NCBI RefSeq assembly: GCF_000017625.1
Contig: NC_009712.1
Span: 744,001-808,000, forward strand
Direction of reading: 5' to 3'
Length of the DNA stretch: 64,000 nucleotides
DNA from: Methanoregula boonei 6A8
GTDB taxonomy: Archaea; Halobacteriota; Methanomicrobia; Methanomicrobiales; Methanospirillaceae
The position numbers and the translations under genes are program-made. This document shows, piece after piece, positions 1-64,000 of the stretch. How positions within the stretch are numbered: position 1 is the stretch's first letter; the number at the start of each line of letters is the position of its first letter. A model generated the notes under the pieces. It was not told the origin of the DNA. It did not search any database and saw nothing but the letters and a program-made list of their open reading frames with translations.

Positions 1-885
1 AAGGACATCGACATCGAGGGGATCGCGATCATCGCGTCGGCCTTTGTCCACCCTGAGGCAAAGGACTACAACCGGATCTACCGGTACAACTACGGTGCCA
101 CCAAGCTCGCCCTCCACCGGGCGCTTGACAAGTTCCCGGACGAGAAGACCCTTGTGTACGAGAAGGACCGGGCTGCGCACGGTATTATGGGATTCAAGGT
201 GCAGCGCCTCTGGGACCCGCCGTACCTGCAGGTCGCCATGGACCTCGTGGACATGGGCAAGGTCGCCCAGGTCTTAAAGGAAGTGCCGCAGAACGATCAC
301 GTGATCATCGAGGCGGGAACGCCGCTCATCAAGAAGTTCGGCCTGAACGTTATCGGCGAGATCCGGAAACTCCGCCCGAATGCGTTCATCATCGCGGACA
401 TGAAGATTCTCGACACCGGCAATCTCGAAGCCCGCATGGCAGCAGATGCCACCGCAGACGCGGTCGTGGTCTCGGGTCTTGCCCCGACTTCGACCATCGA
501 GAAGGCAATCTCCGAGGCCCGCAAGGTGGGCATATACTCGATCATCGATATGCTCAACGTGCAGAACCCGGCAAAGCTTATCGAGAAGCTCAAAGTGAAG
601 CCTGACATTGTCGAGCTCCACCGTGCCATTGACACCGAGGAGACCGCCCATGCGTGGGGCGACATCCCGGCCATGAAGAAGGCAGCAGGCGGGAAACTGC
701 TGGTTGCAACGGCCGGCGGCATCCGGGTCGAAGTCGTGAAAGACGCCCTCAAGGCAGGAGCAGATATCCTTGTGGTCGGCCGGAGCATCACAGCGAGCAA
801 GGACATCGGGCATGCAACCGATGAGTTCCTTGACCAGCTCAACCGGGAAGAGATCGACCAGTTCCGGATTATGACTGATTTCTAA
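1..885 (+). CDS. fae-hps: Bifunctional formaldehyde-activating enzyme / 3-hexulose-6-phosphate synthase (C-terminal part)
   Basis: The gene runs in from the left edge, open in frame 1, and stops at 885. The first ~65 visible codons match the end of a Fae domain, which condenses formaldehyde with tetrahydromethanopterin. The rest is a complete Hps (beta/alpha)8 barrel of the OMP-decarboxylase superfamily, with the phosphate-site segments DMKILDTG and ATAGGIRV followed by GADILVVGRSI. In archaea the Hps domain works with Phi in the reverse ribulose monophosphate pathway to supply ribulose 5-phosphate while Fae traps the released formaldehyde. The fusion is typical of methanogens. The start and the Fae active site lie outside the window, so only partial domain evidence is visible for Fae. 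Confidence 0.93.
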   Translation, partial: KDIDIEGIAIIASAFVHPEAKDYNRIYRYNYGATKLALHRALDKFPDEKTLVYEKDRAAHGIMGFKVQRLWDPPYLQVAMDLVDMGKVAQVLKEVPQNDHVIIEAGTPLIKKFGLNVIGEIRKLRPNAFIIADMKILDTGNLEARMAADATADAVVVSGLAPTSTIEKAISEARKVGIYSIIDMLNVQNPAKLIEKLKVKPDIVELHRAIDTEETAHAWGDIPAMKKAAGGKLLVATAGGIRVEVVKDALKAGADILVVGRSITASKDIGHATDEFLDQLNREEIDQFRIMTDF

Positions 886-908
886 AACCACCCATTTTTC
901 CCATACGC

Positions 909-917
909 TTTTTTTTT
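909..917 (+). terminator. Oligo-T terminator after fae-hps
   Basis: A run of nine T residues lies 24 bases after the fae-hps stop codon. Oligo-T tracts on the coding strand are the usual intrinsic termination signal in Archaea. No stem precedes it. Confidence 0.55.
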
Positions 918-960
918 AAAGAATTCTGTGACCCGCCGTTCACGGTATGCCCTTTGCGGA

Positions 961-980
961 TCGGTTCAAAAATGAACCGA
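961..980. repeat. Perfect 8-bp stem hairpin
   Basis: TCGGTTCA and TGAACCGA pair perfectly around an AAAA loop. The hairpin sits between the convergent 3' ends of fae-hps and the small minus-strand ORF at 1014-1163. It may help end transcription of the latter, but no T tract follows it on that strand. Confidence 0.5.
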
Positions 981-1013
981 CCCTATGGAACAAAAATTGA
1001 CCTGTGTATCTGT

Positions 1014-1163
1014 TCACGTAACCCATAATCGGGGGGAAACCGGGCTCTCTTTTGCCGGGGTATGCGACAGCTCCTGGACCCGGATCAGGAACCACCGCTT
1101 ATCCGCATCGGAAAGCGCTTTGAATCCATCAGGGGCCGGTTGTGCAGAAATGTTTGTGTTCAT
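1014..1163 (-). CDS. Small 49-residue hypothetical protein
   Basis: This minus-strand ORF begins with ATG at 1163, four bases after a good ribosome-binding site (AGGAGATTT). Its 49-residue product has a protein-like composition. It begins MNTNISAQPAP and contains an amphipathic stretch ALSDADKRWFLIRVQEL, without the Arg/Pro-rich look of shadow frames in this GC-rich DNA. No known domain is recognised. It lies alone between fae-hps (convergent) and the winged-helix-like gene at 1418-1702 on the same strand. Too short for ordinary gene callers. The strong Shine-Dalgarno and composition argue for a real gene, but no homologue can be checked here. Confidence 0.55.
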   Translation of the reverse strand: MNTNISAQPAPDGFKALSDADKRWFLIRVQELSHTPAKESPVSPRLWVT

Positions 1164-1417
1164 CGGGAAATCTCCTGCCCATATCCTTGTGGGCCTTACT
1201 CGGTTATTGATCCAGCCGGGTCATAAACGGCAAAGAATGTGGAAAAAAGGCAGGGGAAAATTTCCAGATTGTATTTACGATTGCGGATCCCGATCTGAGA
1301 ATTCCGGAAAAATCCGTCACTCACAGGTGCCAGTGGCACGCGGAATTATTACCATCACTTTCCGTAGAACGCACAAAACAACGCCACTTTATGAGTATAC
1401 GATAAAAAAATATAATT

Positions 1418-1702
1418 TCAACTGGTTTGCGGGGGCAGGATAAGAAGGCGTCCCCGCGAGGTAAGCCGGAGGATGATCTCGCTGCTTGCTTTCCCCCCGT
1501 CAAGATAGCGCTTGGAGAGAAGGTCCCGGATATCGGAGCGGACACGGCTCTCGCTGTGGAGGCTCTGGAGTGCGCTGACAACCTGGCTGATGTGACAGCT
1601 CTTCATGTCCCCGACTGTCTTGAGTATATCGAGATGGACCGGGGTTGGTTCGAACACTTCAGCAGGTGCAAAGGATATCGCTTTCATGGTGGCTTCTTTC
1701 AT
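1418..1702 (-). CDS. Small winged-helix-like hypothetical protein
   Basis: The 94-residue protein looks like a single small winged helix-turn-helix domain. A helical stretch (VHLDILKTVGDMKSCHISQV) leads to a second helix (RVRSDIRDLLSKRYLD) and a strand-like end (SEIILRLTSRGRLLIL) that resembles a wing. This is a fold impression only, since no named family is recognised. ATG at 1702 is used here and ATG at 1687 is an alternative. A TATA-like box lies about 65 bases upstream. It is probably a small DNA-binding protein, standing alone between two other hypothetical genes. Confidence 0.7.
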   Translation of the reverse strand: MKEATMKAISFAPAEVFEPTPVHLDILKTVGDMKSCHISQVVSALQSLHSESRVRSDIRDLLSKRYLDGGKASSEIILRLTSRGRLLILPPQTS

Positions 1703-1766
1703 GGTTAAACCCTGGTGATAATGAACATTCGAGCGGTTTCATGGGGCAACAGGCCGTATCACCACA

Positions 1767-1779
1767 GTACTATATACTC
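1767..1779 (-). promoter_or_regulatory. TATA-like box for the winged-helix-like gene
   Basis: On the minus strand the sequence reads AGTATATAGTACT, close to an archaeal TATA box and partly palindromic. It lies 65-77 bases before the ATG at 1702, so a 5' leader of about 40 bases would follow. Assigned by position and composition only. Confidence 0.45.
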
Positions 1780-1932
1780 TTTGAGATGAAGTAACCATTG
1801 ATGTGGAACGTTCCGGATTTTTAAAAATTGCCATATCGTGACAGATTTTTTTAGCGTTTGGTTCCGGTATAGGGTCCTTGCAAACCTTCCAACCACAAAT
1901 TATTCAACCCTTCACATGCCACAGCGGTAGGA

Positions 1933-2307
1933 ATGACCCGCGGGAGAAAACCGGTGGCCGCGATCGCCGAAGCAAAGAAGTTCGCGGAACGGATGGGATA
2001 CCGGTGGCAGGAGAACACGCACCCGGATCTCGCGTACGACCTCTTCATCTTCAAACCACAGATGGCCTGCATTGTCCGGGTCCGCCAGACCCGGTACCAG
2101 ATCGATCCGGACGCGATCTACGAAAACCTGATCCCGGAAGATCTCAGCGATGTCCGGGCGCTGCCGTTCCCGAAGGTGATCCCACGGGAGATCTGGCTTC
2201 GTACCCAGCATGAGCGGACCTGGCGCCGGCTCCGGATCCATGAGCTTTCGGTAGGCGAGCTTGAATGGTGGGGGCCGGACGATTACACAAACCCCTACTC
2301 CCGGTAG
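1933..2307 (+). CDS. Conserved-looking hypothetical protein with duplicated 3' end elsewhere
   Basis: The 124-residue soluble protein carries a short basic N-terminus, then YDLFIFKP followed by ACIVRVRQTRYQID. The pattern could suggest a small restriction-endonuclease-like or holiday-junction-like alpha/beta fold, but catalytic residues cannot be assigned, so no function is proposed. The start is the ATG at 1933 with GGTAGGA directly before it. Its last ~30 codons, from LRIHELSVGELE to the stop, recur in degenerate form at about 26190-26279 on the opposite strand. This shows that a relative of this gene once existed there or that the 3' end was copied with the adjacent repeat. Confidence 0.75.
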   Translation: MTRGRKPVAAIAEAKKFAERMGYRWQENTHPDLAYDLFIFKPQMACIVRVRQTRYQIDPDAIYENLIPEDLSDVRALPFPKVIPREIWLRTQHERTWRRLRIHELSVGELEWWGPDDYTNPYSR

Positions 2308-2655
2308 ACCCCCCTCCCTGCACCCTTTATAAAGGGGGGTGATGGCCGGACCTGCGCTCCCAAGGGATCGGTTCTCCGTCGGAGGAGTTCTGGATCAGCT
2401 CCTGACCCGGACGGTTCCCGCGGCAAAGGTGCCAACCCAATTCGCGATTTTTCGTATAAATCGTTATTTTCCGAAACCGGCCGTTTTAATCGGGAACAGA
2501 CCGTGCAAATTAGCGGCGATTCTCCAGCTCCCAAAAAAGGGACGATCCATTGGTCATACGGAACATTTTTTGGCCAAAAAAACACGGATACGGCCCGAAA
2601 ATAACGGGGGTCCCTTAACGGGGATCCGGGGGAATTTTTCTCCCGGAAAATTCAC
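2221..2655 (+). repeat. Dispersed repeat, copy A (~435 bp)
   Basis: This segment starts inside the 3' end of the preceding gene and continues through non-coding DNA. It aligns by eye, in inverted orientation, with 25837-26279. Shared landmarks in order are CGGCTCCGGATCCATGA, GACGATTACACAAA, TATAAAGG, a TCTCCG-CGGAGG motif, GTGCCAAC, GACCGTGCAA(A/T)TTAGCGGC, GGTCAT, ATACGGCC and GGAAAAT at the end. Identity is moderate, with small indels, so the duplication is old. It contains the palindrome CCCTTTATAAAGGG at 2323-2336. Confidence 0.7.
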
Positions 2656-3041
2656 GGATCCGCCCGCCAGGCCCCGTTATTCGGTGAATGGAGGGTATGT
2701 GGGAGAAGAGGTACGGGGGTTTTGGCAGGTTCTCCCCCGGGGGTCGGTCCCGGTTGCCGTAAGCGCCAAACTTTTTGCACTCATCGCCGGGTATCTGACG
2801 TTTTGAAAGGAAATGCCGGTAACAAAGGTTCAAACGGGAGGTGATGCGTACGGGTGGATGGGGATTTCCCAGTATGGGAACGTACTCCATTGGCGCTTGC
2901 CCTGGTGGCGGCCACGATGGTCCTGCTGATTCTGATGTGAGTGGTTTAAGGAGAGCCGGCAACGAAGAATTCCCGATCTGGATTTTTGGATAAGTTTTTT
3001 CCCGCCAAAAAAATCCGGCAATTTCTTTCAAAAAAGAGGAT
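2308..3041. other. Gene-poor interval holding repeat copy A
   Basis: Apart from the tail of repeat copy A, no gene is supported here. Open frames on both strands lack protein-like composition and ribosome-binding sites. A 28-codon stretch from GTG 2854 to the TGA at 2938-2940 encodes a hydrophobic tail (LALALVAATMVLLIL) after an AGGTG motif. It is most likely a remnant of a small secreted or pilin-like protein, or chance. Confidence 0.5.
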
Positions 3042-3896
3042 TTAGTATGGCGGCGTCTCGTTGTTCCCGAGGAATGTAAGCGTGGTCTCTCCATATTCAA
3101 CCGGTGCGTATCCCGAGCCGATATGCGGGAGATCCTTGAACACCACAAGCCATGACCCGTTGATCTGGCCTGCAATCTGGTGCGTGACATTCGGGGGCGT
3201 GAGGATATCATCGGTACCCACCGAAAGCATCACGCTCTTGTTGATCCCTGAGAGCTGGTCCCAGGTACCGTTCCATGCAAGGTTTGCCTCGGCCTCTTTT
3301 TTCACCCCTGCAGGGGCGGAGGGATCGAGAGCAGTTGCCACGATCGCAGCGTAGAGCACTCTGGTGTCGGGAATCCGTATGCTGTAGGTAACGGATTCGA
3401 GCACCAGCTTCCGGACCCGCTCGGGATGATCGATTACCAGCTGCTGGCCAATCGATGACCCCATCGAGGCCCCGTACACGTTCATGCTCGAATACCCAAG
3501 CGCCGGCATCAGGGCGGCTGCATCGTCCGAGTACTGGGAGATCTCAGGTGTAGCATTCGTATCGCTGCTGTACCCCATGCCCCGGTTGTCGTAGATGTAC
3601 ACGTGGTACTGAGAGGCGAGGACCCCCAAAAACGTCCCGTTCCAGAATGTATCCATGGTGCCGTTGAACCCGCAGATCATAAGAAGCGGTTCGCCGGACC
3701 CGAATTCGCGGTACCCGAGCCGGACGCCGTTGACATCGGCGTACTGGACGGGGATGGATGTAACGTTTATTACGGGGGGCGGGGTAACCACCGGCGCCCC
3801 TTGTGTGCTGGTCATCGTGCTGCCCGTGCACCCGGCTGCGAGGATCACCGAAAACAGGACAATAATGGCAAGGAAACAGAAGATCAGTTTCTTCAT
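3042..3896 (-). CDS. Secreted alpha/beta-hydrolase lipoprotein
   Basis: A 284-residue protein with a lipoprotein-type signal (hydrophobic helix ending in LAAGC at about residues 20-23) followed by a Thr/Pro linker. From residue ~60 it is an alpha/beta-hydrolase fold. The oxyanion region is MICGFNGT, the nucleophile elbow is YGASMGSS, the acid region is VGTDDILTPP and the candidate catalytic His lies in DLPHIGSG. It should act outside the cell, anchored to the membrane by lipid, on an unknown ester or amide. It is next to, and on the same strand as, a carboxylesterase gene. Substrate cannot be inferred. Confidence 0.85.
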   Translation of the reverse strand: MKKLIFCFLAIIVLFSVILAAGCTGSTMTSTQGAPVVTPPPVINVTSIPVQYADVNGVRLGYREFGSGEPLLMICGFNGTMDTFWNGTFLGVLASQYHVYIYDNRGMGYSSDTNATPEISQYSDDAAALMPALGYSSMNVYGASMGSSIGQQLVIDHPERVRKLVLESVTYSIRIPDTRVLYAAIVATALDPSAPAGVKKEAEANLAWNGTWDQLSGINKSVMLSVGTDDILTPPNVTHQIAGQINGSWLVVFKDLPHIGSGYAPVEYGETTLTFLGNNETPPY

Positions 3897-4102
3897 AAGA
3901 GCACCACCCGATTGATGGAGATGGGATTGTTCATAGTCGGAGTGTGGGGATATGAACGTTCTTACTTGGAGGTCTTTGTGTGTTTTTGGTAACCAATAGG
4001 ATACCTTTTTTGTCCTGCCGGTGCCCGGATCCTGTCGCCACCAGTCGCGGCCCGGTTTCGCATCTCCCCTTCTCCTGATGGTCAGGAGAGTAAGGCGAGC
4101 AG

Positions 4103-5629
4103 TTACGGACCTTTCACGGACGGTGTAATATTGATATCGAGATACTGCCCCGTTGCCCGCGTGTAGTTCGGCCAGGTGATATTCATCCCGCCGTTCGGGT
4201 TTCCTGTCTTTGCAAACCGGGTCCAGAGGTCCACGATATTGTCCGCCACCGCCGGATCCGTGTTGATGCCGGGAACCCCAAAGAGCAGGACAAGCTCGCT
4301 GCCATGGAATGCTCCCTCGGGCTGCCCGGGAATGATGTACGAGTACCGGTACATGTACGTGTCCTGGCTGATGTCGCCTGCCGAGCCTGCTGCAAACTTT
4401 ACCGAGTCAATGAAATCCGCGTTCTCCATGATCTGTGCGAGCTGGAGCTGGACTTCCGCCGTGGAATTGGCCGGGTACTGCGCAAAGACCGCGTTGGCAT
4501 TGCTGCCGAACCGGCTTGCAAGGAAGGACCGGTATTCTGAAACGTTCATGTTGGCATCCGAAGAGAGGGTTGTCCCGTCATTGGCATTGTTCCCGATCAT
4601 TACCGGAACCGCCGCCTCCTGGTGCGTGAGATACAGGTTGTCCAGGGTGTCCGGGAGAACCCACCCGTCAATGTTGGGCTCGAACATCACGGTATGGGTG
4701 CTCCAGAACTCGGACGGAGATGAAGGTGTTGCATTGACCAGGGCATCGGGGCTGACATTCCTCATACAGGCAATGGTATCCGGACCTGCGCACCCGAGGC
4801 TTTGGGCATACCCGACGCCAAACTGTTCGGCATCATCCTTCGAATGAGTGGCGTTGATGATCGCCCCATGGGCAAAGAATGGGCCGCTCTCCACGATTGC
4901 CTGGCTAAATAATCCCCTGCTCCCGGGAGAGACCAGGTGAATATAGTTGCTTTCGCCGCCGGCGGACTGGCCAAAGATCGTCACCCTTGACGGGTCCCCG
5001 CCAAACGCGGCTATGTTATCCTGTACCCATTTCAGGGCAGCCTGCTGGTCGAGGATCCCGTAATTGCCCGAGGCATTGTGCGGCGACTCACGGTCCAGAT
5101 CCGGGTGGGCCAGAAAGCCCAGCGCCCCGATCCGGTAGTTTGTGGTGACGACAATGACGCCTTTCTCTGCAAGGGTGGTCCCGTTGTACATCGGCATGGA
5201 ACCTTCAACACCGGTAAATCCCCCTCCGTAGAAAAAAACCATGACCGGTAACTTGTCGCTTGCATTCGTTGCCGGGGTCCAGACATTGAGGTACAGGCAG
5301 TCCTCGCTCATGTTCAGCGCAGGTGTTCCTGGCACGGAGCCTTTTTGTGCCTGAGGGCAGGTTGCCCCGTATGCCGTTGCATTCTTCACGCCTTCCCATG
5401 GCGTAACCGGTGCCGGGGGTTTCCAGCGGAGCTCCCCGACCGGCGGGGCGGCAAACGGGATTCCGAGATATACCCGGATACCGCTCTGGTTTATTCCCGA
5501 TACAGCACCGGCGTCAGTCTTAACAATTGTCGGGTCCTGCGCCTGTTGCGTACAACCGGAAAGCACTACCGTTCCGGCAATGACGAGGCAGACTGCCAGA
5601 ATATATCCCGCACGACAAATCCCCTGCAT
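4103..5629 (-). CDS. Type B carboxylesterase family lipoprotein
   Basis: A 508-residue protein with signal peptide and lipobox (VVLSGC near residue 26), then a full carboxylesterase type B domain. Visible family marks are EDCLYLNVWTP, the nucleophile elbow IFGQSAGGES and the late FHGSELVLLFG segment that carries the catalytic His. GQSAG rather than the commoner GESAG surrounds the serine. The start at 5629 gives a normal lipoprotein signal and follows a G-rich ribosome-binding site. An in-frame extension to 5704 would place odd polar residues before the signal. Likely hydrolyses esters at the cell surface; substrate unknown. Confidence 0.88.
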   Translation of the reverse strand: MQGICRAGYILAVCLVIAGTVVLSGCTQQAQDPTIVKTDAGAVSGINQSGIRVYLGIPFAAPPVGELRWKPPAPVTPWEGVKNATAYGATCPQAQKGSVPGTPALNMSEDCLYLNVWTPATNASDKLPVMVFFYGGGFTGVEGSMPMYNGTTLAEKGVIVVTTNYRIGALGFLAHPDLDRESPHNASGNYGILDQQAALKWVQDNIAAFGGDPSRVTIFGQSAGGESNYIHLVSPGSRGLFSQAIVESGPFFAHGAIINATHSKDDAEQFGVGYAQSLGCAGPDTIACMRNVSPDALVNATPSSPSEFWSTHTVMFEPNIDGWVLPDTLDNLYLTHQEAAVPVMIGNNANDGTTLSSDANMNVSEYRSFLASRFGSNANAVFAQYPANSTAEVQLQLAQIMENADFIDSVKFAAGSAGDISQDTYMYRYSYIIPGQPEGAFHGSELVLLFGVPGINTDPAVADNIVDLWTRFAKTGNPNGGMNITWPNYTRATGQYLDINITPSVKGP

Positions 5630-5928
5630 ACGAAAACCATTCCCCCCGGAATAACCGGAACGTAACATAACGGATCCGGCGGGGGTGCGGGTAAGGGCCT
5701 GCACCTGCCGGTGTTTAAGCCGGTTTTAAGATCTTTACGGTACAGGGAGTATCCGTCTGACGAGGTTTAACCTTTCGGATCTGCAAGACAAACCCCTCAA
5801 AAGGCCTTCTGGCGCCCTCATCCTGCTGCAGCACATGCCCTGCGAGGGATAAACAAATACTGGCGATCAGGGCGTTCGGGAAAAAAGAAAAAAAAGGACA
5901 GGGATTCCTGCCCGTATTTTTGGTGCGA

Positions 5929-6864
5929 TCAGAGATAGTACCGCAGCCAGTATACCGGCCAGATGTCGTTGTCCCAGTGAGTACCGACAAACGTGCCGTC
6001 GTTCGCATCCACGATGGCAGTGTACATGTCCCCGTGATTCCCGGTCAGGGAGACCACCCATACCAGGCGTTCGAAGTTCTGAGGCTGGATAATAACCTCA
6101 CGGTGTCCTTCCGTGGAAGCAAAGTCGCCACCGAAATAGTTCTCAGCAGTCTTTACCGCATCTGACAGGGGAACCGAGCCCTGCAGGTCGGATACGGTCA
6201 GGAGCCGGTCAACGCCCCAGTAATCGATAACAGACCCGGTCTTTGCATTGACGCTTACATGGACAAGGGATGGCAGGAGAACATTGTCCTTCTGTTCGCG
6301 GAAGACGAAATTGTAGGCAATAACGGTGTAATAGTCCCAGTTGCCGGTTGAAGGGTTGAAATAATATTCGTACTGCGTGTCCACGCGGTCAACAACAAGT
6401 TTCCAGTTCCGTGTGGAGAAATCCGCAAACTTCGCGCCGGCATAGGTTGTTGCATCGGCATATGCCTGGTTGCTGGTCAGGACTATATCCTCGGCGTTCT
6501 GTGTATTATCGCCGAAATGCGCAAATTCGACAGCACCGCTGTTCTGGTTTACCTCAAAACTCGAATTTCCGGCAGTGAAATAGTAATAGTTCCCGATCGG
6601 GAGGCTGCCGGTGGTGGTAAGCACCGGTTCAAGGCTGAGGTCGCCCATGAACACCCGGATATTGTTCTTTGCCTGGTCAACAGAAACAGGATAGTTGTCG
6701 TTTGCCGATGCAGATGCAAGAGAGGCAGATGCAACGGATGCGGTTGTTACACCCTGTCCCGGGGACAGGGGTTCCAGCTTAAGACTCATTGCTGCGACTC
6801 CCTGCAGGCTTGCCAGCAGGCAGATCGCGGCAACGACAATACATACCAGTCGTGATCTCTTCAT
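5929..6864 (-). CDS. Secreted protein with PepSY/YcdB-like domains
   Basis: The 311-residue protein starts with a clear signal peptide (positive MKRSR, then a hydrophobic run ending around VAAMS). The mature part shows two PepSY-like alpha-beta units: one around VSVDQAKNNIRVFMGDL and one around LSDAVKTAENYFGG, the latter leading to YTAIVDANDGTFVGTHW. Such domains occur in secreted peptidase-inhibitor-like proteins and in YcdB/YcdC. No catalytic site is visible. It probably resides outside the cytoplasmic membrane. It follows the esterase genes on the same strand but is separated by ~300 bases, so it is not clearly in an operon. Confidence 0.75.
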   Translation of the reverse strand: MKRSRLVCIVVAAICLLASLQGVAAMSLKLEPLSPGQGVTTASVASASLASASANDNYPVSVDQAKNNIRVFMGDLSLEPVLTTTGSLPIGNYYYFTAGNSSFEVNQNSGAVEFAHFGDNTQNAEDIVLTSNQAYADATTYAGAKFADFSTRNWKLVVDRVDTQYEYYFNPSTGNWDYYTVIAYNFVFREQKDNVLLPSLVHVSVNAKTGSVIDYWGVDRLLTVSDLQGSVPLSDAVKTAENYFGGDFASTEGHREVIIQPQNFERLVWVVSLTGNHGDMYTAIVDANDGTFVGTHWDNDIWPVYWLRYYL

Positions 6865-7198
6865 GGGTCATCTCTCTGGATCCCGCCCCGCGAAGGGAAG
6901 CAGGCTCCTTACCTGGATGATTGCAGGTTACCAGTACATCATTCCAAAAACCACATAAGCCGAGCGTTAAATGAAAAAATAATTGCAGTAATGCGCGCGA
7001 TTCCTGTTTTTGGATCCTCCGGGGCGGGGAGTTACGGACGTTTTCTTACGGCATCTTCGGAAGAGGTACGCCCCGCCTGAAACCGTAACTACGCAAGAAT
7101 CCTGTCATCACTGCAAGGCAGATCCCCGGGGGGATCTGCGAGATCCCGGTAAAGGGACCGGGATAGCCTCTTTCCGGCACCTTCTGTTTTTGTAGCGT
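6865..7198. other. Interval between divergently controlled genes with two hairpins
   Basis: No gene is seen. The only clear structure is a pair of strong inverted repeats at 7118-7139 and 7143-7164, just beyond the stop of the hydrolase gene that ends at 7199. Confidence 0.5.
7118..7164. repeat. Two adjacent perfect hairpins
   Basis: The first has a 10-bp stem (GCAGATCCCC paired with GGGGATCTGC, 2-base loop). The second has an 8-bp stem (ATCCCGGT paired with ACCGGGAT, 6-base loop). They lie 35 bases after the stop of the minus-strand hydrolase, so they may protect or end its transcript. No oligo-T follows. Confidence 0.6.
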
Positions 7199-8062
7199 TT
7201 ACTCCCTGAGCAACTCGTCGAGTCCCTGTGCGGCAAGATCGGCCTGGATACTCCGGGCAATGAACGCCGCATGGGGCCCGGGGCCCAGGGGAAGGTCCAG
7301 ATCGGCGCTGACCCGGCCGGCAAGTGCCAGCGGGTCCGGTGTCCCGGGCGTGTCTGCAACGGCTTTCCGGATAACCTTGTGAATGCGCCGGATATAGTTG
7401 ACAGAGTCGTTGAGCCTGCGGTAGGTCTCCTCTCCCTGCGCCGGAAGATCGTGCGAGGGGAGGTAATGCCGGATCCCCTGGATCGCGGCGAGCCGCCGTA
7501 ACGAACGGACGAGCGCAACCGGATCGGAAAAGATCGGCGACCTCCCGGGTGCCTGCACGGTATCCCCGGTAAAGAGAGCCTTCTCTTTTCCAAGATACAG
7601 GGAGATGGAGCCCGGTGTGTGTCCCGGGGTTGACAGCACTTCAAGTACGAGCCCCTGCCCCAGATCGATGATGGCACCTTCTTCGATCAGCAGGCCGATC
7701 GGGGTCCCCCCGCTGACCATCGGCTGCATCCCGGGAGCCGGGGGTTTAAGGAACGCCGGGTCCGGGTGCTCGATTTCGGCCGCGTCCAGCGGGTGGGCGG
7801 CGATCGTACAGCCGGTGAGGTCCCTGAGCGCCTTTGCCGAACCGGTATGGTCCGGGTGTGCATGGGTCAGGATGACCAACCGGATTTCGGAAGGGTTGCG
7901 GCCGGTCGAGAGGATGTACTCTGTGATCAGCTTCTCTGTCCCGTTAAAACCGGTGTCGATAACCGTAATGTTGTCACCGTAGATGAGGTACACGTGCACG
8001 AACCGGCCCGGGTCCGGCCCGAGCGGGGTTTTGAGGGCATGGATATGAGGGGTGATCTGCAT
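7199..8062 (-). CDS. Metallo-beta-lactamase-fold hydrolase
   Basis: A 287-residue cytosolic protein of the MBL superfamily, glyoxalase II-like branch. The zinc motif HAHPDH is present in VILTHAHPDHTGSAK, followed by further metal-ligand candidates in STPGHTPGS and FTGDT. A helical C-terminal domain (YRRLNDSVNYIRRIHKVI) ends in a small winged-helix-like region, as in LACTB2-type enzymes. The start at 8062 (MQITPHIHALKTPLG) fits the family. The open frame extends 54 codons further but that extension has no family character. Exact thioester or nucleic-acid substrate unknown. Confidence 0.87.
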   Translation of the reverse strand: MQITPHIHALKTPLGPDPGRFVHVYLIYGDNITVIDTGFNGTEKLITEYILSTGRNPSEIRLVILTHAHPDHTGSAKALRDLTGCTIAAHPLDAAEIEHPDPAFLKPPAPGMQPMVSGGTPIGLLIEEGAIIDLGQGLVLEVLSTPGHTPGSISLYLGKEKALFTGDTVQAPGRSPIFSDPVALVRSLRRLAAIQGIRHYLPSHDLPAQGEETYRRLNDSVNYIRRIHKVIRKAVADTPGTPDPLALAGRVSADLDLPLGPGPHAAFIARSIQADLAAQGLDELLRE

Positions 8063-8238
8063 GGTGCCACTAGTTTCCCGGTCTTGTCGTGGTGTCTCAT
8101 TAATCCGTTGGTACTCATCAGGAAATCTACAGGAGATCCCGCTTTCCGGTGTGCATATCTTCATTATCTTGCGGCGCTCACTCCGGTGAGGAATTCGTGC
8201 CCGGTGGTTTTTGTATCCGGGCACAAAGGAAAGATACC

Positions 8239-8808
8239 ATGCCGGCTGCCTATCTCCTGTTTGCCCTCATCTGGATCGTGTTTTATGCGTACTGGATCAT
8301 CTCTGCATGGCAGACCCGTTCCCCTATAAAACGGAAACAGTCCCGGCTCTCGTTTCTCATGTACGGGGTTGTCTGGGTTGCCATCTGGATTATCGTCATG
8401 AACCTGTTCCTGCCGGATCTTCTTGCGGAGAGAATCGTTCCCGACAGCATCGGGTACACCCTTGCCGGTCTCCTCATCACCGTTGCCGGCCTTGCATTTG
8501 CCATCTGGGCCCGGGTCCACCTGGGGAAGAACTGGAGCGGGATGCCGGTCATCCGCGAACAGCACACCCTTACCCGGACCGGCCCGTACCGGTACGTGCG
8601 CCATCCCATCTATTCCGGGATCGTCCTTGGGCTCCTTGGAACCGCGATCGGTATCGGGTACCTTATCGTCTTTCTCTGCGTCATCCTCATCTTTGTCCTG
8701 TTTGTGATCAAGTCACGTATGGAAGAGAAATTCCTGGAAGAGGAATTCGGCGAAGAATACGCGAAATACCGGCGGGAAGTAAAGGCGCTCATTCCGTACG
8801 TGCTCTAA
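8239..8808 (+). CDS. Isoprenylcysteine carboxyl methyltransferase-like membrane protein
   Basis: The 189-residue protein has about five hydrophobic segments and the ICMT/NnrU-type C-terminal signature: LTRTGPYRYVRHPIYSG, then EEKFLEEEFGEEYAKYRREV. These motifs bind S-adenosylmethionine in membrane methyltransferases of the PEMT/ICMT group. The ATG at 8239 is preceded by AAAGGAAAG. In archaea the substrate is unknown, and lipid or isoprenoid methylation is possible. It is transcribed away from the hydrolase at 7199-8062. Confidence 0.85.
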   Translation: MPAAYLLFALIWIVFYAYWIISAWQTRSPIKRKQSRLSFLMYGVVWVAIWIIVMNLFLPDLLAERIVPDSIGYTLAGLLITVAGLAFAIWARVHLGKNWSGMPVIREQHTLTRTGPYRYVRHPIYSGIVLGLLGTAIGIGYLIVFLCVILIFVLFVIKSRMEEKFLEEEFGEEYAKYRREVKALIPYVL

Positions 8809-8894
8809 AGGGCAGGCCCTGATAATAGGGTCAGCATCCCCGTATTTTTTTTAAAAGTCCCGTATAGGCTCCAAACGTTTTTTGCCAGACTGCC

Positions 8895-11084
8895 TTATTG
8901 CCCGCCCGTGCCGGTAAACCGGTACCCGTCTTTTGGGATAAGGATCTCGAACCGGGCCCCTTTCCCGTACTCGCCGGTCTCATGGATTGTGATCCCGGTG
9001 ATGGAGAGGATCTCGCGGGTAAAAAACAGCCCCATGTCATGGTACTCTGCGTACCCCTTCTCGAAGATCTTCTCCTTTAAGTCCCCGGGGACACCGGGGC
9101 CATTATCGGAAAAGATGAGGACAAGCCCGTCCGGGACAACCCGGCAGGAGAGGTGTATCTCTGTGGCCTCTTTTGCATGCTGGATCACGTTCTCTTCAAG
9201 GGTCACAAATACCTCTTCAAGCAGGGGATCGGCAAAGACCTCGAGCCCCCTTACCTCCGAAACACAGGAGATCCTTTTTATATCGAGATGGGAGACGGCA
9301 AAGAGGAAGGACTGGTTTACGTCCTGCCATCTGGGGGGAGTCAGCCCCAGGTTCTTGTAATTGTCGGCAAACCGGAGGATCCTGAGGATCGTCTGTATGA
9401 CCCGGTGCTGCTTCTCGTGGTACTCAAGGATCTTCTCTGCATCCGTGCTCTCTTTTTCCAGTTCGAGATATCCCGAGAGGGTGAAGATCGCATTCTGGAT
9501 GTTCTGGAAGGTGATCGTGTTAAAGAAATTAAGTTTCTTTCTGGCCAGGTCGAGCGCGGCCTGGTTCTTTTTGAGCCGGTTGAAGTTCTCTTTGAGTTCT
9601 GCCTGCGCTGACAGCAGCTGCTCCCGTGCCCCAGAAAGCTCCTCGTTTTTCCTGACCAGTTCCTGCTCGAACCCCTTGCGCTGTGAGATGTCCCGGATGA
9701 TCCCCTCGATGCCCGCCAGTGTGCCGTCGGGCGCAGGATAGGTATGGCTTGTGGTGGAGACCGCGATAACGGATCCGTCCTTCCTTTTTGCCATGATGTC
9801 ATAGTCCTGAACGGATCCGTTCTTCCGGATCGCGGCAAGGACACTTTCCCGTTCCCCGGGATCCGCATAGAGCGTGTCCCGGATGTTTTTCCCGAGAATC
9901 TCATCTGCGGAGGTATAGCCGAAGAGTTTTATTCCCGACGGCGAGAGCATTACCAGGTTCCCGTCCGGGTCGGTGCGGTAGAACACGTCCTGGATATCCT
10001 CTAAGATCGAACGGTAGGTCCGTTCGCTCTCGCGGAGCAACTCCTGGGTCCTGCGCCGCTCGGAGAGTTCCTCTGAGAGTTCCCGGGTCTTCTGGGCCAC
10101 CGCATGGCGGAGGGTGTTGTTCCAGAGGATGATGATACCGATTATAACAAAAAGGAGAACAACGCCGGAGATAATGGCCCAGATTATCCGGGTATCGAAC
10201 GGGGACGTCTGGAACTCCTGCGGGATCCAGCGGTTGGCGATCTGTGTTCTCTCTTCCGGGGTGATCGCAAGGATTGCCTTGTTGAGGATATCGCGCAGTT
10301 CCGGTTCATTTGCCCGGACACCGATGGCAAGCTGGAACTGCGTTGGATCGGGCGGCACGTATTCCCCGGCAACCCGCAGGTTGGAAAGACCCCCCTGTTC
10401 GATATACCAGCTCGCGGTCGGGAGATCGCCCAGGTAGGCATCCGTCCTCCCCAGCGAAACATCCAGGAGGCCGGTCCGGATGTCGGGCTCGGTCCTGACC
10501 TCGATACCGGGGTACTTCTCTTTGAGCAGGTCGTAGGAGGTGTACCCGTTTACCGCCGCAACGGTCATGCCTTTGAAGTCATCAAGCGACAGCATGCCCG
10601 TGACATTTCTGGTAGTGATGATCACCAGCGGCGGCTGGTAGAGCGGCAGGGTATAGTTCAGGTACCCGGTGCGGAGGTCCGAGGTATATACCGCGCCCAG
10701 GAGATCGCTCTGGTTGGCCTGTATCATGGAAACGCAGACCGACCAGTTATCCTGCCGGGTATCGGTGATGTTGAGGCCGGTCTTTTGTGCGAGCAGGTGG
10801 AGATAGTCCGCAGAAATGCCGGAATAGTTTCCTGTCTGGTCGTAAAATTCAAAGGGAGGGTAGTTTGGATCAGGACAGACCACAACGACCGGGTGTTGGG
10901 CGATCCAGCGCTGCTCATCGGGGGAAAGCGTGACCGGGGTTACCGGTGTTGTCCCGGGGCCTCCGGTCCCGGGCGGGGCACCGGCGGCCAAAAAATAGTA
11001 TGCCCCCCCGGCAAGTGCGGCGAAAGAAAGGATGATGACCGCGGTGATGAGGATAGTTCGCTGTGATATACCCGCCGCGGTCAA
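8895..11084 (-). CDS. Membrane sensor protein: solute-binding, PAS and HATPase domains, no phosphoacceptor His
   Basis: A 729-residue protein with N-terminal membrane helix (residues ~8-32), an extracellular SBP_bac_3-type solute-binding domain (~48-290, with CPDPNYPPFEF), a second membrane helix (~298-322), a coiled coil, a PAS domain (~345-465) and a C-terminal HATPase domain. The ATPase boxes look present: LEENVIQHA, SDNGPGVP, GKGARFE. In the helix where related methanogen kinases carry RHDI, this protein reads ITFQNIQNAI, so the phosphoacceptor His is missing. It starts with TTG at 11084, behind AGGGGAAA. It probably senses an amino acid-like solute but may signal by ATP binding or partner control rather than autophosphorylation. 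Confidence 0.85.
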   Translation of the reverse strand: MTAAGISQRTILITAVIILSFAALAGGAYYFLAAGAPPGTGGPGTTPVTPVTLSPDEQRWIAQHPVVVVCPDPNYPPFEFYDQTGNYSGISADYLHLLAQKTGLNITDTRQDNWSVCVSMIQANQSDLLGAVYTSDLRTGYLNYTLPLYQPPLVIITTRNVTGMLSLDDFKGMTVAAVNGYTSYDLLKEKYPGIEVRTEPDIRTGLLDVSLGRTDAYLGDLPTASWYIEQGGLSNLRVAGEYVPPDPTQFQLAIGVRANEPELRDILNKAILAITPEERTQIANRWIPQEFQTSPFDTRIIWAIISGVVLLFVIIGIIILWNNTLRHAVAQKTRELSEELSERRRTQELLRESERTYRSILEDIQDVFYRTDPDGNLVMLSPSGIKLFGYTSADEILGKNIRDTLYADPGERESVLAAIRKNGSVQDYDIMAKRKDGSVIAVSTTSHTYPAPDGTLAGIEGIIRDISQRKGFEQELVRKNEELSGAREQLLSAQAELKENFNRLKKNQAALDLARKKLNFFNTITFQNIQNAIFTLSGYLELEKESTDAEKILEYHEKQHRVIQTILRILRFADNYKNLGLTPPRWQDVNQSFLFAVSHLDIKRISCVSEVRGLEVFADPLLEEVFVTLEENVIQHAKEATEIHLSCRVVPDGLVLIFSDNGPGVPGDLKEKIFEKGYAEYHDMGLFFTREILSITGITIHETGEYGKGARFEILIPKDGYRFTGTGGQ

Positions 11085-11242
11085 TCTGTTTCCCCTTAAT
11101 GTACTCTCACTCTTTTTGTATGATATATAACCGTCGGCCGGTCACCGCGGGTCCCAAAGGTTCACGGTATGCCGTGACTCAAAAAGGCCGGGAATGACCT
11201 GCTTTTATAGGGTGCCGGCGCACACGTGTTTTTGCGGGAAGT

Positions 11243-11614
11243 ATGGACGGGCAGACGTTTATCGATGCACTCGGCTGGGGCTTTACCCTCTGGCTCATTG
11301 GCTATATCCTTGGGATCCTCCTCTTCTTTGTTCTCCCGGCGGCTCTCATCGGCTGGGCGATCCTGCCGGTCGGCATTGTCATCACCCTGTATGTTCTCCT
11401 GACAAGGATAACCGGAAGCGATCTCCGGCACTACGCCCTGCTTGCGGTATCCTGGACCGCAATTGCCATTGCCTGCGATTATGTTTTCATCGTGCTCCTG
11501 TTCCGGCCGGAGGAGGCGTACTACAAAGCGGACGTGTACGTCTATTATGTCCTGATGGTGTTCCTCCCGCTTGCTGTCGGATGGTTGAAATGGCGGGCCG
11601 CACCACGGCCCTGA
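11243..11614 (+). CDS. Four-helix membrane protein, hypothetical
   Basis: The 123-residue protein consists almost entirely of four hydrophobic helices (about residues 12-35, 38-55, 68-90, 100-118) with short polar turns. It lacks a recognisable family motif. The ATG at 11243 follows GCGGGAAGT. It is divergent from the sensor gene at 8895-11084 and 78 bases ahead of a GNAT gene on the same strand, so the two may be co-transcribed. Confidence 0.7.
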   Translation: MDGQTFIDALGWGFTLWLIGYILGILLFFVLPAALIGWAILPVGIVITLYVLLTRITGSDLRHYALLAVSWTAIAIACDYVFIVLLFRPEEAYYKADVYVYYVLMVFLPLAVGWLKWRAAPRP

Positions 11615-11692
11615 ACGGGATCCCGGTGCACCCGCTCCCTTTCCTTTTTCCGCACAACCTTCATTGCCCTCTCCACCTACCGTACCTGTACC

Positions 11693-12154
11693 ATGACCGC
11701 GATCGTGCGCCGGGCCACACCAGCCGATATCGGCCCGATCCTCGCGCTTGGCACCGCCGACCCGGCCTTTGGCGTGAGCCCCCGGATCCGGTTCTACGAG
11801 CGTGAGGAACTGGCGGAATGGATCGCAGAGCCGGGCGAAAATTTCCTGCTGGTAATCGGTGATGCCGGGGAGATCTGCGGGTTTTGCTTTGCAAAACGCA
11901 TGTCCTCCCACTGGGCGTACCTGGACAACTTCTATGTCCGGCCCGGTGTGCGCGGCCACGGACACGGGCGGCTCCTGATGCAGGCACTTCTTGACCTGCT
12001 ACAGGGGGAAAAGATCGCGTACCTGTCCACGCTTGTGGCAGAATCGGACCCTTTTCTTGCAGAGTATTTCCGGGCAGGGGGCATGACCCCGGAAAAGAAG
12101 TACGTCTGGCTGGAGCGGTTCGTGGGCGACAAAACCTCCGGCACTTCCCCCTGA
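11693..12154 (+). CDS. GNAT-family N-acetyltransferase
   Basis: The 153-residue protein fits a single GNAT domain. It begins TAIVRRATPADIGPIL, has the central strand LDNFYVRPGVRG and the acetyl-CoA pyrophosphate loop VRGHGHGRLLMQALL (R/Q-x-x-G-x-G/A form). The acceptor, which could be a protein, small amine or antibiotic, cannot be read from sequence. It is cytosolic, with start at the ATG 11693. Confidence 0.87.
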   Translation: MTAIVRRATPADIGPILALGTADPAFGVSPRIRFYEREELAEWIAEPGENFLLVIGDAGEICGFCFAKRMSSHWAYLDNFYVRPGVRGHGHGRLLMQALLDLLQGEKIAYLSTLVAESDPFLAEYFRAGGMTPEKKYVWLERFVGDKTSGTSP

Positions 12155-12203
12155 ATGTAGGATGCCGATCCCCGTTTTACCCGGTCACGGCACCTTCGGT
12201 CTG

Positions 12204-12806
12204 TTACGGGGTCACTGAGACATTTTCCACGGTCAGGTTCCAGGTGTCGGGCTCGACCGCGTATGAGGGCCAGTCATTGAAGACATAATTGTCCATCTCC
12301 ATGACAAAACCCGCGGTCCCGTGCGGGGTGAGGTTCACCGTGGCATAGGCTACGGCCTTGGGTTGGCCGGGCAGGGAATGGGCGCCGTACATTTCGCCCT
12401 TCATGACAACCGTCAGCGGATAAGAAGAAAGAGAATCAATCACCCCCGAAAGCGTGATATTTCCTGTTGTGACTACTCCGGCGGTATCGCGGGAGAGCGC
12501 AAAGACCTGGTAATTGATGCCATACACATAGATGGAGGATAGTGTTGGCGGAGGGATGGGTTTGGTGGTCAGGGTGGCAACCGGCCCGGTGACTGTCACG
12601 CTCCTCTCCGTTGTTGCAGCAGGTACAGGAAGTGTGGTGCCGGTTGTCACCACCGGGGAAGCAGACGCCGTGGCATTAACTCCTTCTGGAACGGTTGTCT
12701 GTTCCGTACTATTTCCCGTGGGCGTGGTACCGGTGCACCCTGCCGCAAGGAGCACGAGGAGGACAAGAACCCCGGACAGGAAACAGGAGAGGTACCGGTT
12801 CATCAT
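12204..12806 (-). CDS. Hypothetical membrane-anchored lipoprotein
   Basis: A 200-residue protein with a lipoprotein signal: MMNRYLSCFLSGVLVLLVLL leading to LAAGC. A Thr/Pro/Ala-rich spacer of ~75 residues is followed by a beta-rich C-terminal domain of ~120 residues (YVYGINYQVFALSRD onward) that looks like a single Ig-like fold. The start at 12806 is chosen because it places the signal at the N-terminus. The open frame extends 44 codons further without support. Function unknown; exposed on the cell surface. Confidence 0.75.
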   Translation of the reverse strand: MMNRYLSCFLSGVLVLLVLLAAGCTGTTPTGNSTEQTTVPEGVNATASASPVVTTGTTLPVPAATTERSVTVTGPVATLTTKPIPPPTLSSIYVYGINYQVFALSRDTAGVVTTGNITLSGVIDSLSSYPLTVVMKGEMYGAHSLPGQPKAVAYATVNLTPHGTAGFVMEMDNYVFNDWPSYAVEPDTWNLTVENVSVTP

Positions 12807-12900
12807 ACTCTTCTGGTTCACCGGACAGGCAAAAGGGTTGCGGTTGCGAAGGGATCCCGCCGGGCCTGTACCGGTCCGGTACGTGGCGAATGCACATGAA

Positions 12901-12910
12901 TGTATATACA
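12901..12910 (+). promoter_or_regulatory. TATA-like box
   Basis: TGTATATACA lies 22-31 bases before the ATG at 12932. This spacing would put the transcription start at or next to the start codon, so the transcript would be leaderless. The palindromic box could also serve the divergent lipoprotein gene at 12806. Confidence 0.5.
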
Positions 12911-12931
12911 GGAACATACCGTACTCCATCC

Positions 12932-13183
12932 ATGGCACCGTACATGATGTATCATCATACCCAGTCGTTTGCCGGGCCGGTCCTTTTGATCGGGCTCTGG
13001 GTAATCCAGCTGCTCATCGCATTCCTGCTCTACCGGGATGCAAAAGAGCAGAAGATGCTTGCGCCGGTCTGGACGATCTTTGCGATCATTCCCTTCTTTG
13101 GGTACCTGACCGATCTTCTTTACCTGATCATCCGGGAGATCCGGGCGCCCCGGGGAACGGCAAACCCGCCTGCATCCCTCTGA
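12932..13183 (+). CDS. Small membrane protein with two to three helices
   Basis: An 83-residue protein starting MAPYMMYHHTQSF, with hydrophobic helices at about residues 13-32 and 43-67, and a charged connector (YRDAKEQKML). The arrangement resembles the phospholipase D N-terminal (PLDc_N) helix pair, but without further domains. The start is chosen at 12932 because a TATA-like box lies at the right distance for a leaderless message. ATG codons at 12944 and 12947 are alternatives. Function unknown. Confidence 0.65.
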   Translation: MAPYMMYHHTQSFAGPVLLIGLWVIQLLIAFLLYRDAKEQKMLAPVWTIFAIIPFFGYLTDLLYLIIREIRAPRGTANPPASL

Positions 13184-13346
13184 TATTCGGGGGGGGCGGT
13201 CTCCCTTTTTCCTTTTTAGTGTAGCCACCGGAAAAAGACCGTGCGTTCTTTTCTTTTTTTGTTCCCGTTACCGCAGAAGATCCTGTCGTATGCTGCGATG
13301 GTGGATCAGCGCGGGACGCTCATGAATATTCCCGCGAAAAAAAGGT

Positions 13347-15032
13347 TTAACGTTTCTTCTGCTGCCGTGCGAGGAGGACAAGGGCCCCGGCACCCAGCAG
13401 TGCACCCAGGGAAAGTAGTGTGGGAACGGGCGATTTTTTGGTCGTGGGGACCGGTGCAGGAACAAGCGTTGCCTGGACCTTCACGGTCTCGCCGTTCCCG
13501 GGCCACTGCGTGAGGCTTGTGGTATACGGGATATAGCCGGTGCTCTCGACCCGGACGGTCTGGACAGGTGTTCCTGTAGTTGACACGGTCACATAGAGTA
13601 CGCCGCTCGTGACATTTCCTTCATAGGCATTGTCGAAATATACCGGGGCGCCGTTCACGTTTGCGTACACCGCGATTATCCCCTGGCCGGAGCCAACGGG
13701 TTGCGGGGACGGATAGAACGCCGGGGAATAAAACGAGACCCGGCCGGCGCTTGTCGTTATCCGCTGCACATCATCGGAGTACCCACTCAGCGTGGCCTTG
13801 AGCGTGTAGGTGCCGGGGGAAAGACCCGTGATGGTGAGCGGGGAGACACCCTGGTATACGCCGTTTAGATAAATCGCTGCGCCGTCCGGGGTCGACTGCG
13901 CAAAGATTGCGCCGGTATTTGCCGGATTGGGCAGGGACTGGAGGACCGGCGAGTAACTGGTAGTCTGGCCCGAAGTAACCGTGATGGTCCGGGAGTCTGC
14001 GGCATAGCCGCTCAGGTAGGCCATGACCGAGTACGTGCCGGGGAGCAGGTTGTTGATCGTGCGCGGCGAGGTCCCGTACGATACCCCGTTCACGTAGATG
14101 GTTGCCCCGGCAGGGGATGACTGGGCGTAGATGGAGCCGAGCGTTCCCGGCGGGTTGGGCGAGGGCTGGAGGGACGGGTAATATCCGGTGGTCTGGCCGG
14201 AGTATACCGTGATCGTGCGCACATCGGTTGTGTAGCCGCTCATGTAGGCCATAACCGAATAGGTGCCCGCAAAAAGGTTGTTGATGGTGACCGGCGCAGT
14301 CCCGTAACTATCGCCGTTTACGTAGATCGTAGCCCCGTACGGGACGGACTGGGCATAGATCGCGCCGTTGCTCATTACCTGCCCGTTCACCGTAACAATA
14401 TCATACTGGGTGATCGTATCCGAGCCGTACTGGTTGCTTGCAGTCAGGGTCACCGTGTATGTGCCCGGGTCTGTATAGGTGTGGGCTGGTGAGGCAGTCG
14501 TACCTGCACTGGAACCATCGCCAAAGTCCCAGTACCACATGGTCGGGCTGTTAATGGATGTGTCCGTGAACTGGACGGTAAGCGGTCCGTTACCGGAGGT
14601 AGGAGAGGCCGTAAAACTGGCAACCGGCGCGTACGGCCCCGGGACCGGTGAGGTGGTCTCAGCCGTTGTGACAGTATCCGTCGGCATTACCGTAGGTACA
14701 GAAGTTTCCTCGGTCGTTGGAGCGAGGGTTGGCGTCTCTGTGGTCGGCACAGTGGTCTCTTCAGTTGTGGGCGCTATCGTTGGATTCTCGGTTGGTTGCG
14801 TGGTCACTTCAGTTGTAGGAGCAATGGTCGGCTCCTCGGTTGGCACCGTGACCGGCTCCATCGTGGGCTCGGTCGTGGTGTCGGTACCGGATATGTCCGA
14901 GGCTCTTAACGCCGTAATACCGGATGCCCCGGAAGAGAGGGTGGCAGTCCCGGCCTGTGACTCTGCGGTTGCAAACGGCAGGCAGAGAAGACAGAGCAGG
15001 AGTACCAGGGAAAGAATAGTACTGTATTTCAT
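13347..15032 (-). CDS. Surface protein with PKD domain and three PEGA repeats
   Basis: A 561-residue secreted protein. It has a signal peptide (residues 1-24) and a long Thr/Glu/Pro linker made of APTTEE-like units (~50-135). One PKD domain follows (~137-220, with WDFGDGS). Three PEGA units come next, each opening IYAQS or IFAQS and carrying TIYVNG or AIYLNG and GTYSVMAYLSGY (~224-440). Another beta domain precedes a C-terminal membrane helix ending in RQQKKR. The architecture is typical of methanogen cell-surface adhesion or scaffold proteins. The repeated PEGA units are close enough to suggest recent internal duplication. Probably displayed on the cell envelope. Confidence 0.88.
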   Translation of the reverse strand: MKYSTILSLVLLLCLLCLPFATAESQAGTATLSSGASGITALRASDISGTDTTTEPTMEPVTVPTEEPTIAPTTEVTTQPTENPTIAPTTEETTVPTTETPTLAPTTEETSVPTVMPTDTVTTAETTSPVPGPYAPVASFTASPTSGNGPLTVQFTDTSINSPTMWYWDFGDGSSAGTTASPAHTYTDPGTYTVTLTASNQYGSDTITQYDIVTVNGQVMSNGAIYAQSVPYGATIYVNGDSYGTAPVTINNLFAGTYSVMAYMSGYTTDVRTITVYSGQTTGYYPSLQPSPNPPGTLGSIYAQSSPAGATIYVNGVSYGTSPRTINNLLPGTYSVMAYLSGYAADSRTITVTSGQTTSYSPVLQSLPNPANTGAIFAQSTPDGAAIYLNGVYQGVSPLTITGLSPGTYTLKATLSGYSDDVQRITTSAGRVSFYSPAFYPSPQPVGSGQGIIAVYANVNGAPVYFDNAYEGNVTSGVLYVTVSTTGTPVQTVRVESTGYIPYTTSLTQWPGNGETVKVQATLVPAPVPTTKKSPVPTLLSLGALLGAGALVLLARQQKKR

Positions 15033-15210
15033 TCAATCATCCTGTGAGAAAGAGAAGTCCGTCTCTCCCTCTTATATAATTCGCGGTTTATCCGGGGAAA
15101 AAACCGGAATACACGGTCGGATAGAGGATGCCGGGCCAGACCGCGGGCAGATATTAAAACGGCAGCACTATCATGTCCCGAAAACATACCCGGTGATTAA
15201 GTGACCTGAC

Positions 15211-15546
15211 ATGACCGGTACGGGAAGGGAAGATCTCAGGGAAAAAGTGCTTGCCGTAAACGACCTTGTTGCGTACCAGCCCGGCACGGTGGCAAGCCGG
15301 ATGATCGTGTTTAAAAAAGCCGGCACCATCACCGCGTTCTCCTTTGCCGCAGGAGAGGGGCTCTCCGAGCACACCGCCCCGTACGACGCGGTGCTGATGG
15401 TAACTGATGGTGTGGCAGACGTACAGATCGCCGGCACCCCCTTCACGGTAAAGGCCGGGGAGCTGATCATTCTCCCGGCAAACAAGCCGCACGCGGTGTA
15501 TGCGCACGGGCAGTTTAAGATGCTCCTGACCATGATCCGCGAATAA
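15211..15546 (+). CDS. Cupin-domain protein
   Basis: A 111-residue single-domain cupin. Motif 1 (FSFAAGEGLSEHTAPYDAVL) keeps one metal-type His and a Glu, and motif 2 (KAGELIILPANKPHAV) keeps its His. The protein probably binds a metal or small ligand. It is followed, convergently and 16 bases away, by a ferredoxin gene. Function beyond the fold cannot be assigned. Confidence 0.85.
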   Translation: MTGTGREDLREKVLAVNDLVAYQPGTVASRMIVFKKAGTITAFSFAAGEGLSEHTAPYDAVLMVTDGVADVQIAGTPFTVKAGELIILPANKPHAVYAHGQFKMLLTMIRE

Positions 15547-15562
15547 GCCGCGTTTTTTCTCT

Positions 15563-15787
15563 TTACTCTTCGACTGTGATGATGGACGAGGGACAGAGAT
15601 CGGCTGCGTCGTGTGCGCAGTCCATGCCTTCGGGAAGTTCGATGCTTGCCCCCGGGTCTCCCTTTTCCTGGTATTCGGGCACAATCTGGGAGAACGAGTC
15701 CTTCTCATTCTGTACAAAGAGCGCGGGGCAGGCCTCCCAGCACGAACCACAGCTCACGCACTGCATCCGGTCGATGGTGACTTTCAT
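15563..15787 (-). CDS. Single-cluster 4Fe-4S ferredoxin
   Basis: The 74-residue protein shows CVSCGSCWEACP (Cys 10, 13, 16, 20) and a late DCAHDAADLCP. The spacing matches Pyrococcus-type ferredoxins. In those, three early Cys plus the last Cys-Pro bind one 4Fe-4S cluster, and the remaining Cys pair can form a disulfide. The start at 15787 follows AAAAGGGG. It is divergent from copA, whose start is 106 bases away. Role: small electron carrier. Confidence 0.9.
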   Translation of the reverse strand: MKVTIDRMQCVSCGSCWEACPALFVQNEKDSFSQIVPEYQEKGDPGASIELPEGMDCAHDAADLCPSSIITVEE

Positions 15788-15809
15788 GGATATCCCCTTT
15801 TGGATATCC
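15788..15809 (-). promoter_or_regulatory. Paired GGATATCC palindromes overlapping the ferredoxin ribosome-binding site
   Basis: Two identical 8-bp palindromes (15788-15795 and 15802-15809) flank CCTTTT, directly before the ferredoxin ATG. The AAGGGG ribosome-binding site lies between them. The arrangement could be an operator or a translational hairpin. Binding is inferred from symmetry only. Confidence 0.4.
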
Positions 15810-15893
15810 TGCATGTTGGCGTGCTCTCTAATAAACATTCCACCCGTACCCTCGTGCCATTTTCATAACCGTTATATCTCCTCAAAAAGAGAG

Positions 15894-18356
15894 ATGCAGG
15901 CAGGAACAAACGGGGGTTCTTTTCCCGTGGCGGACAAGAAGAACGCGGAACTCAAAATCACCGGGATGCACTGTGCCATGTGTGCTGCAGGGGTTGAAGA
16001 GGCACTTGCAAACGTCAAAGAGGTCAAAAAGGCGCAGGTGAACTTTGCAACCGAGACCGCCCGGGTGGAGTTCGATCCGGACGTGGTCTCGATCCACGAA
16101 CTCGAAAAGGCCGTGCGTGACGCGGGATACGATGTAACCAACCGCGAGGTGACGATCCGGATCGGGGGGATGATGTGTGCCACCTGCGTCCAGACCATCG
16201 AGGCAGCGCTCGCAGCGCTGCCCGGGGTTGTTTCGGCAAATGTCAACCTGGCAAACGAGCAGGCCTATGTCACCTATAATGCATCGCTTTCCGGGATCGC
16301 GGAGATGAGGCACGCGATCGAGGACGCAGGCTACCAGTACCTCGGGATCGCAGGGGAGGTAAGCGACGAGGCCGAAAAGGCGGCACGGGATGCCGACCTC
16401 CATGACAAACTGCTCCGGTTCTCCCTTGGGTTTGCCGTATCCATCCCGCTCATGATCCTGATGTGGGTGCCCATTGGGATCCCTATGCAGATCCTCGCGT
16501 ACGGGATGCTTGTGGTCTCTACCCCGGTCTTTGTGTACGTGGCAGCCCCGATCTTCCGGGCAGCATGGGGTTCGCTCAAAAACCGGGTCCTCTCCATGGA
16601 CGTAATGTACGCGATGGGCACCGGTGTTGCTTTTGTCGCAAGCGTGATGGGTACGTTCTCGATCGTTCTGACGAGCGACTACATGTTCTACGACACCGCG
16701 ATCATGCTTGCCGCGTTTTTGATGCTCGGGCGGTACCTCGAGGCCCGGGCCAAGGGCCGGACCTCGGAAGCGATAAAGAAACTCGCCGGCCTCCAGGCAA
16801 AGACGGCGACCGTGATCCGCGAGGGAAAAGAAGTCGAGGTGGCGATCGCGGACCTGGCGGTCGGCGATCTCGTGGTGGTAAAACCCGGCAGCCGGATCCC
16901 GGTGGACGGCGAGGTGGTATCCGGCGAGAGCTACGTGGACGAGTCGATGATCACCGGTGAACCGGTTCAGCCCTTAAAAACAAAGGGAAGCAAAGTTGTC
17001 GGCGGCACGATCAGCACCAATGGCGTCCTCTCGGTAAAAGCTGCCCGGATCGGGCAGGACACGGTGCTTGCGCAGATCATCCGCCTTGTGGAGGAAGCGC
17101 AGGGGTCAAAGCCGCCTGTGCAGCGCGTCGCCGACGTTGCGGTCACGTACTTTATCCCGGTAGTTCTCCTCATCGCGGCCTCTGCGTTTGTCGTGTGGTA
17201 CTTCGTGCTCCACGCAACCCTCCTGCTTGCCCTCACGGCGCTCATCTCGGTGCTTGTGATCGCCTGCCCCTGTGCGCTGGGCCTTGCCACCCCCACCGCA
17301 GTTACCGTCGGGGTCGGGCGCGGGGCAGAACTGGGGATCCTGATACGGAACGGCGAAGCGCTCGAAACCGCAGAGAAAGTGACCACGGTAATCTTCGATA
17401 AGACCGGCACGCTCACGAAGGGAAAGCCGGAGGTGACCGATCTGGTAGCCACCGGGGTAACCCGGGAGACGCTCCTCTCCCTTGCCGCATCGGTGGAGAA
17501 GAACTCGGCCCATCCGCTTGCGCAGGCCGTGGTCCGGGCCGCAGAGCAGCGGCATGTTGCCCTTGAACCGGCAGAGAAGTTCGATACGATCGGGGGCAGG
17601 GGAGTCATGGCCGAAGTGCTGGGCGAGCCGGTGATTGTGGGCAACCGGGCCCTGATGCAGGACCGGGGCATTGCAGTGCCGGCCGATCTTGAGGCCCGGA
17701 TCAGCGCGTTCGAGCAGGACGGAAAGACAGTCGTGCTCGTGGCCTCCTCCGGCGGGCTTGCCGGGGCGATTGCAATCGCCGACACCCTCAAGGAGACAAG
17801 CACAGAGGCGGTCCGGCGCTTTAAGGCGCACGGCCTTTCAACCCTGATGGTGACCGGGGATAATCCGCGGACGGCAGAGGCCATTGCCCGTATGGTCGGT
17901 ATCGACCGGGTGGTGGCAGGAGTACTGCCGGATCAGAAAGCAGCCGAGGTAAAGGCCCTGCAGGCCAAAGGCGAGGTCGTTGCCTTTGTGGGTGACGGGA
18001 TCAATGATGCCCCGGCGCTTGCGCATGCCGACGTGGGGATTGCAATCGGGAGCGGGACCGATGTGGCCCTCGAGAGCGGGGAGATCGTGCTTGTGCGTGA
18101 CGACCTGCTTGATGCGGTGGCGGCGCTGGAACTCTCGAAAAAAGTGATGGGAAGGATCCGGGGAAACATCTTCTGGGCCTTTGCCTACAATGCCGCACTC
18201 ATACCGGTAGGGGCCGGCATCCTCTACCCTTTTACCGGCTACATGTTCCGCCCGGAGCTTGCCGCCCTTGCCATGGCCGCAAGCTCGGTCACTGTTGTTA
18301 CCCTCTCACTCCTCCTCAAAGGGTATATACCGGAAGCAAAGAAGATCGATCATTAG
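15894..18356 (+). CDS. copA: Copper-transporting P-type ATPase
   Basis: An 820-residue P1B-type ATPase. Two heavy-metal-binding domains come first, with GMHCAMC (Cys 27, 30) and GMMCATC (~Cys 97, 100). Eight membrane helices follow, with the ion-site CPC in ACPCALGLATPTA, the phosphorylation loop FDKTGTLTKG, the HP motif in NSAHPLAQAV and the hinge GDGINDAPAL. The CPC signature with N-terminal CxxC domains is that of Cu(I) export pumps. The ATG at 15894 follows AAAGAGAG and sets a normal N-terminus. The YHS gene starts 9 bases after its stop, so the two are almost certainly one operon. Location: cytoplasmic membrane. Confidence 0.95.
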   Translation: MQAGTNGGSFPVADKKNAELKITGMHCAMCAAGVEEALANVKEVKKAQVNFATETARVEFDPDVVSIHELEKAVRDAGYDVTNREVTIRIGGMMCATCVQTIEAALAALPGVVSANVNLANEQAYVTYNASLSGIAEMRHAIEDAGYQYLGIAGEVSDEAEKAARDADLHDKLLRFSLGFAVSIPLMILMWVPIGIPMQILAYGMLVVSTPVFVYVAAPIFRAAWGSLKNRVLSMDVMYAMGTGVAFVASVMGTFSIVLTSDYMFYDTAIMLAAFLMLGRYLEARAKGRTSEAIKKLAGLQAKTATVIREGKEVEVAIADLAVGDLVVVKPGSRIPVDGEVVSGESYVDESMITGEPVQPLKTKGSKVVGGTISTNGVLSVKAARIGQDTVLAQIIRLVEEAQGSKPPVQRVADVAVTYFIPVVLLIAASAFVVWYFVLHATLLLALTALISVLVIACPCALGLATPTAVTVGVGRGAELGILIRNGEALETAEKVTTVIFDKTGTLTKGKPEVTDLVATGVTRETLLSLAASVEKNSAHPLAQAVVRAAEQRHVALEPAEKFDTIGGRGVMAEVLGEPVIVGNRALMQDRGIAVPADLEARISAFEQDGKTVVLVASSGGLAGAIAIADTLKETSTEAVRRFKAHGLSTLMVTGDNPRTAEAIARMVGIDRVVAGVLPDQKAAEVKALQAKGEVVAFVGDGINDAPALAHADVGIAIGSGTDVALESGEIVLVRDDLLDAVAALELSKKVMGRIRGNIFWAFAYNAALIPVGAGILYPFTGYMFRPELAALAMAASSVTVVTLSLLLKGYIPEAKKIDH

Positions 18357-18365
18357 GAGAAAGGC

Positions 18366-18512
18366 ATGGCAATCGACCCGATCTGCGGTATGACCGTCGA
18401 TGAGAAGACGGCGAAATTTACCCGTGACTACAAGGGGAAGAAGTACTATTTCTGCGCCCCGGGCTGCAGGAAGAAGTTCGATAGTGACCCTGCGAAGTAC
18501 GCGGGTGTGTAA
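18366..18512 (+). CDS. 48-residue YHS-domain protein
   Basis: This short gene begins nine bases after copA, behind AGGAGAAAGGC. The product, MAIDPICGMTVDEK onward, is a full YHS domain with DPICGM and YYFCAPGCRKKF; Cys 7, 30 and 34 are candidate metal ligands. YHS/TRASH-type domains are often fused to or encoded beside copper ATPases and are thought to handle the metal. Here it is a free-standing partner of CopA. Confidence 0.9.
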   Translation: MAIDPICGMTVDEKTAKFTRDYKGKKYYFCAPGCRKKFDSDPAKYAGV

Positions 18513-18687
18513 AGGAAAAAAACCGGGCGCGTCCCTCCGCGCGATCGCCCCGATCTTACCAGATCTCTCTTTTTTGGCCGGATTTCCCCGTAATCTTGAT
18601 ATAGAAACGACGGCATAAATTGTGCAATTTAACCCCGGCCCCCCGGCGGGGTTTCATGCACCCCCGGCAAAACAGAAGGCATGTACC

Positions 18688-19290
18688 GTGACGTTCTTCC
18701 TCTTCACACCCGATATTTTAAACTACATCGTCCTGCCGGTGCTCATCTTCCTTGCCCAGATCGCAAACGTCTGCATGGAGACGCTGCGGATCGTCTTCCT
18801 GTCCAAGGGCATGAAGTACCTTGCCCCGGTGATCGCGTTCTTTGAGATCATCATCTGGCTGCTGGCGATTGTCGGGGTCCTCAACAACCTCTCCAATATC
18901 GCGTACTTCCTTGCGTACGCGTTTGGGTTTGCCCTTGGGACCTACGTGGGCCTGGTCATAGAGGAGAAACTCTCGATTGGCATGGTGATCATGCGCATCA
19001 TCACCACCGATGGGAGCGGGGACGGGATCACTGAATACCTCCAGCAGGAGAACTATGGTACTACCTGCCTGGATGCCAAGGGGGCCCGTGGCGGCGTAAA
19101 GATGATCATCTCACTGGTAAACCGCGACGATGTCCCGCGGATCACCCGGCATATCGAGGAGACAAATCCCGGGGCGTTCTTCTCCATCGAGGACGTGCGC
19201 TACGTCAACCAGGGGGTATTCCGGCCCAAAAAACAGAACCCCTTCACCGGCTTTATCCACACCCTTGCCCGGCCCCGGAAAAGGGTATAA
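18688..19290 (+). CDS. UPF0316/DUF2179-type membrane protein
   Basis: A 200-residue protein with three membrane helices (about residues 8-30, 40-62, 68-92) and a cytosolic C-terminal domain of ~100 residues (GMVIMRIITTDG onward, ending before RPRKRV). This matches the UPF0316 family of DUF2179-like proteins. The helix segment METLRIVFLSKGMKYLAPV is typical. GTG at 18688 is preferred because it starts at the first helix, while ATG at 18622 would add a Pro-rich tail. Function unknown; the C-terminal domain may bind a small ligand. Confidence 0.85.
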   Translation: MTFFLFTPDILNYIVLPVLIFLAQIANVCMETLRIVFLSKGMKYLAPVIAFFEIIIWLLAIVGVLNNLSNIAYFLAYAFGFALGTYVGLVIEEKLSIGMVIMRIITTDGSGDGITEYLQQENYGTTCLDAKGARGGVKMIISLVNRDDVPRITRHIEETNPGAFFSIEDVRYVNQGVFRPKKQNPFTGFIHTLARPRKRV

Positions 19291-19350
19291 CCGGAACGTG
19301 CGTGTGCTTCTGCTTTTTTTCCCTGCGGTCACGATCCCAATCTTTTTCCC

Positions 19351-19361
19351 TCTTTAAATAA
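19351..19361 (+). promoter_or_regulatory. TATA-like box
   Basis: TCTTTAAATAA lies ~80 bases before the next start codon and fits an archaeal TATA box. A B-recognition-like purine stretch is not evident. Confidence 0.45.
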
Positions 19362-19436
19362 GACTCCCTTTCAGAGAGGTATGTGAGACCGCATGGGGTT
19401 GCAGTGCCGTTTTTGGGCCATGGCTGGTGAGGGCGC

Positions 19437-20438
19437 ATGAAGACCAATATGCCGCTCACAAAACCCATCCGGCGGTTCATTGCCGAGACCGAGCGGCTGC
19501 TTGACACCGAGATTACCCTGCTGCGCAAACCTGAAGCTCCCCCGGGGGGGACGCTCCTTGATGTCTATACCTACAAAAACCTGGACAAAAATATCATCAT
19601 CTTCCCGGCAAATTACATCGGGCTTTTAAAAGATTTTGTCATCGCCAAACAGTGCACCCACCTGAGGGTCAAGGGGGCGGCGGCAAAGACGGGGGGATAC
19701 CATGTCCTCTCCTATACCCCGGATACGGTCTATGCCGGCATACGCCAGGTGTACCTGGACGCGCTCAAGGATGAGGCAAAGAAGGACAAGAAGCTGCCGG
19801 TGAACAAGCTCCTCGGGATGCTCTTTATCCTGTACCGCCAGTTCCACGAGGATATCAACGAGCTGCCCTGGAATCCGATCGTGAACGCCCGGATCTACCA
19901 CCGTATGGAGCAGCTGAGAAAAACCCAGCTCTATATCCTCTTAAAGGACGGGAAGGCGGACATGGACGAGATGATCGACATGGAAGAGATCGTCCCAAGG
20001 CGCTACTTTGTGCTGGACAAGTCCATGTTCTATGCCCGGGACTTCTACCTGGCAAAGACGCTTCCTGCCGACAAGCTCATGCCGGTGGTAAACATTCCCC
20101 AGATGAAAAAGTTCGACCACCTGGAGGTAAAAGAGATGCTCACCACCCGCTGGACGCACACGGCCTGGTACCAGTCCAAGGTCTTTGGTGACAACATGCT
20201 CACGATCATGGAAAAGCACCTCGCCGTGGACTGGGGGGCCGAACCCACGCTCGAATACTACGGGAACCTGTACAAGGTAGGGGTGAACCTGACCAATGCC
20301 CTGCTTGCCTATATGACGATGAAGGACTGGTTTATCTGGGAGAAGCCCCAACACCTGCTTGATGCAGAGCAGCAGGCAGTCACGTACGAGAAGGCTGCGC
20401 TCAGGAAGATCTTCGGCGATTTAATCGAAGACCAGTGA
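19437..20438 (+). CDS. Conserved-looking hypothetical protein, 333 residues
   Basis: A soluble, charged protein without signal or membrane segments, so probably cytosolic. Notable segments are a mixed alpha/beta N-terminal half with NIIIFPANYIGLLKDFV, a conserved-looking RVKGAAAKTGGYHVLSY, and a helical C-terminal half (MLTTRWTHTAWYQSK, NLTNALLAYMTMKDWF). No family is recognised. It precedes the TPR gene by 55 bases on the same strand. The ATG at 19437 sits after GGTGAGGGCGC, a fair ribosome-binding site. Likely a clade-specific gene. Confidence 0.75.
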   Translation: MKTNMPLTKPIRRFIAETERLLDTEITLLRKPEAPPGGTLLDVYTYKNLDKNIIIFPANYIGLLKDFVIAKQCTHLRVKGAAAKTGGYHVLSYTPDTVYAGIRQVYLDALKDEAKKDKKLPVNKLLGMLFILYRQFHEDINELPWNPIVNARIYHRMEQLRKTQLYILLKDGKADMDEMIDMEEIVPRRYFVLDKSMFYARDFYLAKTLPADKLMPVVNIPQMKKFDHLEVKEMLTTRWTHTAWYQSKVFGDNMLTIMEKHLAVDWGAEPTLEYYGNLYKVGVNLTNALLAYMTMKDWFIWEKPQHLLDAEQQAVTYEKAALRKIFGDLIEDQ

Positions 20439-20493
20439 TCATGACAGACCCCTGCGATACCTGGAAAAAATGCAGTCCCCAAGGGAGGACCGG

Positions 20494-20952
20494 ATGCCGG
20501 TAAGCGAAGTTCCCCGCATCTTAAAGCGGGCAGAGCAGTACGTAAAGCAGACCAAGTTCAAGGAGGCCCTTGCACTGTACGACCAGGCGATCCGGCTCGA
20601 ACCCAAAAACCCCGAGGGCTGGAGCCAGCGTGCAGGAGCAAAGATCGAGATGGAGCGCTATGCAGAGGCAGTAACGGACTGCGACCAGGCGCTTCTCCTC
20701 AACCCCAACCACTCCGATGCATGGGCAAGAAAAGCCCTTGCCCTCTCCCAGCTTGAACAGTTTGTCCCGGCCCTTGCCGCCGCCATCCGGGCCACCACCC
20801 TCAATGCGAACGACGCCACCGCGTGGTATGTGAAGGGGATCTGCCTTGAGGAGACGGGAAAGAGCGAGGAGGCGGAGATCGCGTACGCAAAATCGCTCGA
20901 ACTGGAGATCCTTCTCGACATCAAGGCCGAGAAAGACCGGGTCGGAAGATAA
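20494..20952 (+). CDS. Tetratricopeptide-repeat protein
   Basis: The 152-residue protein contains about three TPR units. The first runs from about residue 12 (EQYVKQTKFKEALALYDQAI), the next at NPEGWSQRAGAKIEME, and a third at HSDAWARKALALSQLEQ. A TPR-like helix pair (ATAWYVKGICLEETGKSEEA) follows. Such proteins scaffold protein-protein contacts in the cytosol. The ATG at 20494 sits five bases after GGGAGG, which is clearer than the ATG at 20470. Confidence 0.85.
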   Translation: MPVSEVPRILKRAEQYVKQTKFKEALALYDQAIRLEPKNPEGWSQRAGAKIEMERYAEAVTDCDQALLLNPNHSDAWARKALALSQLEQFVPALAAAIRATTLNANDATAWYVKGICLEETGKSEEAEIAYAKSLELEILLDIKAEKDRVGR

Positions 20953-21036
20953 CAAAAAGCCGATCCCTTTTTTTCCGGTGAAATGCCCGCCGGCCTTCCC
21001 GGTCCTTTCCGTGGATTGTTGCCCGCTGAGATACCC

Positions 21037-21046
21037 TTATTTAAAT
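21037..21046 (+). promoter_or_regulatory. TATA-like box for ferritin
   Basis: TTATTTAAAT lies 37-46 bases before the ferritin ATG. A ribosome-binding site (AGGAG at 21070-21074) sits between box and start, so a short leader is expected. Confidence 0.5.
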
Positions 21047-21082
21047 CCACACCAATCTCAAGCGCATACAGGAGATTTTCGT

Positions 21083-21571
21083 ATGTTGTCCAGAACCCTG
21101 GAAGAAGCACTGAACCGCCAGATAAACCGCGAACTTTACTCCTCGTACCTCTACCTGGGAATGGCCGCTTATTTCGAATCGGTCAACCTCAAGGGATTTG
21201 CAAGCTGGATGCTTGTGCAGTCCAACGAGGAACGGGGCCATGCCATGAAGTTCTACGACTACGTCTATGCACGCCAGGGCAAGGTTGTCCTTGATGCCAT
21301 AGAGGCTCCAAAGTCAAAATGGACCTCCTCCGGCAAGGTCTTTGAAGAGGTGTATGCCCACGAGCAGAAGGTGACCGGCCTCATCAATAACCTGGTCGAG
21401 CTTGCCACAAAGGAAAAGGACCATGCAACGTTTGAGTTCCTCCAGTGGTTTGTAAAAGAACAGGTTGAAGAGGAAGCAAATGCGGCCCTGATCGTTGATA
21501 AGATCAAGACCCTTGGAGATATTCCCGGCCACCTCTTCTACCTTGACCATGAGCTTTCCAAGCGGAAGTGA
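21083..21571 (+). CDS. Ferritin (non-heme iron storage)
   Basis: A 162-residue four-helix ferritin. The ferroxidase ligands appear as NRELYSSYLYL (first Glu), SNEERGHAMKFYDY (EExxH) and, later, the helix with FLQWFVKEQVEEE (QxxxVKEQVEEE). It oxidises Fe(II) and stores Fe(III) inside a 24-mer, limiting iron and peroxide stress. The AGGAG at the correct distance fixes the start. It is a single gene between a TPR gene and a response regulator on the same strand. Confidence 0.95.
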   Translation: MLSRTLEEALNRQINRELYSSYLYLGMAAYFESVNLKGFASWMLVQSNEERGHAMKFYDYVYARQGKVVLDAIEAPKSKWTSSGKVFEEVYAHEQKVTGLINNLVELATKEKDHATFEFLQWFVKEQVEEEANAALIVDKIKTLGDIPGHLFYLDHELSKRK

Positions 21572-21625
21572 CAGGGACATCCTTTTTTATCTTTTGCAGT
21601 CATATCAACGACATAACGGTCTGAC

Positions 21626-23002
21626 ATGCTCTCCGTGCTGATTATCGACGACGAGGAAGAAGTTCTCTCCGTCACCCGGATGTTTTTGGAACGGTTCGGC
21701 GACATGAAGGTGGTGACCTCGGGATCTGCAAAAGACTCCCTTTCCCTCTTAAACAACCAGACCTTTGATGCGATCATTGTTGATTACGATATGCCCGAGA
21801 TCAACGGGATCGAGTTTTTAAAAATCCTCCGCTCCAAGGGGGATGCGACACCTGTTATCATCTTTACCGGGGTAGGCCGGGAATATGCAGCCATCGAGGC
21901 GCTCAACAACGGCGCGAACTTCTACTTAAAAAAAGGCGAGGAGATCCAGCCCCAGCTCCGCGAAATGGTTCATATGATCCGGCGGGCAGTTGAGGGAAAG
22001 GTGGTGGGAAAGGGCATTGGCACTACCCAGAAGATCTTAAGCGACGCAGTCCGGTTTATCTCCGAACCTGCATTTGCCCTGGACCGCGACGGCAAGGTGA
22101 TCGCCTGGAACCATAGTATGGAGATGTTCTCGGGGGTTGCCGCGGCAGACATGGTGGGTAAAGGGGATCGCGTGTATGCCGTTCCCTTCTTTGGCCGCAA
22201 AGTGCCGCTTCTTGTTGACATGGTTTTTGAGGATGAACATGTTATCCGGAAGAACAACTTCTCCATTATCTCAAAGGAGGAAGGCACGATCCTTGCCTGG
22301 GCAAAGGCGCCGGCAAAGGAGGGTGGCGAGCGGATCCTCTGGATGAAGGCCACGCCCCTGTACGACGGGCGGGGGATCTTTGTGGGGATCATCGGGGCCA
22401 TCCGCGATATCACCCATTCCGTGGGTACCGATCTCCTCCTCCAGAAAGAAGAAGAGAGTTCCGGGAAGGTGGAGAAGGTGGATGTCCCCACCGGGCAGGG
22501 CAAGATGTTTGACCGGCTGCTCGGGAAGTCCAAATCCAACTACCAGGAGGGGCTCCGGCTCTATTACCGGGAGGGGAAGTACGAGGAGGCGATTGCTGCC
22601 TTTGACCGGGCACTCGAGATCGAGCCCTCGCATGCATGGGCCTGGCACGACCGGGGAGTCTGCCTGAGGGCTCTGGAGAGAAACGAGGATGCCCTTGCTT
22701 CCATCTCAAAGGCGCTCGAACTCTCCCCGTCCGATGAGGAGATCCTCTTTACCTGCGGAGCAACCCTCCAGAAACTGGGAATCCTCCGGGACGACAACCA
22801 GATCCTCTCGGCGGCAGTCGACGCCTACAACCAGCTGCTGGACAAGAACCCGTCCGATGCCGATGCCTGGAACAACATGGGGATCTGCGTCCAGGCCATG
22901 GGCCGGGACGATCTCTCCCGGCAGTACTTTGAGCGGGCAAAGGATCTCCGGCGCTATAATAAGGAGAAGATCCGCCGGCGCAATCTGGAATCCCTGGTCT
23001 GA
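21626..23002 (+). CDS. Response regulator with REC, PAS-like and TPR domains
   Basis: A 458-residue protein with an N-terminal receiver domain (residues 1-120): acidic pocket IIDDEE, phosphoacceptor Asp53 in IIVDYDMPE, FTG and YLKKG. A PAS-type domain follows (~145-270, with WMKATPLYDGRGIF) and then two to three TPR units from ~300 to 440 (YEEAIAAFDRALEIEPSHAW). No DNA-binding or output-enzyme domain is present, so signalling probably works through protein contacts made by the TPRs. It stands alone, near ferritin and a ferredoxin-type gene, and no kinase gene is adjacent. Confidence 0.88.
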   Translation: MLSVLIIDDEEEVLSVTRMFLERFGDMKVVTSGSAKDSLSLLNNQTFDAIIVDYDMPEINGIEFLKILRSKGDATPVIIFTGVGREYAAIEALNNGANFYLKKGEEIQPQLREMVHMIRRAVEGKVVGKGIGTTQKILSDAVRFISEPAFALDRDGKVIAWNHSMEMFSGVAAADMVGKGDRVYAVPFFGRKVPLLVDMVFEDEHVIRKNNFSIISKEEGTILAWAKAPAKEGGERILWMKATPLYDGRGIFVGIIGAIRDITHSVGTDLLLQKEEESSGKVEKVDVPTGQGKMFDRLLGKSKSNYQEGLRLYYREGKYEEAIAAFDRALEIEPSHAWAWHDRGVCLRALERNEDALASISKALELSPSDEEILFTCGATLQKLGILRDDNQILSAAVDAYNQLLDKNPSDADAWNNMGICVQAMGRDDLSRQYFERAKDLRRYNKEKIRRRNLESLV

Positions 23003-23063
23003 CCTTCGGGAACGAATGGTAGATATGCGGCAGAAACAATGATCGATCCGGGAGAATCCGGAT

Positions 23064-24170
23064 ATGACAAGCAGGGTCTGGTTTGCAAGCCTCCGGGCGC
23101 GGTCGCCCGAGGACAGTACCGAGGCAAAGGTCAGGAAGCTCTTTGAGACTGCCGGCCTTGCGGCATGTATAGAGCCGCGTGACAAAACGGCCATCAAGCT
23201 CCATTTCGGGGAGAAGGGCAATGACTCGTACATCAGCCCGGTTTTTGTCCGCCAGATTGTCGATAAGGTAAAGGCCGCAGGCGCCCTGCCGTTTGTGACG
23301 GATACAAATACGCTCTATCTTGGGAGCCGTTCAAACGCGGTGGACCACATCACGACTGCGATCCTCCATGGCTTCGATTACGCGGTGGTCGGGGCGCCGG
23401 TGATCATTGCCGATGGCCTTACCGGGAAGAACATGGCCCATGTGGCGATCAACAAGAAGCATTTCAAGACGGTTACGCTTGCCGGGGATATTGTCGCGGC
23501 AGACAGCATGATCGTCATGACGCATTTCAAGGGTCACGAGGTGGCCGGCTTTGGCGGGGCCATCAAGAACCTGGCCATGGGCTGCGCACCACCGGCGGGC
23601 AAACGGGCCCAGCACCAGGCAAAGCCGTTTTCCATGCCCGCGGTCTGTACCGGGTGCGGGAAGTGTACCGAGGTATGCCCGAAATCGGCGATCACCCTCA
23701 GGAACAAGAAATCGGTGATCGATAAGGACCTCTGCATCGGGTGCTTCGAGTGCATGACGGTCTGCCCGGTGCACGCGATCGAGGTGGACTGGGAGACCGA
23801 GATCCCGCTCTTTACAGAACGGATGGTCGAGTACGCCTATGGGGCGGTGCAGGGGAAGGCCGGGAAGATCGGGTACATCAGCTTCCTGACCCGGATTACG
23901 CCGGACTGCGACTGTGTGCCCTGGAGCGATGCGTCCATTGTCCCGGACATCGGTATCCTGGCCTCAAAAGATCCGGTGGCGATAGATGCGGCAGCCTGCG
24001 ATCTGGTCAACCAGCAGCCGGGCTTTAAAGAGTCCCTCCTTGCCCGGCACCACCACCCGGGCGAGGACAAGTTCAGTGGCCTGCGGCCGAACACGGATGG
24101 TCCGCGCCAGTTGCGGTACGCAGAGGAACTTGGTCTTGGCACCCGGGACTACGAGCTGGTCCGGCTCTGA
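23064..24170 (+). CDS. DUF362 protein with two 4Fe-4S clusters
   Basis: A 368-residue protein. The first ~180 residues form a DUF362 domain (KLHFGEKGN, MTHFKGHEVAGFGGAIKNLAMG), the C-terminal portion completes it (LASKDPVAIDAAACDLV), and between them lies a 2x[4Fe-4S] ferredoxin insert at ~190-245: CTGCGKCTEVCP and CIGCFECMTVCP. DUF362 proteins are redox-associated and often near iron-sulfur maturation genes. Function is not established. It starts at the ATG 23064 and ends next to a long non-coding repeat region. Confidence 0.9.
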   Translation: MTSRVWFASLRARSPEDSTEAKVRKLFETAGLAACIEPRDKTAIKLHFGEKGNDSYISPVFVRQIVDKVKAAGALPFVTDTNTLYLGSRSNAVDHITTAILHGFDYAVVGAPVIIADGLTGKNMAHVAINKKHFKTVTLAGDIVAADSMIVMTHFKGHEVAGFGGAIKNLAMGCAPPAGKRAQHQAKPFSMPAVCTGCGKCTEVCPKSAITLRNKKSVIDKDLCIGCFECMTVCPVHAIEVDWETEIPLFTERMVEYAYGAVQGKAGKIGYISFLTRITPDCDCVPWSDASIVPDIGILASKDPVAIDAAACDLVNQQPGFKESLLARHHHPGEDKFSGLRPNTDGPRQLRYAEELGLGTRDYELVRL

Positions 24171-24254
24171 GATCCGGAACCAGTTTTCCCTAATTTTTCG
24201 CATAAAGCAAGAGATCCTTTAGTATCCCGGGAGGGTCGGGGCAACCTATTTTGA

Positions 24255-24520
24255 GATTGATCGGTCTGACCGGTTTTTTTGCGGAGCGCTAAGTGGGGAG
24301 GGGGAGGCTACCTTTGACTCATGCCGCAGGGGGCCGCCTCGATCATTTTTGAAATTTGCCGGTCCGACCGGTTTTGAAAACGATCGGACCGATCACCATG
24401 TTCCGTCTGAAGATTTAGTGGAAGCACAGGCTGTGATACTGGAATACATGGGGTCACCCTGACCGATTTTAAAATTGATCGGGACGATCATTTTTTTTGC
24501 AAAGCGCTAAATGGGGGGCA
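24255..24520. repeat. Paired hairpin/T-tract module, copy 1
   Basis: Two similar units lie 216 bases apart. Each has a GATCGG-type palindrome (GATCGGTCTGACCGG at 24258; GATCGGGACGATC at 24477), a T run, GC(G/A)(G/A)AGCGCTAA and a G-rich (A/G)TGGGG. Between them lie CCGGTCCGACCGG and the perfect palindrome GATCGGACCGATC. A related module with the same order and ~221-base spacing occurs at 61300-61610. Function unknown; a structured RNA or protein-binding array is possible. Confidence 0.6.
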
Positions 24521-24540
24521 GGGGGGTTTTGTAATTTTTT

Positions 24541-24690
24541 AAAGGGGGTGGGTGCTGATCTTTTTGGGAATGTTGAGCTGCTGAGCCGGACATTTCCGGA
24601 AATATTTGGCCAAGCCGGTTTGATCTGGATTGGTTGATAGGGAGATCGTGGGGGCTATCTCCCCCACATCCCCACGAACGAGAAGATCCG
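24541..24690. repeat. Non-coding element with relative near 62.7 kb
   Basis: Landmarks shared in order with ~62541-62805 are GGTGC followed by TTTTT, GAGCTGCTGAG (CAGCTGCTGAG there), TTTCCGGAAAT, GGTTTGATCTGGA, ATCGTGGGGGCT and CCCCCACA followed by CCCCACGA. The copy here is shorter and has a single block where the other has tandem repeats. The GTGGGGG and CCCCCAC ends form a hairpin. Confidence 0.6.
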
Positions 24691-24759
24691 CCCCCCCCAC
24701 GGCGAAAGAGTGCACTTCTGATATTCACTTGCCCCACAGTCTGAAGAATCCTGTTTTAT

Positions 24760-25698
24760 TCAATATCTCCGGGTTGTAATGAGGGTAATTGCCAAGAGTC
24801 CGATTACGGTTATCACGCCTGAAAATCCTGAAGCATTTGTCGTGGCTGGCGGGATTCTTGTTGTCGCGGTTGAAGGGGGAGCAATTACCGGTGTTGGGAG
24901 TTCCATGGCTGTTATTGTTGTTGGAGTGTAATTTGAAATTTTTTCATTTGCCGCAGGAAGAAGAGTAAATCCAATTGTTTTCGATGCAACGTGATTGATA
25001 CCCACGACTGCGTAGTATTCTCCCTCTTCAAGATTCTCAGTAGTGTTCGTAGCGTTTACCGACCACCGGATTATTCCCGACGATTCCTGGGTGGTTGACA
25101 AATCCGACATTCCCGGGGCAATTATCATGAGATTATCAGGGTTGGACTTTGAGTAGATCCAACCCACCCAGAGGTCTGATAATGGCAGGTTCGTAGTACC
25201 GCTTATATAAAAAATCCCCCCGGCATACCGGGTTCCGATAGGATCGATGGTGAAGTATGCGTCTGGCGGAACAGATAACGTAAAACTCTTAGAATCATTT
25301 ACTTCTCCATCTTTTGTGCTTTCAGAGACAAGATAATCGCCAACAATGAACTCTGAAGTATTTATCGTGAAATACGTTTTATTCAAAAATCCTTCGCCTT
25401 CTGCGACGTATATCGTCTCGGTCATCCCAGATGTGGGTCCACAGCCACTGTGTGAACAGGGCGACCAATCGTCATAGTACACAGCAGCAGTAATCGCGGT
25501 ACCAACCTCAAGGTTTGTGGTACCATTGACCGTGAAGGGGGTTCCCCCAAAGTATTGGTTTTCAACCGGATCCAGATAAATGCGGTTTGTCCCATTGGGA
25601 AATGACATATTGCTCCCAAGAGTAAGTTCTGCGCCTGAGGGGATAATCAGCAGAAAAAAAATAAGGATTGTTAAAATGGAAGATCGTATCCAGTCCAT
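24760..25698 (-). CDS. Secreted, membrane-anchored beta-rich protein
   Basis: The 312-residue product has an N-terminal signal (MDWIRSSILTILIFFLL onward), two repeated beta domains (each containing a GGTPFTVNGTTNLEVG-like or GGIFYISGTTNLPLSD segment) and, after a Pro/Thr-rich stretch, a C-terminal helix with RRY at the tail. The C-terminus (SGFSGVITVIGLLAITLIT) may be a sorting-type anchor. Many Asn-X-Ser/Thr sites suggest glycosylation. ATG at 25698 is used because AAGGGAAA precedes it; an in-frame TTG lies at 25722. The gene is lower in GC than its neighbours and is flanked by repeats, suggesting acquisition. Confidence 0.75.
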   Translation of the reverse strand: MDWIRSSILTILIFFLLIIPSGAELTLGSNMSFPNGTNRIYLDPVENQYFGGTPFTVNGTTNLEVGTAITAAVYYDDWSPCSHSGCGPTSGMTETIYVAEGEGFLNKTYFTINTSEFIVGDYLVSESTKDGEVNDSKSFTLSVPPDAYFTIDPIGTRYAGGIFYISGTTNLPLSDLWVGWIYSKSNPDNLMIIAPGMSDLSTTQESSGIIRWSVNATNTTENLEEGEYYAVVGINHVASKTIGFTLLPAANEKISNYTPTTITAMELPTPVIAPPSTATTRIPPATTNASGFSGVITVIGLLAITLITTRRY

Positions 25699-25836
25699 TA
25701 GATTTTCCCTTTTTATCCTCAATCCATTAAAGCTTGTTATCTGGAGGTGCAGTTAGGGCAAATCTCCAAAAAAGCCAGCATCCCGCTCTCCGGATGCTCT
25801 CCCTGACCCACAGGTGGCGACAGGATGGCAGATCTC

Positions 25837-26279
25837 ATGCATTTTCCAGAAAAAACCGGGCTGTTTTTCCCGCCCGAAAACCCCCTTTATTTTTCGGCCG
25901 TATTGCCCTTTTGGGCATGCCCGAAGGGCTGGATGACCTTTGGGAACCTTCTGTTTTTCACGCTGAAGGAAAGGCCGCTAAATTGCACGGTCTTTTCCTC
26001 ATTAAAATGGCTTATTTCCAAAAATAACGGTTTTTAAAAGGAATTTTACCGGGTGTTGGCACAATTTCCCCAGGAACATCCGGGAGATTGTTCCGGCCCG
26101 GAAACCCTCCGTCGGAGAATCGATCATGGGAGACTGTAGGTCCAGACCGGGCCCTCCTTTATACGCGGGGTCTGCCCGGGTACGGGGGTACCTGCCGGGC
26201 GTGCGGGTTTTGTGTAATCGTCAGGTCCCCGCTATTCGAGCCTGCCCACGGACAGATCATGGATCCGGAGCCGCTGCCA
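25837..26279 (-). repeat. Dispersed repeat, copy B (~443 bp)
   Basis: Inverted counterpart of 2221-2655. Reading on the minus strand it begins in the degenerate coding tail of a gene like the one at 1933-2307 and continues through GACGATTACACAAA and TATAAAGG to GGAAAAT. An in-frame TAG interrupts the coding part at 26232-26234. This copy also contains one of the ~38-bp cores (26001-26037). Confidence 0.7.
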
Positions 26280-26396
26280 TTCCCCTTCCGGTACAGTCAT
26301 CTCGAACCGGGTGCCTTTTCCCGGTTCGCCGGTCTCGGCGATCGTTATGCCGGTGATAGCAAGGATTTCCTTATTCAAGGGAATGAATATAATGTC
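26232..26396 (-). pseudogene. Remnant: kinase C-terminus joined to a hypothetical-gene tail
   Basis: The frame first reads a histidine-kinase ATPase tail (LNKEILAITGITIAETG, then GKGTRFEMTVP). This is very close to the end of the sensor at 8895-11084. It then continues as LRIHDLSVGRLE, which matches the tail of the gene at 1933-2307, and stops at 26232. Two unrelated gene ends are thus fused in one broken frame, and no upstream kinase part exists. It lies directly beside the start of the META-domain gene. Confidence 0.75.
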
Positions 26397-26416
26397 CCCG
26401 AGTACAGGACTCTTGC

Positions 26417-27238
26417 ATGCAAGCGATGATGAAACGAACGCGGACCGGATTTTTTGCCCTTGCAGGAAGCACGATCTTCCTTGCGCTTCTTCTTCTGGCA
26501 GCAGGATGCACCAGCCAGGCACCGGCAGTCCAGCTCAACGGCACGGAATGGACGCTTGTCCAGTACTCGCAGAATGCAACGCCCGTTATGGCCCTTGCCG
26601 GTAACCCGGTCACCCTCACCTTTGGCAATGACGGGAATCTCGCCGGATCTGCCGGGTGCAACCGTTACTTTGCCTCGTGGCAGGTTTCGGGCAGCTCGCT
26701 TACCATCGGTCAGGCCGGGTCAACCATGATGTACTGCGGCGAGCCCGGCGTAATGGATCAGGAAAGCGCCTACCTTGGCCTGCTGCCAGAAGCAGGATCC
26801 TTTGCCATAAACAGCGACCGCCTCGTCATCTCGGACAAATCGGGGAATGCCATCCTCACATTTGCAAAAACCATCACTCCTGCCTCTCTTCCGCTCGTCG
26901 GGACGAACTGGACTCTCTCATCAATCCAAACTCGCGATGCGTCATCTTCGGTTATTGCAGGCAGCCAGGTCACTGCAGTTTTCGATGCCAGCGGGAAAAT
27001 GACAGGATCGGCCGGATGCAACAACTATTTCGCCGGATATACGGTACGTGGGGCATCCCTGACGATCAGTGGTATCGGGTCCACACGGATGATGTGCCAT
27101 GACCAGGGTATCATGAGCCAGGAATCCGCGTACCTGGCGGCCCTTGAATCGGTCCAGGGGTACCAGATCAATGGCAGCTCGCTTGTTCTTACCGATAACA
27201 ACAGTTCATCCCTCCTGACCTTCAGCGGTCAGCAATAA
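26417..27238 (+). CDS. Lipoprotein with two META (HslJ-like) domains
   Basis: A 273-residue protein with a lipoprotein signal ending in LLAAGC (about residue 31). Two homologous META domains follow: one at ~38-140 (LNGTEWTLVQY, GNLAGSAGCNRYFASW) and one at ~155-268 (LVGTNWTLSSI, GKMTGSAGCNNYFAGY). The repeated GSAGCN(R/N)YFA core marks the family. In bacteria META/HslJ proteins are linked to heat or drug tolerance, but the role here is unknown. Surface-exposed. It is transcribed away from the kinase remnant. Confidence 0.9.
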   Translation: MQAMMKRTRTGFFALAGSTIFLALLLLAAGCTSQAPAVQLNGTEWTLVQYSQNATPVMALAGNPVTLTFGNDGNLAGSAGCNRYFASWQVSGSSLTIGQAGSTMMYCGEPGVMDQESAYLGLLPEAGSFAINSDRLVISDKSGNAILTFAKTITPASLPLVGTNWTLSSIQTRDASSSVIAGSQVTAVFDASGKMTGSAGCNNYFAGYTVRGASLTISGIGSTRMMCHDQGIMSQESAYLAALESVQGYQINGSSLVLTDNNSSSLLTFSGQQ

Positions 27239-27277
27239 TTTTTTGCCGGACGTACAGCCCGGGTGACCGGGCGATAA

Positions 27278-27583
27278 TTACTGTGCCGGGGAATCTGCGC
27301 AGGAGGCATTACACGTTTTCCATTCGTTCTGGCAGGGGATCTCCCGGAACAGTGATTTGTGGGGATTACTTCTCATGCAGATTTGGTAATACGTTGAACA
27401 GGTATGATAGCATTGGTCGGAGAAAAGTGCTGCCACCCCGGTCGGGGGGGAAATCCCGGAGTTATCCTTTGCACTATTTTCTTGTGCATAATCGATGCCG
27501 GCGATGAGACTTCCCAAAACCGCCAGACAAACCAGTACAAGAACGAGACGGACAGAGAAACTATCTCCGGATTCAGGTTTCAT
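27278..27583 (-). CDS. Small secreted cysteine-rich protein
   Basis: The 101-residue protein has an N-terminal hydrophobic helix (residues 11-31). After a short linker it carries six Cys arranged as CYHTCSTYYQIC ... CQNEWKTCNASC, which may form disulfides outside the cell. No known family. Its 3' end converges on the META-domain gene. ATG at 27583. Confidence 0.65.
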   Translation of the reverse strand: MKPESGDSFSVRLVLVLVCLAVLGSLIAGIDYAQENSAKDNSGISPPTGVAALFSDQCYHTCSTYYQICMRSNPHKSLFREIPCQNEWKTCNASCADSPAQ

Positions 27584-27877
27584 GGATCAGTCTCCACTTC
27601 TGGTAATTCGTTTTACTTCTCTTTTATGCGGCACTATACAATTATTGGGTTTTGCTTAAAAATTCCCCACTACCTGGAAATTCAGGATTCTTTACGTAAA
27701 CTTCAGGGCCCCTGCACGGTGGGGCGAGTGGAAGTGTCCCGCATGCCGCGCCGCGGGGGGATGGGCACCAGCCCCCGTTATTACTTCGAGCGGATTATCC
27801 AAGAGAACAAGGGGTGAAACGATGATTTTGTGGCGGGCATTTGTATCCTATCCTGTGAGGGCACTTTTCTCATCTCT

Positions 27878-28035
27878 CTACACCACCCCCAGGCACACCG
27901 CATAAATCCCTGCCTGCACCAGTGTCAGGGGCATGCCGATCTTCATAAACTCCATAAACGTCAGAGTCTCCCCCCGGCTTTCGGCCTGCTGGATGATGAT
28001 TACGTTGCTTGCAGCACCGAGGATCGTGAGATTCC
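27878..28035 (-). pseudogene. Duplicated 3' fragment of the ArsB/NhaD-type transporter
   Basis: About 155 bases, ending with a TAG at 27878-27880, reproduce the last ~51 codons of the transporter at 28687-29880 at roughly 91 percent nucleotide identity. Shared residues include ILGAASNVIIIQQAESRG and the tail GIYAVCLGVV. Most changes are silent. Upstream sequence is lost, so it is a fragment. It forms a direct repeat with the intact gene's end, and the HicAB genes lie between the copies. Confidence 0.9.
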
Positions 28036-28134
28036 ACGGGGGAAACCATTTGATACGGCTTGCTCTATCTGTAAAAAGGCATACCAATTTAAGACTAAGG
28101 TAACCCATCTGTTATTGTACTCAAAATACGCGTG

Positions 28135-28332
28135 ATGAAGATTCGAAAGCTGATCAAACTTATCGAATCCGATGGCTGGAGTCTCCATCGCCAGAGCGGG
28201 GATCAGCAACAGTTCAGGCATCCTGTAAAGCCGGGTCTGGTGACAATATCGGGACACCCTGACGATGAAGTAAGACCCGGCACGTTAAACAGCGTGTTAA
28301 AACAAGCTCAGATCAAAAGGGAGGATACATAA
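28135..28332 (+). CDS. hicA: HicA-like toxin, probable active-site His loss
   Basis: A 65-residue protein matching HicA, an mRNA interferase with a dsRBD-like fold. The N-terminus reads KIRKLIKLIESDGWSLHRQS and the end HPDDEVRPGTLNSVLKQAQI. Where active HicA proteins usually have GSH or GDH before the Q-(F/Y) pair, this one reads GDQQQF, so the catalytic His appears to be replaced by Gln. The second H, in RHP, remains. ATG 28135 is used; GTG 28132 is possible. It overlaps hicB by one base (TAATG), the normal layout. Confidence 0.88.
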   Translation: MKIRKLIKLIESDGWSLHRQSGDQQQFRHPVKPGLVTISGHPDDEVRPGTLNSVLKQAQIKREDT

Positions 28333-28574
28333 TGGTATCATATACCGTCATCATCGAAACCGGGAAACACAACTGTTCTGCGTACTGCCCGGATCTTCCC
28401 GGGGTAATCGCTACCGGGCGCACCCAGGAAGAAACCTTTGAGAATATGAAATCTGCAATAACGTTCCATCTTGAAGGACTGCTTGAAGACAATCAGGAGA
28501 TTCCAACCCCGGTATCAAAAGCAAAAACCATTCGTATTTCCCGTAAGCATCTCTGCGAGACCGTGCCGGCATAA
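28332..28574 (+). CDS. hicB: HicB-like antitoxin
   Basis: An 80-residue short-form HicB. The N-terminal partial RNase H fold is clear (SYTVIIETGKHNCSAYCPDLPG, with the family CPDLPGV), followed by RTQEETFENMKSAITFHLEG. The short C-terminus has no visible DNA-binding domain, so autoregulation by this protein alone is doubtful. It forms the second gene of the hicAB operon and should neutralise HicA by binding. Confidence 0.9.
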   Translation: MVSYTVIIETGKHNCSAYCPDLPGVIATGRTQEETFENMKSAITFHLEGLLEDNQEIPTPVSKAKTIRISRKHLCETVPA

Positions 28575-28686
28575 TTCTTTTTCCTGTTGTCCGGCTGTCG
28601 GTAATTTCAGGAAGCACAACGGCATTATTGATTCAATTTTGTTCCCCAGGGTTCCTTTTTGAACCAACTGTGGAGCATTATCCCTT

Positions 28687-29880
28687 TTACACCACCCCCA
28701 GGCACACCGCATATATCCCCACCTGTATTAGTGTCAGGGGCACGCCGATCTTCATAAATTCCATAAACGTCAGTGTTTCCCCCCGGCTTTCGGCCTGCTG
28801 GATGATGATCACGTTGCTTGCAGCACCGAGGATCGTAACGTTGCCCGCAATCGTGCTCCCGGCAGCAAGCGCCATGAGCCGGGTGGTCCCGCCCCCTGCC
28901 TGGAGGATGAGGGGCGTAAAGAGGGCGACAAAAGGTACGTTCGAGATGAACTGGCTGAGGATAATGCTTGTCGCAAGGATTGTGGGGACCGAGGTCACTC
29001 CTGCGGTGCCGGCGAGCGACTGGAAAAACCCGGTCTCCCAGACTGCGGCCATCAGGACAAACATCGCGGCAAAGAAAACGAGCGTGCACCAGTCGATGGA
29101 TTTGAGCACTGCGATCCGTTGTGAGGAGAAGAGAATGACAGGGAGTGCAGCGGCAATCCCAATGAGCGGCAGGGGGAGGGCAATCGCGCCGGTCAGGAGT
29201 GATGCGGCAATGTTTGCGCCGGAAAGAATGAGGAGGACTGCAAGCGAGCATTTCACGATCCGGGAAAGGGCGGGGTCCGACTCCGGCGCAGGGTCAGCGC
29301 CGGCCTCTTTATCCAGCAGACTGGACCAGCCTTTCCGGTAAAAGAAAAAAAGGATCAGCCACGCAGCGGCAAGGGACAGGATCGTTGGCAGGAGGAGGTG
29401 GGAGGCAAAGGTGACAAACGGTGCGCCCATCCCGCTGTCAAGGGCCACGAGCAGGTTCTGCGGGTTTCCTATCGGGCTTGCCACGCTCCCGGTGGTGATG
29501 GCAAAGGCAAGGGCAAGGAGCAGGAGCTTTGCCGGGAGACGGCACCGGGTGGCAAGCCCGAGTACAAGTGGTGTGCCGATGATGGCAAGGGTATCGTTCA
29601 TGAGCAGTGCAGAGAGGAGCCCGAAACCAAAGATCACAAAAAAGAGGAGTTGGCCCGGTGTGCGGGCGTGCCGGAAGAGCTGGCGGGCAAGAAGATCGAG
29701 GTACCCGCTCCGCGAGAGTGCCTCTCCCACGACAAACATGCCGAAGAGAAAGACCATCACATCGATGTTGATTGCGGCAAGGGCGTCAGCAGGGGCGATC
29801 TGGCCAAGGATGAGGACTGCCAGTGCTCCGCCGAGCATGACCTGCCAGATACGCCAGGAGAACCGGCCCACCTGCCGCAC
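28687..29880 (-). CDS. ArsB/NhaD-family anion or Na+/H+ transporter
   Basis: A 397-residue membrane protein of the ion-transporter superfamily, with ~10 helices. Family marks are MNDTLAIIGTPLVL, the re-entrant segment SPIGNPQNLLVA, SNVPFVALFTPLI and, near the end, ILGAASNVIIIQQA. The substrate could be arsenite, an organic anion or sodium. The only usual start codon in frame is GTG 29880. However, the frame continues upstream through a hydrophobic stretch (YLAIIVLAAVFLLIA) to a TGA without ATG, so the first helix may be lost or the start is unusual. The 3' end is duplicated at 27878-28035. Confidence 0.85.
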   Translation of the reverse strand: MRQVGRFSWRIWQVMLGGALAVLILGQIAPADALAAINIDVMVFLFGMFVVGEALSRSGYLDLLARQLFRHARTPGQLLFFVIFGFGLLSALLMNDTLAIIGTPLVLGLATRCRLPAKLLLLALAFAITTGSVASPIGNPQNLLVALDSGMGAPFVTFASHLLLPTILSLAAAWLILFFFYRKGWSSLLDKEAGADPAPESDPALSRIVKCSLAVLLILSGANIAASLLTGAIALPLPLIGIAAALPVILFSSQRIAVLKSIDWCTLVFFAAMFVLMAAVWETGFFQSLAGTAGVTSVPTILATSIILSQFISNVPFVALFTPLILQAGGGTTRLMALAAGSTIAGNVTILGAASNVIIIQQAESRGETLTFMEFMKIGVPLTLIQVGIYAVCLGVV

Positions 29881-29984
29881 GGCAATCAGGAGAAAAACCG
29901 CAGCAAGGACGATGATTGCAAGATACGTAGCAGATCATTTCCTGTGCCGGGGAAAATAAGCCTTGGTTTTGGGAAGGCGGAGGA

Positions 29985-30665
29985 TCAGGTCCGTTTTACC
30001 ATCCAGTGGAGGAGCACTCCATCGTCAATCCGGGTCACATCCGCAAGCACGAGCCGGGCGAAATCCGATTCCCGGATCCAGCCCCCGCCATCGGCAAGTG
30101 TCGGTGCGTCTTTCCCGCCGATCACGATACTCCCGATGTAGGTGTAGATCTCGTCTGCGAGACCGGCCCGGATAAACCCGGCGATCAGTGTTCCTCCGCC
30201 CTCCACCATCAGGCTCCGGATGCCCATTTGCCCCAGTTCGTCAAGCACCCGGGAGAGATCCACCTCGTCTTTCCCGGCAGTAATGACCGCTGCCTTTGCC
30301 CGGAGCGCTTCTACCTTTGCCGGGTCGGCCCGCTCTGAGACCGCGATGACCCGCAGCCCGTCTCCCTTGACAAGGATCGAAGCATCCGGCGGTGTCCGTG
30401 CCCTGCCGTCGATCACAACCCGGACCGGGTGCTCCGGCCTCCCCTCACGCTGCCGTTCCGCCCTGAGATCCGGGCTTTTTACCGTGAGCGACGGGTCGTC
30501 GGCAAGCACAGTCCCGATCCCGACTGCCACCGCATCGCACCCGGCCTTGAGCCGGTCCACCCGGGCAAAGTCCTCGTTCCCGGAGATCTTCACCTGCCGG
30601 CGTTCGCGGGTCGAGAGCTTCCCGTCCGCGCTCATTGCCACGTTCACGATAACCCGGGGGCGCAT
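29985..30665 (-). CDS. arfC: 2,5-diamino-6-(ribosylamino)pyrimidinone 5'-phosphate reductase
   Basis: A 226-residue RibD C-terminal (dihydrofolate-reductase-like) domain protein. It begins PRVIVNVAMSADGKLST and contains GIGTVLADDPSLTV and SLMVEGGGTLIAGF, which form the NADPH and substrate pocket. In Archaea this stand-alone reductase makes the ribityl intermediate of riboflavin and F420 synthesis directly from the ribosyl form. It is cytosolic. The 60-base distance to the Kef gene on the same strand suggests possible co-transcription. Confidence 0.93.
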   Translation of the reverse strand: MRPRVIVNVAMSADGKLSTRERRQVKISGNEDFARVDRLKAGCDAVAVGIGTVLADDPSLTVKSPDLRAERQREGRPEHPVRVVIDGRARTPPDASILVKGDGLRVIAVSERADPAKVEALRAKAAVITAGKDEVDLSRVLDELGQMGIRSLMVEGGGTLIAGFIRAGLADEIYTYIGSIVIGGKDAPTLADGGGWIRESDFARLVLADVTRIDDGVLLHWMVKRT

Positions 30666-30724
30666 ATCGTATTAACGTCTGGCACCCGGCGTACTTATAT
30701 TCCCCTGTTTACGGTAAAGGGCGA

Positions 30725-32719
30725 CTAGTGCGGGGCCGAAAAGAGGGGGATGATCTTTCCCGCGAGCTCATCAGTGATAAAAAAGACAAACGTGTCGCCC
30801 ACTTCAAGGCGCAGGCCGGGATCGGGCGTGCTAAAACGCAGCGTCCCCCGGCGAAACCCGTATTCCCGGATGCCAAAGCGCTCCCGTAGGCCAAGTTCGT
30901 TAATTGTCATTCCTGCCACCGCAGACCCCTCCTCCACGAGCACGGTGTGGACATGGGTGGCCCTAAAGAGCGTCTCGAAGTTCTGCACCCTGCGCTGCTG
31001 GGTGGGATCGGCGCACCGGGTAAAAAGGGCGGTTCCCAGCCGCTTTGACCGCTCGATGATCCTCGTGACTTCTTCATCAGGGATCTGGTAGCGCTTAAGG
31101 GCGCGGGTGAAGATCTCAAGGGCCGCTTCGAACTCCTCCGAGATCACCTCGTCGGCCCCGAGGTCGAGCAGGTGCTGGGCATTTCTCACATGCCGGGTCC
31201 GGGCAAGGATATGCACGGTCTGGTTGAGGTTGCGGGCCGCACGGATGATCCGGGGGATTGCATCCTCTTCGGACACCGTTACAATCAGCGTCCGTGCGTG
31301 TTGTATCCCGGCATGTTCGAGCACCTCTTCCTGCACCGCATCACCGAAAATAAAGTTGGGGCGGTACGGGGAGCGCTCCTGCCGGATGATCTCGGGGTTG
31401 AGCTCGATGACCATGTAGGGGATGCCGGCAAGGGTTGCTGCCCGGGCCACGCTTTTCCCGGTGATCCCGTAGCCGGCAATAATGATGTGGTTTGACAGGT
31501 TCTCCGTGGGTGAGATCTCGTCAGTTGCCGCAAACTTTGCCTGGGTCTTTCGCTTCGGGAAGAGCTGGTAGAAGAGGTCAACTGCCCACGGGGATGCCCG
31601 CATGGCAAAAGGCGTGAACGCCATGGTTACGATTGCACCCGCAAGGAAGACCTGGTACACCGGCTCTGCAATGACCCCGGCATCCCGCCCGGTCCCGGCA
31701 AGGACAAAGGAGAACTCCCCTATCTGGGCAAGGGCAAGGCCGGTAAAGATGCAGACCCGGGCCGGCATCCCCAGTACCGCGGCAGAGAAGGAACCGGTCA
31801 GGATCTTGACAAGGAAGATCCCAAGGATGGTAACTATGACGAAATAGAAGTTATCGATCATGGTGCCCGTGTTCAAAAGCATCCCAATCGAGAGAAAGAA
31901 GATGGCAGCAAAGACATCCCGGAACGGGATGATGTGGCCCAGGGCATCGATATTGTAATCCGATTCCCCGATAATCAGGCCGGCGATGAATGCCCCAAGC
32001 GTAAACGAGAGGCCGGCTTCACTGGTGAGCCACGCGATGACCAGGCAGATCCCGGCAATGGTAAAGAGGAAGAGCTCGCGGCTGCGCTCCTTTGCCACCC
32101 GGAAGAGGAACCGGGGAATAAGCCAGTACCCAAGAACGACGATAATAAGGAAGATCAGGGCGATCTTTGCAATTTCGTAGGGGGCCTCGGCCAGGTCAAA
32201 GCCCGAGCTGTTCCCGGAAAGGAGCGGCACAATTAGCATCATCGGGATGATGGCAAGGTCCTGGCAGATCAGGATCCCAAGAAGTGTGCGTCCCTGGAGC
32301 GTGTCCACCTCGCCTTTTTCCTGGAGGATCTTCATTACGATTGCGGTACTGGAGAGCGAGACAATGAACCCAAACAGCAGCGCCTCGTTAAAGGGCATCT
32401 GGAATGCAAGGTTGATCGCGGTTGTTGCAACAATGGTTGTGCAGATCTGGACAAGGCCCCCGATGATAACGGCACGCCACGAGCGCAGGAAGGACTGGAA
32501 CGAGAACTCTAACCCGATGGTAAAGAGCAGGAGCACAATGCCGATCTCGCCCAGCGTTGCAATGAAAGTCTGGTCGGTGATAAGCGCAAGCCCGAAGGGT
32601 CCGGCAACCATCCCGATCACAAGGAAACTCACAATGCTTGGCAGGCCAAACCGGTGGCCCCAGTACAAAAGGACGACGGACAAAACGATGACAGCAACGG
32701 CGGCAAGCATAAAGTCCAT
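30725..32719 (-). CDS. Kef-type cation/H+ antiporter with RCK domains (1)
   Basis: A 664-residue protein with ~12 membrane helices (residues 5-385) of the CPA2 antiporter family, including GLEFSFQSFLRSW and SLSSTAIVMKIL. Cytosolic RCK_N follows (about 410-525: IIAGYGITGKSVARAA, a nucleotide-binding loop) and RCK_C at ~570-660 (EEGSAVAGMTINELGL). It should exchange K+ or Na+ for protons under ligand control. It is a close relative of the next gene and was probably produced by tandem duplication. Confidence 0.93.
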   Translation of the reverse strand: MDFMLAAVAVIVLSVVLLYWGHRFGLPSIVSFLVIGMVAGPFGLALITDQTFIATLGEIGIVLLLFTIGLEFSFQSFLRSWRAVIIGGLVQICTTIVATTAINLAFQMPFNEALLFGFIVSLSSTAIVMKILQEKGEVDTLQGRTLLGILICQDLAIIPMMLIVPLLSGNSSGFDLAEAPYEIAKIALIFLIIVVLGYWLIPRFLFRVAKERSRELFLFTIAGICLVIAWLTSEAGLSFTLGAFIAGLIIGESDYNIDALGHIIPFRDVFAAIFFLSIGMLLNTGTMIDNFYFVIVTILGIFLVKILTGSFSAAVLGMPARVCIFTGLALAQIGEFSFVLAGTGRDAGVIAEPVYQVFLAGAIVTMAFTPFAMRASPWAVDLFYQLFPKRKTQAKFAATDEISPTENLSNHIIIAGYGITGKSVARAATLAGIPYMVIELNPEIIRQERSPYRPNFIFGDAVQEEVLEHAGIQHARTLIVTVSEEDAIPRIIRAARNLNQTVHILARTRHVRNAQHLLDLGADEVISEEFEAALEIFTRALKRYQIPDEEVTRIIERSKRLGTALFTRCADPTQQRRVQNFETLFRATHVHTVLVEEGSAVAGMTINELGLRERFGIREYGFRRGTLRFSTPDPGLRLEVGDTFVFFITDELAGKIIPLFSAPH

Positions 32720-32820
32720 CAGAGAACACCCGCGATCCCGGACATGGGATAGATAGGTACCGTCAGGAGAAGTATTATAATTTCCGGGAAAATCTCCCCT
32801 TTATGACGGTGCTCGCCGGT

Positions 32821-34821
32821 TCAGGCCGTTTTTGCCGGGCCGGCCACAAGGGGCCGGAACCGGCTGATGTTGGTCTCGCTGCCGTAAAGGATGAGGACAT
32901 CCCCGGGCAGTACGATGAGGTCGGGATGGGGGGAGGTCACTGATGCTGCCCCGCGGCGGATGGCAAGGATCCCTACCCCCCGGGTATTCCAGGGGTCCAG
33001 CTGCCGCAGGGTTTTTCCCACCGAGGGCGCACCGGCCCCGACCTCGAGCGTATGGATGTGGAGGTCGCCAAACGCTCTTTCGGGATCCTGATTACCCGAG
33101 GGCAGGGGGTCGTGCGCCCGGGAAAACATCCGGTAACCGTTTCCCCGGACCACCTTGGTGAGGGTGTCGATATCGCTCTCGGGAAGGGTGTATTTGGCAA
33201 GCACCCGGGAGAAGATCCGTACCGAAGTCTCAAACTCCTCCGGGATCACTTCGTCTGCCCCAAGATCCAGGAGCTGGCGTACATCGTTGACATGGCGCGT
33301 GCGGACAACGATGTAGATCGAGGGCGCCATCTCCCGGGCCAGATGGATGATCCCGGGGACCACGTTCTGTTCCGAAATGACCACGACGAGTGCCCGGGCC
33401 CGCTCTATGCCGGCGTATTCAAGGATCTCCCGATGGGTGGCGTCCCCGAAGATGATCTCATGGTGGGTGTCAGCAGCGCGTTCCCGTGCAACCACATCCG
33501 GATCCATGTCAATAGCATTGTAGGGGATGCCAAGGATCTCGGCGGCCCGGGCAACGCTTTTGCCGGTCATCCCATACCCGACAATAACGATATGGCCAGA
33601 GAGTTCCTCGGGAGCGGGCCCTGATGCGTCCTTCCGGGGATCCGGCCGTTTGATCCGGTCGGGGAAGAGGCGGTACAGCAGGTTGGTTACCGGGAATGCC
33701 ATATTCATGGTAAACGGCGTAAGTGCCATCGTAATGATAGCCGCGGCAAGGAAGAACTGGTACGGCCCGGGCCCCATCAGGTTTGAGTCCACGCCATTTT
33801 TTGCCAGCACAAACGAGAACTCCCCGATCTGGGCAAGCGCAAGGCCAACAAAGATCGAGACGCGGGTCGGCATTCCAAGAATTGCCGAAGCAACCGATCC
33901 GGTCAGTACTTTTGCGACAAGGATGATCGCAAGAAGGGTTATGACGATCGAGAGCTGCGACAGGATAACACTGGTATCAAGGAGCATCCCGATCGAGATA
34001 AAGAAGATGGCGGCAAAGACATCGCGGAACGGGATGATGTTGCTGACTGCATCGATGCTGAACTCGGATTCCCCGATAATAAGGCCGGCCATGAACGCGC
34101 CAAGGGAATACGAAAGACCGGCGGCGTTCGTGAGCCAGGCAACGGCAAAACAGATCCCGGCGATGGTAAAAACAAAAAGTTCGCGGTTCTTCTGTCGTGC
34201 CACACGGTACATGACCCACGGTACCACCCAGTGAGCAGAGACTATCAGGATCGCGAGAATGGCGATGACTTTTATGATCTCAAAGGGGAGGGATGCCGTG
34301 GAGATACTGCTGCCCATCAGGACAGGGGTCAGGAGGAGCATCGGGATGACGGCAAGGTCCTGGAAGATCAGGATCCCAAGGAGCGTCCTTCCCGGGACCG
34401 TCTCGACTTCCCCGCGATCCTGGAGGATCTTCATGACAATAGCGGTACTGGAGAGCGAGACCAGGAACCCAAAAAAGATTGCCTCGGTGAACATGACACC
34501 GTTAATCATGTGCAGGATCAGGGCTGCAACAACAATGGTCGTGCAGACCTGGAATGCCCCGCCGATCACGACAACCCGCCATGCCTTGAGCAGCCGTTCG
34601 AAGGAGAACTCTAAGCCAATGGTAAAAAGCAGGAGGATGACCCCGATCTCGCCGATCGTCTCAATCGTGGACTGATCGCTTACAATCGAGAGCGCGTAGG
34701 GGCCGGCAAGCATGCCGATAACAAGAAAACAGACAATACTTGGAATCTTGAACCGCCGGCCCAGAAAGAGGAGTGCGACAGTCAGGATCCCCAGACAGAC
34801 AACGGCCAGAATTACATCCAT
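32821..34821 (-). CDS. Kef-type cation/H+ antiporter with RCK domains (2)
   Basis: A 666-residue paralogue of the preceding gene with the same layout: antiporter helices (5-390), RCK_N (IVIVGYGMTGKSVARAAE) and RCK_C (LEVGAGAPSVGKTLRQLDP). The shared core SLSSTAIVMKIL and the DVFAAIFF region show common origin. The two genes are 101 bases apart on one strand. Separate residues in the RCK regions suggest different effectors. Cytoplasmic membrane. Confidence 0.93.
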   Translation of the reverse strand: MDVILAVVCLGILTVALLFLGRRFKIPSIVCFLVIGMLAGPYALSIVSDQSTIETIGEIGVILLLFTIGLEFSFERLLKAWRVVVIGGAFQVCTTIVVAALILHMINGVMFTEAIFFGFLVSLSSTAIVMKILQDRGEVETVPGRTLLGILIFQDLAVIPMLLLTPVLMGSSISTASLPFEIIKVIAILAILIVSAHWVVPWVMYRVARQKNRELFVFTIAGICFAVAWLTNAAGLSYSLGAFMAGLIIGESEFSIDAVSNIIPFRDVFAAIFFISIGMLLDTSVILSQLSIVITLLAIILVAKVLTGSVASAILGMPTRVSIFVGLALAQIGEFSFVLAKNGVDSNLMGPGPYQFFLAAAIITMALTPFTMNMAFPVTNLLYRLFPDRIKRPDPRKDASGPAPEELSGHIVIVGYGMTGKSVARAAEILGIPYNAIDMDPDVVARERAADTHHEIIFGDATHREILEYAGIERARALVVVISEQNVVPGIIHLAREMAPSIYIVVRTRHVNDVRQLLDLGADEVIPEEFETSVRIFSRVLAKYTLPESDIDTLTKVVRGNGYRMFSRAHDPLPSGNQDPERAFGDLHIHTLEVGAGAPSVGKTLRQLDPWNTRGVGILAIRRGAASVTSPHPDLIVLPGDVLILYGSETNISRFRPLVAGPAKTA

Positions 34822-35203
34822 GGTGATTATTCCTTACTGTGGGTTCTTCCGCGGTGCTCACCGGGCCGGTTGCATGGGTGACCACCATTCGGCCTGTTCC
34901 CCACCGGCACGCTCGCGGTATTGACAGATACACATCACCGTCCCGTATCAATATATATTGACCACATCCTCCCGGGAAAAACATGGTCCCGGAAACCGGA
35001 TATTTGAACCGCAAAGTTCACCACATCCGGAACCGGTGCAGCCCGGGGTTTACCGGGACTGGCTACGTGCAGGTTGCCCTCCCTCCGGGATATAATGGCG
35101 TTCAAGCCCCCCCGTGAATGGACCGGCTGGCGGGTTGACTGCGTGATCCGCGCAGCCGGTGAAAAAAGAAACGGTTATAGGCTGAAGTGATCTATCCCAG
35201 AAT
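34822..35203. other. Divergent promoter region
   Basis: No gene is seen. The region separates the divergent Kef gene (minus) and a lipoprotein gene (plus). Its clearest element is the palindromic AT box at 34949-34960. Confidence 0.5.
34949..34960. promoter_or_regulatory. Palindromic TATA-like box
   Basis: CAATATATATTG is a perfect 12-bp palindrome with a TATATA core. It lies 128 bases before the Kef gene start on the minus strand and could serve as the TATA box for a message with a long leader. Confidence 0.45.
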
Positions 35204-35662
35204 ATGTCGAAAAGAGATGCTCTTGTAGTTCTTGCTCTTGTTTGTCTTGCGATGATCCTTGCGGCCGGGTGTACCGGCAGCACGGCCGGATCCACTGCCC
35301 CGGCCGGTACGGGATCGGCTCCGGCCACGACTCAGGTTTCAACACCCGGTGTGGTAACGCCGGCTGCAACCTCAGGTACGGTAGCGGCTGCATCGCAGGA
35401 CCCCATTGTCGGCAAATGGTCAACTCCCACGGTCCAGGGTGAGAGCGCACAGGTTGTTTTTGGTGCTGACGGAAGCTTTACCGGCTATCTCAACGGGGGG
35501 ACCCAGGTAATGAAATCAGGGACCTGGCAGAGTGCCGGCAGCGGTAAGTATACGGTAACTATCACCGGCCAGGCAGCGCCCGCAAACTGGGTGCTCGATG
35601 CCACAACCACTACGGCATATAATGCCGCGTACCCGGCCCTGAAATACACCCGTACCGGTTAA
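35204..35662 (+). CDS. Small beta-rich lipoprotein
   Basis: A 152-residue protein with signal helix and lipobox (MILAAGC at about residues 18-24), a Thr/Ala/Pro linker, and a C-terminal beta domain starting DPIVGKWSTPTVQG. The pattern GKW ... VVFGADGSFTGYL ... GTWQSAGSGKYTVTI is typical of small secreted lipocalin-like or DUF5640-type domains. Ligand unknown; membrane-anchored outside the cell. Confidence 0.75.
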   Translation: MSKRDALVVLALVCLAMILAAGCTGSTAGSTAPAGTGSAPATTQVSTPGVVTPAATSGTVAAASQDPIVGKWSTPTVQGESAQVVFGADGSFTGYLNGGTQVMKSGTWQSAGSGKYTVTITGQAAPANWVLDATTTTAYNAAYPALKYTRTG

Positions 35663-35872
35663 GAGGGTCAGTACAGAAAACACATTTTACCCTTTTTTAA
35701 GATCGTACGGCAAGACCGTCATTATCTGGTAACCATCTGCACAAAAACCGGCACCAGAGAAAAAAATCTTACCTGTTCCGTGCAGGAAGTCCATCTCTCC
35801 TATTGCACCCGGTTTTTATGGAAAATGCGGATGCCCTGCCGAAGAGTAAAATCTGAATAAAAAGCGTTTTTA

Positions 35873-35947
35873 TGCCCCAGCCCGGATTTGAACCGGGGAC
35901 AACCAGATCTTCAGTCTGGCGCTCTCCCAGTCTGAGCTACTAGGGCA
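35873..35947 (-). tRNA. tRNA-Phe (GAA)
   Basis: The 75-nt minus-strand sequence folds as a full cloverleaf. It has a 7-bp acceptor stem (TGCCCTA with TGGGGCA, one G-T pair), D arm, anticodon stem CCAGA/TCTGG with loop CTGAAGA giving anticodon GAA, and T arm with TTCAAAT between CCCGG and CCGGG. No intron is seen and CCA is not encoded. Confidence 0.95.
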
Positions 35948-36044
35948 GGACACAAATATTGGCATTTGGGCTTAATAAATAATACGCCTGTCCTGCTTTT
36001 CCTGCGGCTCTTATATATGTCCCGCCATGCCACTATTTACCTAA

Positions 36045-37010
36045 ATGCCCCCTCCTTCTGCCTCCGATGATGATGCCGGCCTGGCCCGCGCCGTAGCATC
36101 GCGCAGCGCCCACGTGGTCCACCTGACCCACAATGATCTCGATGCCGTTGGTGCCGATGCTATCCACCGGATGAGGTTTGGGGATGATGGCGTGTTTACG
36201 ATCTGGAGCTCGGTGGGAAAATTCCCCTCCCTTTTTGCGCTCATCGCCTCCTCCCCGGGGAAAGGAGACCTTCTTTCCATCTCCGACCTGGGCTGCCAGC
36301 GGGACACCGCGGCAACAGCCGCCCGGGCCCGCGCAAACGGCTGGGTGATCGAATGGCGGGACCACCACCGCTGGCGTGAGGAGGAGATCGCAGGTGTCAG
36401 GAATACCGTATCCCTCCTTCATATCGATACGGAAGTCTGTGCCACCGGGATTGTAGCAAAGGATCTTGCACCGGAGAACCCCCTGGCTGCCGAGGTGGCA
36501 AGAGTAGTCTGTGATTACGACCTCTGGAGGCATGCCGATCCCCGGTCCGCGGTGCTGGGGGAAGTGCTCCAGAGAAAGAAGAACCGGGAGCATGTCCGGG
36601 ACTGCCTGGCAGCCGGGGTCTTTTCCGATCCCATCATCGAACGGGAGTACGCGGAGATCCAGGCCGAGATGGGAACCATGATGGCCCGCAGCCTCTCCCA
36701 TGCAACGTTCCTTGGGAAGAAATACCGTATCGTCTTTGCCCCGCTCTACGGGTACCCGAGCGAGACTGCGCATTTCATACGAAAGGAAAAAGGGACCGAT
36801 ATCGAGGTAATCATTGGAAAGGACGGGAAGTTCTCGATCCGGTCGGTCCCCCCCGTCAGCCACCTTATTGCCCGGGAGTTCGGTGGCGGCGGCCATCCTC
36901 ATGCATCCGGGGGGAGTTTCTCCTTTACGGTGGTCGAACGGTTCACGTGGTGGCTTTTCAAGAAAAGCCGGCATTTCGACGAACTGGTAAAGGTTGCAGA
37001 AGCGCTCTGA
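36045..37010 (+). CDS. DHH-family phosphoesterase
   Basis: A 321-residue protein of the DHH/DHHA1 superfamily. Motif I is HNDLDAVGADA, motif II a D in ISDLG, motif III WRDHHRW and motif IV CDYDLW. The DHHA1 region ends in FGGGGHPHASGG. These residues bind Mn ions and RNA or nucleotide phosphates. Members include nanoRNases, cyclic di-nucleotide hydrolases and RecJ-like exonucleases. The short length and lack of extra domains favour an oligoribonuclease or nucleotide phosphatase. It starts at the ATG 36045. Confidence 0.9.
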   Translation: MPPPSASDDDAGLARAVASRSAHVVHLTHNDLDAVGADAIHRMRFGDDGVFTIWSSVGKFPSLFALIASSPGKGDLLSISDLGCQRDTAATAARARANGWVIEWRDHHRWREEEIAGVRNTVSLLHIDTEVCATGIVAKDLAPENPLAAEVARVVCDYDLWRHADPRSAVLGEVLQRKKNREHVRDCLAAGVFSDPIIEREYAEIQAEMGTMMARSLSHATFLGKKYRIVFAPLYGYPSETAHFIRKEKGTDIEVIIGKDGKFSIRSVPPVSHLIAREFGGGGHPHASGGSFSFTVVERFTWWLFKKSRHFDELVKVAEAL

Positions 37011-37104
37011 AGTCTGCCGGTGTCTTTCAGGACCGCCGGGCTACATTTCTTTTTTTTGTGAAAACCGTCTCCTCTCCGGCGTGGTTACGCTGTTGACAGC
37101 AAGC

Positions 37105-37115
37105 CTTTATAGATA
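37105..37115 (+). promoter_or_regulatory. TATA-like box
   Basis: CTTTATAGATA lies 26-36 bases before the ATG at 37141, placing the transcription start within a few bases of the start codon. Confidence 0.5.
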
Positions 37116-37140
37116 AAATTGTAATGTAGACTTGACACCT

Positions 37141-37641
37141 ATGAAGCGCAGTTATCTGATTATTGGGGCTATCCTCATCGTTTTACTGGCGGTTATGCCT
37201 GCGCAGGCATTCACCGCAAAGACGCTTACCATTACCTTAAGCGGGAATGGTGACGCACAAGCGGATATGCAGTATGATCTCTCGTTTATGGAACAGGCAG
37301 CCATCTTCCTCCACGCGGCAAATCCGTCGGCCACGCTCCAGAGCGCCCTTTCGGCAAACCTCGGCCGGCAGGTCACGGTCAATAGTGCTGACATGTCATC
37401 GGCAAATGTGCTCATCTCCTCGTTTGCAACGGTTACGTCGCAGGGAGGCAATTCGACTACCCTCACCACACCGTCATTCTCGTTTGCAAATGCACAAAAT
37501 GAAGTGAAAAACGAGTGGTACGGGTCGCTGATCTCTGCAGATTTTGCACCCCAGACAACGACCATCACCTTCCCGGACGGGTACCAGGCAACCTACTATA
37601 ACCAGATCAGCATCCCCTCGGTCTCTCATACAATCCAGTAA
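37141..37641 (+). CDS. Secreted hypothetical protein
   Basis: The 166-residue product has a classical signal peptide (MKRSYLIIGAILIVLLAV, cleaved near AQAFT). The mature domain of ~140 residues starts AKTLTITLSGNGDAQADMQY and ends with an alternating beta pattern (TTTITFPDGYQATYY). It has no cysteines or recognisable motifs. ATG 37141 is chosen over the in-frame TTG 37132 since it follows a TATA-like box and begins with a charged n-region. Probably an exported or pseudo-periplasmic protein of unknown role. Confidence 0.7.
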   Translation: MKRSYLIIGAILIVLLAVMPAQAFTAKTLTITLSGNGDAQADMQYDLSFMEQAAIFLHAANPSATLQSALSANLGRQVTVNSADMSSANVLISSFATVTSQGGNSTTLTTPSFSFANAQNEVKNEWYGSLISADFAPQTTTITFPDGYQATYYNQISIPSVSHTIQ

Positions 37642-37770
37642 GGAGCAAAAAAAGGTGCAGTCCCGGCAGGACTCCCTTTCTTCTTTTGGTTTTTAGCCAG
37701 GTTTGCGGGAAATTATAAGAGAATAATATTTATCTCTCTTTACTGCCGAACGGGATCATTGGTGCCCTTT

Positions 37771-38328
37771 ATGGCCACAAATGTGTCTTCTGGCGAACAA
37801 GCCACCGGTATAAAGTGGGGAGCTCTTGTCCTCCTCGGTCTTCTTGCAGTGATATTCGGTCTCCTGGTAGTCCTCTTCCCGGGCCTTTCTGCAACCGTGC
37901 TCGTGGAACTGATCGGGATCCTGATCATTGTTTTCTCGTTTTCTGCCCTCATTCTTGCTGCTCTCTCGCCGGGTGGCTGGACAGGATCGGCCCTCCTTGC
38001 GGTTCTTGCAGTCATCGGGTTCTTCTTTGGGATAGCTACGGTCATCTCGCCTGTCATTATGGGGCAGGTTATCATTGTGATCGCAGGCATTGCCCTGTTC
38101 CTGGGTGGCCTTACCGGGCTTGTCCTCGCAATCGGTGAACCGCATATGGTCCACCGGGGACTCTTTGCCCTTCAGGGTATCCTTGCAATTATTCTTGGCC
38201 TGCTGATCTCTCTTGTGCCGGTAGTTGGCGTTGCCCTGATGGTAATTGTGGTTGGCGCGATCCTGGTGATCTACGGGATTGTGGGAATTGCTCTCGGGTA
38301 CAGCATCCGCGCCCTTTCGAAAGCCTGA
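37771..38328 (+). CDS. DUF308/HdeD-like membrane protein
   Basis: A 185-residue protein with six membrane helices in three pairs, each including a glycine-rich turn: GLLAVIFGLLVVLFPG, VIGFFFGIATVISP, LQGILAIILGLLI. This repeated pattern marks DUF308 (HdeD family), linked in bacteria to acid stress resistance. Its archaeal function is unknown. ATG at 37771 is used; an in-frame GTG lies 12 bases before. Confidence 0.88.
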   Translation: MATNVSSGEQATGIKWGALVLLGLLAVIFGLLVVLFPGLSATVLVELIGILIIVFSFSALILAALSPGGWTGSALLAVLAVIGFFFGIATVISPVIMGQVIIVIAGIALFLGGLTGLVLAIGEPHMVHRGLFALQGILAIILGLLISLVPVVGVALMVIVVGAILVIYGIVGIALGYSIRALSKA

Positions 38329-38508
38329 GATCCCTCCCTCTTTTCGTTTCTTTTTTTTTAGTCGAACCGGCAAACTCTCTCCAGGCGGGGTTTTTTCCCC
38401 CGTTATCTCACCTGTGTGTGTGCAGGGAGGAGACGCCAGCGTCTGAAAGGAGAGCGGGCAGAAACGAAAAGAAGGAGTGAATATCAGGAAAAACAGTTCC
38501 CCGTGCCT

Positions 38509-38772
38509 CTAGTCCAGCGGGATGGTCTCGAGCTGGGATACGAGTTCCCAGATTCTTGTCCGTGCGTGGATGGGCATGTTGGGGTCGTTGGATATTTCAT
38601 CAATTTTGGAGATTGCTTCTGCAGCGCGCAGGCCCATTGCCTTGCCGTTGTTTACAAGCAGCGCCCGGGTCTCATCGGCAACGCGCCGGATGTTTCTCGG
38701 GATTGTGCTGTCCTCCTGGATGTGCTGCAGCATCAGGATACAGTTTTCCATGGTTTTTTCAGGATTTGGCAT
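38509..38772 (-). CDS. UPF0147 family protein
   Basis: An 87-residue all-helical protein beginning [16 protein letters not shown], containing [16 protein letters not shown] and ending [15 protein letters not shown]. This is the archaeal UPF0147 family, present in most Euryarchaeota and of unknown function. The start at 38772 lies behind AGGTGAT. An in-frame extension to 38817 has no support. It is transcribed divergently from the p27-type zinc protein, sharing an upstream region. Confidence 0.9.
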
Positions 38773-38813
38773 GGTATCACCTACCGTGTACCTGTAGTTA
38801 ATACGTAGAACTC

Positions 38814-38823
38814 GCATATATAG
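38814..38823. promoter_or_regulatory. Shared TATA-like box between two divergent genes
   Basis: GCATATATAG lies between the UPF0147 gene (minus; start 42 bases away) and the zinc-protein gene (plus; start 27 bases away). Its near-symmetry would allow use in both directions. Confidence 0.45.
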
Positions 38824-38849
38824 TTTGAATATCAGACAGACGGTGATGT

Positions 38850-39278
38850 ATGCCCGAAAGAAAAGACGATGATATCATGGCCGAGTATCTCCTTAAAGGG
38901 GGGAAAATGCTCGAGAAGTCCTGCCCGGTATGCGGCTGCCCGCTCTTTGAATACAAGAAAAAGACCCTCTGTGTGGTCTGCTCCGAAAAAGAGGACGCGG
39001 CAAAGCTCGCGAAGGCTGCTGCCACGGCCCCTTCTGCTGCTCCCAGAGCGCCCCATTCCCACGAACACGATGCAGGATGTTCATGCGGCGGGGATCATGA
39101 TGCTGAGCCCTGCTCATGTGAAGATGAGGAGGGGGGAATGCTTGCCGAGGAAATCGCAATGACCGTCCACGCGCTCTGCGAACGGATCAACAATGAAAAA
39201 GACCCCAACCACATCCTGACCCTCATGTCTGCAATAAAGACCGGGACAGAAGCGCTTGAAATTTTGTGCCGGCTGTGA
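38850..39278 (+). CDS. Autoantigen p27 (UPF0148)-type zinc protein
   Basis: A 142-residue protein with an N-terminal zinc-ribbon ([21 protein letters not shown]), the Auto_anti-p27 signature. A His/Cys-rich middle ([13 protein letters not shown], then DAEPCSC) could bind extra metals and is unusual for the family. A helical C-terminus follows. In Archaea the role is unknown, though eukaryotic relatives associate with centromere antigens. Start: ATG 38850, behind GGTGA. Confidence 0.88.
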
Positions 39279-39411
39279 ACAGGTCCTTTTTCAGGGATAC
39301 TTTTTTTATTGCGCGACCGCCGGTCCGGTTCTTATTAGGGTTTTTGCCGGGTGCTGGTGTGACGTAAATGGCGATTCTCCTCAATCCAAAACGATGGCTC
39401 CCCACATCAGG

Positions 39412-39506
39412 CCCTCGCGGGGCACGGCGGGGCAGATTATCTTATAGGGGAATTGGGGGAGAACCGATAATTGGGGCCGCCGCGGGGCGTCCTTCGGGGC
39501 GGCGGC
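39412..39506. repeat. GC-rich hairpin repeat, copy 1
   Basis: The stretch contains CCCTCGCGGGGCACGGCGGG, CAGATTAT and then a strong hairpin at 39476-39506 (GCCGCCGC paired with GCGGCGGC). The same order recurs on the minus strand at 62790-62876, and a shorter relative with GGGCAGATTATC is at 41931-41965. Confidence 0.6.
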
Positions 39507-39559
39507 AGGGGATTGAATATTCGAGAATAATTTGTAACAAGTCTTTGGGTAATCACTCA

Positions 39560-41797
39560 TTATCCGTATTTTCTCCGGCACAGCTCGAATATCTTTCCGC
39601 CGGTCTTCTCCCCGATTCCTTTCACCGCCACAAGTTCCTCGAGTGTCGCATTCACAATCCCCTGAACAGATCCAAAATGCGCGAGCAGCAGCCGTGCATT
39701 TTTCAGGCCGATATCGGGAAACGCTGAGATGATATATTCCTGCTCCTCTTTTGCCGAGGTAAATGATTTGTGCGGGTGGAGCTTGCGCTCGCCGCGCTCG
39801 CCTTCTTCCCTTTTTGCAATCACAAAGAGCATCTGCGCCGTGTCCTGCTCGTCCCGGGTAAAGAGGAGGGTGATGCCCATATCGATGGCAAGCGCCGCGA
39901 GCACCCCCCGAAGTGAGTTCGGGTTCATGTCCCGTTGTGTGTAGATGTCGCCCCCCTCGATCACCATGACCGGCCGGGGCACGGCATCCGCAAGAGATTT
40001 GGCCTGCCCGAGAAGGTCACGGTTGATGAGGGTATCGACAAAGTCCCGAGCGGTCTTGCGCTCAACAAGGATCCGGTCACCGATCGCATAGTCCCCCTGA
40101 GGCAACCGCTCAAGCCGGATCGCTGCCCCCATCCCGGAGAGTTCCTCGACAACCTTCGAGGAGGTCTCGCGGTCGTCGATCCGTATCGCCGGGCCCTGCG
40201 GGGTGAACTCTTCGATCCGGGTCTGATCGGCCATGACCGGTTGCTGTGCCGTGATATCCTGCCCGCTCATCTGCCGCAGGTTCTTCTGCATCTGCCGCTC
40301 CTTTGTCTGGCTCACGTAGCGGTATACATCGTCCGAAGTGCCTTTTGTCGCGAGCACCACCACCCTTCCCGCCCCCGACCGGCCGGTCCGTCCCTTGCGC
40401 TGGATGGATCGGATTTCGGAGGGGACCGGCTCGTAGAAGATCACGAGATCGGTGGAGGGGACATCAAGGCCCTCCTCCCCGACCGATGTTGCGACAAGAA
40501 CCTTAAACTCGCCGGCTCGGAACCGGGCAAGGGCAGCGATCTGCCTCTTCTGCGAGAGACCCTTTTCCGCGTCCTTTGTGGCCTGGCCCACAAACCGTTC
40601 GCAGGAGATCCCGTTTTTGGTGAGGTAATCGACAAGGAGCTGGACCGTGTCCCGGAAGGTGGCAAAGATAATGATGCGGCTGTCGGGATGAGTATCGATC
40701 TGCTCTTTTACGATTCCAAGAACTGCTGCGGGTTTGGGATGCAGTTCCCCGGCCCAGGAGATCGTCCGTTCGTACAAGGAGTGGAAGGCCGGGTCCCGGC
40801 TCAGCCGCTGGCTGGCCTTGCTCCCCCCGGATCCCCTACCTTCGGCAACCAGTTTTGCGATGTACCCCTTAAAGACCTCGCTTCCCTGTGATTCTGCAAG
40901 GGTTACTGCGTGCTTGAGCTTGAGGCACTCCGCGTACACCGAGGCAGCGGAGTACCCTGCCGGATCACGGTTCTGGATCCGCTGCTGGATCTGCGCATTG
41001 ATCCCGGCAAGTTCCTTCATCGACAGCCGGTCTCTTTTCGGGACCGCAAAACCCAGCGAGGCCAGAAGACCCAGCCGGTCATCGATCAGCGTGTGGATGG
41101 CATGGATGGCACTTTTTAGTTCTGCCGGGAGATCGATCTGGTGGACCTCGACCTCGCGCTCGTGGACATAGGGGCTGACATCGGGATCGTTCTCGGTCCG
41201 GTTCTCGACATGGGCGATACCGAGGTTAGCACAGACATCGCTGACTTTCTCCTGCGAACCGCCGGGAGATGCGGTCATGGCAAGGAGCAGGGGTTTTGCA
41301 GCCGTGTCGTGATAACGCCGGGCAAGAAAAACATAGGCGTAGTTTCCTACAGCCCGATGGCACTCGTCCACAATGAGGAGTGCCACATCCTGCAGGGTGT
41401 AGCGTCCTGCAATAAGATCGTTTTTTACTACCTGCGGGGTGGCAAAGATTACCTGTGAGCGCTCCCATTCCGCTGTCCGCTCGGTGGGCGGTGCTTCTCC
41501 CGTAAACATCGCAAACTGGCAGGCATCGGGAGCGGTGGGGCTCTTTGCGATCAGGTATTTTTCGAAAAACCGGAGGTGCTGTTCCACGAGCGGCTTTGTG
41601 GGGGCAAGCATCAGCACTTTCCCTCCTTCGTTGTAGAGCCGGGATGCAGCCACAAGCAGGGCGATCGCGGTCTTCCCAAGGCCGGTCGGGAGGATCACCA
41701 TCGTGTTTGCATCCAGCGCCTTCATTGCGATCCCGAGCTGGTACTCCCGCGACTCAATGCTGTCAGGTCGGATGAGGGGGTGGCTGATGCAGGGCAT
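39560..41797 (-). CDS. hef: Hef: DEAD/H-box helicase with ERCC4-type nuclease
   Basis: A 745-residue protein. The helicase part (residues 1-500) has Walker A PTGLGKTAIALL, DECHR, and the late QRKGRTGRSG motif. The nuclease domain (~535-670) carries RIDDRETSSKV, GDYAIGDRILVERKTARDF (the ERKT catalytic segment), and is followed by tandem helix-hairpin-helices near 690-740 (VNATLEELVAVKGIGEKTG). Hef unwinds and cleaves stalled or branched replication forks in Euryarchaeota; the layout is complete. ATG at 41797. It is a single gene flanked by short GC-rich repeats. Confidence 0.95.
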   Translation of the reverse strand: MPCISHPLIRPDSIESREYQLGIAMKALDANTMVILPTGLGKTAIALLVAASRLYNEGGKVLMLAPTKPLVEQHLRFFEKYLIAKSPTAPDACQFAMFTGEAPPTERTAEWERSQVIFATPQVVKNDLIAGRYTLQDVALLIVDECHRAVGNYAYVFLARRYHDTAAKPLLLAMTASPGGSQEKVSDVCANLGIAHVENRTENDPDVSPYVHEREVEVHQIDLPAELKSAIHAIHTLIDDRLGLLASLGFAVPKRDRLSMKELAGINAQIQQRIQNRDPAGYSAASVYAECLKLKHAVTLAESQGSEVFKGYIAKLVAEGRGSGGSKASQRLSRDPAFHSLYERTISWAGELHPKPAAVLGIVKEQIDTHPDSRIIIFATFRDTVQLLVDYLTKNGISCERFVGQATKDAEKGLSQKRQIAALARFRAGEFKVLVATSVGEEGLDVPSTDLVIFYEPVPSEIRSIQRKGRTGRSGAGRVVVLATKGTSDDVYRYVSQTKERQMQKNLRQMSGQDITAQQPVMADQTRIEEFTPQGPAIRIDDRETSSKVVEELSGMGAAIRLERLPQGDYAIGDRILVERKTARDFVDTLINRDLLGQAKSLADAVPRPVMVIEGGDIYTQRDMNPNSLRGVLAALAIDMGITLLFTRDEQDTAQMLFVIAKREEGERGERKLHPHKSFTSAKEEQEYIISAFPDIGLKNARLLLAHFGSVQGIVNATLEELVAVKGIGEKTGGKIFELCRRKYG

Positions 41798-41930
41798 ATT
41801 TCTGATGAGGATTTGACTCTCCGGGTAATATAGGGAATTGTGGGGAAGGGAGGAATATCAGGTATCCCACTAATTCAGCTATTAAAATTGAAAATACGAG
41901 TCTTCCCACCCCCTTCGGGGGTCGCTCGGC

Positions 41931-41965
41931 CGCCTCGTCGGGGCCTCGCTGGGCAGATTATCCGT
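41931..41965. repeat. GC-rich repeat, partial copy
   Basis: CGCCTCGTCGGGGCCTCGCTGGGCAGATTATCC resembles the segment at 39412-39445 in the same orientation, so the pair flanks hef. The following hairpin is lacking here. Confidence 0.45.
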
Positions 41966-42056
41966 TCTCTTATTAGCTGGCAGGTAATTGAGGCCAGATT
42001 AGATAATAGCAAAATTGTTCTATTACCAAAATAATAGGCTATGTGTAGAGGATAGA

Positions 42057-42263
42057 ATGATTTGGGACAAGATGCCTTGGTATCTTACAATTTTGTCTCT
42101 TTGTGGACTGTTTTTAATGATTTACGGTTTTACTTGCGTCATCTATCATAAGATTTATTCTCAAATACTCATCGAAAAAAACATTAATCCAATAGTTCTG
42201 ATTACAATCGGAATTGCATTTTTCGGACTTGCTTTATCGTGGAATTCGATAATGAAAAAATAA
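42057..42263 (+). CDS. Small AT-rich two-helix membrane protein
   Basis: The 68-residue product has two hydrophobic helices (about 10-30 and 42-62): WYLTILSLCGLFLMIYGF and IVLITIGIAFFGLALSW. Its codons are AT-rich, unlike neighbouring hef and glyS, so it may be acquired. Not recognised. The ATG at 42057 follows AGAGGATAGA. The frame continues upstream to 42015 without support. Confidence 0.55.
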   Translation: MIWDKMPWYLTILSLCGLFLMIYGFTCVIYHKIYSQILIEKNINPIVLITIGIAFFGLALSWNSIMKK

Positions 42264-42309
42264 GATTACGCTATTTATTAAAACAAAAAAGATTCGTTTT
42301 ATCAAAAAT

Positions 42310-44031
42310 TTATCCCAGTTCCGCGAATTTCCTGTCGCCCCGGACCAATGCGCTTACAGTTTCTGGTATTTTGTCAACGGCGATCCGGACCTGCTTCATG
42401 CTGTCCCGGTCCCGGAGTGTGACCGTGTGGTTCTCCTTCGAGTCGTAGTCAACCGTGATCGCGAACGGTGTGCCGATCTCGTCCTGCCTGCGGTAGCGGC
42501 GGCCGATTGCCCCGGAATCGTCGTATTCCGCAAGGATACCCTGCTTCTGCAGGGTGGCTGTGATTTCGCCGGCAAGGGTATCGAGACCGTCGCGGGCCAT
42601 GAGCGGGAATACGGCGACCTGCACGGGGGCGACCTGCGGGGAGAAACGGAGCACGGTCCGCTTCTCGCCATCTGCCGTGTCCTCATCGTAGGCCTGTTCG
42701 AGTACCGCGTAGCACATCCGGTCGATCCCGTACGAAGGCTCAATCACGTGGGGCACAATCTCCTCGCCCCGGATATCCACTACCTCGTCTTTTACTTCGA
42801 AGAGATCTGCAGGAATATGGATTGTCTCGCCATCAACAGTCACATCGGCGCCTTCGGGAGTTGGTGTCGCAGTTTCAAGGGCGGCAAAGATAGCCTTTGC
42901 CTTCTGCCGGTACTGCTTGCCCAGCACCCCCATGTTCGGGATAATACGCCGGCGCTCTGCTTTCTTTGGCGCCTCGTACTGGATGAAGACCGTCATTGAG
43001 GTACCGCTCTGCTTTGCATGGGCGTTTAAGTCATAATTGGTCCTGTCGGCAAGCCCAACGGTCTCGACCCAGCCGAAACGCTCCGAGTACACCTCGGCGT
43101 CCCAGCAGTCTGTAGCGTAATGCGCCCGCTCGTCAGGAAGATGCTGGCGGAACCGGAGCCGTTCGGGCTTTATGCCGATGGTCACCAGCAGCTCGTGGGT
43201 GAGGGCGACGTAGTAGGCTACGTACTCGTTTGCGATGATGCCGTTATCCACTGCTTCGCGCATCGACATTTCGACCGCGGGCTCGCACTTCTGCTGGTGG
43301 ACGTATGTGAGAAGCGGCATCCGGTAATCTGCATACCGCTTAAATGCCGGGTGGCGGTTCTTCTCATTGGGGTGGACAAAGATCTCGGCCTCAGCCTGGG
43401 TAAATTCGCGGAGCCGTATCATGCCCTGCCGGGGTGAGATCTCATTCCGGTAGGACTTGCCGATCTGGACGGCGCCAAACGGGAGCTTGTCCCGGTAGAA
43501 TCTCAGGAGCCGGGCAAAGTCCACAAACATCCCCTGCGCGGTTTCGGGGCGAAGGTAGCCAACCCTCTGTGAACCCGGGCCAATGGTTGTCTGGAACATG
43601 AGGTTGAAGTTATATACCTCGACGTTCCCGAGCACTTCCCCACAGGCGGGACATTTGCAGCCTGCAATGGCAGCAGCAAGGGTTGCATTATCCATTGTCG
43701 CAGCTCCGCATACCCCGCCGCCATCAGCCACGTGATCGGCCCGGAGGTATTCCTTACAGTGCGGGCACTGGCACATCTTGTCGGAGAAGCCCTTGACATG
43801 GCCTGAAGCAATAAAGACCGCCTCCTGGGCAATTGTCGGGCACTCGATCTCGTAATACCCTTCCTGGACAACGTAAAAATGCCGCCAGATATTCTCTATC
43901 CTCCGCTTCATCATGGCACCGAGCGGGCCGTAATCGATAAAACCGGCCACCGCCCCGTAACACTCCGAAGTGGGCCAGATAAAGCCCCGGCGCTTGGCCA
44001 GATCCATCACATTCTCAAAAACATCACTCAT
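42310..44031 (-). CDS. glyS: Glycyl-tRNA synthetase (archaeal/eukaryal alpha2 type)
   Basis: A 573-residue class II synthetase. The N-terminal part has DVFENVMDLAKRRGFIWPTSE and YDYGPLGA-like FIDYGPLGAMMK; motif 2 reads around FRNEISP as YRNEISPRQGMIRLREF; the motif 3 region includes ERRIIPNMGVLG and EPSYGIDRMCYAVLEQA. A zinc-site insertion with CQCPHCKEY and CKCPACG is visible. The C-terminal anticodon domain ends near FAELG. It charges tRNA-Gly. Start ATG 44031 gives the usual N-terminus. Confidence 0.96.
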   Translation of the reverse strand: MSDVFENVMDLAKRRGFIWPTSECYGAVAGFIDYGPLGAMMKRRIENIWRHFYVVQEGYYEIECPTIAQEAVFIASGHVKGFSDKMCQCPHCKEYLRADHVADGGGVCGAATMDNATLAAAIAGCKCPACGEVLGNVEVYNFNLMFQTTIGPGSQRVGYLRPETAQGMFVDFARLLRFYRDKLPFGAVQIGKSYRNEISPRQGMIRLREFTQAEAEIFVHPNEKNRHPAFKRYADYRMPLLTYVHQQKCEPAVEMSMREAVDNGIIANEYVAYYVALTHELLVTIGIKPERLRFRQHLPDERAHYATDCWDAEVYSERFGWVETVGLADRTNYDLNAHAKQSGTSMTVFIQYEAPKKAERRRIIPNMGVLGKQYRQKAKAIFAALETATPTPEGADVTVDGETIHIPADLFEVKDEVVDIRGEEIVPHVIEPSYGIDRMCYAVLEQAYDEDTADGEKRTVLRFSPQVAPVQVAVFPLMARDGLDTLAGEITATLQKQGILAEYDDSGAIGRRYRRQDEIGTPFAITVDYDSKENHTVTLRDRDSMKQVRIAVDKIPETVSALVRGDRKFAELG

Positions 44032-44330
44032 GCAGGATCCCTGGAATCTTCTCTTATATGGTTGCACCACTCCCGACAAAAAGGCTCGCGTCCGGGCTCC
44101 CGTACGCAAGGGATCTTTTCGGGGTGCCTTTTTCCCGGCGGATCCCCGCAGGTCTTTTGTCTGGGGAAGTTTCCGGATTGCCGCAAAATTACGAATTTCA
44201 GGAAAAAAACGGGCGGGTGGGAAATGGCAATCCAGACCGAAATAAAAGGTTTCTGGTCAAAAACACCGTAAAGATAGCATTAAATAGTTAACGAAGTATT
44301 GTATATCCTAATCCCAAGACGGGGTATCCA

Positions 44331-44939
44331 ATGACGGAAGACAAACGGAAATCACAGCTGCTGGAACTTTTCAGCACCATGTCCGGCAAGACAAAAATTG
44401 TCGAACCGATGAAAAACATTCATGGCACCCTCCGGGACAGCGATGCAATAGAACGCGAGGTTGCACTGGTGATGAGAGAGATCATCGAGCAGGGGATCTT
44501 CAAGACCTCGCTCAAGCCGATCCAGCTCGCAAAGCTCGTCACTTCATTCTACGCCGGAAAGAACGACACCGAGATCGCCCGCGAGCTCGGTGATGAAAAG
44601 TTAAGCAAGACCGTTGCCCGGGCCCGGGTCAGGCTCAAGCTCTTCCGGGATCTCGATTACCGGATGCCTTTTGACAAGGCAAAGATGGAGGAACTGATTG
44701 CATCGGGAAAGACCATGAAGGAGGTTTCCGATGAACTCGGTATCAGCCCTTCCACACTCCGGGAATACCGTCACGTGATCGAGGAACAGGAAGATCCTAC
44801 CATCGATCCGTACCTCCGCCGGATCCGCGATGTCATGGAGGACCGGGATCTCTCCGAGCAGATGACCCGGAGCGCAACCGCAGACAACCTGGGCGAATCC
44901 ATCGATATCACGGAAGCCGAGATGATCGATGTTACCTAA
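44331..44939 (+). CDS. Archaeal HTH protein, Cmi4-like
   Basis: The 202-residue protein has a helical N-terminus (KRKSQLLELFSTMSGKTK) and a helix-turn-helix-like middle (LAKLVTSFYAGKNDTEIARELG). A second one reads VSDELGISPSTLREYRHVIEE, and the tail is acidic. The pattern resembles the haloarchaeal conditioned-medium-induced protein 4 (Cmi4) family, a widespread euryarchaeal protein of unclear function. It is likely DNA- or RNA-binding. Start at the ATG 44331; upstream AT-rich sequence with GTATATCC could hold the promoter. Confidence 0.8.
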   Translation: MTEDKRKSQLLELFSTMSGKTKIVEPMKNIHGTLRDSDAIEREVALVMREIIEQGIFKTSLKPIQLAKLVTSFYAGKNDTEIARELGDEKLSKTVARARVRLKLFRDLDYRMPFDKAKMEELIASGKTMKEVSDELGISPSTLREYRHVIEEQEDPTIDPYLRRIRDVMEDRDLSEQMTRSATADNLGESIDITEAEMIDVT

Positions 44940-45075
44940 AAAAAGCCTTTTTTCTGTTCCTCTCCCGTAATCCCCCTTTTTTTCCGGCCGGGTCCCGGTA
45001 ATAGCCGATCCCCTTTTCCAGATATATGCAGCCGTTATAACAATCTTCATCCATCGGGCACTCCCACCGGCATAT

Positions 45076-45744
45076 ATGCATCTTACCTGGCTTGGCCATG
45101 CATGTGTTCTGCTTACCGGTACAAAAAAAGTCCTTATCGACCCGTTCATTCCTGAAGGGAGCGTTGCCGGTACCGACCCGGACCTTGTCCTTGTCACCCA
45201 TGGTCATTTTGATCACATGGGCGAGGCTGTTACGCTCAAAAAACCGACCGTGGCAATCGGCGAACTTGCCCGGTACCTCCAGGCAAAGGGAGTTCCGGCC
45301 GAGGGGATGAATATTGGCGGCACCATCGAATCCGGCGGGATCATGGTTACCATGACCCCGGCCCTCCATACCTCAGGGATCGATGATCCGGCCGGCGCCG
45401 GGTGCGCCGGGACCGCTGCGGGATTTGTGGTCCGGATGGACGGGGTGTGCGTGTATCATGCCGGGGATACCGGCCTCTTTTCGGATATGAAACTGATAGG
45501 CGAACTTTACCATCCCGATGTCGCCCTTCTTCCGATAGGCGGGAGGTACACGATGGGGACAAAAGAGGCAATGGTGGCAGCGCAGTTTATTGGTGCAAAG
45601 ACCGTGATCCCCATCCATTACAATACCTGGGAGAAGATCGCGGCAGATGCGAATGGGTTCAAGACTGCAATCGAACGATCAACCGATTTATCCGTATTCC
45701 TTCTCGGGCCCGGAGAAAGTATGGATATTCCCCCGTCCCGGTAA
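45076..45744 (+). CDS. UPF0173-type metallo-beta-lactamase-fold hydrolase
   Basis: A 222-residue MBL-fold protein. It opens with HLTWLGHACVLLTGTKKVLI, then has the metal motif THGHFDHMG, later ALHTSG, YHAGDTGLFSDM and a final HYNTW. These match UPF0173 (YtkL type) hydrolases. Substrate unknown. It is cytosolic with start at the ATG 45076; it precedes the RNB gene on the same strand by 139 bases. Confidence 0.92.
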   Translation: MHLTWLGHACVLLTGTKKVLIDPFIPEGSVAGTDPDLVLVTHGHFDHMGEAVTLKKPTVAIGELARYLQAKGVPAEGMNIGGTIESGGIMVTMTPALHTSGIDDPAGAGCAGTAAGFVVRMDGVCVYHAGDTGLFSDMKLIGELYHPDVALLPIGGRYTMGTKEAMVAAQFIGAKTVIPIHYNTWEKIAADANGFKTAIERSTDLSVFLLGPGESMDIPPSR

Positions 45745-45883
45745 CCCGGCGCCCTTGGCGGGAATGAATGTCATCTTCCCGGAACGGTTGCTTTTTTTAA
45801 GCACAGGAACACTGCCGGAATCCGGCAATGCCGGATTTTTTCAAGAGATATTTATGCATTCAGCGAAAACAACACCCCATAGC

Positions 45884-47377
45884 ATGAAAAAACACCGGCC
45901 GCATCTCCATGATATCGATCTCAGGTCCATTGCATTGCATGCCATGGAAAAATACGGTTTCGCGGCCCGGTTTCCCCCTCAGGTAACCGATGAAGTAAAC
46001 GGGATGCAGGAGCGGACTTTTGTTGATTTTCCCGGGGATGCGTGTGACCTGCGTGCGCTCCTGTGGTCGTCCATAGACAACCATGATTCCCAGGACCTCG
46101 ACCAGCTGGAGTACTGCGAGCGAAAGCCGGATGGTACGATCCGGGTCATGATCGCCATAGCCGATGTCGATTCGTACGTGAAAGCACACTCTCCCACGGA
46201 CGAGTACGCGGCTCACAACGGGACCTCTGTGTATACCGGTATCGTTACCTATCCCATGCTGCCAGAACGGCTGTCCTATAACCTCACTTCCCTGTTGCAG
46301 GACAAGGATCGCCTGGCCGTGATCATCGAATTTACCGTACACCCGGAGGGGAGTTTTACTCCGGGAGAGGTGCACCGGGCTCTGGTGCGCAACAAGGCAA
46401 AACTGGTGTACGAGAGTACGGGAGCCTGGCTCGAAGGAACCGGCCCGATCCCTCCCGGGATAAAGGAGATCCCCGGGCTTGAAGAGCAGGTTCGTATTCA
46501 GGATGAAACTGCAAAACTCCTGCGGAAATTCCGCCGGGACCAGGGTGCACTTGAGTTCGATACCCTGGAAGCCGAGGTAGTCTTAGAGGATGGCGAGGTC
46601 AGTGGGCTTACTACACGGACGCCCAATCCCGCCCGGGCCCTGATCGAAGAGTTCATGGTTGCGGCAAACGGGACCATGGTTGCACGGCTGGGAGCTGCCG
46701 GTGTCCCGATGATCCAGAGGGTGGTAAAGACCCCGAAAAACTGGCCGGGTATCATCCTTGCCGCCGCAGTCCTTGGTGAGACACTGCCCGAGAAACCGGA
46801 TGCAAAAGCGCTTGCACGATTCCTTGCACGGCAAAAAACTGCCGATCCGCTTCATTTTCCGGATCTCTCCCTTGCCGTCATCAAACTGCTGGGGCCGGGC
46901 GAATATACGCTGCTCGAGCCGGGCGAGAGTCCGACCGGCCATTTTGCGCTCGCAGTTATCGATTATACCCATGCAACCGCTCCGAACAGGCGGTACGTGG
47001 ATATCATTAACCAGCGCCAGATAAAGGCAATCCTTGCAAAGAGTCCCGGCCCCTATGCTGCTGCTGACCTTCGGGAGCGGGCCGGCTGGCTGACTGATCG
47101 GGAAAAGGCTTCAAAGAAGGTAAAAAGATTCATGCGAAAATCTGTTGCTGCCATGCTGCTTGCTGACAGTATCGGAAAAACATTTGAAGCGCTTGTGACC
47201 GGCGCCGCGGACAAGGGAACATACGTAAGGCTCCTTACTCCTCCTGCAGAAGGCAGGGTGGTAAAAGGTGAGCGCAATCTCCAGGTCGGGCAGAAGGTCA
47301 GGGTAAGACTCCTAAAAACCGACCCTTATAACGGTTTTATCGATTTCGAGTGTATCAGCCGGGAAAAAATGGTCTGA
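45884..47377 (+). CDS. RNB-domain exoribonuclease (RNase II/R-like)
   Basis: A 497-residue protein. The catalytic RNB domain begins near residue 45, with SSIDNHDSQDLDQLE as the metal-binding motif. The pattern matches RNase II Asp201, 207 and 209, but the fourth Asp is Gln. This is probably a subfamily trait and can alter activity. Later RNB segments include SYNLTSLLQDKDRLAV, NPARALIEEFMVAANG and HATAPNRRYVDII. The C-terminal ~70 residues look like an S1 domain (FEALVTGAADKGTYVRLL). No cold-shock domains are present. ATG 45884 is favoured, as a TATA-like ATATTTATG lies ~30 bases before; ATG 45854 is possible. Confidence 0.88.
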   Translation: MKKHRPHLHDIDLRSIALHAMEKYGFAARFPPQVTDEVNGMQERTFVDFPGDACDLRALLWSSIDNHDSQDLDQLEYCERKPDGTIRVMIAIADVDSYVKAHSPTDEYAAHNGTSVYTGIVTYPMLPERLSYNLTSLLQDKDRLAVIIEFTVHPEGSFTPGEVHRALVRNKAKLVYESTGAWLEGTGPIPPGIKEIPGLEEQVRIQDETAKLLRKFRRDQGALEFDTLEAEVVLEDGEVSGLTTRTPNPARALIEEFMVAANGTMVARLGAAGVPMIQRVVKTPKNWPGIILAAAVLGETLPEKPDAKALARFLARQKTADPLHFPDLSLAVIKLLGPGEYTLLEPGESPTGHFALAVIDYTHATAPNRRYVDIINQRQIKAILAKSPGPYAAADLRERAGWLTDREKASKKVKRFMRKSVAAMLLADSIGKTFEALVTGAADKGTYVRLLTPPAEGRVVKGERNLQVGQKVRVRLLKTDPYNGFIDFECISREKMV

Positions 47378-47456
47378 CCGGGGATTGTATCCCGGCCACT
47401 TTTTTCATTTCTGTTTTTTTAGTCTCTTTAAAAAAAAGGCGGTTAACGGTCTCCCG

Positions 47457-49049
47457 CTACAGTTCCCTGCGTCCCTGGTGTCTCCTGCCACCGGACCTCC
47501 CTCCCCCACCACGACGGAGGAGAAGGGTCACGACCACAATTACCAGGATCACAATGCCAATCAGGGGCAGCATCCATGACGGCAGGGTGCCCTGGCCTCC
47601 CGGCGGGGCCGTAGTTGACGTTGTGACCGGGGTTGCAGTCTGGAGCGTCGCTGTTACGACAGGAGTTGGCGACTGGCTGATCACCTGGGCAGGTGTTGCG
47701 GTCACAAGAGGTGAGGTAACGGTGATGTATCCCGGTACTGTGGTCGTATTGCGGCCCCCGGAATTCACCGCTGTCAGGCTGACCGAAAAGGTGCCGCTTG
47801 TGGTATAGGTGTGGGTCGGGTTCTGATCAGTACTCTGGGAACCGTCCCCAAAGGACCACTGCCAGCCGATCGGAGCATTCCCCGATGTGTCGGTGAATTG
47901 GACTGTCAGCGGGGCGCTTCCCGACTGGACATTTGAAGAAAAGGAACTGGCCGGAGGGGACAGGGCATTGGTGACATTGATGTATGCCGGCATGGTACTC
48001 GTGTTGCTGCCCGCCGTATTCGAAACCCCAAGGGAGATAGCATAGGATCCTATGGAGGAAAAGGTATGGACCGGGTTCTGGAGGGTGGAGGTACTCCCAT
48101 CCCCGAAGGTCCAGTACCATGCGGTCGGGGTGTTGTTGGAGGTGTCGGTGAACTGGACACTCAGGGGATTGATGCCGGCAGTGACATTAGAGGTAAATGA
48201 TGAAAAGGGGGTTGCCGCATTCACGGTGATATATCCCGTCTGGGTTGCCGTGCTGCTCCCCACTACATTGGTGGCGGTAAGGGAGACGGTATAGGTGCCC
48301 GCCGCAGTATACGTGTGGGTCGGGTTCTGGAGAGTAGAGGTTCCACCGTCCCCAAAGGACCAGACCCAGGAGTTCGGAGAGTTTGTCGAGGCATCCACGA
48401 ACTGGACGGTCAGCGGCCCGTATCCCGAAGTTGCCGTTGCCTTAAAGAGAGCTGTCGGCGCCGCAGTGACCTGGGTTATGGTGATGTAATTGGCCAGGGA
48501 CGTTGTATTGCTCCCTGCGGAGTTTGTGGCAGTAAGGGTGACCGTATACGACCCTTGTGAGGTGTAAGTATGCACGGGATTTGCGCCACCTGAGGATCCC
48601 CCGTCCCCAAAGGACCAGACCCAGGAACTTGGGGAGTTTGTGGAGGTATCCAGGAACTGCACGGTGAGGGGAGGGGAACCCCCGGAGATATTGGTGACAA
48701 AAGAGACCAGAGGTACGGCCGCAGCCTTTATTGCGGTGACATATCCCTGGTACGTGGCGGTATTGGTACCTGCAGAGTTTGTCGCGATCAGGGTTACCGT
48801 GTACGTGCCCGGTATCGTATAGGTATGGGCAGGGTTCTGGAGGGTAGAGATCCCGCCATCACCAAACAACCAGGTCCATGTGGTAGGGGAATTCTGCGAT
48901 GAGTCAACGAACTGCACCGTGAGCGGAACCGTTCCTGTGGAGGCGTTCGAGATAAACGATGCCACCGGCACCGCCCCCATGACCGGGGCGATAAGAAACA
49001 GGAGGGAAACAAAGAGGAGGAAAATCCAGAGCACATGTTTTGTTTTCAT
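47457..49049 (-). CDS. Surface protein with five PKD domains
   Basis: A 530-residue protein with signal peptide (KTKHVLWIFLLFVSLLFLI), then five PKD domains (~28-108, 115-200, 203-285, 288-370, 375-455), each with WxFGDGG or similar (WTWLFGDGG, WVWSFGDGG, WYWTFGDGS, WQWSFGDGS). A Thr/Pro stretch precedes a C-terminal membrane helix and a basic Gly/Arg tail (RRGGGGRSGGRR). PKD arrays form rods on archaeal cell surfaces and mediate adhesion or S-layer-like functions. The repeats are nearly identical in places. Confidence 0.9.
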   Translation of the reverse strand: MKTKHVLWIFLLFVSLLFLIAPVMGAVPVASFISNASTGTVPLTVQFVDSSQNSPTTWTWLFGDGGISTLQNPAHTYTIPGTYTVTLIATNSAGTNTATYQGYVTAIKAAAVPLVSFVTNISGGSPPLTVQFLDTSTNSPSSWVWSFGDGGSSGGANPVHTYTSQGSYTVTLTATNSAGSNTTSLANYITITQVTAAPTALFKATATSGYGPLTVQFVDASTNSPNSWVWSFGDGGTSTLQNPTHTYTAAGTYTVSLTATNVVGSSTATQTGYITVNAATPFSSFTSNVTAGINPLSVQFTDTSNNTPTAWYWTFGDGSTSTLQNPVHTFSSIGSYAISLGVSNTAGSNTSTMPAYINVTNALSPPASSFSSNVQSGSAPLTVQFTDTSGNAPIGWQWSFGDGSQSTDQNPTHTYTTSGTFSVSLTAVNSGGRNTTTVPGYITVTSPLVTATPAQVISQSPTPVVTATLQTATPVTTSTTAPPGGQGTLPSWMLPLIGIVILVIVVVTLLLRRGGGGRSGGRRHQGRREL

Positions 49050-49297
49050 AATGAATCAACCGTTTACTTTTCCAGGAGATTCTCCCGGACATCAGGTGCA
49101 TCCCGCTGCACCTGTTCCTGTCATAGTACCAATGCTCATATCTCCCGTAATTAATTTTTCCCCTCCCATTATAGCAGATTAATGCGGTTTTTCGGCAATC
49201 CGGGTCATGTACAAAATTTCCGGTGCGATCTGCCGGAAGGATTCCGGTTACCGTACCCTGTTTTTTGGAGGGAGGGTTCTCTGTCCGTTGGCAAAAA

Positions 49298-50095
49298 TCA
49301 CATAATGTATGCGGCCTTTTTTACTATCTGCTCCCAGTATGAGCCGCACTCTTCCGTACAGTACCCGCCTCCGGTCACCTGGTCTGCATCAGCATGCGAC
49401 AGGACAAGACGGATCGCCTCTTTATCCGGGTCCACGATAATCCAGCGGTTCACTTCGTACTGGTTTGCCAAATCGATCGCGGTTTCAAGCATCTTTGGAC
49501 TCACGGCTATCTCGCGCTGGTACTCCATCAGGGTTTCAAGAGCTGTACCTCTTGGCTCCGGTGCAAAAAAGAAGGCTTTCTTTCCGGCAAGAGAAGCGAC
49601 CTCCTGGTCGTCCACGGTCGTGCAGATGAGGACATGTCCGCTGACACCTGCATCGCGCATGGCCCGCATCATGGTCCGGTAGGCATTTGTCATCGCGGCG
49701 CACCACTCCTCGTTGTCCCGGTAATAGCGGTCGGCAATACCCAGGCTGGACGGGGCAGGCAGGGCGCACCAGATGCCCTTTTTTTCTGCAGCAAGCCGGG
49801 CGGCATCTTCGGCAAGCGCCCGGGTCTCCACATGGATCTCCTCTACTGCGGCTTCCATTTCAGCATTCAGGCCGATAAGGCATTCCCGGATCCGATCCTG
49901 GCAGAAGAGCCCGCCGGCACAAGGGAAGGTTATACCTGAGGCGAGCTGGGGGGCAAGGGAGCAGTCGAGCTGGTACGCGTGGAGATCGGCTTTTGCTCCC
50001 CGGTGATCCGCCACCCACGTGGCAAGCGCGGCGGGATCCGGCGCGCCCGGTTCTGCACCCAGCGCCCGCGTGGGAAGAGGAACAACCTTTGGCAT
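49298..50095 (-). CDS. Hypothetical cysteine-containing protein
   Basis: A 265-residue soluble protein with nine Cys (45, 59, 65, 72, 109, 131, 157 and a C-terminal CTEEC). The early Cys group lies in QLDCSLAPQL, FPCAGGLFCQDRIREC, so a metal or Fe-S site is possible but unproven. The middle is helical (HVETRALAEDAARLAAEKK). No family is recognised. Divergent from metG, whose start is 44 bases away, so they share a control region. Possibly a methanogen-specific protein. Confidence 0.7.
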   Translation of the reverse strand: MPKVVPLPTRALGAEPGAPDPAALATWVADHRGAKADLHAYQLDCSLAPQLASGITFPCAGGLFCQDRIRECLIGLNAEMEAAVEEIHVETRALAEDAARLAAEKKGIWCALPAPSSLGIADRYYRDNEEWCAAMTNAYRTMMRAMRDAGVSGHVLICTTVDDQEVASLAGKKAFFFAPEPRGTALETLMEYQREIAVSPKMLETAIDLANQYEVNRWIIVDPDKEAIRLVLSHADADQVTGGGYCTEECGSYWEQIVKKAAYIM

Positions 50096-50138
50096 GGTAC
50101 AGGAATTATTACCTATCGAATGCTAAAAAGTACCATCA

Positions 50139-52127
50139 ATGACAAAACCACCGCTGCTTGTTACCTGCGGGCTCCCGTACACAAACGGGCCCTGCCACCT
50201 CGGGCACCTGCGAACGTACGTCCCTGCCGACTGCTACGTCCGCTACATGCGGCGGACCGGTGAAGAGGTTGTGTTTGTCTCCGGGTCGGACAACCACGGG
50301 ACACCTATCGTAGTCTCGGCAGAGGAGCAGGGGACCACCCCCCGGGCACTCTCCGAGCAGTACCACCGGCACTTCGATGAGACCTTCAGGCGGATGGGGG
50401 TATCCTTCGATCATTTCGGCATGACTGATGACCCGGCCTGCCACCACAGGACACAGGATATTGTCCAGCGCCTGGTGGACAACGGTTACGTGTACAAGCA
50501 GGTCGTCAACCAGGCCTACTGCCCGAAATGCAAGCGGTTCCTTCCCGACCGGTACGTGGAGGGGATCTGCCCCTACTGCGGCAAGCAGGCACGGGGAGAC
50601 GAGTGCGACCAGGGGTGCGGCAAACACCTTGAGCCCGGTGAGATCAAGGATCCGGTCTGCAAGATCTGCGGGACAAAAGCGGAGTTCCGCAACCAGGAGC
50701 ATTACTTCTTAAAGCTCTCCGCATTCAGGGATTACCTCCTCCCCTTCCTCGACAATCTCAAGGGCACGAGCAATGCGAGGAACTATGCCATCGGCTGGAT
50801 CAAGGACGAACTGCATGACTGGTGCATTACCCGGACACTCGAATGGGGGGTGAAGTTCCCCGGCAGGGACGATCTCGTAGTCTATGTCTGGGTCGATGCT
50901 CCGATCGGCTATATCGCGTTTACCGAAGAGTGGGCCAAAGAAAACGGCAGGGACTGGAAGCGGTACTGGTGCAAAGATAACCGGGTAACGCACTTTATCG
51001 GTGGTGACATCATTTACCACCACTGCATATTCTGGCCGGGGCTCTTAAAAGGCGCAGGATACGGGGAACCGTATGCAGTGGTGGCAAGCGGGATGGTCAA
51101 AGTGGATGACCATAAGTTCTCAAAGTCGCGCGGGTACGTGGTCTGGACAAACGATGATTATCTCGACAAGGGACTCCCCGCCGATTGCCTGAGGTATTAC
51201 CTGCTCGCCTACACAAGCCACACAAAAGAACTCAATTTTTCCTGGAAGGTCTTTGGCGAGCGGATCAACAACGAAGTGGTCAATATCCTTGGGAACTTCC
51301 TGTACCGCACGCTCTTTTTTGCGCACAAGGAGTTCGGCGGTGTCCCCGGTGGCAGTGTCGATCCGGCAATCCTTGCAGAGATTGAGAAGTGCCAAAAGAG
51401 CGTGGATGACCAGATGCAGGCCTACGAATTCAAGGGTGCCGTCGATACTGTCATGGGGCTTGCAGCATTCGGGAACACCTACATCCAGACCAATGCACCG
51501 TGGAAACTGATCAAGACCGACCGGGCTGCGGCAGCACAGGTCATCAAAAATGGCATCCAGATCGCAAAGGCACTTTGTCTCCTTATTGAACCGGTGATGC
51601 CGGTAAAAGCTCAGGAGTGCTGGGCACAGCTTGGCTATATCGACAGGGTCGCCGCCCACCGGGTTGATGAGGGAGTGGTGATCGTGCCCGAACGGCAGAT
51701 CCCGGCCCCGGCCCCGCTCTTTGCCCGGCTCGAAGAAAAGCAGATCGCAGAGCTGGATGCTGTCCTCCAGCAGCGTGTCCGCGATGCAGACAAAAAAACG
51801 GAGAAGACACCGATGATATCGATAGAAGACTTCAGTAAAGTCGAGATAAAAACCGGAAAAGTGCTCGCAGCAGAATCCATCCCAAAATCGAGCAAGCTCT
51901 TGAAACTCCAGGTGGATATCGGCGGTGAGACCCGGCAGATCGTGAGCGGGATAGCCGCATTCTACAAACCCGACGAACTGGTTGGTAAGGACGTAATCGT
52001 GCTTACCAACCTTGCACCGGCAAAGATCTTCGGCGTTGAGAGCAATGGTATGATCCTTGCAGCCGGGGATGCGGCCTCTTTGCTTACTCCCTTAAAACCG
52101 GTGGAGCCGGGAACAAAGATACGATAA
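50139..52127 (+). CDS. metG: Methionyl-tRNA synthetase
   Basis: A 662-residue class I synthetase with the HIGH-like [10 protein letters not shown], the zinc-finger region (residues ~125-180: [33 protein letters not shown]) and the KFSKSRG signature. The anticodon domain follows. A C-terminal tRNA-binding domain (~555-662: [16 protein letters not shown], ending [10 protein letters not shown]) is fused, as in many archaeal and bacterial MetRS. It charges tRNA-Met and supplies initiator Met-tRNA. ATG at 50139 is adjacent to the divergent hypothetical gene. Confidence 0.96.
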
Positions 52128-52236
52128 ACCGGCCTGTCATCCTTTTTTCTGGCATCCCTCCTTTTAACGGCAGAACTTGGTCCTCCCCTTAGGGGCTCAC
52201 CCGGGCCGAGCCGGTAAATGTCGGGGGTATCTCTCC

Positions 52237-54384
52237 CTAATTTCTTTCCCTGAACCGTCCTTTGGGTACGACAAGTTCAAAGCGGATACCTTCTCCTGTC
52301 CCCCCGGTCTCGGTGATGGCGATTCCGGTAAATCCGAGCAGCTCGCGTATCAAAAAGAGGCTGACCATATCATCGTGGCTGTACCCGAATTCAAAGATCC
52401 TCTCCTTCTCATGGGCCGGGATGCCCGGGCTGTCGTCTTCATAGACAAGAACAAGGGAATCGTTGCTCCTGCGGGCGGTCATACGGATAGCCGAGAGAAC
52501 CGGGCCCCCGCGCCGGAAAGAGAGCGAAAGGAGGCTAAAGAAGATCCTTGGGAGGAGCGGATCGGCAAAGATCTCGATCTTCCCCACACTGGTGCTGATA
52601 TCTGCCGTATGTTCGGGCAGCATCTGTATGGCCTCGGCAAATGCCTGGTTCACGGATTGCCACCGGGGCGCGATAACGCCGGGGTTCTGGAGCGCCCGTT
52701 CGTATGCGATCTGGTTCTTGATGGATTCCACCGAGCCAATCGTCTTATCAAAGAACATCTGCATGGCCTCGTGGGTGGTCTTGAGCTGGGCACGCTCGAG
52801 ATACGTAATGATGATTGCGAGCTGGTCGAGAATATCGCTCCGGGTAATAGAGAAGATCAGGTCCCGCTTCAGCGTTACTGCCTCGTCAGTTACATCTTCT
52901 GCTATCCCAAGCATATACCGCACGGAACGTTTTGAATCGTAGATCGGGACGATGATGATATGGATCAGGCGTTCTCCCCGCGATTTCGAATGGATCTTTC
53001 TGTACTTGATCTCCACCCGTGATGCAAGGGCGCCGGTCTCCTCTTTTTTAATCTGCTCCGCCACTGCCGCAGAGAAGATCTCGGCATCGGTCTTCCCGAT
53101 CATATCCTTTGCCGGGCGTTCGAAGATCTCTTCGCTTGCCCGGTTCCAGAATGTATAGGTCCCGGTATCTGTCTCCTTGAGGAAGATCCCCACCGGCATC
53201 TGGTCGATAAGGTCCCGGTGGAAGATCTCCTCGTCGTTGAGCCGGGCTGTAGCGGACTTGAGCGAATCCACCATGGTATTGATGCTCTTTTCCAGGATCA
53301 CGAACTCCCGTGCGTCTGTTGTCCCGATGCGGTGGTCAAAGTCCCCGTTTGCGATGATATCCGCATCATGTGCTATTTTCTCTATCGGGCGGGTCATCCT
53401 GCGTGACAGTAAAAAAGCAAGGCAGCATCCAATTCCGAGGGCGCATCCTCCAAAGAGGAGGTGGAAAAGAACGAGGTGGTTGAGGTCATTCCGGACGCGC
53501 CCGGTATCGTACGTGAGCACAACCACCCTGCTCATATCGGAGCCGTACTGGGGGTTATTCAGATCGACAAAGAGGTACCGTGTCTCGGTATGGTTGGCCG
53601 CATCGTCCGTTTCAATAGTTGACCTGCTGGTAATTGCCTGCTGGATATATGATTCGGTGACCGTGTCCGGCAAGCTGTCATCGGCAGTACTATGTCCCGT
53701 CGTATCAAAGACCTGGTACTGACTGATGAACGGATTAAAGGACACAAACCTGGCAATGTTATCCCGGTCATCAAGCCTGAGGTTGGTTGTGTTAAAATCA
53801 GGGGGCGAGTACCCCAGCTCCAGGATATACTGGTGATCCGGCGTTGCCTCGTAGGCATATTTCATGAACCTGCCGTCAGGGATCTCGCGGACCACCCGAT
53901 CCGGGAAAAAACCCTGTGACATACGGACTTTTGTCAGGTACGCATAAAAATAGGGAATGCTCTGGAAGTCCACACCCTGCTCAGCAGGATATGTGGTATA
54001 AACGATCACCCCGGATTCGTTGATGATATAGATATCGTATCCCTCTCCGAGCGCAGCCTGGACTCTGGTGAGGTTCATGGTTTGCGGGTTCTCACCGGAT
54101 CGGTTGTATTCTGTAAAGAGAACCGCAAATCCGGCTTTCATCTGCGTGTTGAGCTGATCGTCGAGGACGGTAGTAGCCGAGTCGTCCAGCCGTAATGCAG
54201 CGCCGATGGTGTCCTCCGTCTGGTTTTGCAGGTTTGAAAATTCCGCATCTGTGCTGGTTTTGAGACTAAAATAGTCGTAAATGGTCATGATGGTGACCAG
54301 GACAACGACAATGAGGACCATAGTGACCAGAAGTGACCGGGAGAACGAGTGATTGTTTCCAGGATCTGGTCTCTGTTCCTTCAT
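52237..54384 (-). CDS. Membrane sensor protein (Cache-like, HAMP, PAS, degenerate HATPase)
   Basis: A 715-residue protein with a first membrane helix (~13-33), an extracellular Cache-like domain (~40-300) and a second helix (~303-328). A HAMP region follows (~330-385), then a PAS domain (~390-505) and a C-terminal HATPase-like domain. Where kinases have RHDI it reads ITRSDILDQLAI, so the His is missing. The N-box equivalent (FFSLLSLSFRRG) has no Asn and the G1 box reads YEDDSPGIP. It probably cannot autophosphorylate and may act as a ligand-sensing scaffold. Confidence 0.82.
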   Translation of the reverse strand: MKEQRPDPGNNHSFSRSLLVTMVLIVVVLVTIMTIYDYFSLKTSTDAEFSNLQNQTEDTIGAALRLDDSATTVLDDQLNTQMKAGFAVLFTEYNRSGENPQTMNLTRVQAALGEGYDIYIINESGVIVYTTYPAEQGVDFQSIPYFYAYLTKVRMSQGFFPDRVVREIPDGRFMKYAYEATPDHQYILELGYSPPDFNTTNLRLDDRDNIARFVSFNPFISQYQVFDTTGHSTADDSLPDTVTESYIQQAITSRSTIETDDAANHTETRYLFVDLNNPQYGSDMSRVVVLTYDTGRVRNDLNHLVLFHLLFGGCALGIGCCLAFLLSRRMTRPIEKIAHDADIIANGDFDHRIGTTDAREFVILEKSINTMVDSLKSATARLNDEEIFHRDLIDQMPVGIFLKETDTGTYTFWNRASEEIFERPAKDMIGKTDAEIFSAAVAEQIKKEETGALASRVEIKYRKIHSKSRGERLIHIIIVPIYDSKRSVRYMLGIAEDVTDEAVTLKRDLIFSITRSDILDQLAIIITYLERAQLKTTHEAMQMFFDKTIGSVESIKNQIAYERALQNPGVIAPRWQSVNQAFAEAIQMLPEHTADISTSVGKIEIFADPLLPRIFFSLLSLSFRRGGPVLSAIRMTARRSNDSLVLVYEDDSPGIPAHEKERIFEFGYSHDDMVSLFLIRELLGFTGIAITETGGTGEGIRFELVVPKGRFRERN

Positions 54385-54598
54385 GTAGCATCACGGGATA
54401 ACAGGAACGGCACTCGTTAACGAGCGCACTTTTATGAATCGCTCAGATGATGACATAAAGATACGTAAATGATCTTCTAAAAAAAAACATTTTCAGGGGA
54501 GTACTACTCTCCTGCAAATTCTCTTTTGCAAGACCTGGTGACATCCCTTGGGTAGTCGGGTATGACAACGGGGAACGCAGGTAGAGGTACTGCCTTAC

Positions 54599-55201
54599 TT
54601 ATTGCAGCGCCTCATTCATTGCAGCCCGGACCTGCTCGTTTTTCTCTTCTGCAAGGGCCGCACGGATCGCTGTGTGGACTTTCGTTCCCCCGATCGCAGC
54701 AAGCGCCCGTGTCGTCATCGTCCTCACAAAGGGGTTCTCGTCCTTTAAGAGGATAATGAGCGGATCCACGGCATCGGAGTCTCCCACCACGGCCAGCCCT
54801 TTTGCTGCCATGTATCGCACGTGATCGCGGTTGTCATGGAGTCCCCGGAGAAGGGGTTTTACGGCTTTTTCATCGGCAAGCTTCCCCAGTGCCTCAGCCG
54901 CACGGTAACGTGTCTCCCATTTGGGATCTTTCATTGACTCGGTAAGAGGTTCGACTGCAGCTTTCCCTGTTGCAACAAGTGCAAGCATCGCCTGCTCGCG
55001 TACGGATTTGTCGTCATCTCCCAGCGCGGCGATCAGGGGCATGATGCTCCCGGGGGTCTTTGACCTTCCCAGCAGATATGCAGCATATCTCCTGACAGCC
55101 GGGTCGGTATCGTCCCGCAGGGTTGTTATCAGGACCACAATTCCCTGGCGCTCGAGATCCTCTGCCCCTTCAGGGACCGGGGGCTTGCTCGCATCGGTCA
55201 T
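54599..55201 (-). CDS. HEAT-repeat (PBS-lyase-like) protein
   Basis: A 200-residue protein made of four to five HEAT/PBS-lyase repeats: DPAVRRYAAYLLGRSK, DKSVREQAMLALVATG, KWETRYRAAEALGKLAD, RDHVRYMAAKGLAVVG, NPFVRTMTTRALAAIG. Such repeats form a curved scaffold for protein contacts. The start at 55201 (MTDASKPPVPEG) is chosen. The frame extends 24 codons upstream without family character. Cytosolic; partner unknown. Confidence 0.88.
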   Translation of the reverse strand: MTDASKPPVPEGAEDLERQGIVVLITTLRDDTDPAVRRYAAYLLGRSKTPGSIMPLIAALGDDDKSVREQAMLALVATGKAAVEPLTESMKDPKWETRYRAAEALGKLADEKAVKPLLRGLHDNRDHVRYMAAKGLAVVGDSDAVDPLIILLKDENPFVRTMTTRALAAIGGTKVHTAIRAALAEEKNEQVRAAMNEALQ

Positions 55202-55391
55202 GGAGTTCACAGCACCATTTTGATCCTGACAATTTAAATATCGTTTTCTTTGGGAAATGATCATCCCGAACAAAAAAGGAAAATTTCCTGTTTTTTGAAT
55301 CGTTGGGGCCGGCCGGAGAACCTACTGTTTCTGTGCCGGTTTTTCGCCATGACAGAGTTCTCTGCAAAAAAAGAAGGGGCCGGACCCCACC

Positions 55392-56840
55392 TTATACCGA
55401 TGTGGTGACCGTTACCGTACCATATGAAGCGCTTGTGGAGTTCGAAACAAGCTTTGCGCCATTATTGTAGATCCCCACCGTCAGAGCGTGGGTTACGGTA
55501 TCGTCTGTTTTCTGGAATGTCGCGCTGACCGGTCCGGTGACATTATCGATCTCATACACCTTGTTTCCGGAATTAGAAATGCTGGTGGTATTTCCATTCG
55601 CAGTGTACGATCCCTTGAAGCCGCCGATATAACTGACACTTACCGCAACACCGGTAGACGGGATGTCGGCCGGTGTCGCTGTTGCCACAACAACTGCCGT
55701 ACCCGTACCTGCTGATGACGCCGATGCAGCAGCGGTGGTCGTGGTTGCAATGGCTGGGGTTGTTTGCGTTGTACTGCTCGTTGAGGCGCTGCCCGAACTG
55801 TGGAAACTTAAGATTCCAAGTTTAGGAAGAACCACTACTCCGGCAACCGCGATAATAAGGATGATCACAATGATACCTGCCGCAAGGAAGATCTTTTTCG
55901 TGTTCCGGGGTTTTTTTAAGGGTGGCGGAACTGCCGTTGACATTGATGAGGGGACAAGCGGCGTAGGTTGCATATCCTTTGGGGAGAAGAGTCTGGGGCT
56001 CTGCCGTTTCCGCTCATCCGTATACTGGGGGGCAGGGTTTGCCTGGGCCGGTGGGACCGGGACAGTCCGCCGGGGGGGTAACGGTGCCGGCGGTGCACGC
56101 GGAGATGCTTCCGGATCATATTCTGGTCCGGGCGGGGCCTCGCGGTACTGTGGCTGGGCCGGGCGGGGGACGGCTCCCGGCTGCATGGCCGGGGGTGGCG
56201 GAGAGACCGGGACCGGGGGAATCTCCCGGGCCGGTGTGATCTGTGCGCCGCACTTGTTGCAGAACCCCGAACCTTCCGGCACTTTTGTCCCGCAATGCGT
56301 GCAGTACGTACCAAGAATGGATTCTGCTGCAGGTTCAGGCTGAGGAGTGGTGTTCCATTGTTCCGGTGAATCCGGCCTGACCGTCAGGGGGATCCGGGAG
56401 TTGTCCGCAGGTGAGGGGACCGGACGCCTGCCTTTTAGTGCCTGTCCTGCACCCGGCGATTCGATACCCGGGATGACCTTTCTCATTACCTGCTCAAAGG
56501 AGGGGGTGAGATATGCCCGGATCTGGCGGATCCACTCATCCCGCTCTTCTGCCCGGTTTCCCCCGCCTTCCCGGGAGAAGGTCAGGACCATCTGCCGCAC
56601 GCCGCCCGTTTTTGTGATCACGCCCATGGACAGGGTGAGATCCCGGATCGCGTTTTCCCCGGGCTCAATGGACTGGATCGTAGCAATCGGGATCTCCTTT
56701 GGCGGCAGGAGGTTTTTTAACCGGTCAACAAGGATAATGCGTTTGTTGGTGAGGATTGCCTCAAACGAGATCGACTTGACATGAACGCCCTGCGTCCGCA
56801 GCAGGATCTCTTCGTCTCCCTGTAGTTCTGGATCAGCCAT
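55392..56840 (-). CDS. PH-like domain, zinc-ribbon, single-TM protein
   Basis: The 482-residue protein begins with a bacterial-type PH-like domain (residues ~10-125: SISFEAILTNKRIILVDR). A linker and a zinc-ribbon follow (YCTHCGTKVPEGSGFCNKCG), then a long Pro/Ala/Gln-rich stretch. Next is one membrane helix (about 340-365: IFLAAGIIVIILIIAVAGVVVL). An outside beta domain ends at the C-terminus. The PH-like part faces the cytosol and the beta domain the outside, an unusual mix. Function unknown. ATG 56840 is used, although the frame runs on upstream to 56984. Confidence 0.82.
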   Translation of the reverse strand: MADPELQGDEEILLRTQGVHVKSISFEAILTNKRIILVDRLKNLLPPKEIPIATIQSIEPGENAIRDLTLSMGVITKTGGVRQMVLTFSREGGGNRAEERDEWIRQIRAYLTPSFEQVMRKVIPGIESPGAGQALKGRRPVPSPADNSRIPLTVRPDSPEQWNTTPQPEPAAESILGTYCTHCGTKVPEGSGFCNKCGAQITPAREIPPVPVSPPPPAMQPGAVPRPAQPQYREAPPGPEYDPEASPRAPPAPLPPRRTVPVPPAQANPAPQYTDERKRQSPRLFSPKDMQPTPLVPSSMSTAVPPPLKKPRNTKKIFLAAGIIVIILIIAVAGVVVLPKLGILSFHSSGSASTSSTTQTTPAIATTTTAAASASSAGTGTAVVVATATPADIPSTGVAVSVSYIGGFKGSYTANGNTTSISNSGNKVYEIDNVTGPVSATFQKTDDTVTHALTVGIYNNGAKLVSNSTSASYGTVTVTTSV

Positions 56841-57063
56841 GTGCCTCTCCCTCCTTTTTATACGTTCAACCGTGTGATGTCTGCCGAGAAAAAGATATTT
56901 GTCGGAATCTGCGTTCCGGAGAGGGAAATCCGGGAGAAAAACGGCAGTTCGTTTTCCTGCCGGGTATCCCCGGATATGCAACAACGACCCGCATACCTAT
57001 GGATCTGTCCGCCGATTCGCCGGCCGGGAAGGATTATTATCTCGCAATTGTCAATCGTACGGT

Positions 57064-57699
57064 ATGTACGCCGGATACGGTATCCTTTGTTGCCTGTGTG
57101 TGGCAGCACTCATGGGTTCCGGCTGCCTCTCGGCCCTTTTTTCCTCTCCTTCGGTACCGGAACCTGCCTCTACTACCGTTCCAACTCCTGTCCCGACAAC
57201 CGTGAACCCGGCATCAACTGTTCCGGTATCGCAGATGGCCCTCCAGCCCACAGACCTGCCCTCCGGTTATATCCTCAGGGACCGATCCGATATCAGTTAT
57301 CTTGAGACGGACCAGATAGAGCGGAACCTGGGCTGGAAAGCCGGGTACAAAGTTACGTACTACCACCTGGATCTGCAGCAATACGATATGACCACGATTT
57401 CACAGGAGATCGATCTCTATACTCCTATAACCATGAACACCGTGTTCAATGTCCGTAAAGACAGCATTACCGGACAGGGTACAGGAAGTTCCCCGATCTA
57501 TGAACTGCCCTGTCCCAGCATGGGGGACCATACTTTTGCCTATCGTACAGGGGATTCATCGGATCCGTACTCCTACACGTCGTATTCGATCCTGTTTACC
57601 AGGAAGGACGTGTTCGAGGAGATTAACATGAGCGGGACAACCACGGATTTCGAACTGCTCAAATCCCTGGCCCAGACCGCATCGGACAGGATCCAGTAG
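57064..57699 (+). CDS. Hypothetical lipoprotein
   Basis: A 211-residue protein with lipoprotein-type signal (MYAGYGILCCLCVAALMGSG leading to C21), a Thr/Pro/Val linker (~residues 30-57), then a ~150-residue domain (SQMALQPTDLPSGYILRD onward) with mixed alpha/beta character. It ends in a helix (DFELLKSLAQTASDRIQ). Membrane-anchored outside the cell; function unknown. The start at 57064 is chosen since it begins the signal, while the open frame extends far upstream. Confidence 0.7.
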   Translation: MYAGYGILCCLCVAALMGSGCLSALFSSPSVPEPASTTVPTPVPTTVNPASTVPVSQMALQPTDLPSGYILRDRSDISYLETDQIERNLGWKAGYKVTYYHLDLQQYDMTTISQEIDLYTPITMNTVFNVRKDSITGQGTGSSPIYELPCPSMGDHTFAYRTGDSSDPYSYTSYSILFTRKDVFEEINMSGTTTDFELLKSLAQTASDRIQ

Positions 57700-57734
57700 G
57701 GTGTGAAGGAAGTGGCTTTTTTGGGGTACAACGC

Positions 57735-58252
57735 ATGAGTCGCATCCCGCATCCGTTAAAGTACGCTACGGGGGTATTTCCCTGACTTTTTCCTGCCGGC
57801 AGTGCGGTACCTGCTGCATGTACCTGGGCGATTACATTGTTATCGAAGAGCAGACCGGGCCGTTTGCATTTGCCTGCGAATCCGTGTCCACCGGAACGAA
57901 ATTTACCGCATCTGTTGATGAGGACAAACGGGAGATCTTCCAGGACAAATCTTTTCCCGACAGCCATCCCCATGCCTGCCGGTTCCTCCGTCCTGACGGC
58001 CCCCTCCTGCGGTGCACAATCCACCGCGACAGCCCGGCCCAGTGCAAGTTTTACCGCTGTGTGATTATGCGGATCGCGGACCATGAGGGAAACGAGCTTG
58101 GCACGGTAACCGGGACCCTCCATCTCCATTCAGACGATCGCAGATTAGGTTCTGTCTGGGAAGAGGCAGAAACGGCAATACCGGAATCTTCTCCCAAGGC
58201 AGAAGAGCGCCGCCGGGAGTACCTTACCGGACACGGGTACCGGGTTTCCTGA
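57735..58252 (+). CDS. YkgJ-type cysteine-cluster protein with unresolved start
   Basis: The family motif SCRQCGTCCMYLGDY (CxxCxxCC) lies at 57791-57835 in frame with the ORF that ends at 58252, but the first ATG in that frame (57818) is after the motif. An upstream ATG (57735) is in another frame. Adding one G to the GGGGG run at 57770-57774 would join them, giving MSRIPHPLKYATGGISLTFS before the Cys. The upstream frame has a TGA at 57704. The sequence may hold a real or technical frameshift, or start at a non-standard codon (ATT 57776). Later Cys (HACRFL, QCKFYRC) complete the probable metal site. Function: putative zinc- or iron-binding protein. Confidence 0.72.
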
Positions 58253-58367
58253 AAAGAACGGACACCTGCGGGGACCTTCTGCCCGGCGGGATCCCTCCTG
58301 ATCCGGCGACAGTGGGTACGAGGAAAATCCCGGTAGTATTTATGGCACCGGTGCGAATACGGATTAT

Positions 58368-59693
58368 ATGGATGTTGAGGAATATGCCCGTGTTCACCTC
58401 GCAGCGGGCGAGGATGAGGCATCTGTTGTACAACACCTGGCCGGGCTTATCTCCGGGATAAAACACTCCCGGCCGGAATATACTGCGGCCTTTGCCCGGG
58501 CTGTGGTCGAAGAGGTTAACCACACAAAAGGCCTCTCCGGCGATTTTTTTGCATTTGAACCGGCAGGGGCAAAAATGGGGGAGTTCGGTGTGGGCTCCCG
58601 GGGGAAAGGCGACTTTTTTGCCCACCGCCAGATCGCCCGCATTATCGGCAAGACCTCCGCATCAGTCGGCGTGGACGAGATGGATGATGCCGGGGCAGTA
58701 AAGGCCGGCGGGGACTATATTGTCTGCACGGTTGACGGGATGCACTCCCGGCTCTCCGATTACCCGTTCCTTGCCGGGTTCCACGTGACCCGGGCGACCC
58801 TGCGTGACCTGTACGTGATGGGGGCAAAGCCGGTGATGCTCTTTTCCGATATCCATGTGGCCGATGACGGGGATGTGGCAAAGATCTTCGATTACACTGC
58901 CGGGATCACGACCGTGGGCGAGGCAATGGACGTGCCGCTCGTGACCGGCTCCACGCTGCGGATCGGCGGGGATATGGTGCTTGGCAGCCGGCTCACCGGC
59001 TGCGTGGGATGTGTGGGTGTGGCCCGGCACCTGACCGCAAGGAAGTCCACGCAACCCGGTGATGCGATCCTGATGACCGAGGGGGCAGGAGGCGGGACGA
59101 TTGCAACTGCCGCCATCTACTCCGGCTTCCCTGATGTCGTGGAAGAGACGATCAACCTCAATTTCCTTACCACCTGCGAGGCGCTGATAAAAAGCCCGGT
59201 CTTTGATAAGATCCACGCGATGACCGATGTTACCAACGGCGGCCTCCGCGGCGATATTTTCGAGATGACCGAGACTGCAAAATGCCGGATGGTGGTACGG
59301 GAAGAGGATGCAAAGGCCCTTGTCAATCCCCGGGTGCAGAAGATGCTCGATGCCCTTCAGATAGACTTCCTCGGCGTCTCGCTTGACGCCCTGCTCATTG
59401 TCGCACCCCAGGCGGATGCACCAGAGATTATCCGGACGATCCATGCAACCGGTGTGGAGTGCCGCGAGATCGGGTACGTGGAGAAAGGAAAACCGGAATC
59501 TGTGCTGGTCAGTGACGGTAAAGAGGCCGACTTCCAGCCCCGGTTCCGGGAATCGGCCTACACACCGGTAAAAAAGGTGGTTGATACCGATGTCCCGGCA
59601 TTTGAGGAGATGCAAAAAGGCGTCCTCAAGGCATCTGAGGCGGCCATTGCCAAGAAGCAGCGGGTACTCGACCGGCTCAAAAAGAAAAAGTGA
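58368..59693 (+). CDS. AIR synthase-related protein (PurM/HypE/SelD superfamily)
   Basis: A 441-residue protein. A ~85-residue N-terminal helical extension (MDVEEYARVHLAAGEDEAS) precedes a full PurM-like fold: ATP-binding GVDEMDDAGAVKAGGDYIV, DGMHSRL, DVTNGGLRGDIFEM. The final segment carries a C-terminal helix rich in Lys. The fold includes enzymes that bind ATP to activate a carbonyl, sulfur or selenium substrate. The exact reaction is unknown, and methanogen homologues are usually only called AIR synthase-related. Cytosolic. ATG 58368. Confidence 0.87.
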   Translation: MDVEEYARVHLAAGEDEASVVQHLAGLISGIKHSRPEYTAAFARAVVEEVNHTKGLSGDFFAFEPAGAKMGEFGVGSRGKGDFFAHRQIARIIGKTSASVGVDEMDDAGAVKAGGDYIVCTVDGMHSRLSDYPFLAGFHVTRATLRDLYVMGAKPVMLFSDIHVADDGDVAKIFDYTAGITTVGEAMDVPLVTGSTLRIGGDMVLGSRLTGCVGCVGVARHLTARKSTQPGDAILMTEGAGGGTIATAAIYSGFPDVVEETINLNFLTTCEALIKSPVFDKIHAMTDVTNGGLRGDIFEMTETAKCRMVVREEDAKALVNPRVQKMLDALQIDFLGVSLDALLIVAPQADAPEIIRTIHATGVECREIGYVEKGKPESVLVSDGKEADFQPRFRESAYTPVKKVVDTDVPAFEEMQKGVLKASEAAIAKKQRVLDRLKKKK

Positions 59694-59913
59694 GCATCCC
59701 GTGGCTCTGCCCGTTTAAGATCGTAGCCTCCCTAAGGGAACCTTTCACTGTTTTACAAAAAGCCCGGTCCGGATTTTTTTTAAAACAGGAGCCCCCCTCA
59801 TCCCGGTCATCGCCCGGCATGAGCGGGTGGTCTTTGTCGCAGGTACAGGTGATACCCGGATTTGTGTATCTCTAAAAAAAACCGGCACGCGGGTGACCTT
59901 TGGGGGCGGAGAA

Positions 59914-60708
59914 TCAGATCTCCCCGGTAAGGATCCGGTAGAACTCTTCTGCGGCGTTCCGCTCGACCCAGGGACGGTGGCCGCATTTGGGCAGGAGGAC
60001 AAACCGGAAATTTTTGAGTTCCTTTTCCAGCGGGACTTCAACGCCTTCTGCCGGGTGAGGATCGTAATCGCCGTGGATTGCAAGCACCGGGCAGGTGATC
60101 TCCCGTGCCATATGGAGAAGGCCTTTTTTGCGGCGAAGCTCGCAGGCCTCGTCCCAGACGCCCCGGTACACCTCGTACTGGCAGGCAAACGATTTTTCAT
60201 CGTTTGCCTGGGGGGCAAAACTGTCTGCACGGGAGATCAGGTCTCCCATCCGTGCAAGCAGGACATTCCTGTCCGGGCCCCCAGTTCCCGGCCCGGGATC
60301 TTCCATCTGCGCCTGGATCTCCTGTACTTCCTTACGGTCTCCCGGATTCAGGCGTTCGAGGCGGGTCCGGGTGATTGCTGCGGCATACTGGTCGTCAAAG
60401 GGAGGAGAACCCACGAGGATTACCTTTCCCACCAGTGCCGGGTACCGTGCAGCAACCATCCATGAAAGATATGCCCCCCAGGAAAAACCCACCAGCGTGA
60501 CCGGCAGCCGGGCATCACGTTCCAGGACCGAACGGAGTTCCCGGACCTGGCCCTCAAGAGTGGTCTCGGTCTGGAAGGGTTCAAGGATACCCTTGACCGT
60601 GGAGAGCTCCCGTGCCACCGGTGCCATCTCGCCCGGCGCGCCCGGTCCGCCGTGGATGACCGCGACCGAGTACGGGCCTGCTCCCCATTTCCGAACCGGG
60701 CTGCTCAT
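59914..60708 (-). CDS. Alpha/beta-hydrolase, proline-iminopeptidase-like
   Basis: A 264-residue soluble alpha/beta-hydrolase. The HGGPG oxyanion motif (AVIHGGPGAPG), nucleophile elbow GFSWGAYL, acid in HGDYDPHP and catalytic His in CGHRPW are visible. HGGPG with this elbow suggests the S33 peptidase/hydrolase group. Substrate not known. ATG 60708. Confidence 0.88.
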   Translation of the reverse strand: MSSPVRKWGAGPYSVAVIHGGPGAPGEMAPVARELSTVKGILEPFQTETTLEGQVRELRSVLERDARLPVTLVGFSWGAYLSWMVAARYPALVGKVILVGSPPFDDQYAAAITRTRLERLNPGDRKEVQEIQAQMEDPGPGTGGPDRNVLLARMGDLISRADSFAPQANDEKSFACQYEVYRGVWDEACELRRKKGLLHMAREITCPVLAIHGDYDPHPAEGVEVPLEKELKNFRFVLLPKCGHRPWVERNAAEEFYRILTGEI

Positions 60709-60845
60709 ACAGGTATCTGGTTATTCCTTCCCTTATAAAGTGTTCATGGTTTAGGAAAAGAGATAGTAGTGTGGCTTCCCATTTCAGGTGCCTTATTTGT
60801 TATTCCCTGCAAGCGTGGAGAGCTGGATACGCTGGCACTTCCCGG

Positions 60846-61184
60846 TTACAGGCAGGCTTCGATCTCGTTTAGTATCCGGTCGGCCACGATCCTCCCGATG
60901 CGGGTGAGTTTCCCGTTCACGAGCACCAGCGGGATCGGCGGGTAATCTTTTTCCAGGATTCCCCGGATATGATCCGGGACCTTCTCGTCGATCAGGGTCA
61001 GCTTCATTTCAACCCGGTCCCCGTAGGTTTCCTGGATCCGGCTTTTGAGTGCGTCAAAGGCCGGCGCCAGTTTCCCCGAAGGATAACACGCCGACAACCC
61101 GCAGGTGCGGTTTTCATCGCAGGGAAACGGCGAACAGGACGAGTATTTCAGGCCAACAATCTCGACAAGAATCGTGTCGCTCAT
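60846..61184 (-). CDS. Thioredoxin-like (YuzD/DUF1462-type) protein
   Basis: The 112-residue protein resembles the YuzD group of thioredoxin-fold proteins. It opens with a strand (SDTILVEIVGLKYSSCSPF) carrying several Cys (SSCSPFPCDENRTCGLSACYP). The later IPLVLVNGKLTRIGRI matches the cis-Pro and beta strands of the fold. The Cys arrangement is richer than a plain CxxC. The start at 61184 is chosen over the longer open frame. A redox or metal-handling role is inferred from fold only. Confidence 0.7.
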   Translation of the reverse strand: MSDTILVEIVGLKYSSCSPFPCDENRTCGLSACYPSGKLAPAFDALKSRIQETYGDRVEMKLTLIDEKVPDHIRGILEKDYPPIPLVLVNGKLTRIGRIVADRILNEIEACL

Positions 61185-61774
61185 ACTGCTAGGTTGGTGC
61201 GGACGGTTTTTTAGGATTGTGATGAGGCACCGGGTCCCGGGGAGTGATGTGAGTGAATGGGGAAGGGAACCATGCCGGATCCGGGCAGAGGGGGGTAGTC
61301 TCCCTTCACATGAGATCAAGAGGGTCCGGCTTTTTTTTGTGCGGACCCCTGGATGGGGGGGAGGGGGGTACTTTCGATCCGCGAATCGTGAAAGGGACTC
61401 CCCATTCAGATCACGGTAAGGGGGTCCTCCTGATCATTGAGTAAAGAGAGACCTCCGATCCCCTCTCGCCTGACATTTCAGTGGAAACAGGGGTTTTGAA
61501 ACTGAAACCGGCACAGGGGGTCCCCTTTAGGATCGGGTCAAGGGGGTCCGGCTTATTTTTTGCGAGACCCCCGGATGGGGGGGGAGGGAGGTGATCGATT
61601 TTTTTACAAGGGGGGTGGGCGGCCGGGTTTTTTTCCGGAATGGCGGGGTGACCGATCATGGTGACAGGTTGGGGTGCCCTGTCAGCAGATTAGGGAGGCA
61701 GGGAAAAAGACTGATGAAGGGCCGGCAATAATACTAAAACAATTACGGATTACAAAAGGGCTGGATTCAATCTT
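61185..61774. other. Non-coding repeat region
   Basis: No gene is visible in this G-rich stretch. It contains the second paired hairpin module (61300-61610), followed by a spacer to the nucleotidyltransferase gene. Confidence 0.6.
61300..61610. repeat. Paired hairpin/T-tract module, copy 2
   Basis: Two units 221 bases apart each have AGNGGGTCCGGCTT, a T run, and a pairing GGACCC or GACCCCC, then GGATGGGGGG. The stems differ in sequence but keep pairing: GGGTCCG with CGGACCC at ~61321-61347, and GGGGGTC with GACCCCC at ~61542-61572. Between them lies a segment related to the one at 24.3-24.5 kb (CTGA followed by AGTGGAA and CAGG). Confidence 0.6.
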
Positions 61775-62071
61775 ATGGCGGCACGCAAGATCAAAAAAGA
61801 AATCCGGGAGTCCATCGTTACGATACTCAGGAAGTACGATGCTGAGCGGATCGCCATCTTTGGGTCCTTTGCCCGGGGTGAAGCCGGCAAAAAAAGCGAT
61901 ATCGATATCCTTGTCCGGTTTGCACAGCCAAAAAGCCTCATCCAGCTTGTCCAGATCGAGGATGAAATAGCAAAAGCAGTTAAGACGCCGGTCGATCTTG
62001 TCACAGAAAAATCGGTCAGTCCGTACCTTTCCTCCTCCATCCACCGTGATGAAGTGGTGATCTATGGATGA
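61775..62071 (+). CDS. mntA: MntA-like minimal nucleotidyltransferase (antitoxin type), orphan
   Basis: The 98-residue protein shows the Pol-beta-type motif FGSFARGEAGKKSDIDILV, with the Asp pair (SDID) and a later third Asp (VDLVT). This is the MNT family, the antitoxin half of HEPN/MNT modules (type VII), which AMPylate the HEPN toxin. The usual overlapping start of a HEPN gene is present (ATGGATGA at 62064-62071). That frame closes after seven codons, so no HEPN partner exists here. Start at the ATG 61775. Confidence 0.88.
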   Translation: MAARKIKKEIRESIVTILRKYDAERIAIFGSFARGEAGKKSDIDILVRFAQPKSLIQLVQIEDEIAKAVKTPVDLVTEKSVSPYLSSSIHRDEVVIYG

Positions 62072-62146
62072 GACCGGAAGATCCTGATATCCCCTCCAAA
62101 ATACGCCCGTAAAACCGTCTGTTTTGGTTCGTGTGGAAAAGAAGCT

Positions 62147-62340
62147 ATTAAATCGATTTATTTGCGAAAATACGCCCAATTTATACCCCATATAATGCCC
62201 ATTAGCAGGCCATAGCGGCCTTTTTTCGGCCTCTTTTTCCGGGAATGAACAAATGCCCGTTTGAGATGAGATCAGGGCTGGAAAGGGCCTTTATGAGGCT
62301 CATTAAAATCGTCCGTTTGCCGAAATACGGCCAATATGAG
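62147..62340 (+). repeat. Two copies of a ~38-bp core repeat
   Basis: Units at 62147-62184 and 62302-62339 share ATTAAA(A)TCG, then TTTGC, GAAATACG or AAAATACG and CCAAT, 155 bases apart. Related copies are at 26001-26037 and, inverted, 2453-2491. They are imperfect but retain the same block order. Confidence 0.6.
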
Positions 62341-62540
62341 CTTATTTTTGGCTGGCCGGAAACGGGGCGCGTATAGGGCTCCGATTGGATCCGATTGGGT
62401 ACGGAAAAGGGTAATCCGGGCTCAATCTGGGCCCGGATTGGGGTAAGTGATTCAGGATGATTTGGGGGGGTGGGGGTATACCCTGCTCATGGTCAAGGCG
62501 ATAAATTCCGGGAAGGACTGGTTTTGGGGCCGGGCTTTTT

Positions 62541-62805
62541 TCAGGAATCTTTGGCAGCGGAGGTGCATATTTTTAGGGATTTTCAGCTGCTGAGTTGCTC
62601 TTTTTTTGAAAATCTTTCACTGAGCAATAGATTTTTTTTTCAAAATCTTCAGCTCATGTGCGACACTTTTTTGAAAATCAGCGGCTCACGACCCACACTT
62701 TTCCGGAAATCTGCGGTTCGGTTTGATCTGGAGAATGTTGTGGGGATATCGTGGGGGCTGTCGCCCCCACACCCCCACGAGCGAGGAGTGCCGCCGCCCC
62801 CGACG
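62541..62805. repeat. Element with tandem ~33-bp degenerate repeats
   Basis: The middle (~62582-62715) carries about four units of roughly 30-38 bases, each with CTGAG or CTCA, a C-A-C motif, a T-run and GAAAATC or CGGAAATC. The final part is GGTTTGATCTGGA and ATCGTGGGGGCT followed by CCCCCACA and CCCCACGA. It shares ends and order with 24541-24690, but that copy lacks the tandem expansion. Confidence 0.6.
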
Positions 62806-62876
62806 GGGCGCCCCCGCGGCGGATCAGGGAGGAATAACTTGCACTTGTCCCGCCGTGCCCCGTGAGGGGCCCTGAG
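62790..62876 (-). repeat. GC-rich hairpin repeat, inverted copy
   Basis: On the minus strand this reads CCCCTCACGGGGCACGGCGGG followed, after ~30 bases, by a strong hairpin (CCGCCG with CGGCGG at 62791-62822), matching the order at 39412-39506. It overlaps the end of the preceding element. Confidence 0.55.
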
Positions 62877-63135
62877 GCGGGGAGACCTCCGATAAGATCT
62901 CGCTACTTCAAATCCCTGAGCCGAACGATTTTGCAAAACGTTGATCGCTCCGAACATAAGTATGTGGGCAAAGAGGGATTGTTGACTCGTAAGAGGATCA
63001 ATGTTGATGGGATATTGATCATAAGGAAGGAAGCCAACAAAATCGAGAAGCAATCACTGCTTGTTACAGATGATTTTTAGAAAAAGCGGATACACAGATA
63101 TCTTCATTATAGGTAATTTTCAATTTAATATTATC

Positions 63136-64000
63136 ATGTTTGAATTTGGATACTCTCCATTTACAGACAATAATGGCAATAAAAAAAATATATTTAATCT
63201 AAATTTTACTGATTTAGAGCAATTGCAGACAAAAGAAATAGAAGAGGGCGAACACATTGAATATAAAGTTGAATTTAATTCATCAGTTAAGAAGAAAATT
63301 CCGAAAATTATCTCTTCGTTTGCAAATGAGTCTGGCGGTTGGATATTTGTAGGAATCGAAAATAAAACCAGAAAATTTTGTTATATTGAAAATAACGGCA
63401 TTGAGGAAATAATTCAACAGTTGTTAAAAGAACATACGAGTCCAATACCCAAAATTGAAATAAAATTTTTGAAATCAGATTCTTCAAGAGAAACTGGAAT
63501 TTTAGTTATTTGGGTTCCTGAAGGGATCGAACCACCCTATATAGCTAATGGTAATATTTTTGTTAGAGTTGGAAGTACATCAACTCCCCTAAAAAATGAT
63601 GAAGATTTATTTGTCGCAATAAAAGACAGATTTTATTTGGATCGTCTATACCAAAAATCCAAAGCTCGTAAACAGGAGATTGCTGATTTCTGTAATAAAA
63701 AAATATCAATTTCCAATGATATTCCGACTAACTTGGGTATTCCGGATAAAGGGGGAATTTGCAATATCTACATAATTCCAGTGTATAATCTAAATTTATT
63801 TGAACATTTAGAAACTGAAGAGGACATTATCTCCCTCTTTTTAGCCGAATCAAAAATACCAAAACCATATTTTTCAGGTAATGATCTTTTTTGTGAAATG
63901 AATATTGAGTTTAAGAAAGCGACTCAATCCTATATGTCTATTATTTTTCGTTCAAGCGATGTTTTAGATTATTTTCAAAATACAGTGGCTTGGGAGCAAT
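63136..64000 (+). CDS. AlbA_2/Schlafen-type ATP-dependent DNA-binding-domain protein (N-terminal part)
   Basis: The gene starts with ATG 63136 and is open to the window edge, giving 288 codons. Residues ~25-170 match an AlbA_2 (Schlafen AAA_4) domain: EGEHIEYKVEFNSS, IISSFANESGGWIFVGIEN, VRVGSTSTPL. Such domains occur in putative transcription or anti-phage proteins. The gene is far more AT-rich than the rest of the window, uses codons unlike neighbours, and follows a repeat-rich region. It is probably acquired. The C-terminal domain lies outside. Confidence 0.85.
   Translation, partial: MFEFGYSPFTDNNGNKKNIFNLNFTDLEQLQTKEIEEGEHIEYKVEFNSSVKKKIPKIISSFANESGGWIFVGIENKTRKFCYIENNGIEEIIQQLLKEHTSPIPKIEIKFLKSDSSRETGILVIWVPEGIEPPYIANGNIFVRVGSTSTPLKNDEDLFVAIKDRFYLDRLYQKSKARKQEIADFCNKKISISNDIPTNLGIPDKGGICNIYIIPVYNLNLFEHLETEEDIISLFLAESKIPKPYFSGNDLFCEMNIEFKKATQSYMSIIFRSSDVLDYFQNTVAWEQ

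Follow-up and report, generated by a model that had tools for sequence, protein, structure and literature searches.

A putative histidine pseudokinase receptor of Methanoregula boonei and its His-less relatives in methanogens

A predicted membrane receptor of Methanoregula boonei 6A8 joins an SBP_bac_3 sensor and a PAS domain to a two-component transmitter that has no phosphoacceptor histidine, and trees of related transmitter cores show the loss extending across an entire clade of methanogen proteins, which share a near-invariant Ser-His pair elsewhere in the core. Because many relatives have lost the same His, the protein looks like a type of receptor that works through partner proteins and not like a broken gene. 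Our preferred reading, held with moderate confidence and drawn from sequence comparison, is that it would be a kinase-dead, possibly nucleotide-binding receptor (a histidine pseudokinase) acting on response regulators or partner kinases, like DivL.

The receptor and its transmitter motifs

The window analysed here is a stretch of 64,000 nucleotides (contig NC_009712.1, positions 744,001 to 808,000), in which the gene forms one uninterrupted frame. Judging by the ORF list and Pfam matches, every domain is recognisable and the start region is plausible. The layout, in window coordinates, is:

8895–11084, minus strand: open reading frame of 729 aa with a TTG start, encoding Venus-flytrap sensor, transmembrane helix, PAS, His-less DHp and CA in that order
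11123–11130, minus strand: TTATATAT, candidate archaeal TATA-like stretch, read from the sequence
11092–11097, minus strand: AAGGGG, candidate Shine-Dalgarno-like stretch upstream of the TTG start, read from the sequence
10983–11057, minus strand: first hydrophobic stretch, residues about 10–34, a signal or transmembrane helix (hydropathy above 1.8 in windows starting at residues 6–16)
10221–10883, minus strand: SBP_bac_3 / Venus-flytrap sensor, residues 68–288 (Pfam E 3.4e-19)
10119–10187, minus strand: second transmembrane helix, residues about 300–322 (hydropathy up to 3.07)
9675–10016, minus strand: PAS domain, residues 357–470 (Pfam PAS_9 at 369–468, PAS and PAS_4; TIGR00229)
9354–9584, minus strand: DHp-like helical hairpin, residues 501–577, without any conserved His (AlphaFold2 model and alignments)
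8931–9224, minus strand: CA (HATPase_c) domain, residues 621–718 (Pfam E 1.2e-10)

The TATA-like stretch suggests that the gene may have its own promoter. The preliminary description of this DNA had called the protein a solute-binding/PAS sensor with a fused SBP_bac_3 domain, and the SBP_bac_3 and PAS_9 matches agree with it. Compared with solved structures, the sensor matches BvgS (4q0c, E 6.6e-51), a domain of an EAL protein (7ejg, E 1.3e-38) and EvgS (9ilw, E 1.4e-34), all of which outrank transporter binding proteins; the protein is the sole SBP_bac_3 match at E ≤ 0.001 in its own genome (2,542,943 bp searched). Pfam gave no match to HisKA, Response_reg or Hpt at E ≤ 1 in this protein, whose chain stops soon after the CA domain. 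The tested neighbours of the gene are PEMT/ICMT-like, no-hit and GNAT genes, and no response-regulator or kinase gene adjoins it among them.

Two further signalling ORFs were seen elsewhere in the window. One (52237–54384, minus strand) encodes a second His-less histidine-kinase-like receptor of 715 aa that falls outside the clade described below; it has RSDI for RHDI, has lost the N-box Asn (SLLSLSF), reads DDSPG at G1 and has no H599. The other (21626–23002, plus strand) combines a receiver domain at its N-terminus with a match to PAS and with TPR repeats.

Alignment placed the motifs of the transmitter as follows:

9498–9509, minus strand: FQNI (residues 526–529) where paralogues have RHDI, with Q527 at the phosphoacceptor place and N528 at the acidic place
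9492–9494, minus strand: N531, the H+4 residue, required by HisKA phosphatases (role from PMC3510030)
9288–9293, minus strand: S598-H599, the clade's Ser-His pair, at the end of the first CA helix and outside the DHp (alignment and model)
9189–9191, minus strand: N-box Asn, N632, kept
9093–9107, minus strand: G1 box DNGPG, residues 660–664, kept (D660, G662, G664)
9024–9038, minus strand: G2 box, residues 683–687, reading DMGLF, with the first Gly lost (D683)

That FQNI stands in for RHDI, as had been noted from the letters alone, was confirmed by alignment to the paralogues, and since the phosphoacceptor His is absent, phosphorylation at the usual site is excluded. The accompanying statement that the ATPase boxes look intact holds for the N-box and G1 but only in part for G2, and the ATP-lid NTG is gone as well. 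Set beside a HisKA-type kinase, the protein thus retains an HATPase_c domain with N and G1 boxes, and lacks both the phosphoacceptor His and a complete G2. As G2 is degenerate here and in part of the clade (G683 in 74 and G685 in 71 of 94 His-less clade rows), the protein may bind nucleotide only weakly, like DivL. Lost too is the acidic neighbour of the former His: 93 of the 94 His-less clade rows have D or E at 528, the window protein being the sole exception. HisKA proteins require the acid adjacent to the His for kinase activity only, and T or N at H+4 for phosphatase activity only (PMC3510030). The combination found here, no kinase acid but an H+4 Asn, would therefore favour an effect on response regulators.

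An AlphaFold2 model of the core (230-aa construct; mean pLDDT 91.1, pTM 0.85) predicts an ordinary DHp-CA fold, with DHp helices at construct residues 2–46 and 50–78 and residue 599 directly after the first CA helix (construct residues 90–99). In VIA-align, DivL (4q20) came first (Z 18.3, rmsd 5.1 over 214 residues), with 4u7n and 4kp4 tied within 1 Z; in Foldseek, 2c2a and HK853 complexes ranked first and DivL tenth. A shared fold of this kind does not show function.

A clade that has lost the phosphoacceptor histidine

Related cores were collected from the window protein's own genome (42 matches), from 40 genomes including it, and from named contigs (79 loci, best 80 matches), giving 127 and later 197 distinct cores. 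Because rows were gathered by similarity to the window protein or its clade, the ratios below are not a census. Trees were built without the motif columns, and the second also without residues 592–606; five of the 197 cores were left out of it, either for being under 190 aa long or for sharing 93% identity or more with a retained row. In the first tree, 55 of 58 rows on one side are His-less, against 4 of 69 on the other; in the second, 94 of 98 rows in the window protein's group are His-less, against 5 of 94 outside it (SH-aLRT 87, not starred). A lone mutation or a sequencing error is ruled out by the 94 of 98, and the His loss is common to the clade as a whole. The clade branch itself is not strongly supported, with SH-aLRT values of 90, 87 and 82 in three quick trees. 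A single origin of the clade together with six double-His rows (RHDIRNK type) was not rejected, with a p-AU of 0.33 in a 79-row subsample that excluded six odd or long-branch rows.

Members with a genus name belong to Methanoregula, Methanolinea, Methanospirillum and Methanoculleus, and other clade rows carry nothing finer than a family, order or phylum label (Methanoregulaceae, Methanospirillaceae, Methanomicrobiaceae, Methanomicrobiales or Euryarchaeota). The window protein has no close relative among the best 80 matches, the highest core identity being 57%. Of 199 genomes of the class searched with a profile that also hits true kinases, 171 had matches at E ≤ 1e-30. In the protein's own genome the His at 527 is absent from 5 of 38 full histidine kinase cores and present in 33; of the five, one (L066) is without H599 and another (L065) lies on the other side of the tree. 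Pfam HisKA matches were found in 0 of 62 clade and 5 of 21 His-bearing proteins, and in another set in 0 of 55 and 10 of 55, which is weak evidence because most His-bearing relatives fail the HisKA model too.

The former phosphoacceptor column is free. Residue 527, which is His in all 80 rows of the His-bearing comparison set, is Q in 43, N in 17, T in 12, S in 8, E in 4, D in 3, R in 3, K in 2 and A in 1 of the 94 His-less clade rows, with one gap and no Tyr, and the column ranks 153rd of 220 in conservation over the 98 tree-defined rows. A fixed Ser, Thr or Tyr replacement is thereby ruled out. A His shifted within the DHp helices was looked for as well, since the preliminary description would have yielded to one conserved at another place of the dimerisation helix. 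None was found in 55 or in 94 clade rows, no His column in the DHp helices reaching 20% in the 55 rows and the highest count, at residues 564 and 568, being 10 of 94. In the 55 rows the columns with at least 20% His are 599, 607 (11 of 55) and 636 (44 of 55, where His is common in true kinases too).

Other positions are held. F534 is present in 93 of the 94 His-less clade rows, and H+4 is N in 59, S in 17 and T in 15 of them; N and T together account for 74 rows, and 91 have one of N, T, S and Q. Both N632 and D660 are kept in 82 of 94, compared with 76 of 80 in the His-bearing set; the 12 rows that have lost one or the other all still have S598-H599. Close clade pairs are under purifying selection, with dN/dS well below 1 as in His-bearing pairs: of the 14 closest pairs listed (from 40 pairs with at least 70% identity, none including the window protein), the 13 for which it could be computed gave 0.05–0.43, and it was 0.06–0.23 in the 14 listed of 24 His-bearing pairs, many of the underlying dS values being above 1.

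The Ser-His pair is nearly invariant, S598 occurring in 97 and H599 in 96 of the 98 tree-defined rows, whereas H599 occurs in 10 of 94 rows outside the clade. Histidines at 527 and 599 are nearly reciprocal over all 197 cores: 99 have His at 599 only, 82 at 527 only, 11 at both and 5 at neither. Inside the clade of the second tree the same four counts are 94, 2, 2 and 0, and among the 94 rows outside it 1, 80, 9 and 4. This near exclusion is largely shared ancestry, because independent events are too few; repeated co-evolution of the two columns is unsupported, as starred branches yield only 2 independent pairs and the sign test gives p 1. H599 is retained even in the six His-less rows that lack N632 as well as D660, so its role seems not to need ATP in the same protein. 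One protein of the window protein's genome (L002, 395506–399177), its nearest own-genome paralogue in the core (48%), carries SHDI together with AISHLD, so that it may represent an intermediate state or else a reversion; a receiver-domain ORF (L105 7110–7766) overlaps the start of the L002 frame.

In this sample the clade also has more two-span receptors, more SBP_bac_3 sensors and fewer receiver domains than its His-bearing relatives. Among loci found with the core only, SBP_bac_3 is present in 18 of 62 clade and 0 of 21 His-bearing proteins (Fisher p 0.004), and receiver domains in 6 of 62 and 12 of 21 (p 2.6e-5); exactly two transmembrane-like stretches, counted by a simple hydropathy rule, occur in 31 of 61 clade and 2 of 21 His-bearing proteins, and in a larger set in 44 of 86 clade ORFs and 4 of 60 His-bearing ones. 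These Fisher tests ignore shared ancestry. The first set (SBP_bac_3 in 13 of 55 against 0 of 55, receiver domains in 3 of 55 against 20 of 55) points the same way, although its clade proteins came mostly from the full-length query and are biased towards SBP_bac_3 sensors. SBP sensors do not sit exclusively on His-less transmitters, as one ORF (L270) has its SBP domain fused to a transmitter with RHDI; among seven distinct ORFs with both SBP domain and core, from loci in ten genomes and by a search that missed some Pfam-positive ORFs, six are His-less.

Possible modes of action

As a histidine pseudokinase, the protein might work as follows. Ligand in the Venus-flytrap domain would move the DHp-CA dimer through the transmembrane and PAS-coiled-coil segments; the dimer would be incapable of autophosphorylation at the usual site; nucleotide bound by CA could tune the packing of CA against DHp; and output would be contact with response regulators that other kinases have phosphorylated (dephosphorylation or sequestration), or with a partner kinase as for DivL. 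Of these output steps, all of which we infer, we lean towards phosphatase action on response regulators or their sequestration. Several observations count against this reading: H+4 is Ser in 17 of 94 rows, H599 is left without an explanation, and no response-regulator or kinase gene adjoins. The retention of the acid in the rest of the clade weighs in the same direction, because a kinase-only acid would be superfluous for a pure phosphatase, and it leaves room there for phosphorylation in trans.

Such trans-phosphorylation, which we rate as unlikely, would make the His-less protein part of a split or mixed kinase: it would pair with a His-bearing kinase, either a paralogue or a HisKA protein without an ATPase domain, and its CA would phosphorylate the partner's His. 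The near-universal acid would fit, and the genome offers candidates in the 33 cores with His at 527. Around clade members a His-bearing histidine kinase core lies within 2.5 kb at 7 of 47 loci and any histidine kinase core at 16, counted only where 3 kb were available on both sides, a filter that left just 5 His-bearing loci and so no fair comparison with true kinases. Four loci (L108, L110, L114 and L170, labels read by eye) repeat one order, a His-bearing RHDV kinase, a dehydrogenase-like ORF of about 390–400 aa and a clade member (FQDIQTA). Methanomicrobia also have HisKA proteins with the His and without HATPase (PMC5847659), and CheA3/CheA4 and split EnvZ are precedents (PMC3591291). However, no other histidine kinase core is nearby at 31 of the 47 loci, no conserved one-to-one partner was found, the 12 rows that have lost N632 or D660 still carry S598-H599, and the window protein itself is without the acid and one G2 Gly.

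One protein of the window protein's own genome (L069, at about 1095791–1096456) keeps RHDI and has lost the N-box and G1 (FETALNSPS, VEHEDAA), and might partner with an ATP-competent His-less protein. At another site two His-less histidine kinase cores (L074 and L075) adjoin on the same strand, a short RQDI protein without H599 and a clade member reading FQDIQAG.

The conserved residues might serve structure or docking only. N522, F526, Q530 and F534 on one side of DHp helix 1, together with L594, I597, S598 and H599 on CA helix 1, would then form a remodelled interface between DHp and CA, locking the transmitter. Of the 12 columns that tell 55 clade rows from 65 His-bearing ones at chosen thresholds, these residues make up 8, and the four-residue spacing of the DHp members puts them on one helix face, yet the columns could reflect ancestry alone, and we consider this quite improbable; clade-specific I597 is V597 in the window protein. 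Equally much a long shot, in our view, is the broader idea that in this clade the near-invariant S598-H599 of the CA domain has taken over phosphoryl chemistry or docking from DHp helix 1; if true, these methanogens would have a receptor family whose transmitter follows a design undescribed among two-component systems.

Very doubtful is the proposal that H599, in an H-box-like S-H-[LI]-D motif of the first CA helix, is phosphorylated in place of the lost His. The concentration of the Ser-His pair in the clade and the near reciprocity with 527 would suit it, and rows with both histidines, such as L002, could be intermediates; but the reciprocity is mostly shared ancestry, H599 persists where N632 and D660 are both gone, and we know of no precedent for a phosphoacceptor inside the CA fold. 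Least probable of all is that the gene is a decaying former clade member: it departs from the clade consensus at D528, G683 and Q577, among others, but its frame is uninterrupted with recognisable domains and a plausible start region, and the His loss is common to a clade whose close pairs show purifying selection.

Place among histidine-less transmitters

The window protein resembles BvgS and EvgS in its Venus-flytrap sensor of SBP_bac_3 type, transmembrane helix, PAS domain and transmitter, and differs in having one Venus-flytrap domain, no receiver or Hpt found and no phosphoacceptor His. C-terminal receiver and Hpt domains are typical of BvgS and EvgS. Closest to the pseudokinase we propose is DivL of Caulobacter, which likewise has PAS and a DHp-CA core, no phosphoacceptor His and largely retained CA motifs. 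DivL, which has neither kinase nor phosphatase activity, binds phosphorylated DivK and, weakly, a nucleotide analogue; it carries Tyr at the site (Ala in one orthologue) and is described for alphaproteobacteria (PMC4211667), whereas in the methanogen clade the site is free across many paralogues, H599 is near-invariant and the sensor is often extracellular. RcsD of E. coli is also sensor-like with a transmitter without the conserved His, but has a phosphorelay role via its own receiver domain (PMC3842833), and none was found in the window protein. In laboratory-evolved ChrS, a pseudokinase acts through a heterodimer with its paralogue HrrS (PMC9491836). Rhodobacter CheA3/CheA4 and other split histidine kinases place the ATP-binding part and the phosphoacceptor on separate polypeptides, a likeness only if a partner model holds; they differ in being of CheA type, and the genome count in the same article concerns HisKA proteins without HATPase, the reverse case (PMC3591291). 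The archaeal proteins with HisKA and no HATPase, mainly from Archaeoglobi and Methanomicrobia, also have half of the histidine kinase machinery, but as a mirror image, with the His kept and the ATPase absent (PMC5847659).

The studied histidine pseudokinases cited for comparison are bacterial. To our knowledge, few histidine pseudokinases have studied roles. The preliminary description had proposed that ATP-binding sensors of this sort form a distinct signalling class; a His-less group, mostly with N-box and G1 residues and enriched in SBP_bac_3 within our sample, bears out part of this, but the kind itself is not wholly new, as single His-less transmitters are already known in DivL (PMC4211667) and RcsD (PMC3842833). 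Within the literature searched, of partial coverage, we found no report of a methanogen clade in which the phosphoacceptor column is free and a His in CA is near-invariant; PMC6748860, in the part consulted, concerns an unrelated His.

What the methanogen clade adds is many paralogues in which the former active site varies, a new His is near-invariant and extracellular sensors are favoured. As a family of pseudokinases it would show that a two-component repertoire can contain a layer of non-phosphorylating receptors, and HATPase-based counts of archaeal histidine kinases include proteins that are unable to self-phosphorylate at the usual site.

Follow-up and report, generated by a model that had tools for sequence, protein, structure and literature searches.

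Two places in a 64,000-nucleotide stretch of the Methanoregula boonei genome (the window; positions 744001-808000 of the single-contig, 2,542,943-bp (2.54 Mb) sequence) carry similar pairs of units, each made of a hairpin, a T-run and a G-run, which raises the question of what these paired structures are. The preliminary description had placed them at 24 kb and 61 kb, and both are present there.

When DNA of the 24-kb locus was searched against its own genome, 12 other long matches were obtained (best non-self E-value 8e-51); the 61-kb locus gave 4 other matches (best non-self E-value 7e-84). Since many genomic copies are found from each locus, the relation between the two is not a chance one, and they almost certainly belong to one dispersed repeat family. 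A joint profile of its two subfamilies, A and B, recovered 18 full-length copies, all with E-values of 1e-44 or lower, and about six fragments; the 24-kb and 61-kb loci are two of the 18. Cut to common borders, each copy is 308-314 bases long. Subfamily A contains 13 copies, including the 24-kb locus (mean column identity 82%), subfamily B five, including the 61-kb locus (85%), and identity is 73% when both are aligned jointly. Divergence among copies amounts to about 25-30%, yet length and spacing vary by only a few bases. Every one of the 18 copies lies between genes, no coding gene overlapping any of them according to a simple codon-score gene finder, and the flanking genes may be oriented either way. 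The literature and databases searched, including the literature on Methanoregula repeats, contained neither a named family nor a previous account of these intergenic elements. The repeat is a previously unnamed non-coding element of about 310 bp, restricted to this archaeon and its close relatives. A protein-coding reading was discarded, since no coding ORF overlaps the copies and 1-base indels separate them, and a terminator or leader role was discarded because of the mixed orientation of flanking genes. The two window copies contain the following features:

24233-24544, + strand: full-length copy of subfamily A, 312 bp (genome DNA and profile searches)
24244-24304, + strand: unit 1 of the 24-kb copy, with hairpin arms, T-run 24274-24280 and G-run (direct-repeat alignment)
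24361-24390, + strand: central hairpin of the 24-kb copy, helix H3 region, GGTCCG...CGGACC, the best-covarying helix (covariation test)
24414-24444, + strand: conserved core of the 24-kb copy with two ORB-like boxes, TTTAGTGGAAG and ATACTGGAATACATGGGGTC, the latter scored at 24434 (ORB matrix, core alignment)
start 24451, + strand: closing helix P4 of the 24-kb copy, GGTCACCC (covariation test)
24462-24525, + strand: unit 2 of the 24-kb copy, with hairpin, T-run 24491-24498 and G-run (direct-repeat alignment)
61301-61610, + strand: full-length copy of subfamily B, 310 bp (genome DNA and profile searches)
61316-61369, + strand: unit 1 of the 61-kb copy, with stem GGGTCCG/CGGACCC at 61322-61348 and the T-run in its loop (direct-repeat alignment)
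61477-61507, + strand: conserved core of the 61-kb copy, TTCAGTGGAAACAGGGGTTTTGAAACTGAAA, ranked 3 by the ORB matrix in the whole window (ORB matrix)
61538-61592, + strand: unit 2 of the 61-kb copy, with stem GGGGGTC/GACCCCC at 61542-61572 (direct-repeat alignment)

Each copy follows one plan: unit 1, a middle part and unit 2, the units each having the order hairpin, T-run, G-run and lying in direct orientation. The two units are direct repeats of each other; their alignment scores are well above those of shuffled sequences in both window copies and exceed the shuffled maximum in 17 of the 18 copies. Where both runs are readable, the spacing from T-run 1 to T-run 2 is 217-220 bases in A and 221-225 bases in B, the spacing described for the two loci being kept in the other copies. 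A third T-run follows about 42 bases after T-run 2, and this last run closes the element. The stems GGGTCCG/CGGACCC and GGGGGTC/GACCCCC had been contrasted as differing in sequence with pairing retained. Both of them are in the 61-kb copy, one per unit, so that the contrast is not one between the two loci; in the 24-kb copy the T-loop stems are poor and the main stems are GATCGG/CCGATC-type arms.

Within any one element, the hairpin arms are built on a common palindromic word: GATCGGTCCGATC for A, GGGGGTCC for B and GGTCACCCTGACC in several copies of the relative G032. Type C, a third and longer form, has a TTGGGC-type word. The core sequence is kept throughout. With the same core and TTGGGC-type hairpins, type C extends over about 650 bp and is present in the relatives G003 and G009 and in this genome (loci L059, at G000:C1:1082311-1082457, L068, L074, L078, L082 and L109). 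Recombination between direct units may have produced a solo unit (L029) as well as the tandem copy of a relative, which has the form U-M-U-M-U (G032:C155).

Several other repeats were noted. Intergenic regions are filled with short interspersed modules of the type TTTTTCCGGAA...CAGCTGCTGAGCCGGAC, which directly adjoin the elements (for example L026:2780-2845); as they do so at many copies, element borders are mosaic. A second dispersed repeat, GTGGGGGCTGTCGCCCCCACA...CACGAGCGAG, occupies 24616-24698 and 62719-62801 of the window (the pair being 80% identical), with similar sequence beside L019 and also in G032 and G003. Five tandem coding repeats of 249-255 bp are located at 47833-48926 of the window, with a further copy at 14506.

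Conservation of the hairpins was assessed in 25 copies, mainly from two species, aligned by a sequence-only model that was not fitted to structure. The full-length RNAalifold consensus was ambiguous because arms of different hairpins are mutually complementary, and local helices were therefore tested instead. Five of them are paired in 86.7% of cells, and 14 of 39 pairs have changed on both sides. The number of doubly changed cells was 28, compared to 11.8 ± 4.6 in shuffles, a control that kinship of the copies can inflate; the pair counts are the safer measure. None of the 500 shuffles reached the observed value and all slid controls were lower, in agreement with the conserved structure that had been proposed for these loci. 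The central helix H3 covaries best, with 8 of 10 pairs doubly changed, and the closing helix P4 has an A-U to G-C swap at one pair. The hairpins are thus kept by matched, compensatory mutations.

Such structure could belong to a dispersed family of non-coding RNAs transcribed from the + strand, with the T-runs serving as archaeal terminators. Covarying helices, T-runs at fixed places with the last one ending the element, low folding energy and an excess of G-T over A-C cells (77:50) are all consistent with RNA. Covarying pairs, however, are a criterion that does not separate RNA from single-stranded DNA; the mild G-T excess comes down to 29:23 in distinct pair events, which is no clear skew; and folding relative to shuffles is no worse for the minus strand than for the plus strand (z -2.9 and -2.3, respectively). 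The elements have no match in Rfam at gathering or permissive thresholds, a comparison of upstream flanks revealed no 5′ sequence common to all copies, the orientation of neighbouring genes is not fixed, and copies are gained or lost between close species. The non-coding RNA suggested by the preliminary description is therefore unlikely. We conclude that the strand tests do not favour RNA and that the structure is kept mainly at the DNA level; a DNA-level mobile repeat, rather than an RNA, is the likely identity of the family.

The distribution of the repeat was determined in 100 related genomes, the window's own included, with Methanoregula MAGs as genus-level relatives. Strong matches were limited to this genome, G032, G009 and G003, and weak ones were found in G019, G002, G020 and, in another genus, G059. 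A core-only profile detected the same four genomes at E 0.001 or better, and, right at this threshold, a short match in G036. The elements are missing from most species of the genus. A pattern search of plasmids, phages and viral contigs yielded nothing related, and when bacterial and archaeal genomes were scanned with the core pattern, the matches were mostly unrelated, those in Methanoregula being STF2_46, fen_34 and SPRUCE.2016.34.

Element locations turn over among these close relatives. The L026 site measures 545 bp in this genome, compared to about 115 and 104 bp at the empty sites of G009 and G032. The extra sequence is composite and larger than the 312-bp repeat, and no clean target duplication is seen at this single site. 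At the W61 site, this genome has the subfamily B copy, G032 a tandem A-like copy, G009 a type C element in the opposite orientation and G003 other G-rich palindromes, while the remaining relatives read have no core-bearing element. The L022 site is common to this genome and G009; on the far side of its copy, G009 has sequence that matches the surroundings of the inverted copy L020, an arrangement such as an inversion between both copies would give.

While a dispersed, lineage-restricted repeat with hairpins is an ordinary finding, the best-kept piece of this one is unusual, being a double box that resembles the Orc1/Cdc6 origin recognition box (ORB), from which replication of the chromosome is started. 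The core reads TYCAnnnGAAR, followed 21 bp on by ACTGGAA, and so contains two same-direction TGGAA-type boxes. TYCAnnnGAAR is kept in almost all of 37 aligned cores, whose retrieval by pattern partly favours conserved ones. It is similar to the dyad of archaeal ORBs and mini-ORBs, TCCAnnnGAA, and is accompanied by the second core box, ACTGGAAgAAAAGaGGTC. As a reference, we used 83 ORBs from 30 cdc6-linked origins of relatives; their consensus, TCCAnnnGAAAyAAAGGGG(T), agrees with the published Methanomicrobia motif TCCA[GC]T[GT]GAAA[CT][AG]A[AT]GGGGT (PMC4164010).

Judging by the dyad only, several cores from several subfamilies score within the range of true ORBs, and the core of G059 reaches the ORB maximum. 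With the full ORB matrix, the best site per copy scores about -1 to 13 bits versus 20-37 in real ORBs, due to the missing GGGGT string, which nearly all of the 83 local ORBs carry; core box 1 lacks it, and box 2 has it only in part (GAGGT; GGGGT in W24). In nearly all copies this top-scoring site coincides with one of the core boxes or overlaps the core; the frequency of such scores in the background ranges from about 1e-4 to less than 1e-5 per position, and the two copies in the window rank in the top ten sites of the 64 kb, although scores of different copies are not independent given their shared ancestry. In the reverse search, origin and cdc6 loci totalling 138 kb gave only two hits with a core model, both on ORBs. 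Near-matches to the published pattern numbered nine, one of them a core, against six for the reversed control.

The oriC beside cdc6-1 of this genome has three ORBs, and the cdc6 genes are at genome positions 406 and 646260, neither of them adjoined by a repeat copy. The two core boxes point the same way at a distance of 21 bp; ORBs of oriC are separated by about 170-280 bp, and one of them is typically on the other strand. Full ORB membership was rejected on the G-string: with GGGGT missing or degenerate and the copies not located beside cdc6 and an AT-rich unwinding region, as archaeal ORBs are, the core is ORB-like and not an ORB. Two further ORB matches lie away from oriC, an exact one near tRNA genes (G000:C1:221057-221076) and one with a single mismatch in an AT-rich intergenic stretch (G000:C1:603088-603107). 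From the sequence resemblance, binding of the core by an Orc1/Cdc6 protein is possible, though doubtful.

Were it bound, the copies might be chromosomal Orc1/Cdc6-binding stations, either titration sites or dormant origins, that are under selection for replication control and not mobile. The reciprocal similarity of core and ORB points in this direction, as do the same-direction TGGAA boxes at 21-bp spacing and the precedent of Haloarcula, in which ORB clusters with negative control of an origin have been reviewed (PMC4010727). However, the G-string that is degenerate in the cores is essential at haloarchaeal oriC1 (PMC4010727), the elements are absent from most species of the genus, and their positions are neither conserved nor clustered around the origin (Rayleigh p 0.34). 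We consider such fixed stations improbable.

Comparison with known repeat classes bears on the mobile-element module of the preliminary description: dispersal, site turnover and lineage restriction favour it, though neither a Y1 transposase nor terminal inverted repeats nor a clean target duplication turned up. Inverted alignment of the ends scores below direct alignment in all 18 copies, far below in most, and a search for a Y1-family transposase partner (PF01797) in the own genome was negative at E 0.001, with positive controls. REP/BIME palindromes are likewise dispersed, intergenic, present in many copies per genome and arranged in paired units, but our repeat has direct rather than alternating units, is about 310 bp in length, contains a long conserved core and occurs 18 times, in a genome without a RAYT/Y1 transposase. 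MITEs and PATEs are also short, non-coding, dispersed and present or absent by species, while the copies described here are old and divergent and are without terminal inverted repeats or a detected target duplication. That the copies are REP/PATE-like relics of an IS200/IS605-type (HUH, Y1) transposon, with direct end hairpins recognised as single strands, would fit the direct-orientation hairpin units at both ends and the absence of terminal inverted repeats and a clear target duplication, but has a slim chance given the missing Y1 transposase, the boundaries that are not sharp and the composite insert at the empty site.

Taken as a whole, the explanation that we find probable is a dispersed, non-coding DNA repeat that is non-autonomous and confined to one lineage, is or once was mobile, and has an ORB-like core. 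Its copies would have spread by past DNA-level mobility, either transposition or recombinational spread, the spreading unit probably being part of a larger composite, and present-day movement or collapse may proceed through recombination between direct units. The hairpins would act as single-stranded or cruciform DNA, and the core would be a putative protein-binding box, most likely for an Orc1/Cdc6-type protein. If such a protein does bind the core, the copies may be accessory initiator-binding loci, with possible roles in initiator titration, as dormant origins or in initiator-assisted copying of the element. A more specific proposal seems quite unlikely: the dispersed chromosomal elements would bind the archaeal replication initiator through their two ORB-like boxes and exploit it to spread or persist, and replication might expose their hairpins in single-stranded form.

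Even without Orc1/Cdc6 binding, the family provides more than 30 diverged hairpin elements as natural material for the study of palindrome evolution, and its copies are rearrangement markers in the Methanoregula lineage. Should Orc1/Cdc6 bind the core, a peat methanogen would have nearly twenty initiator-binding sites off its origin, and initiator titration, dormant origins and initiator-dependent mobile DNA would become testable in archaea.
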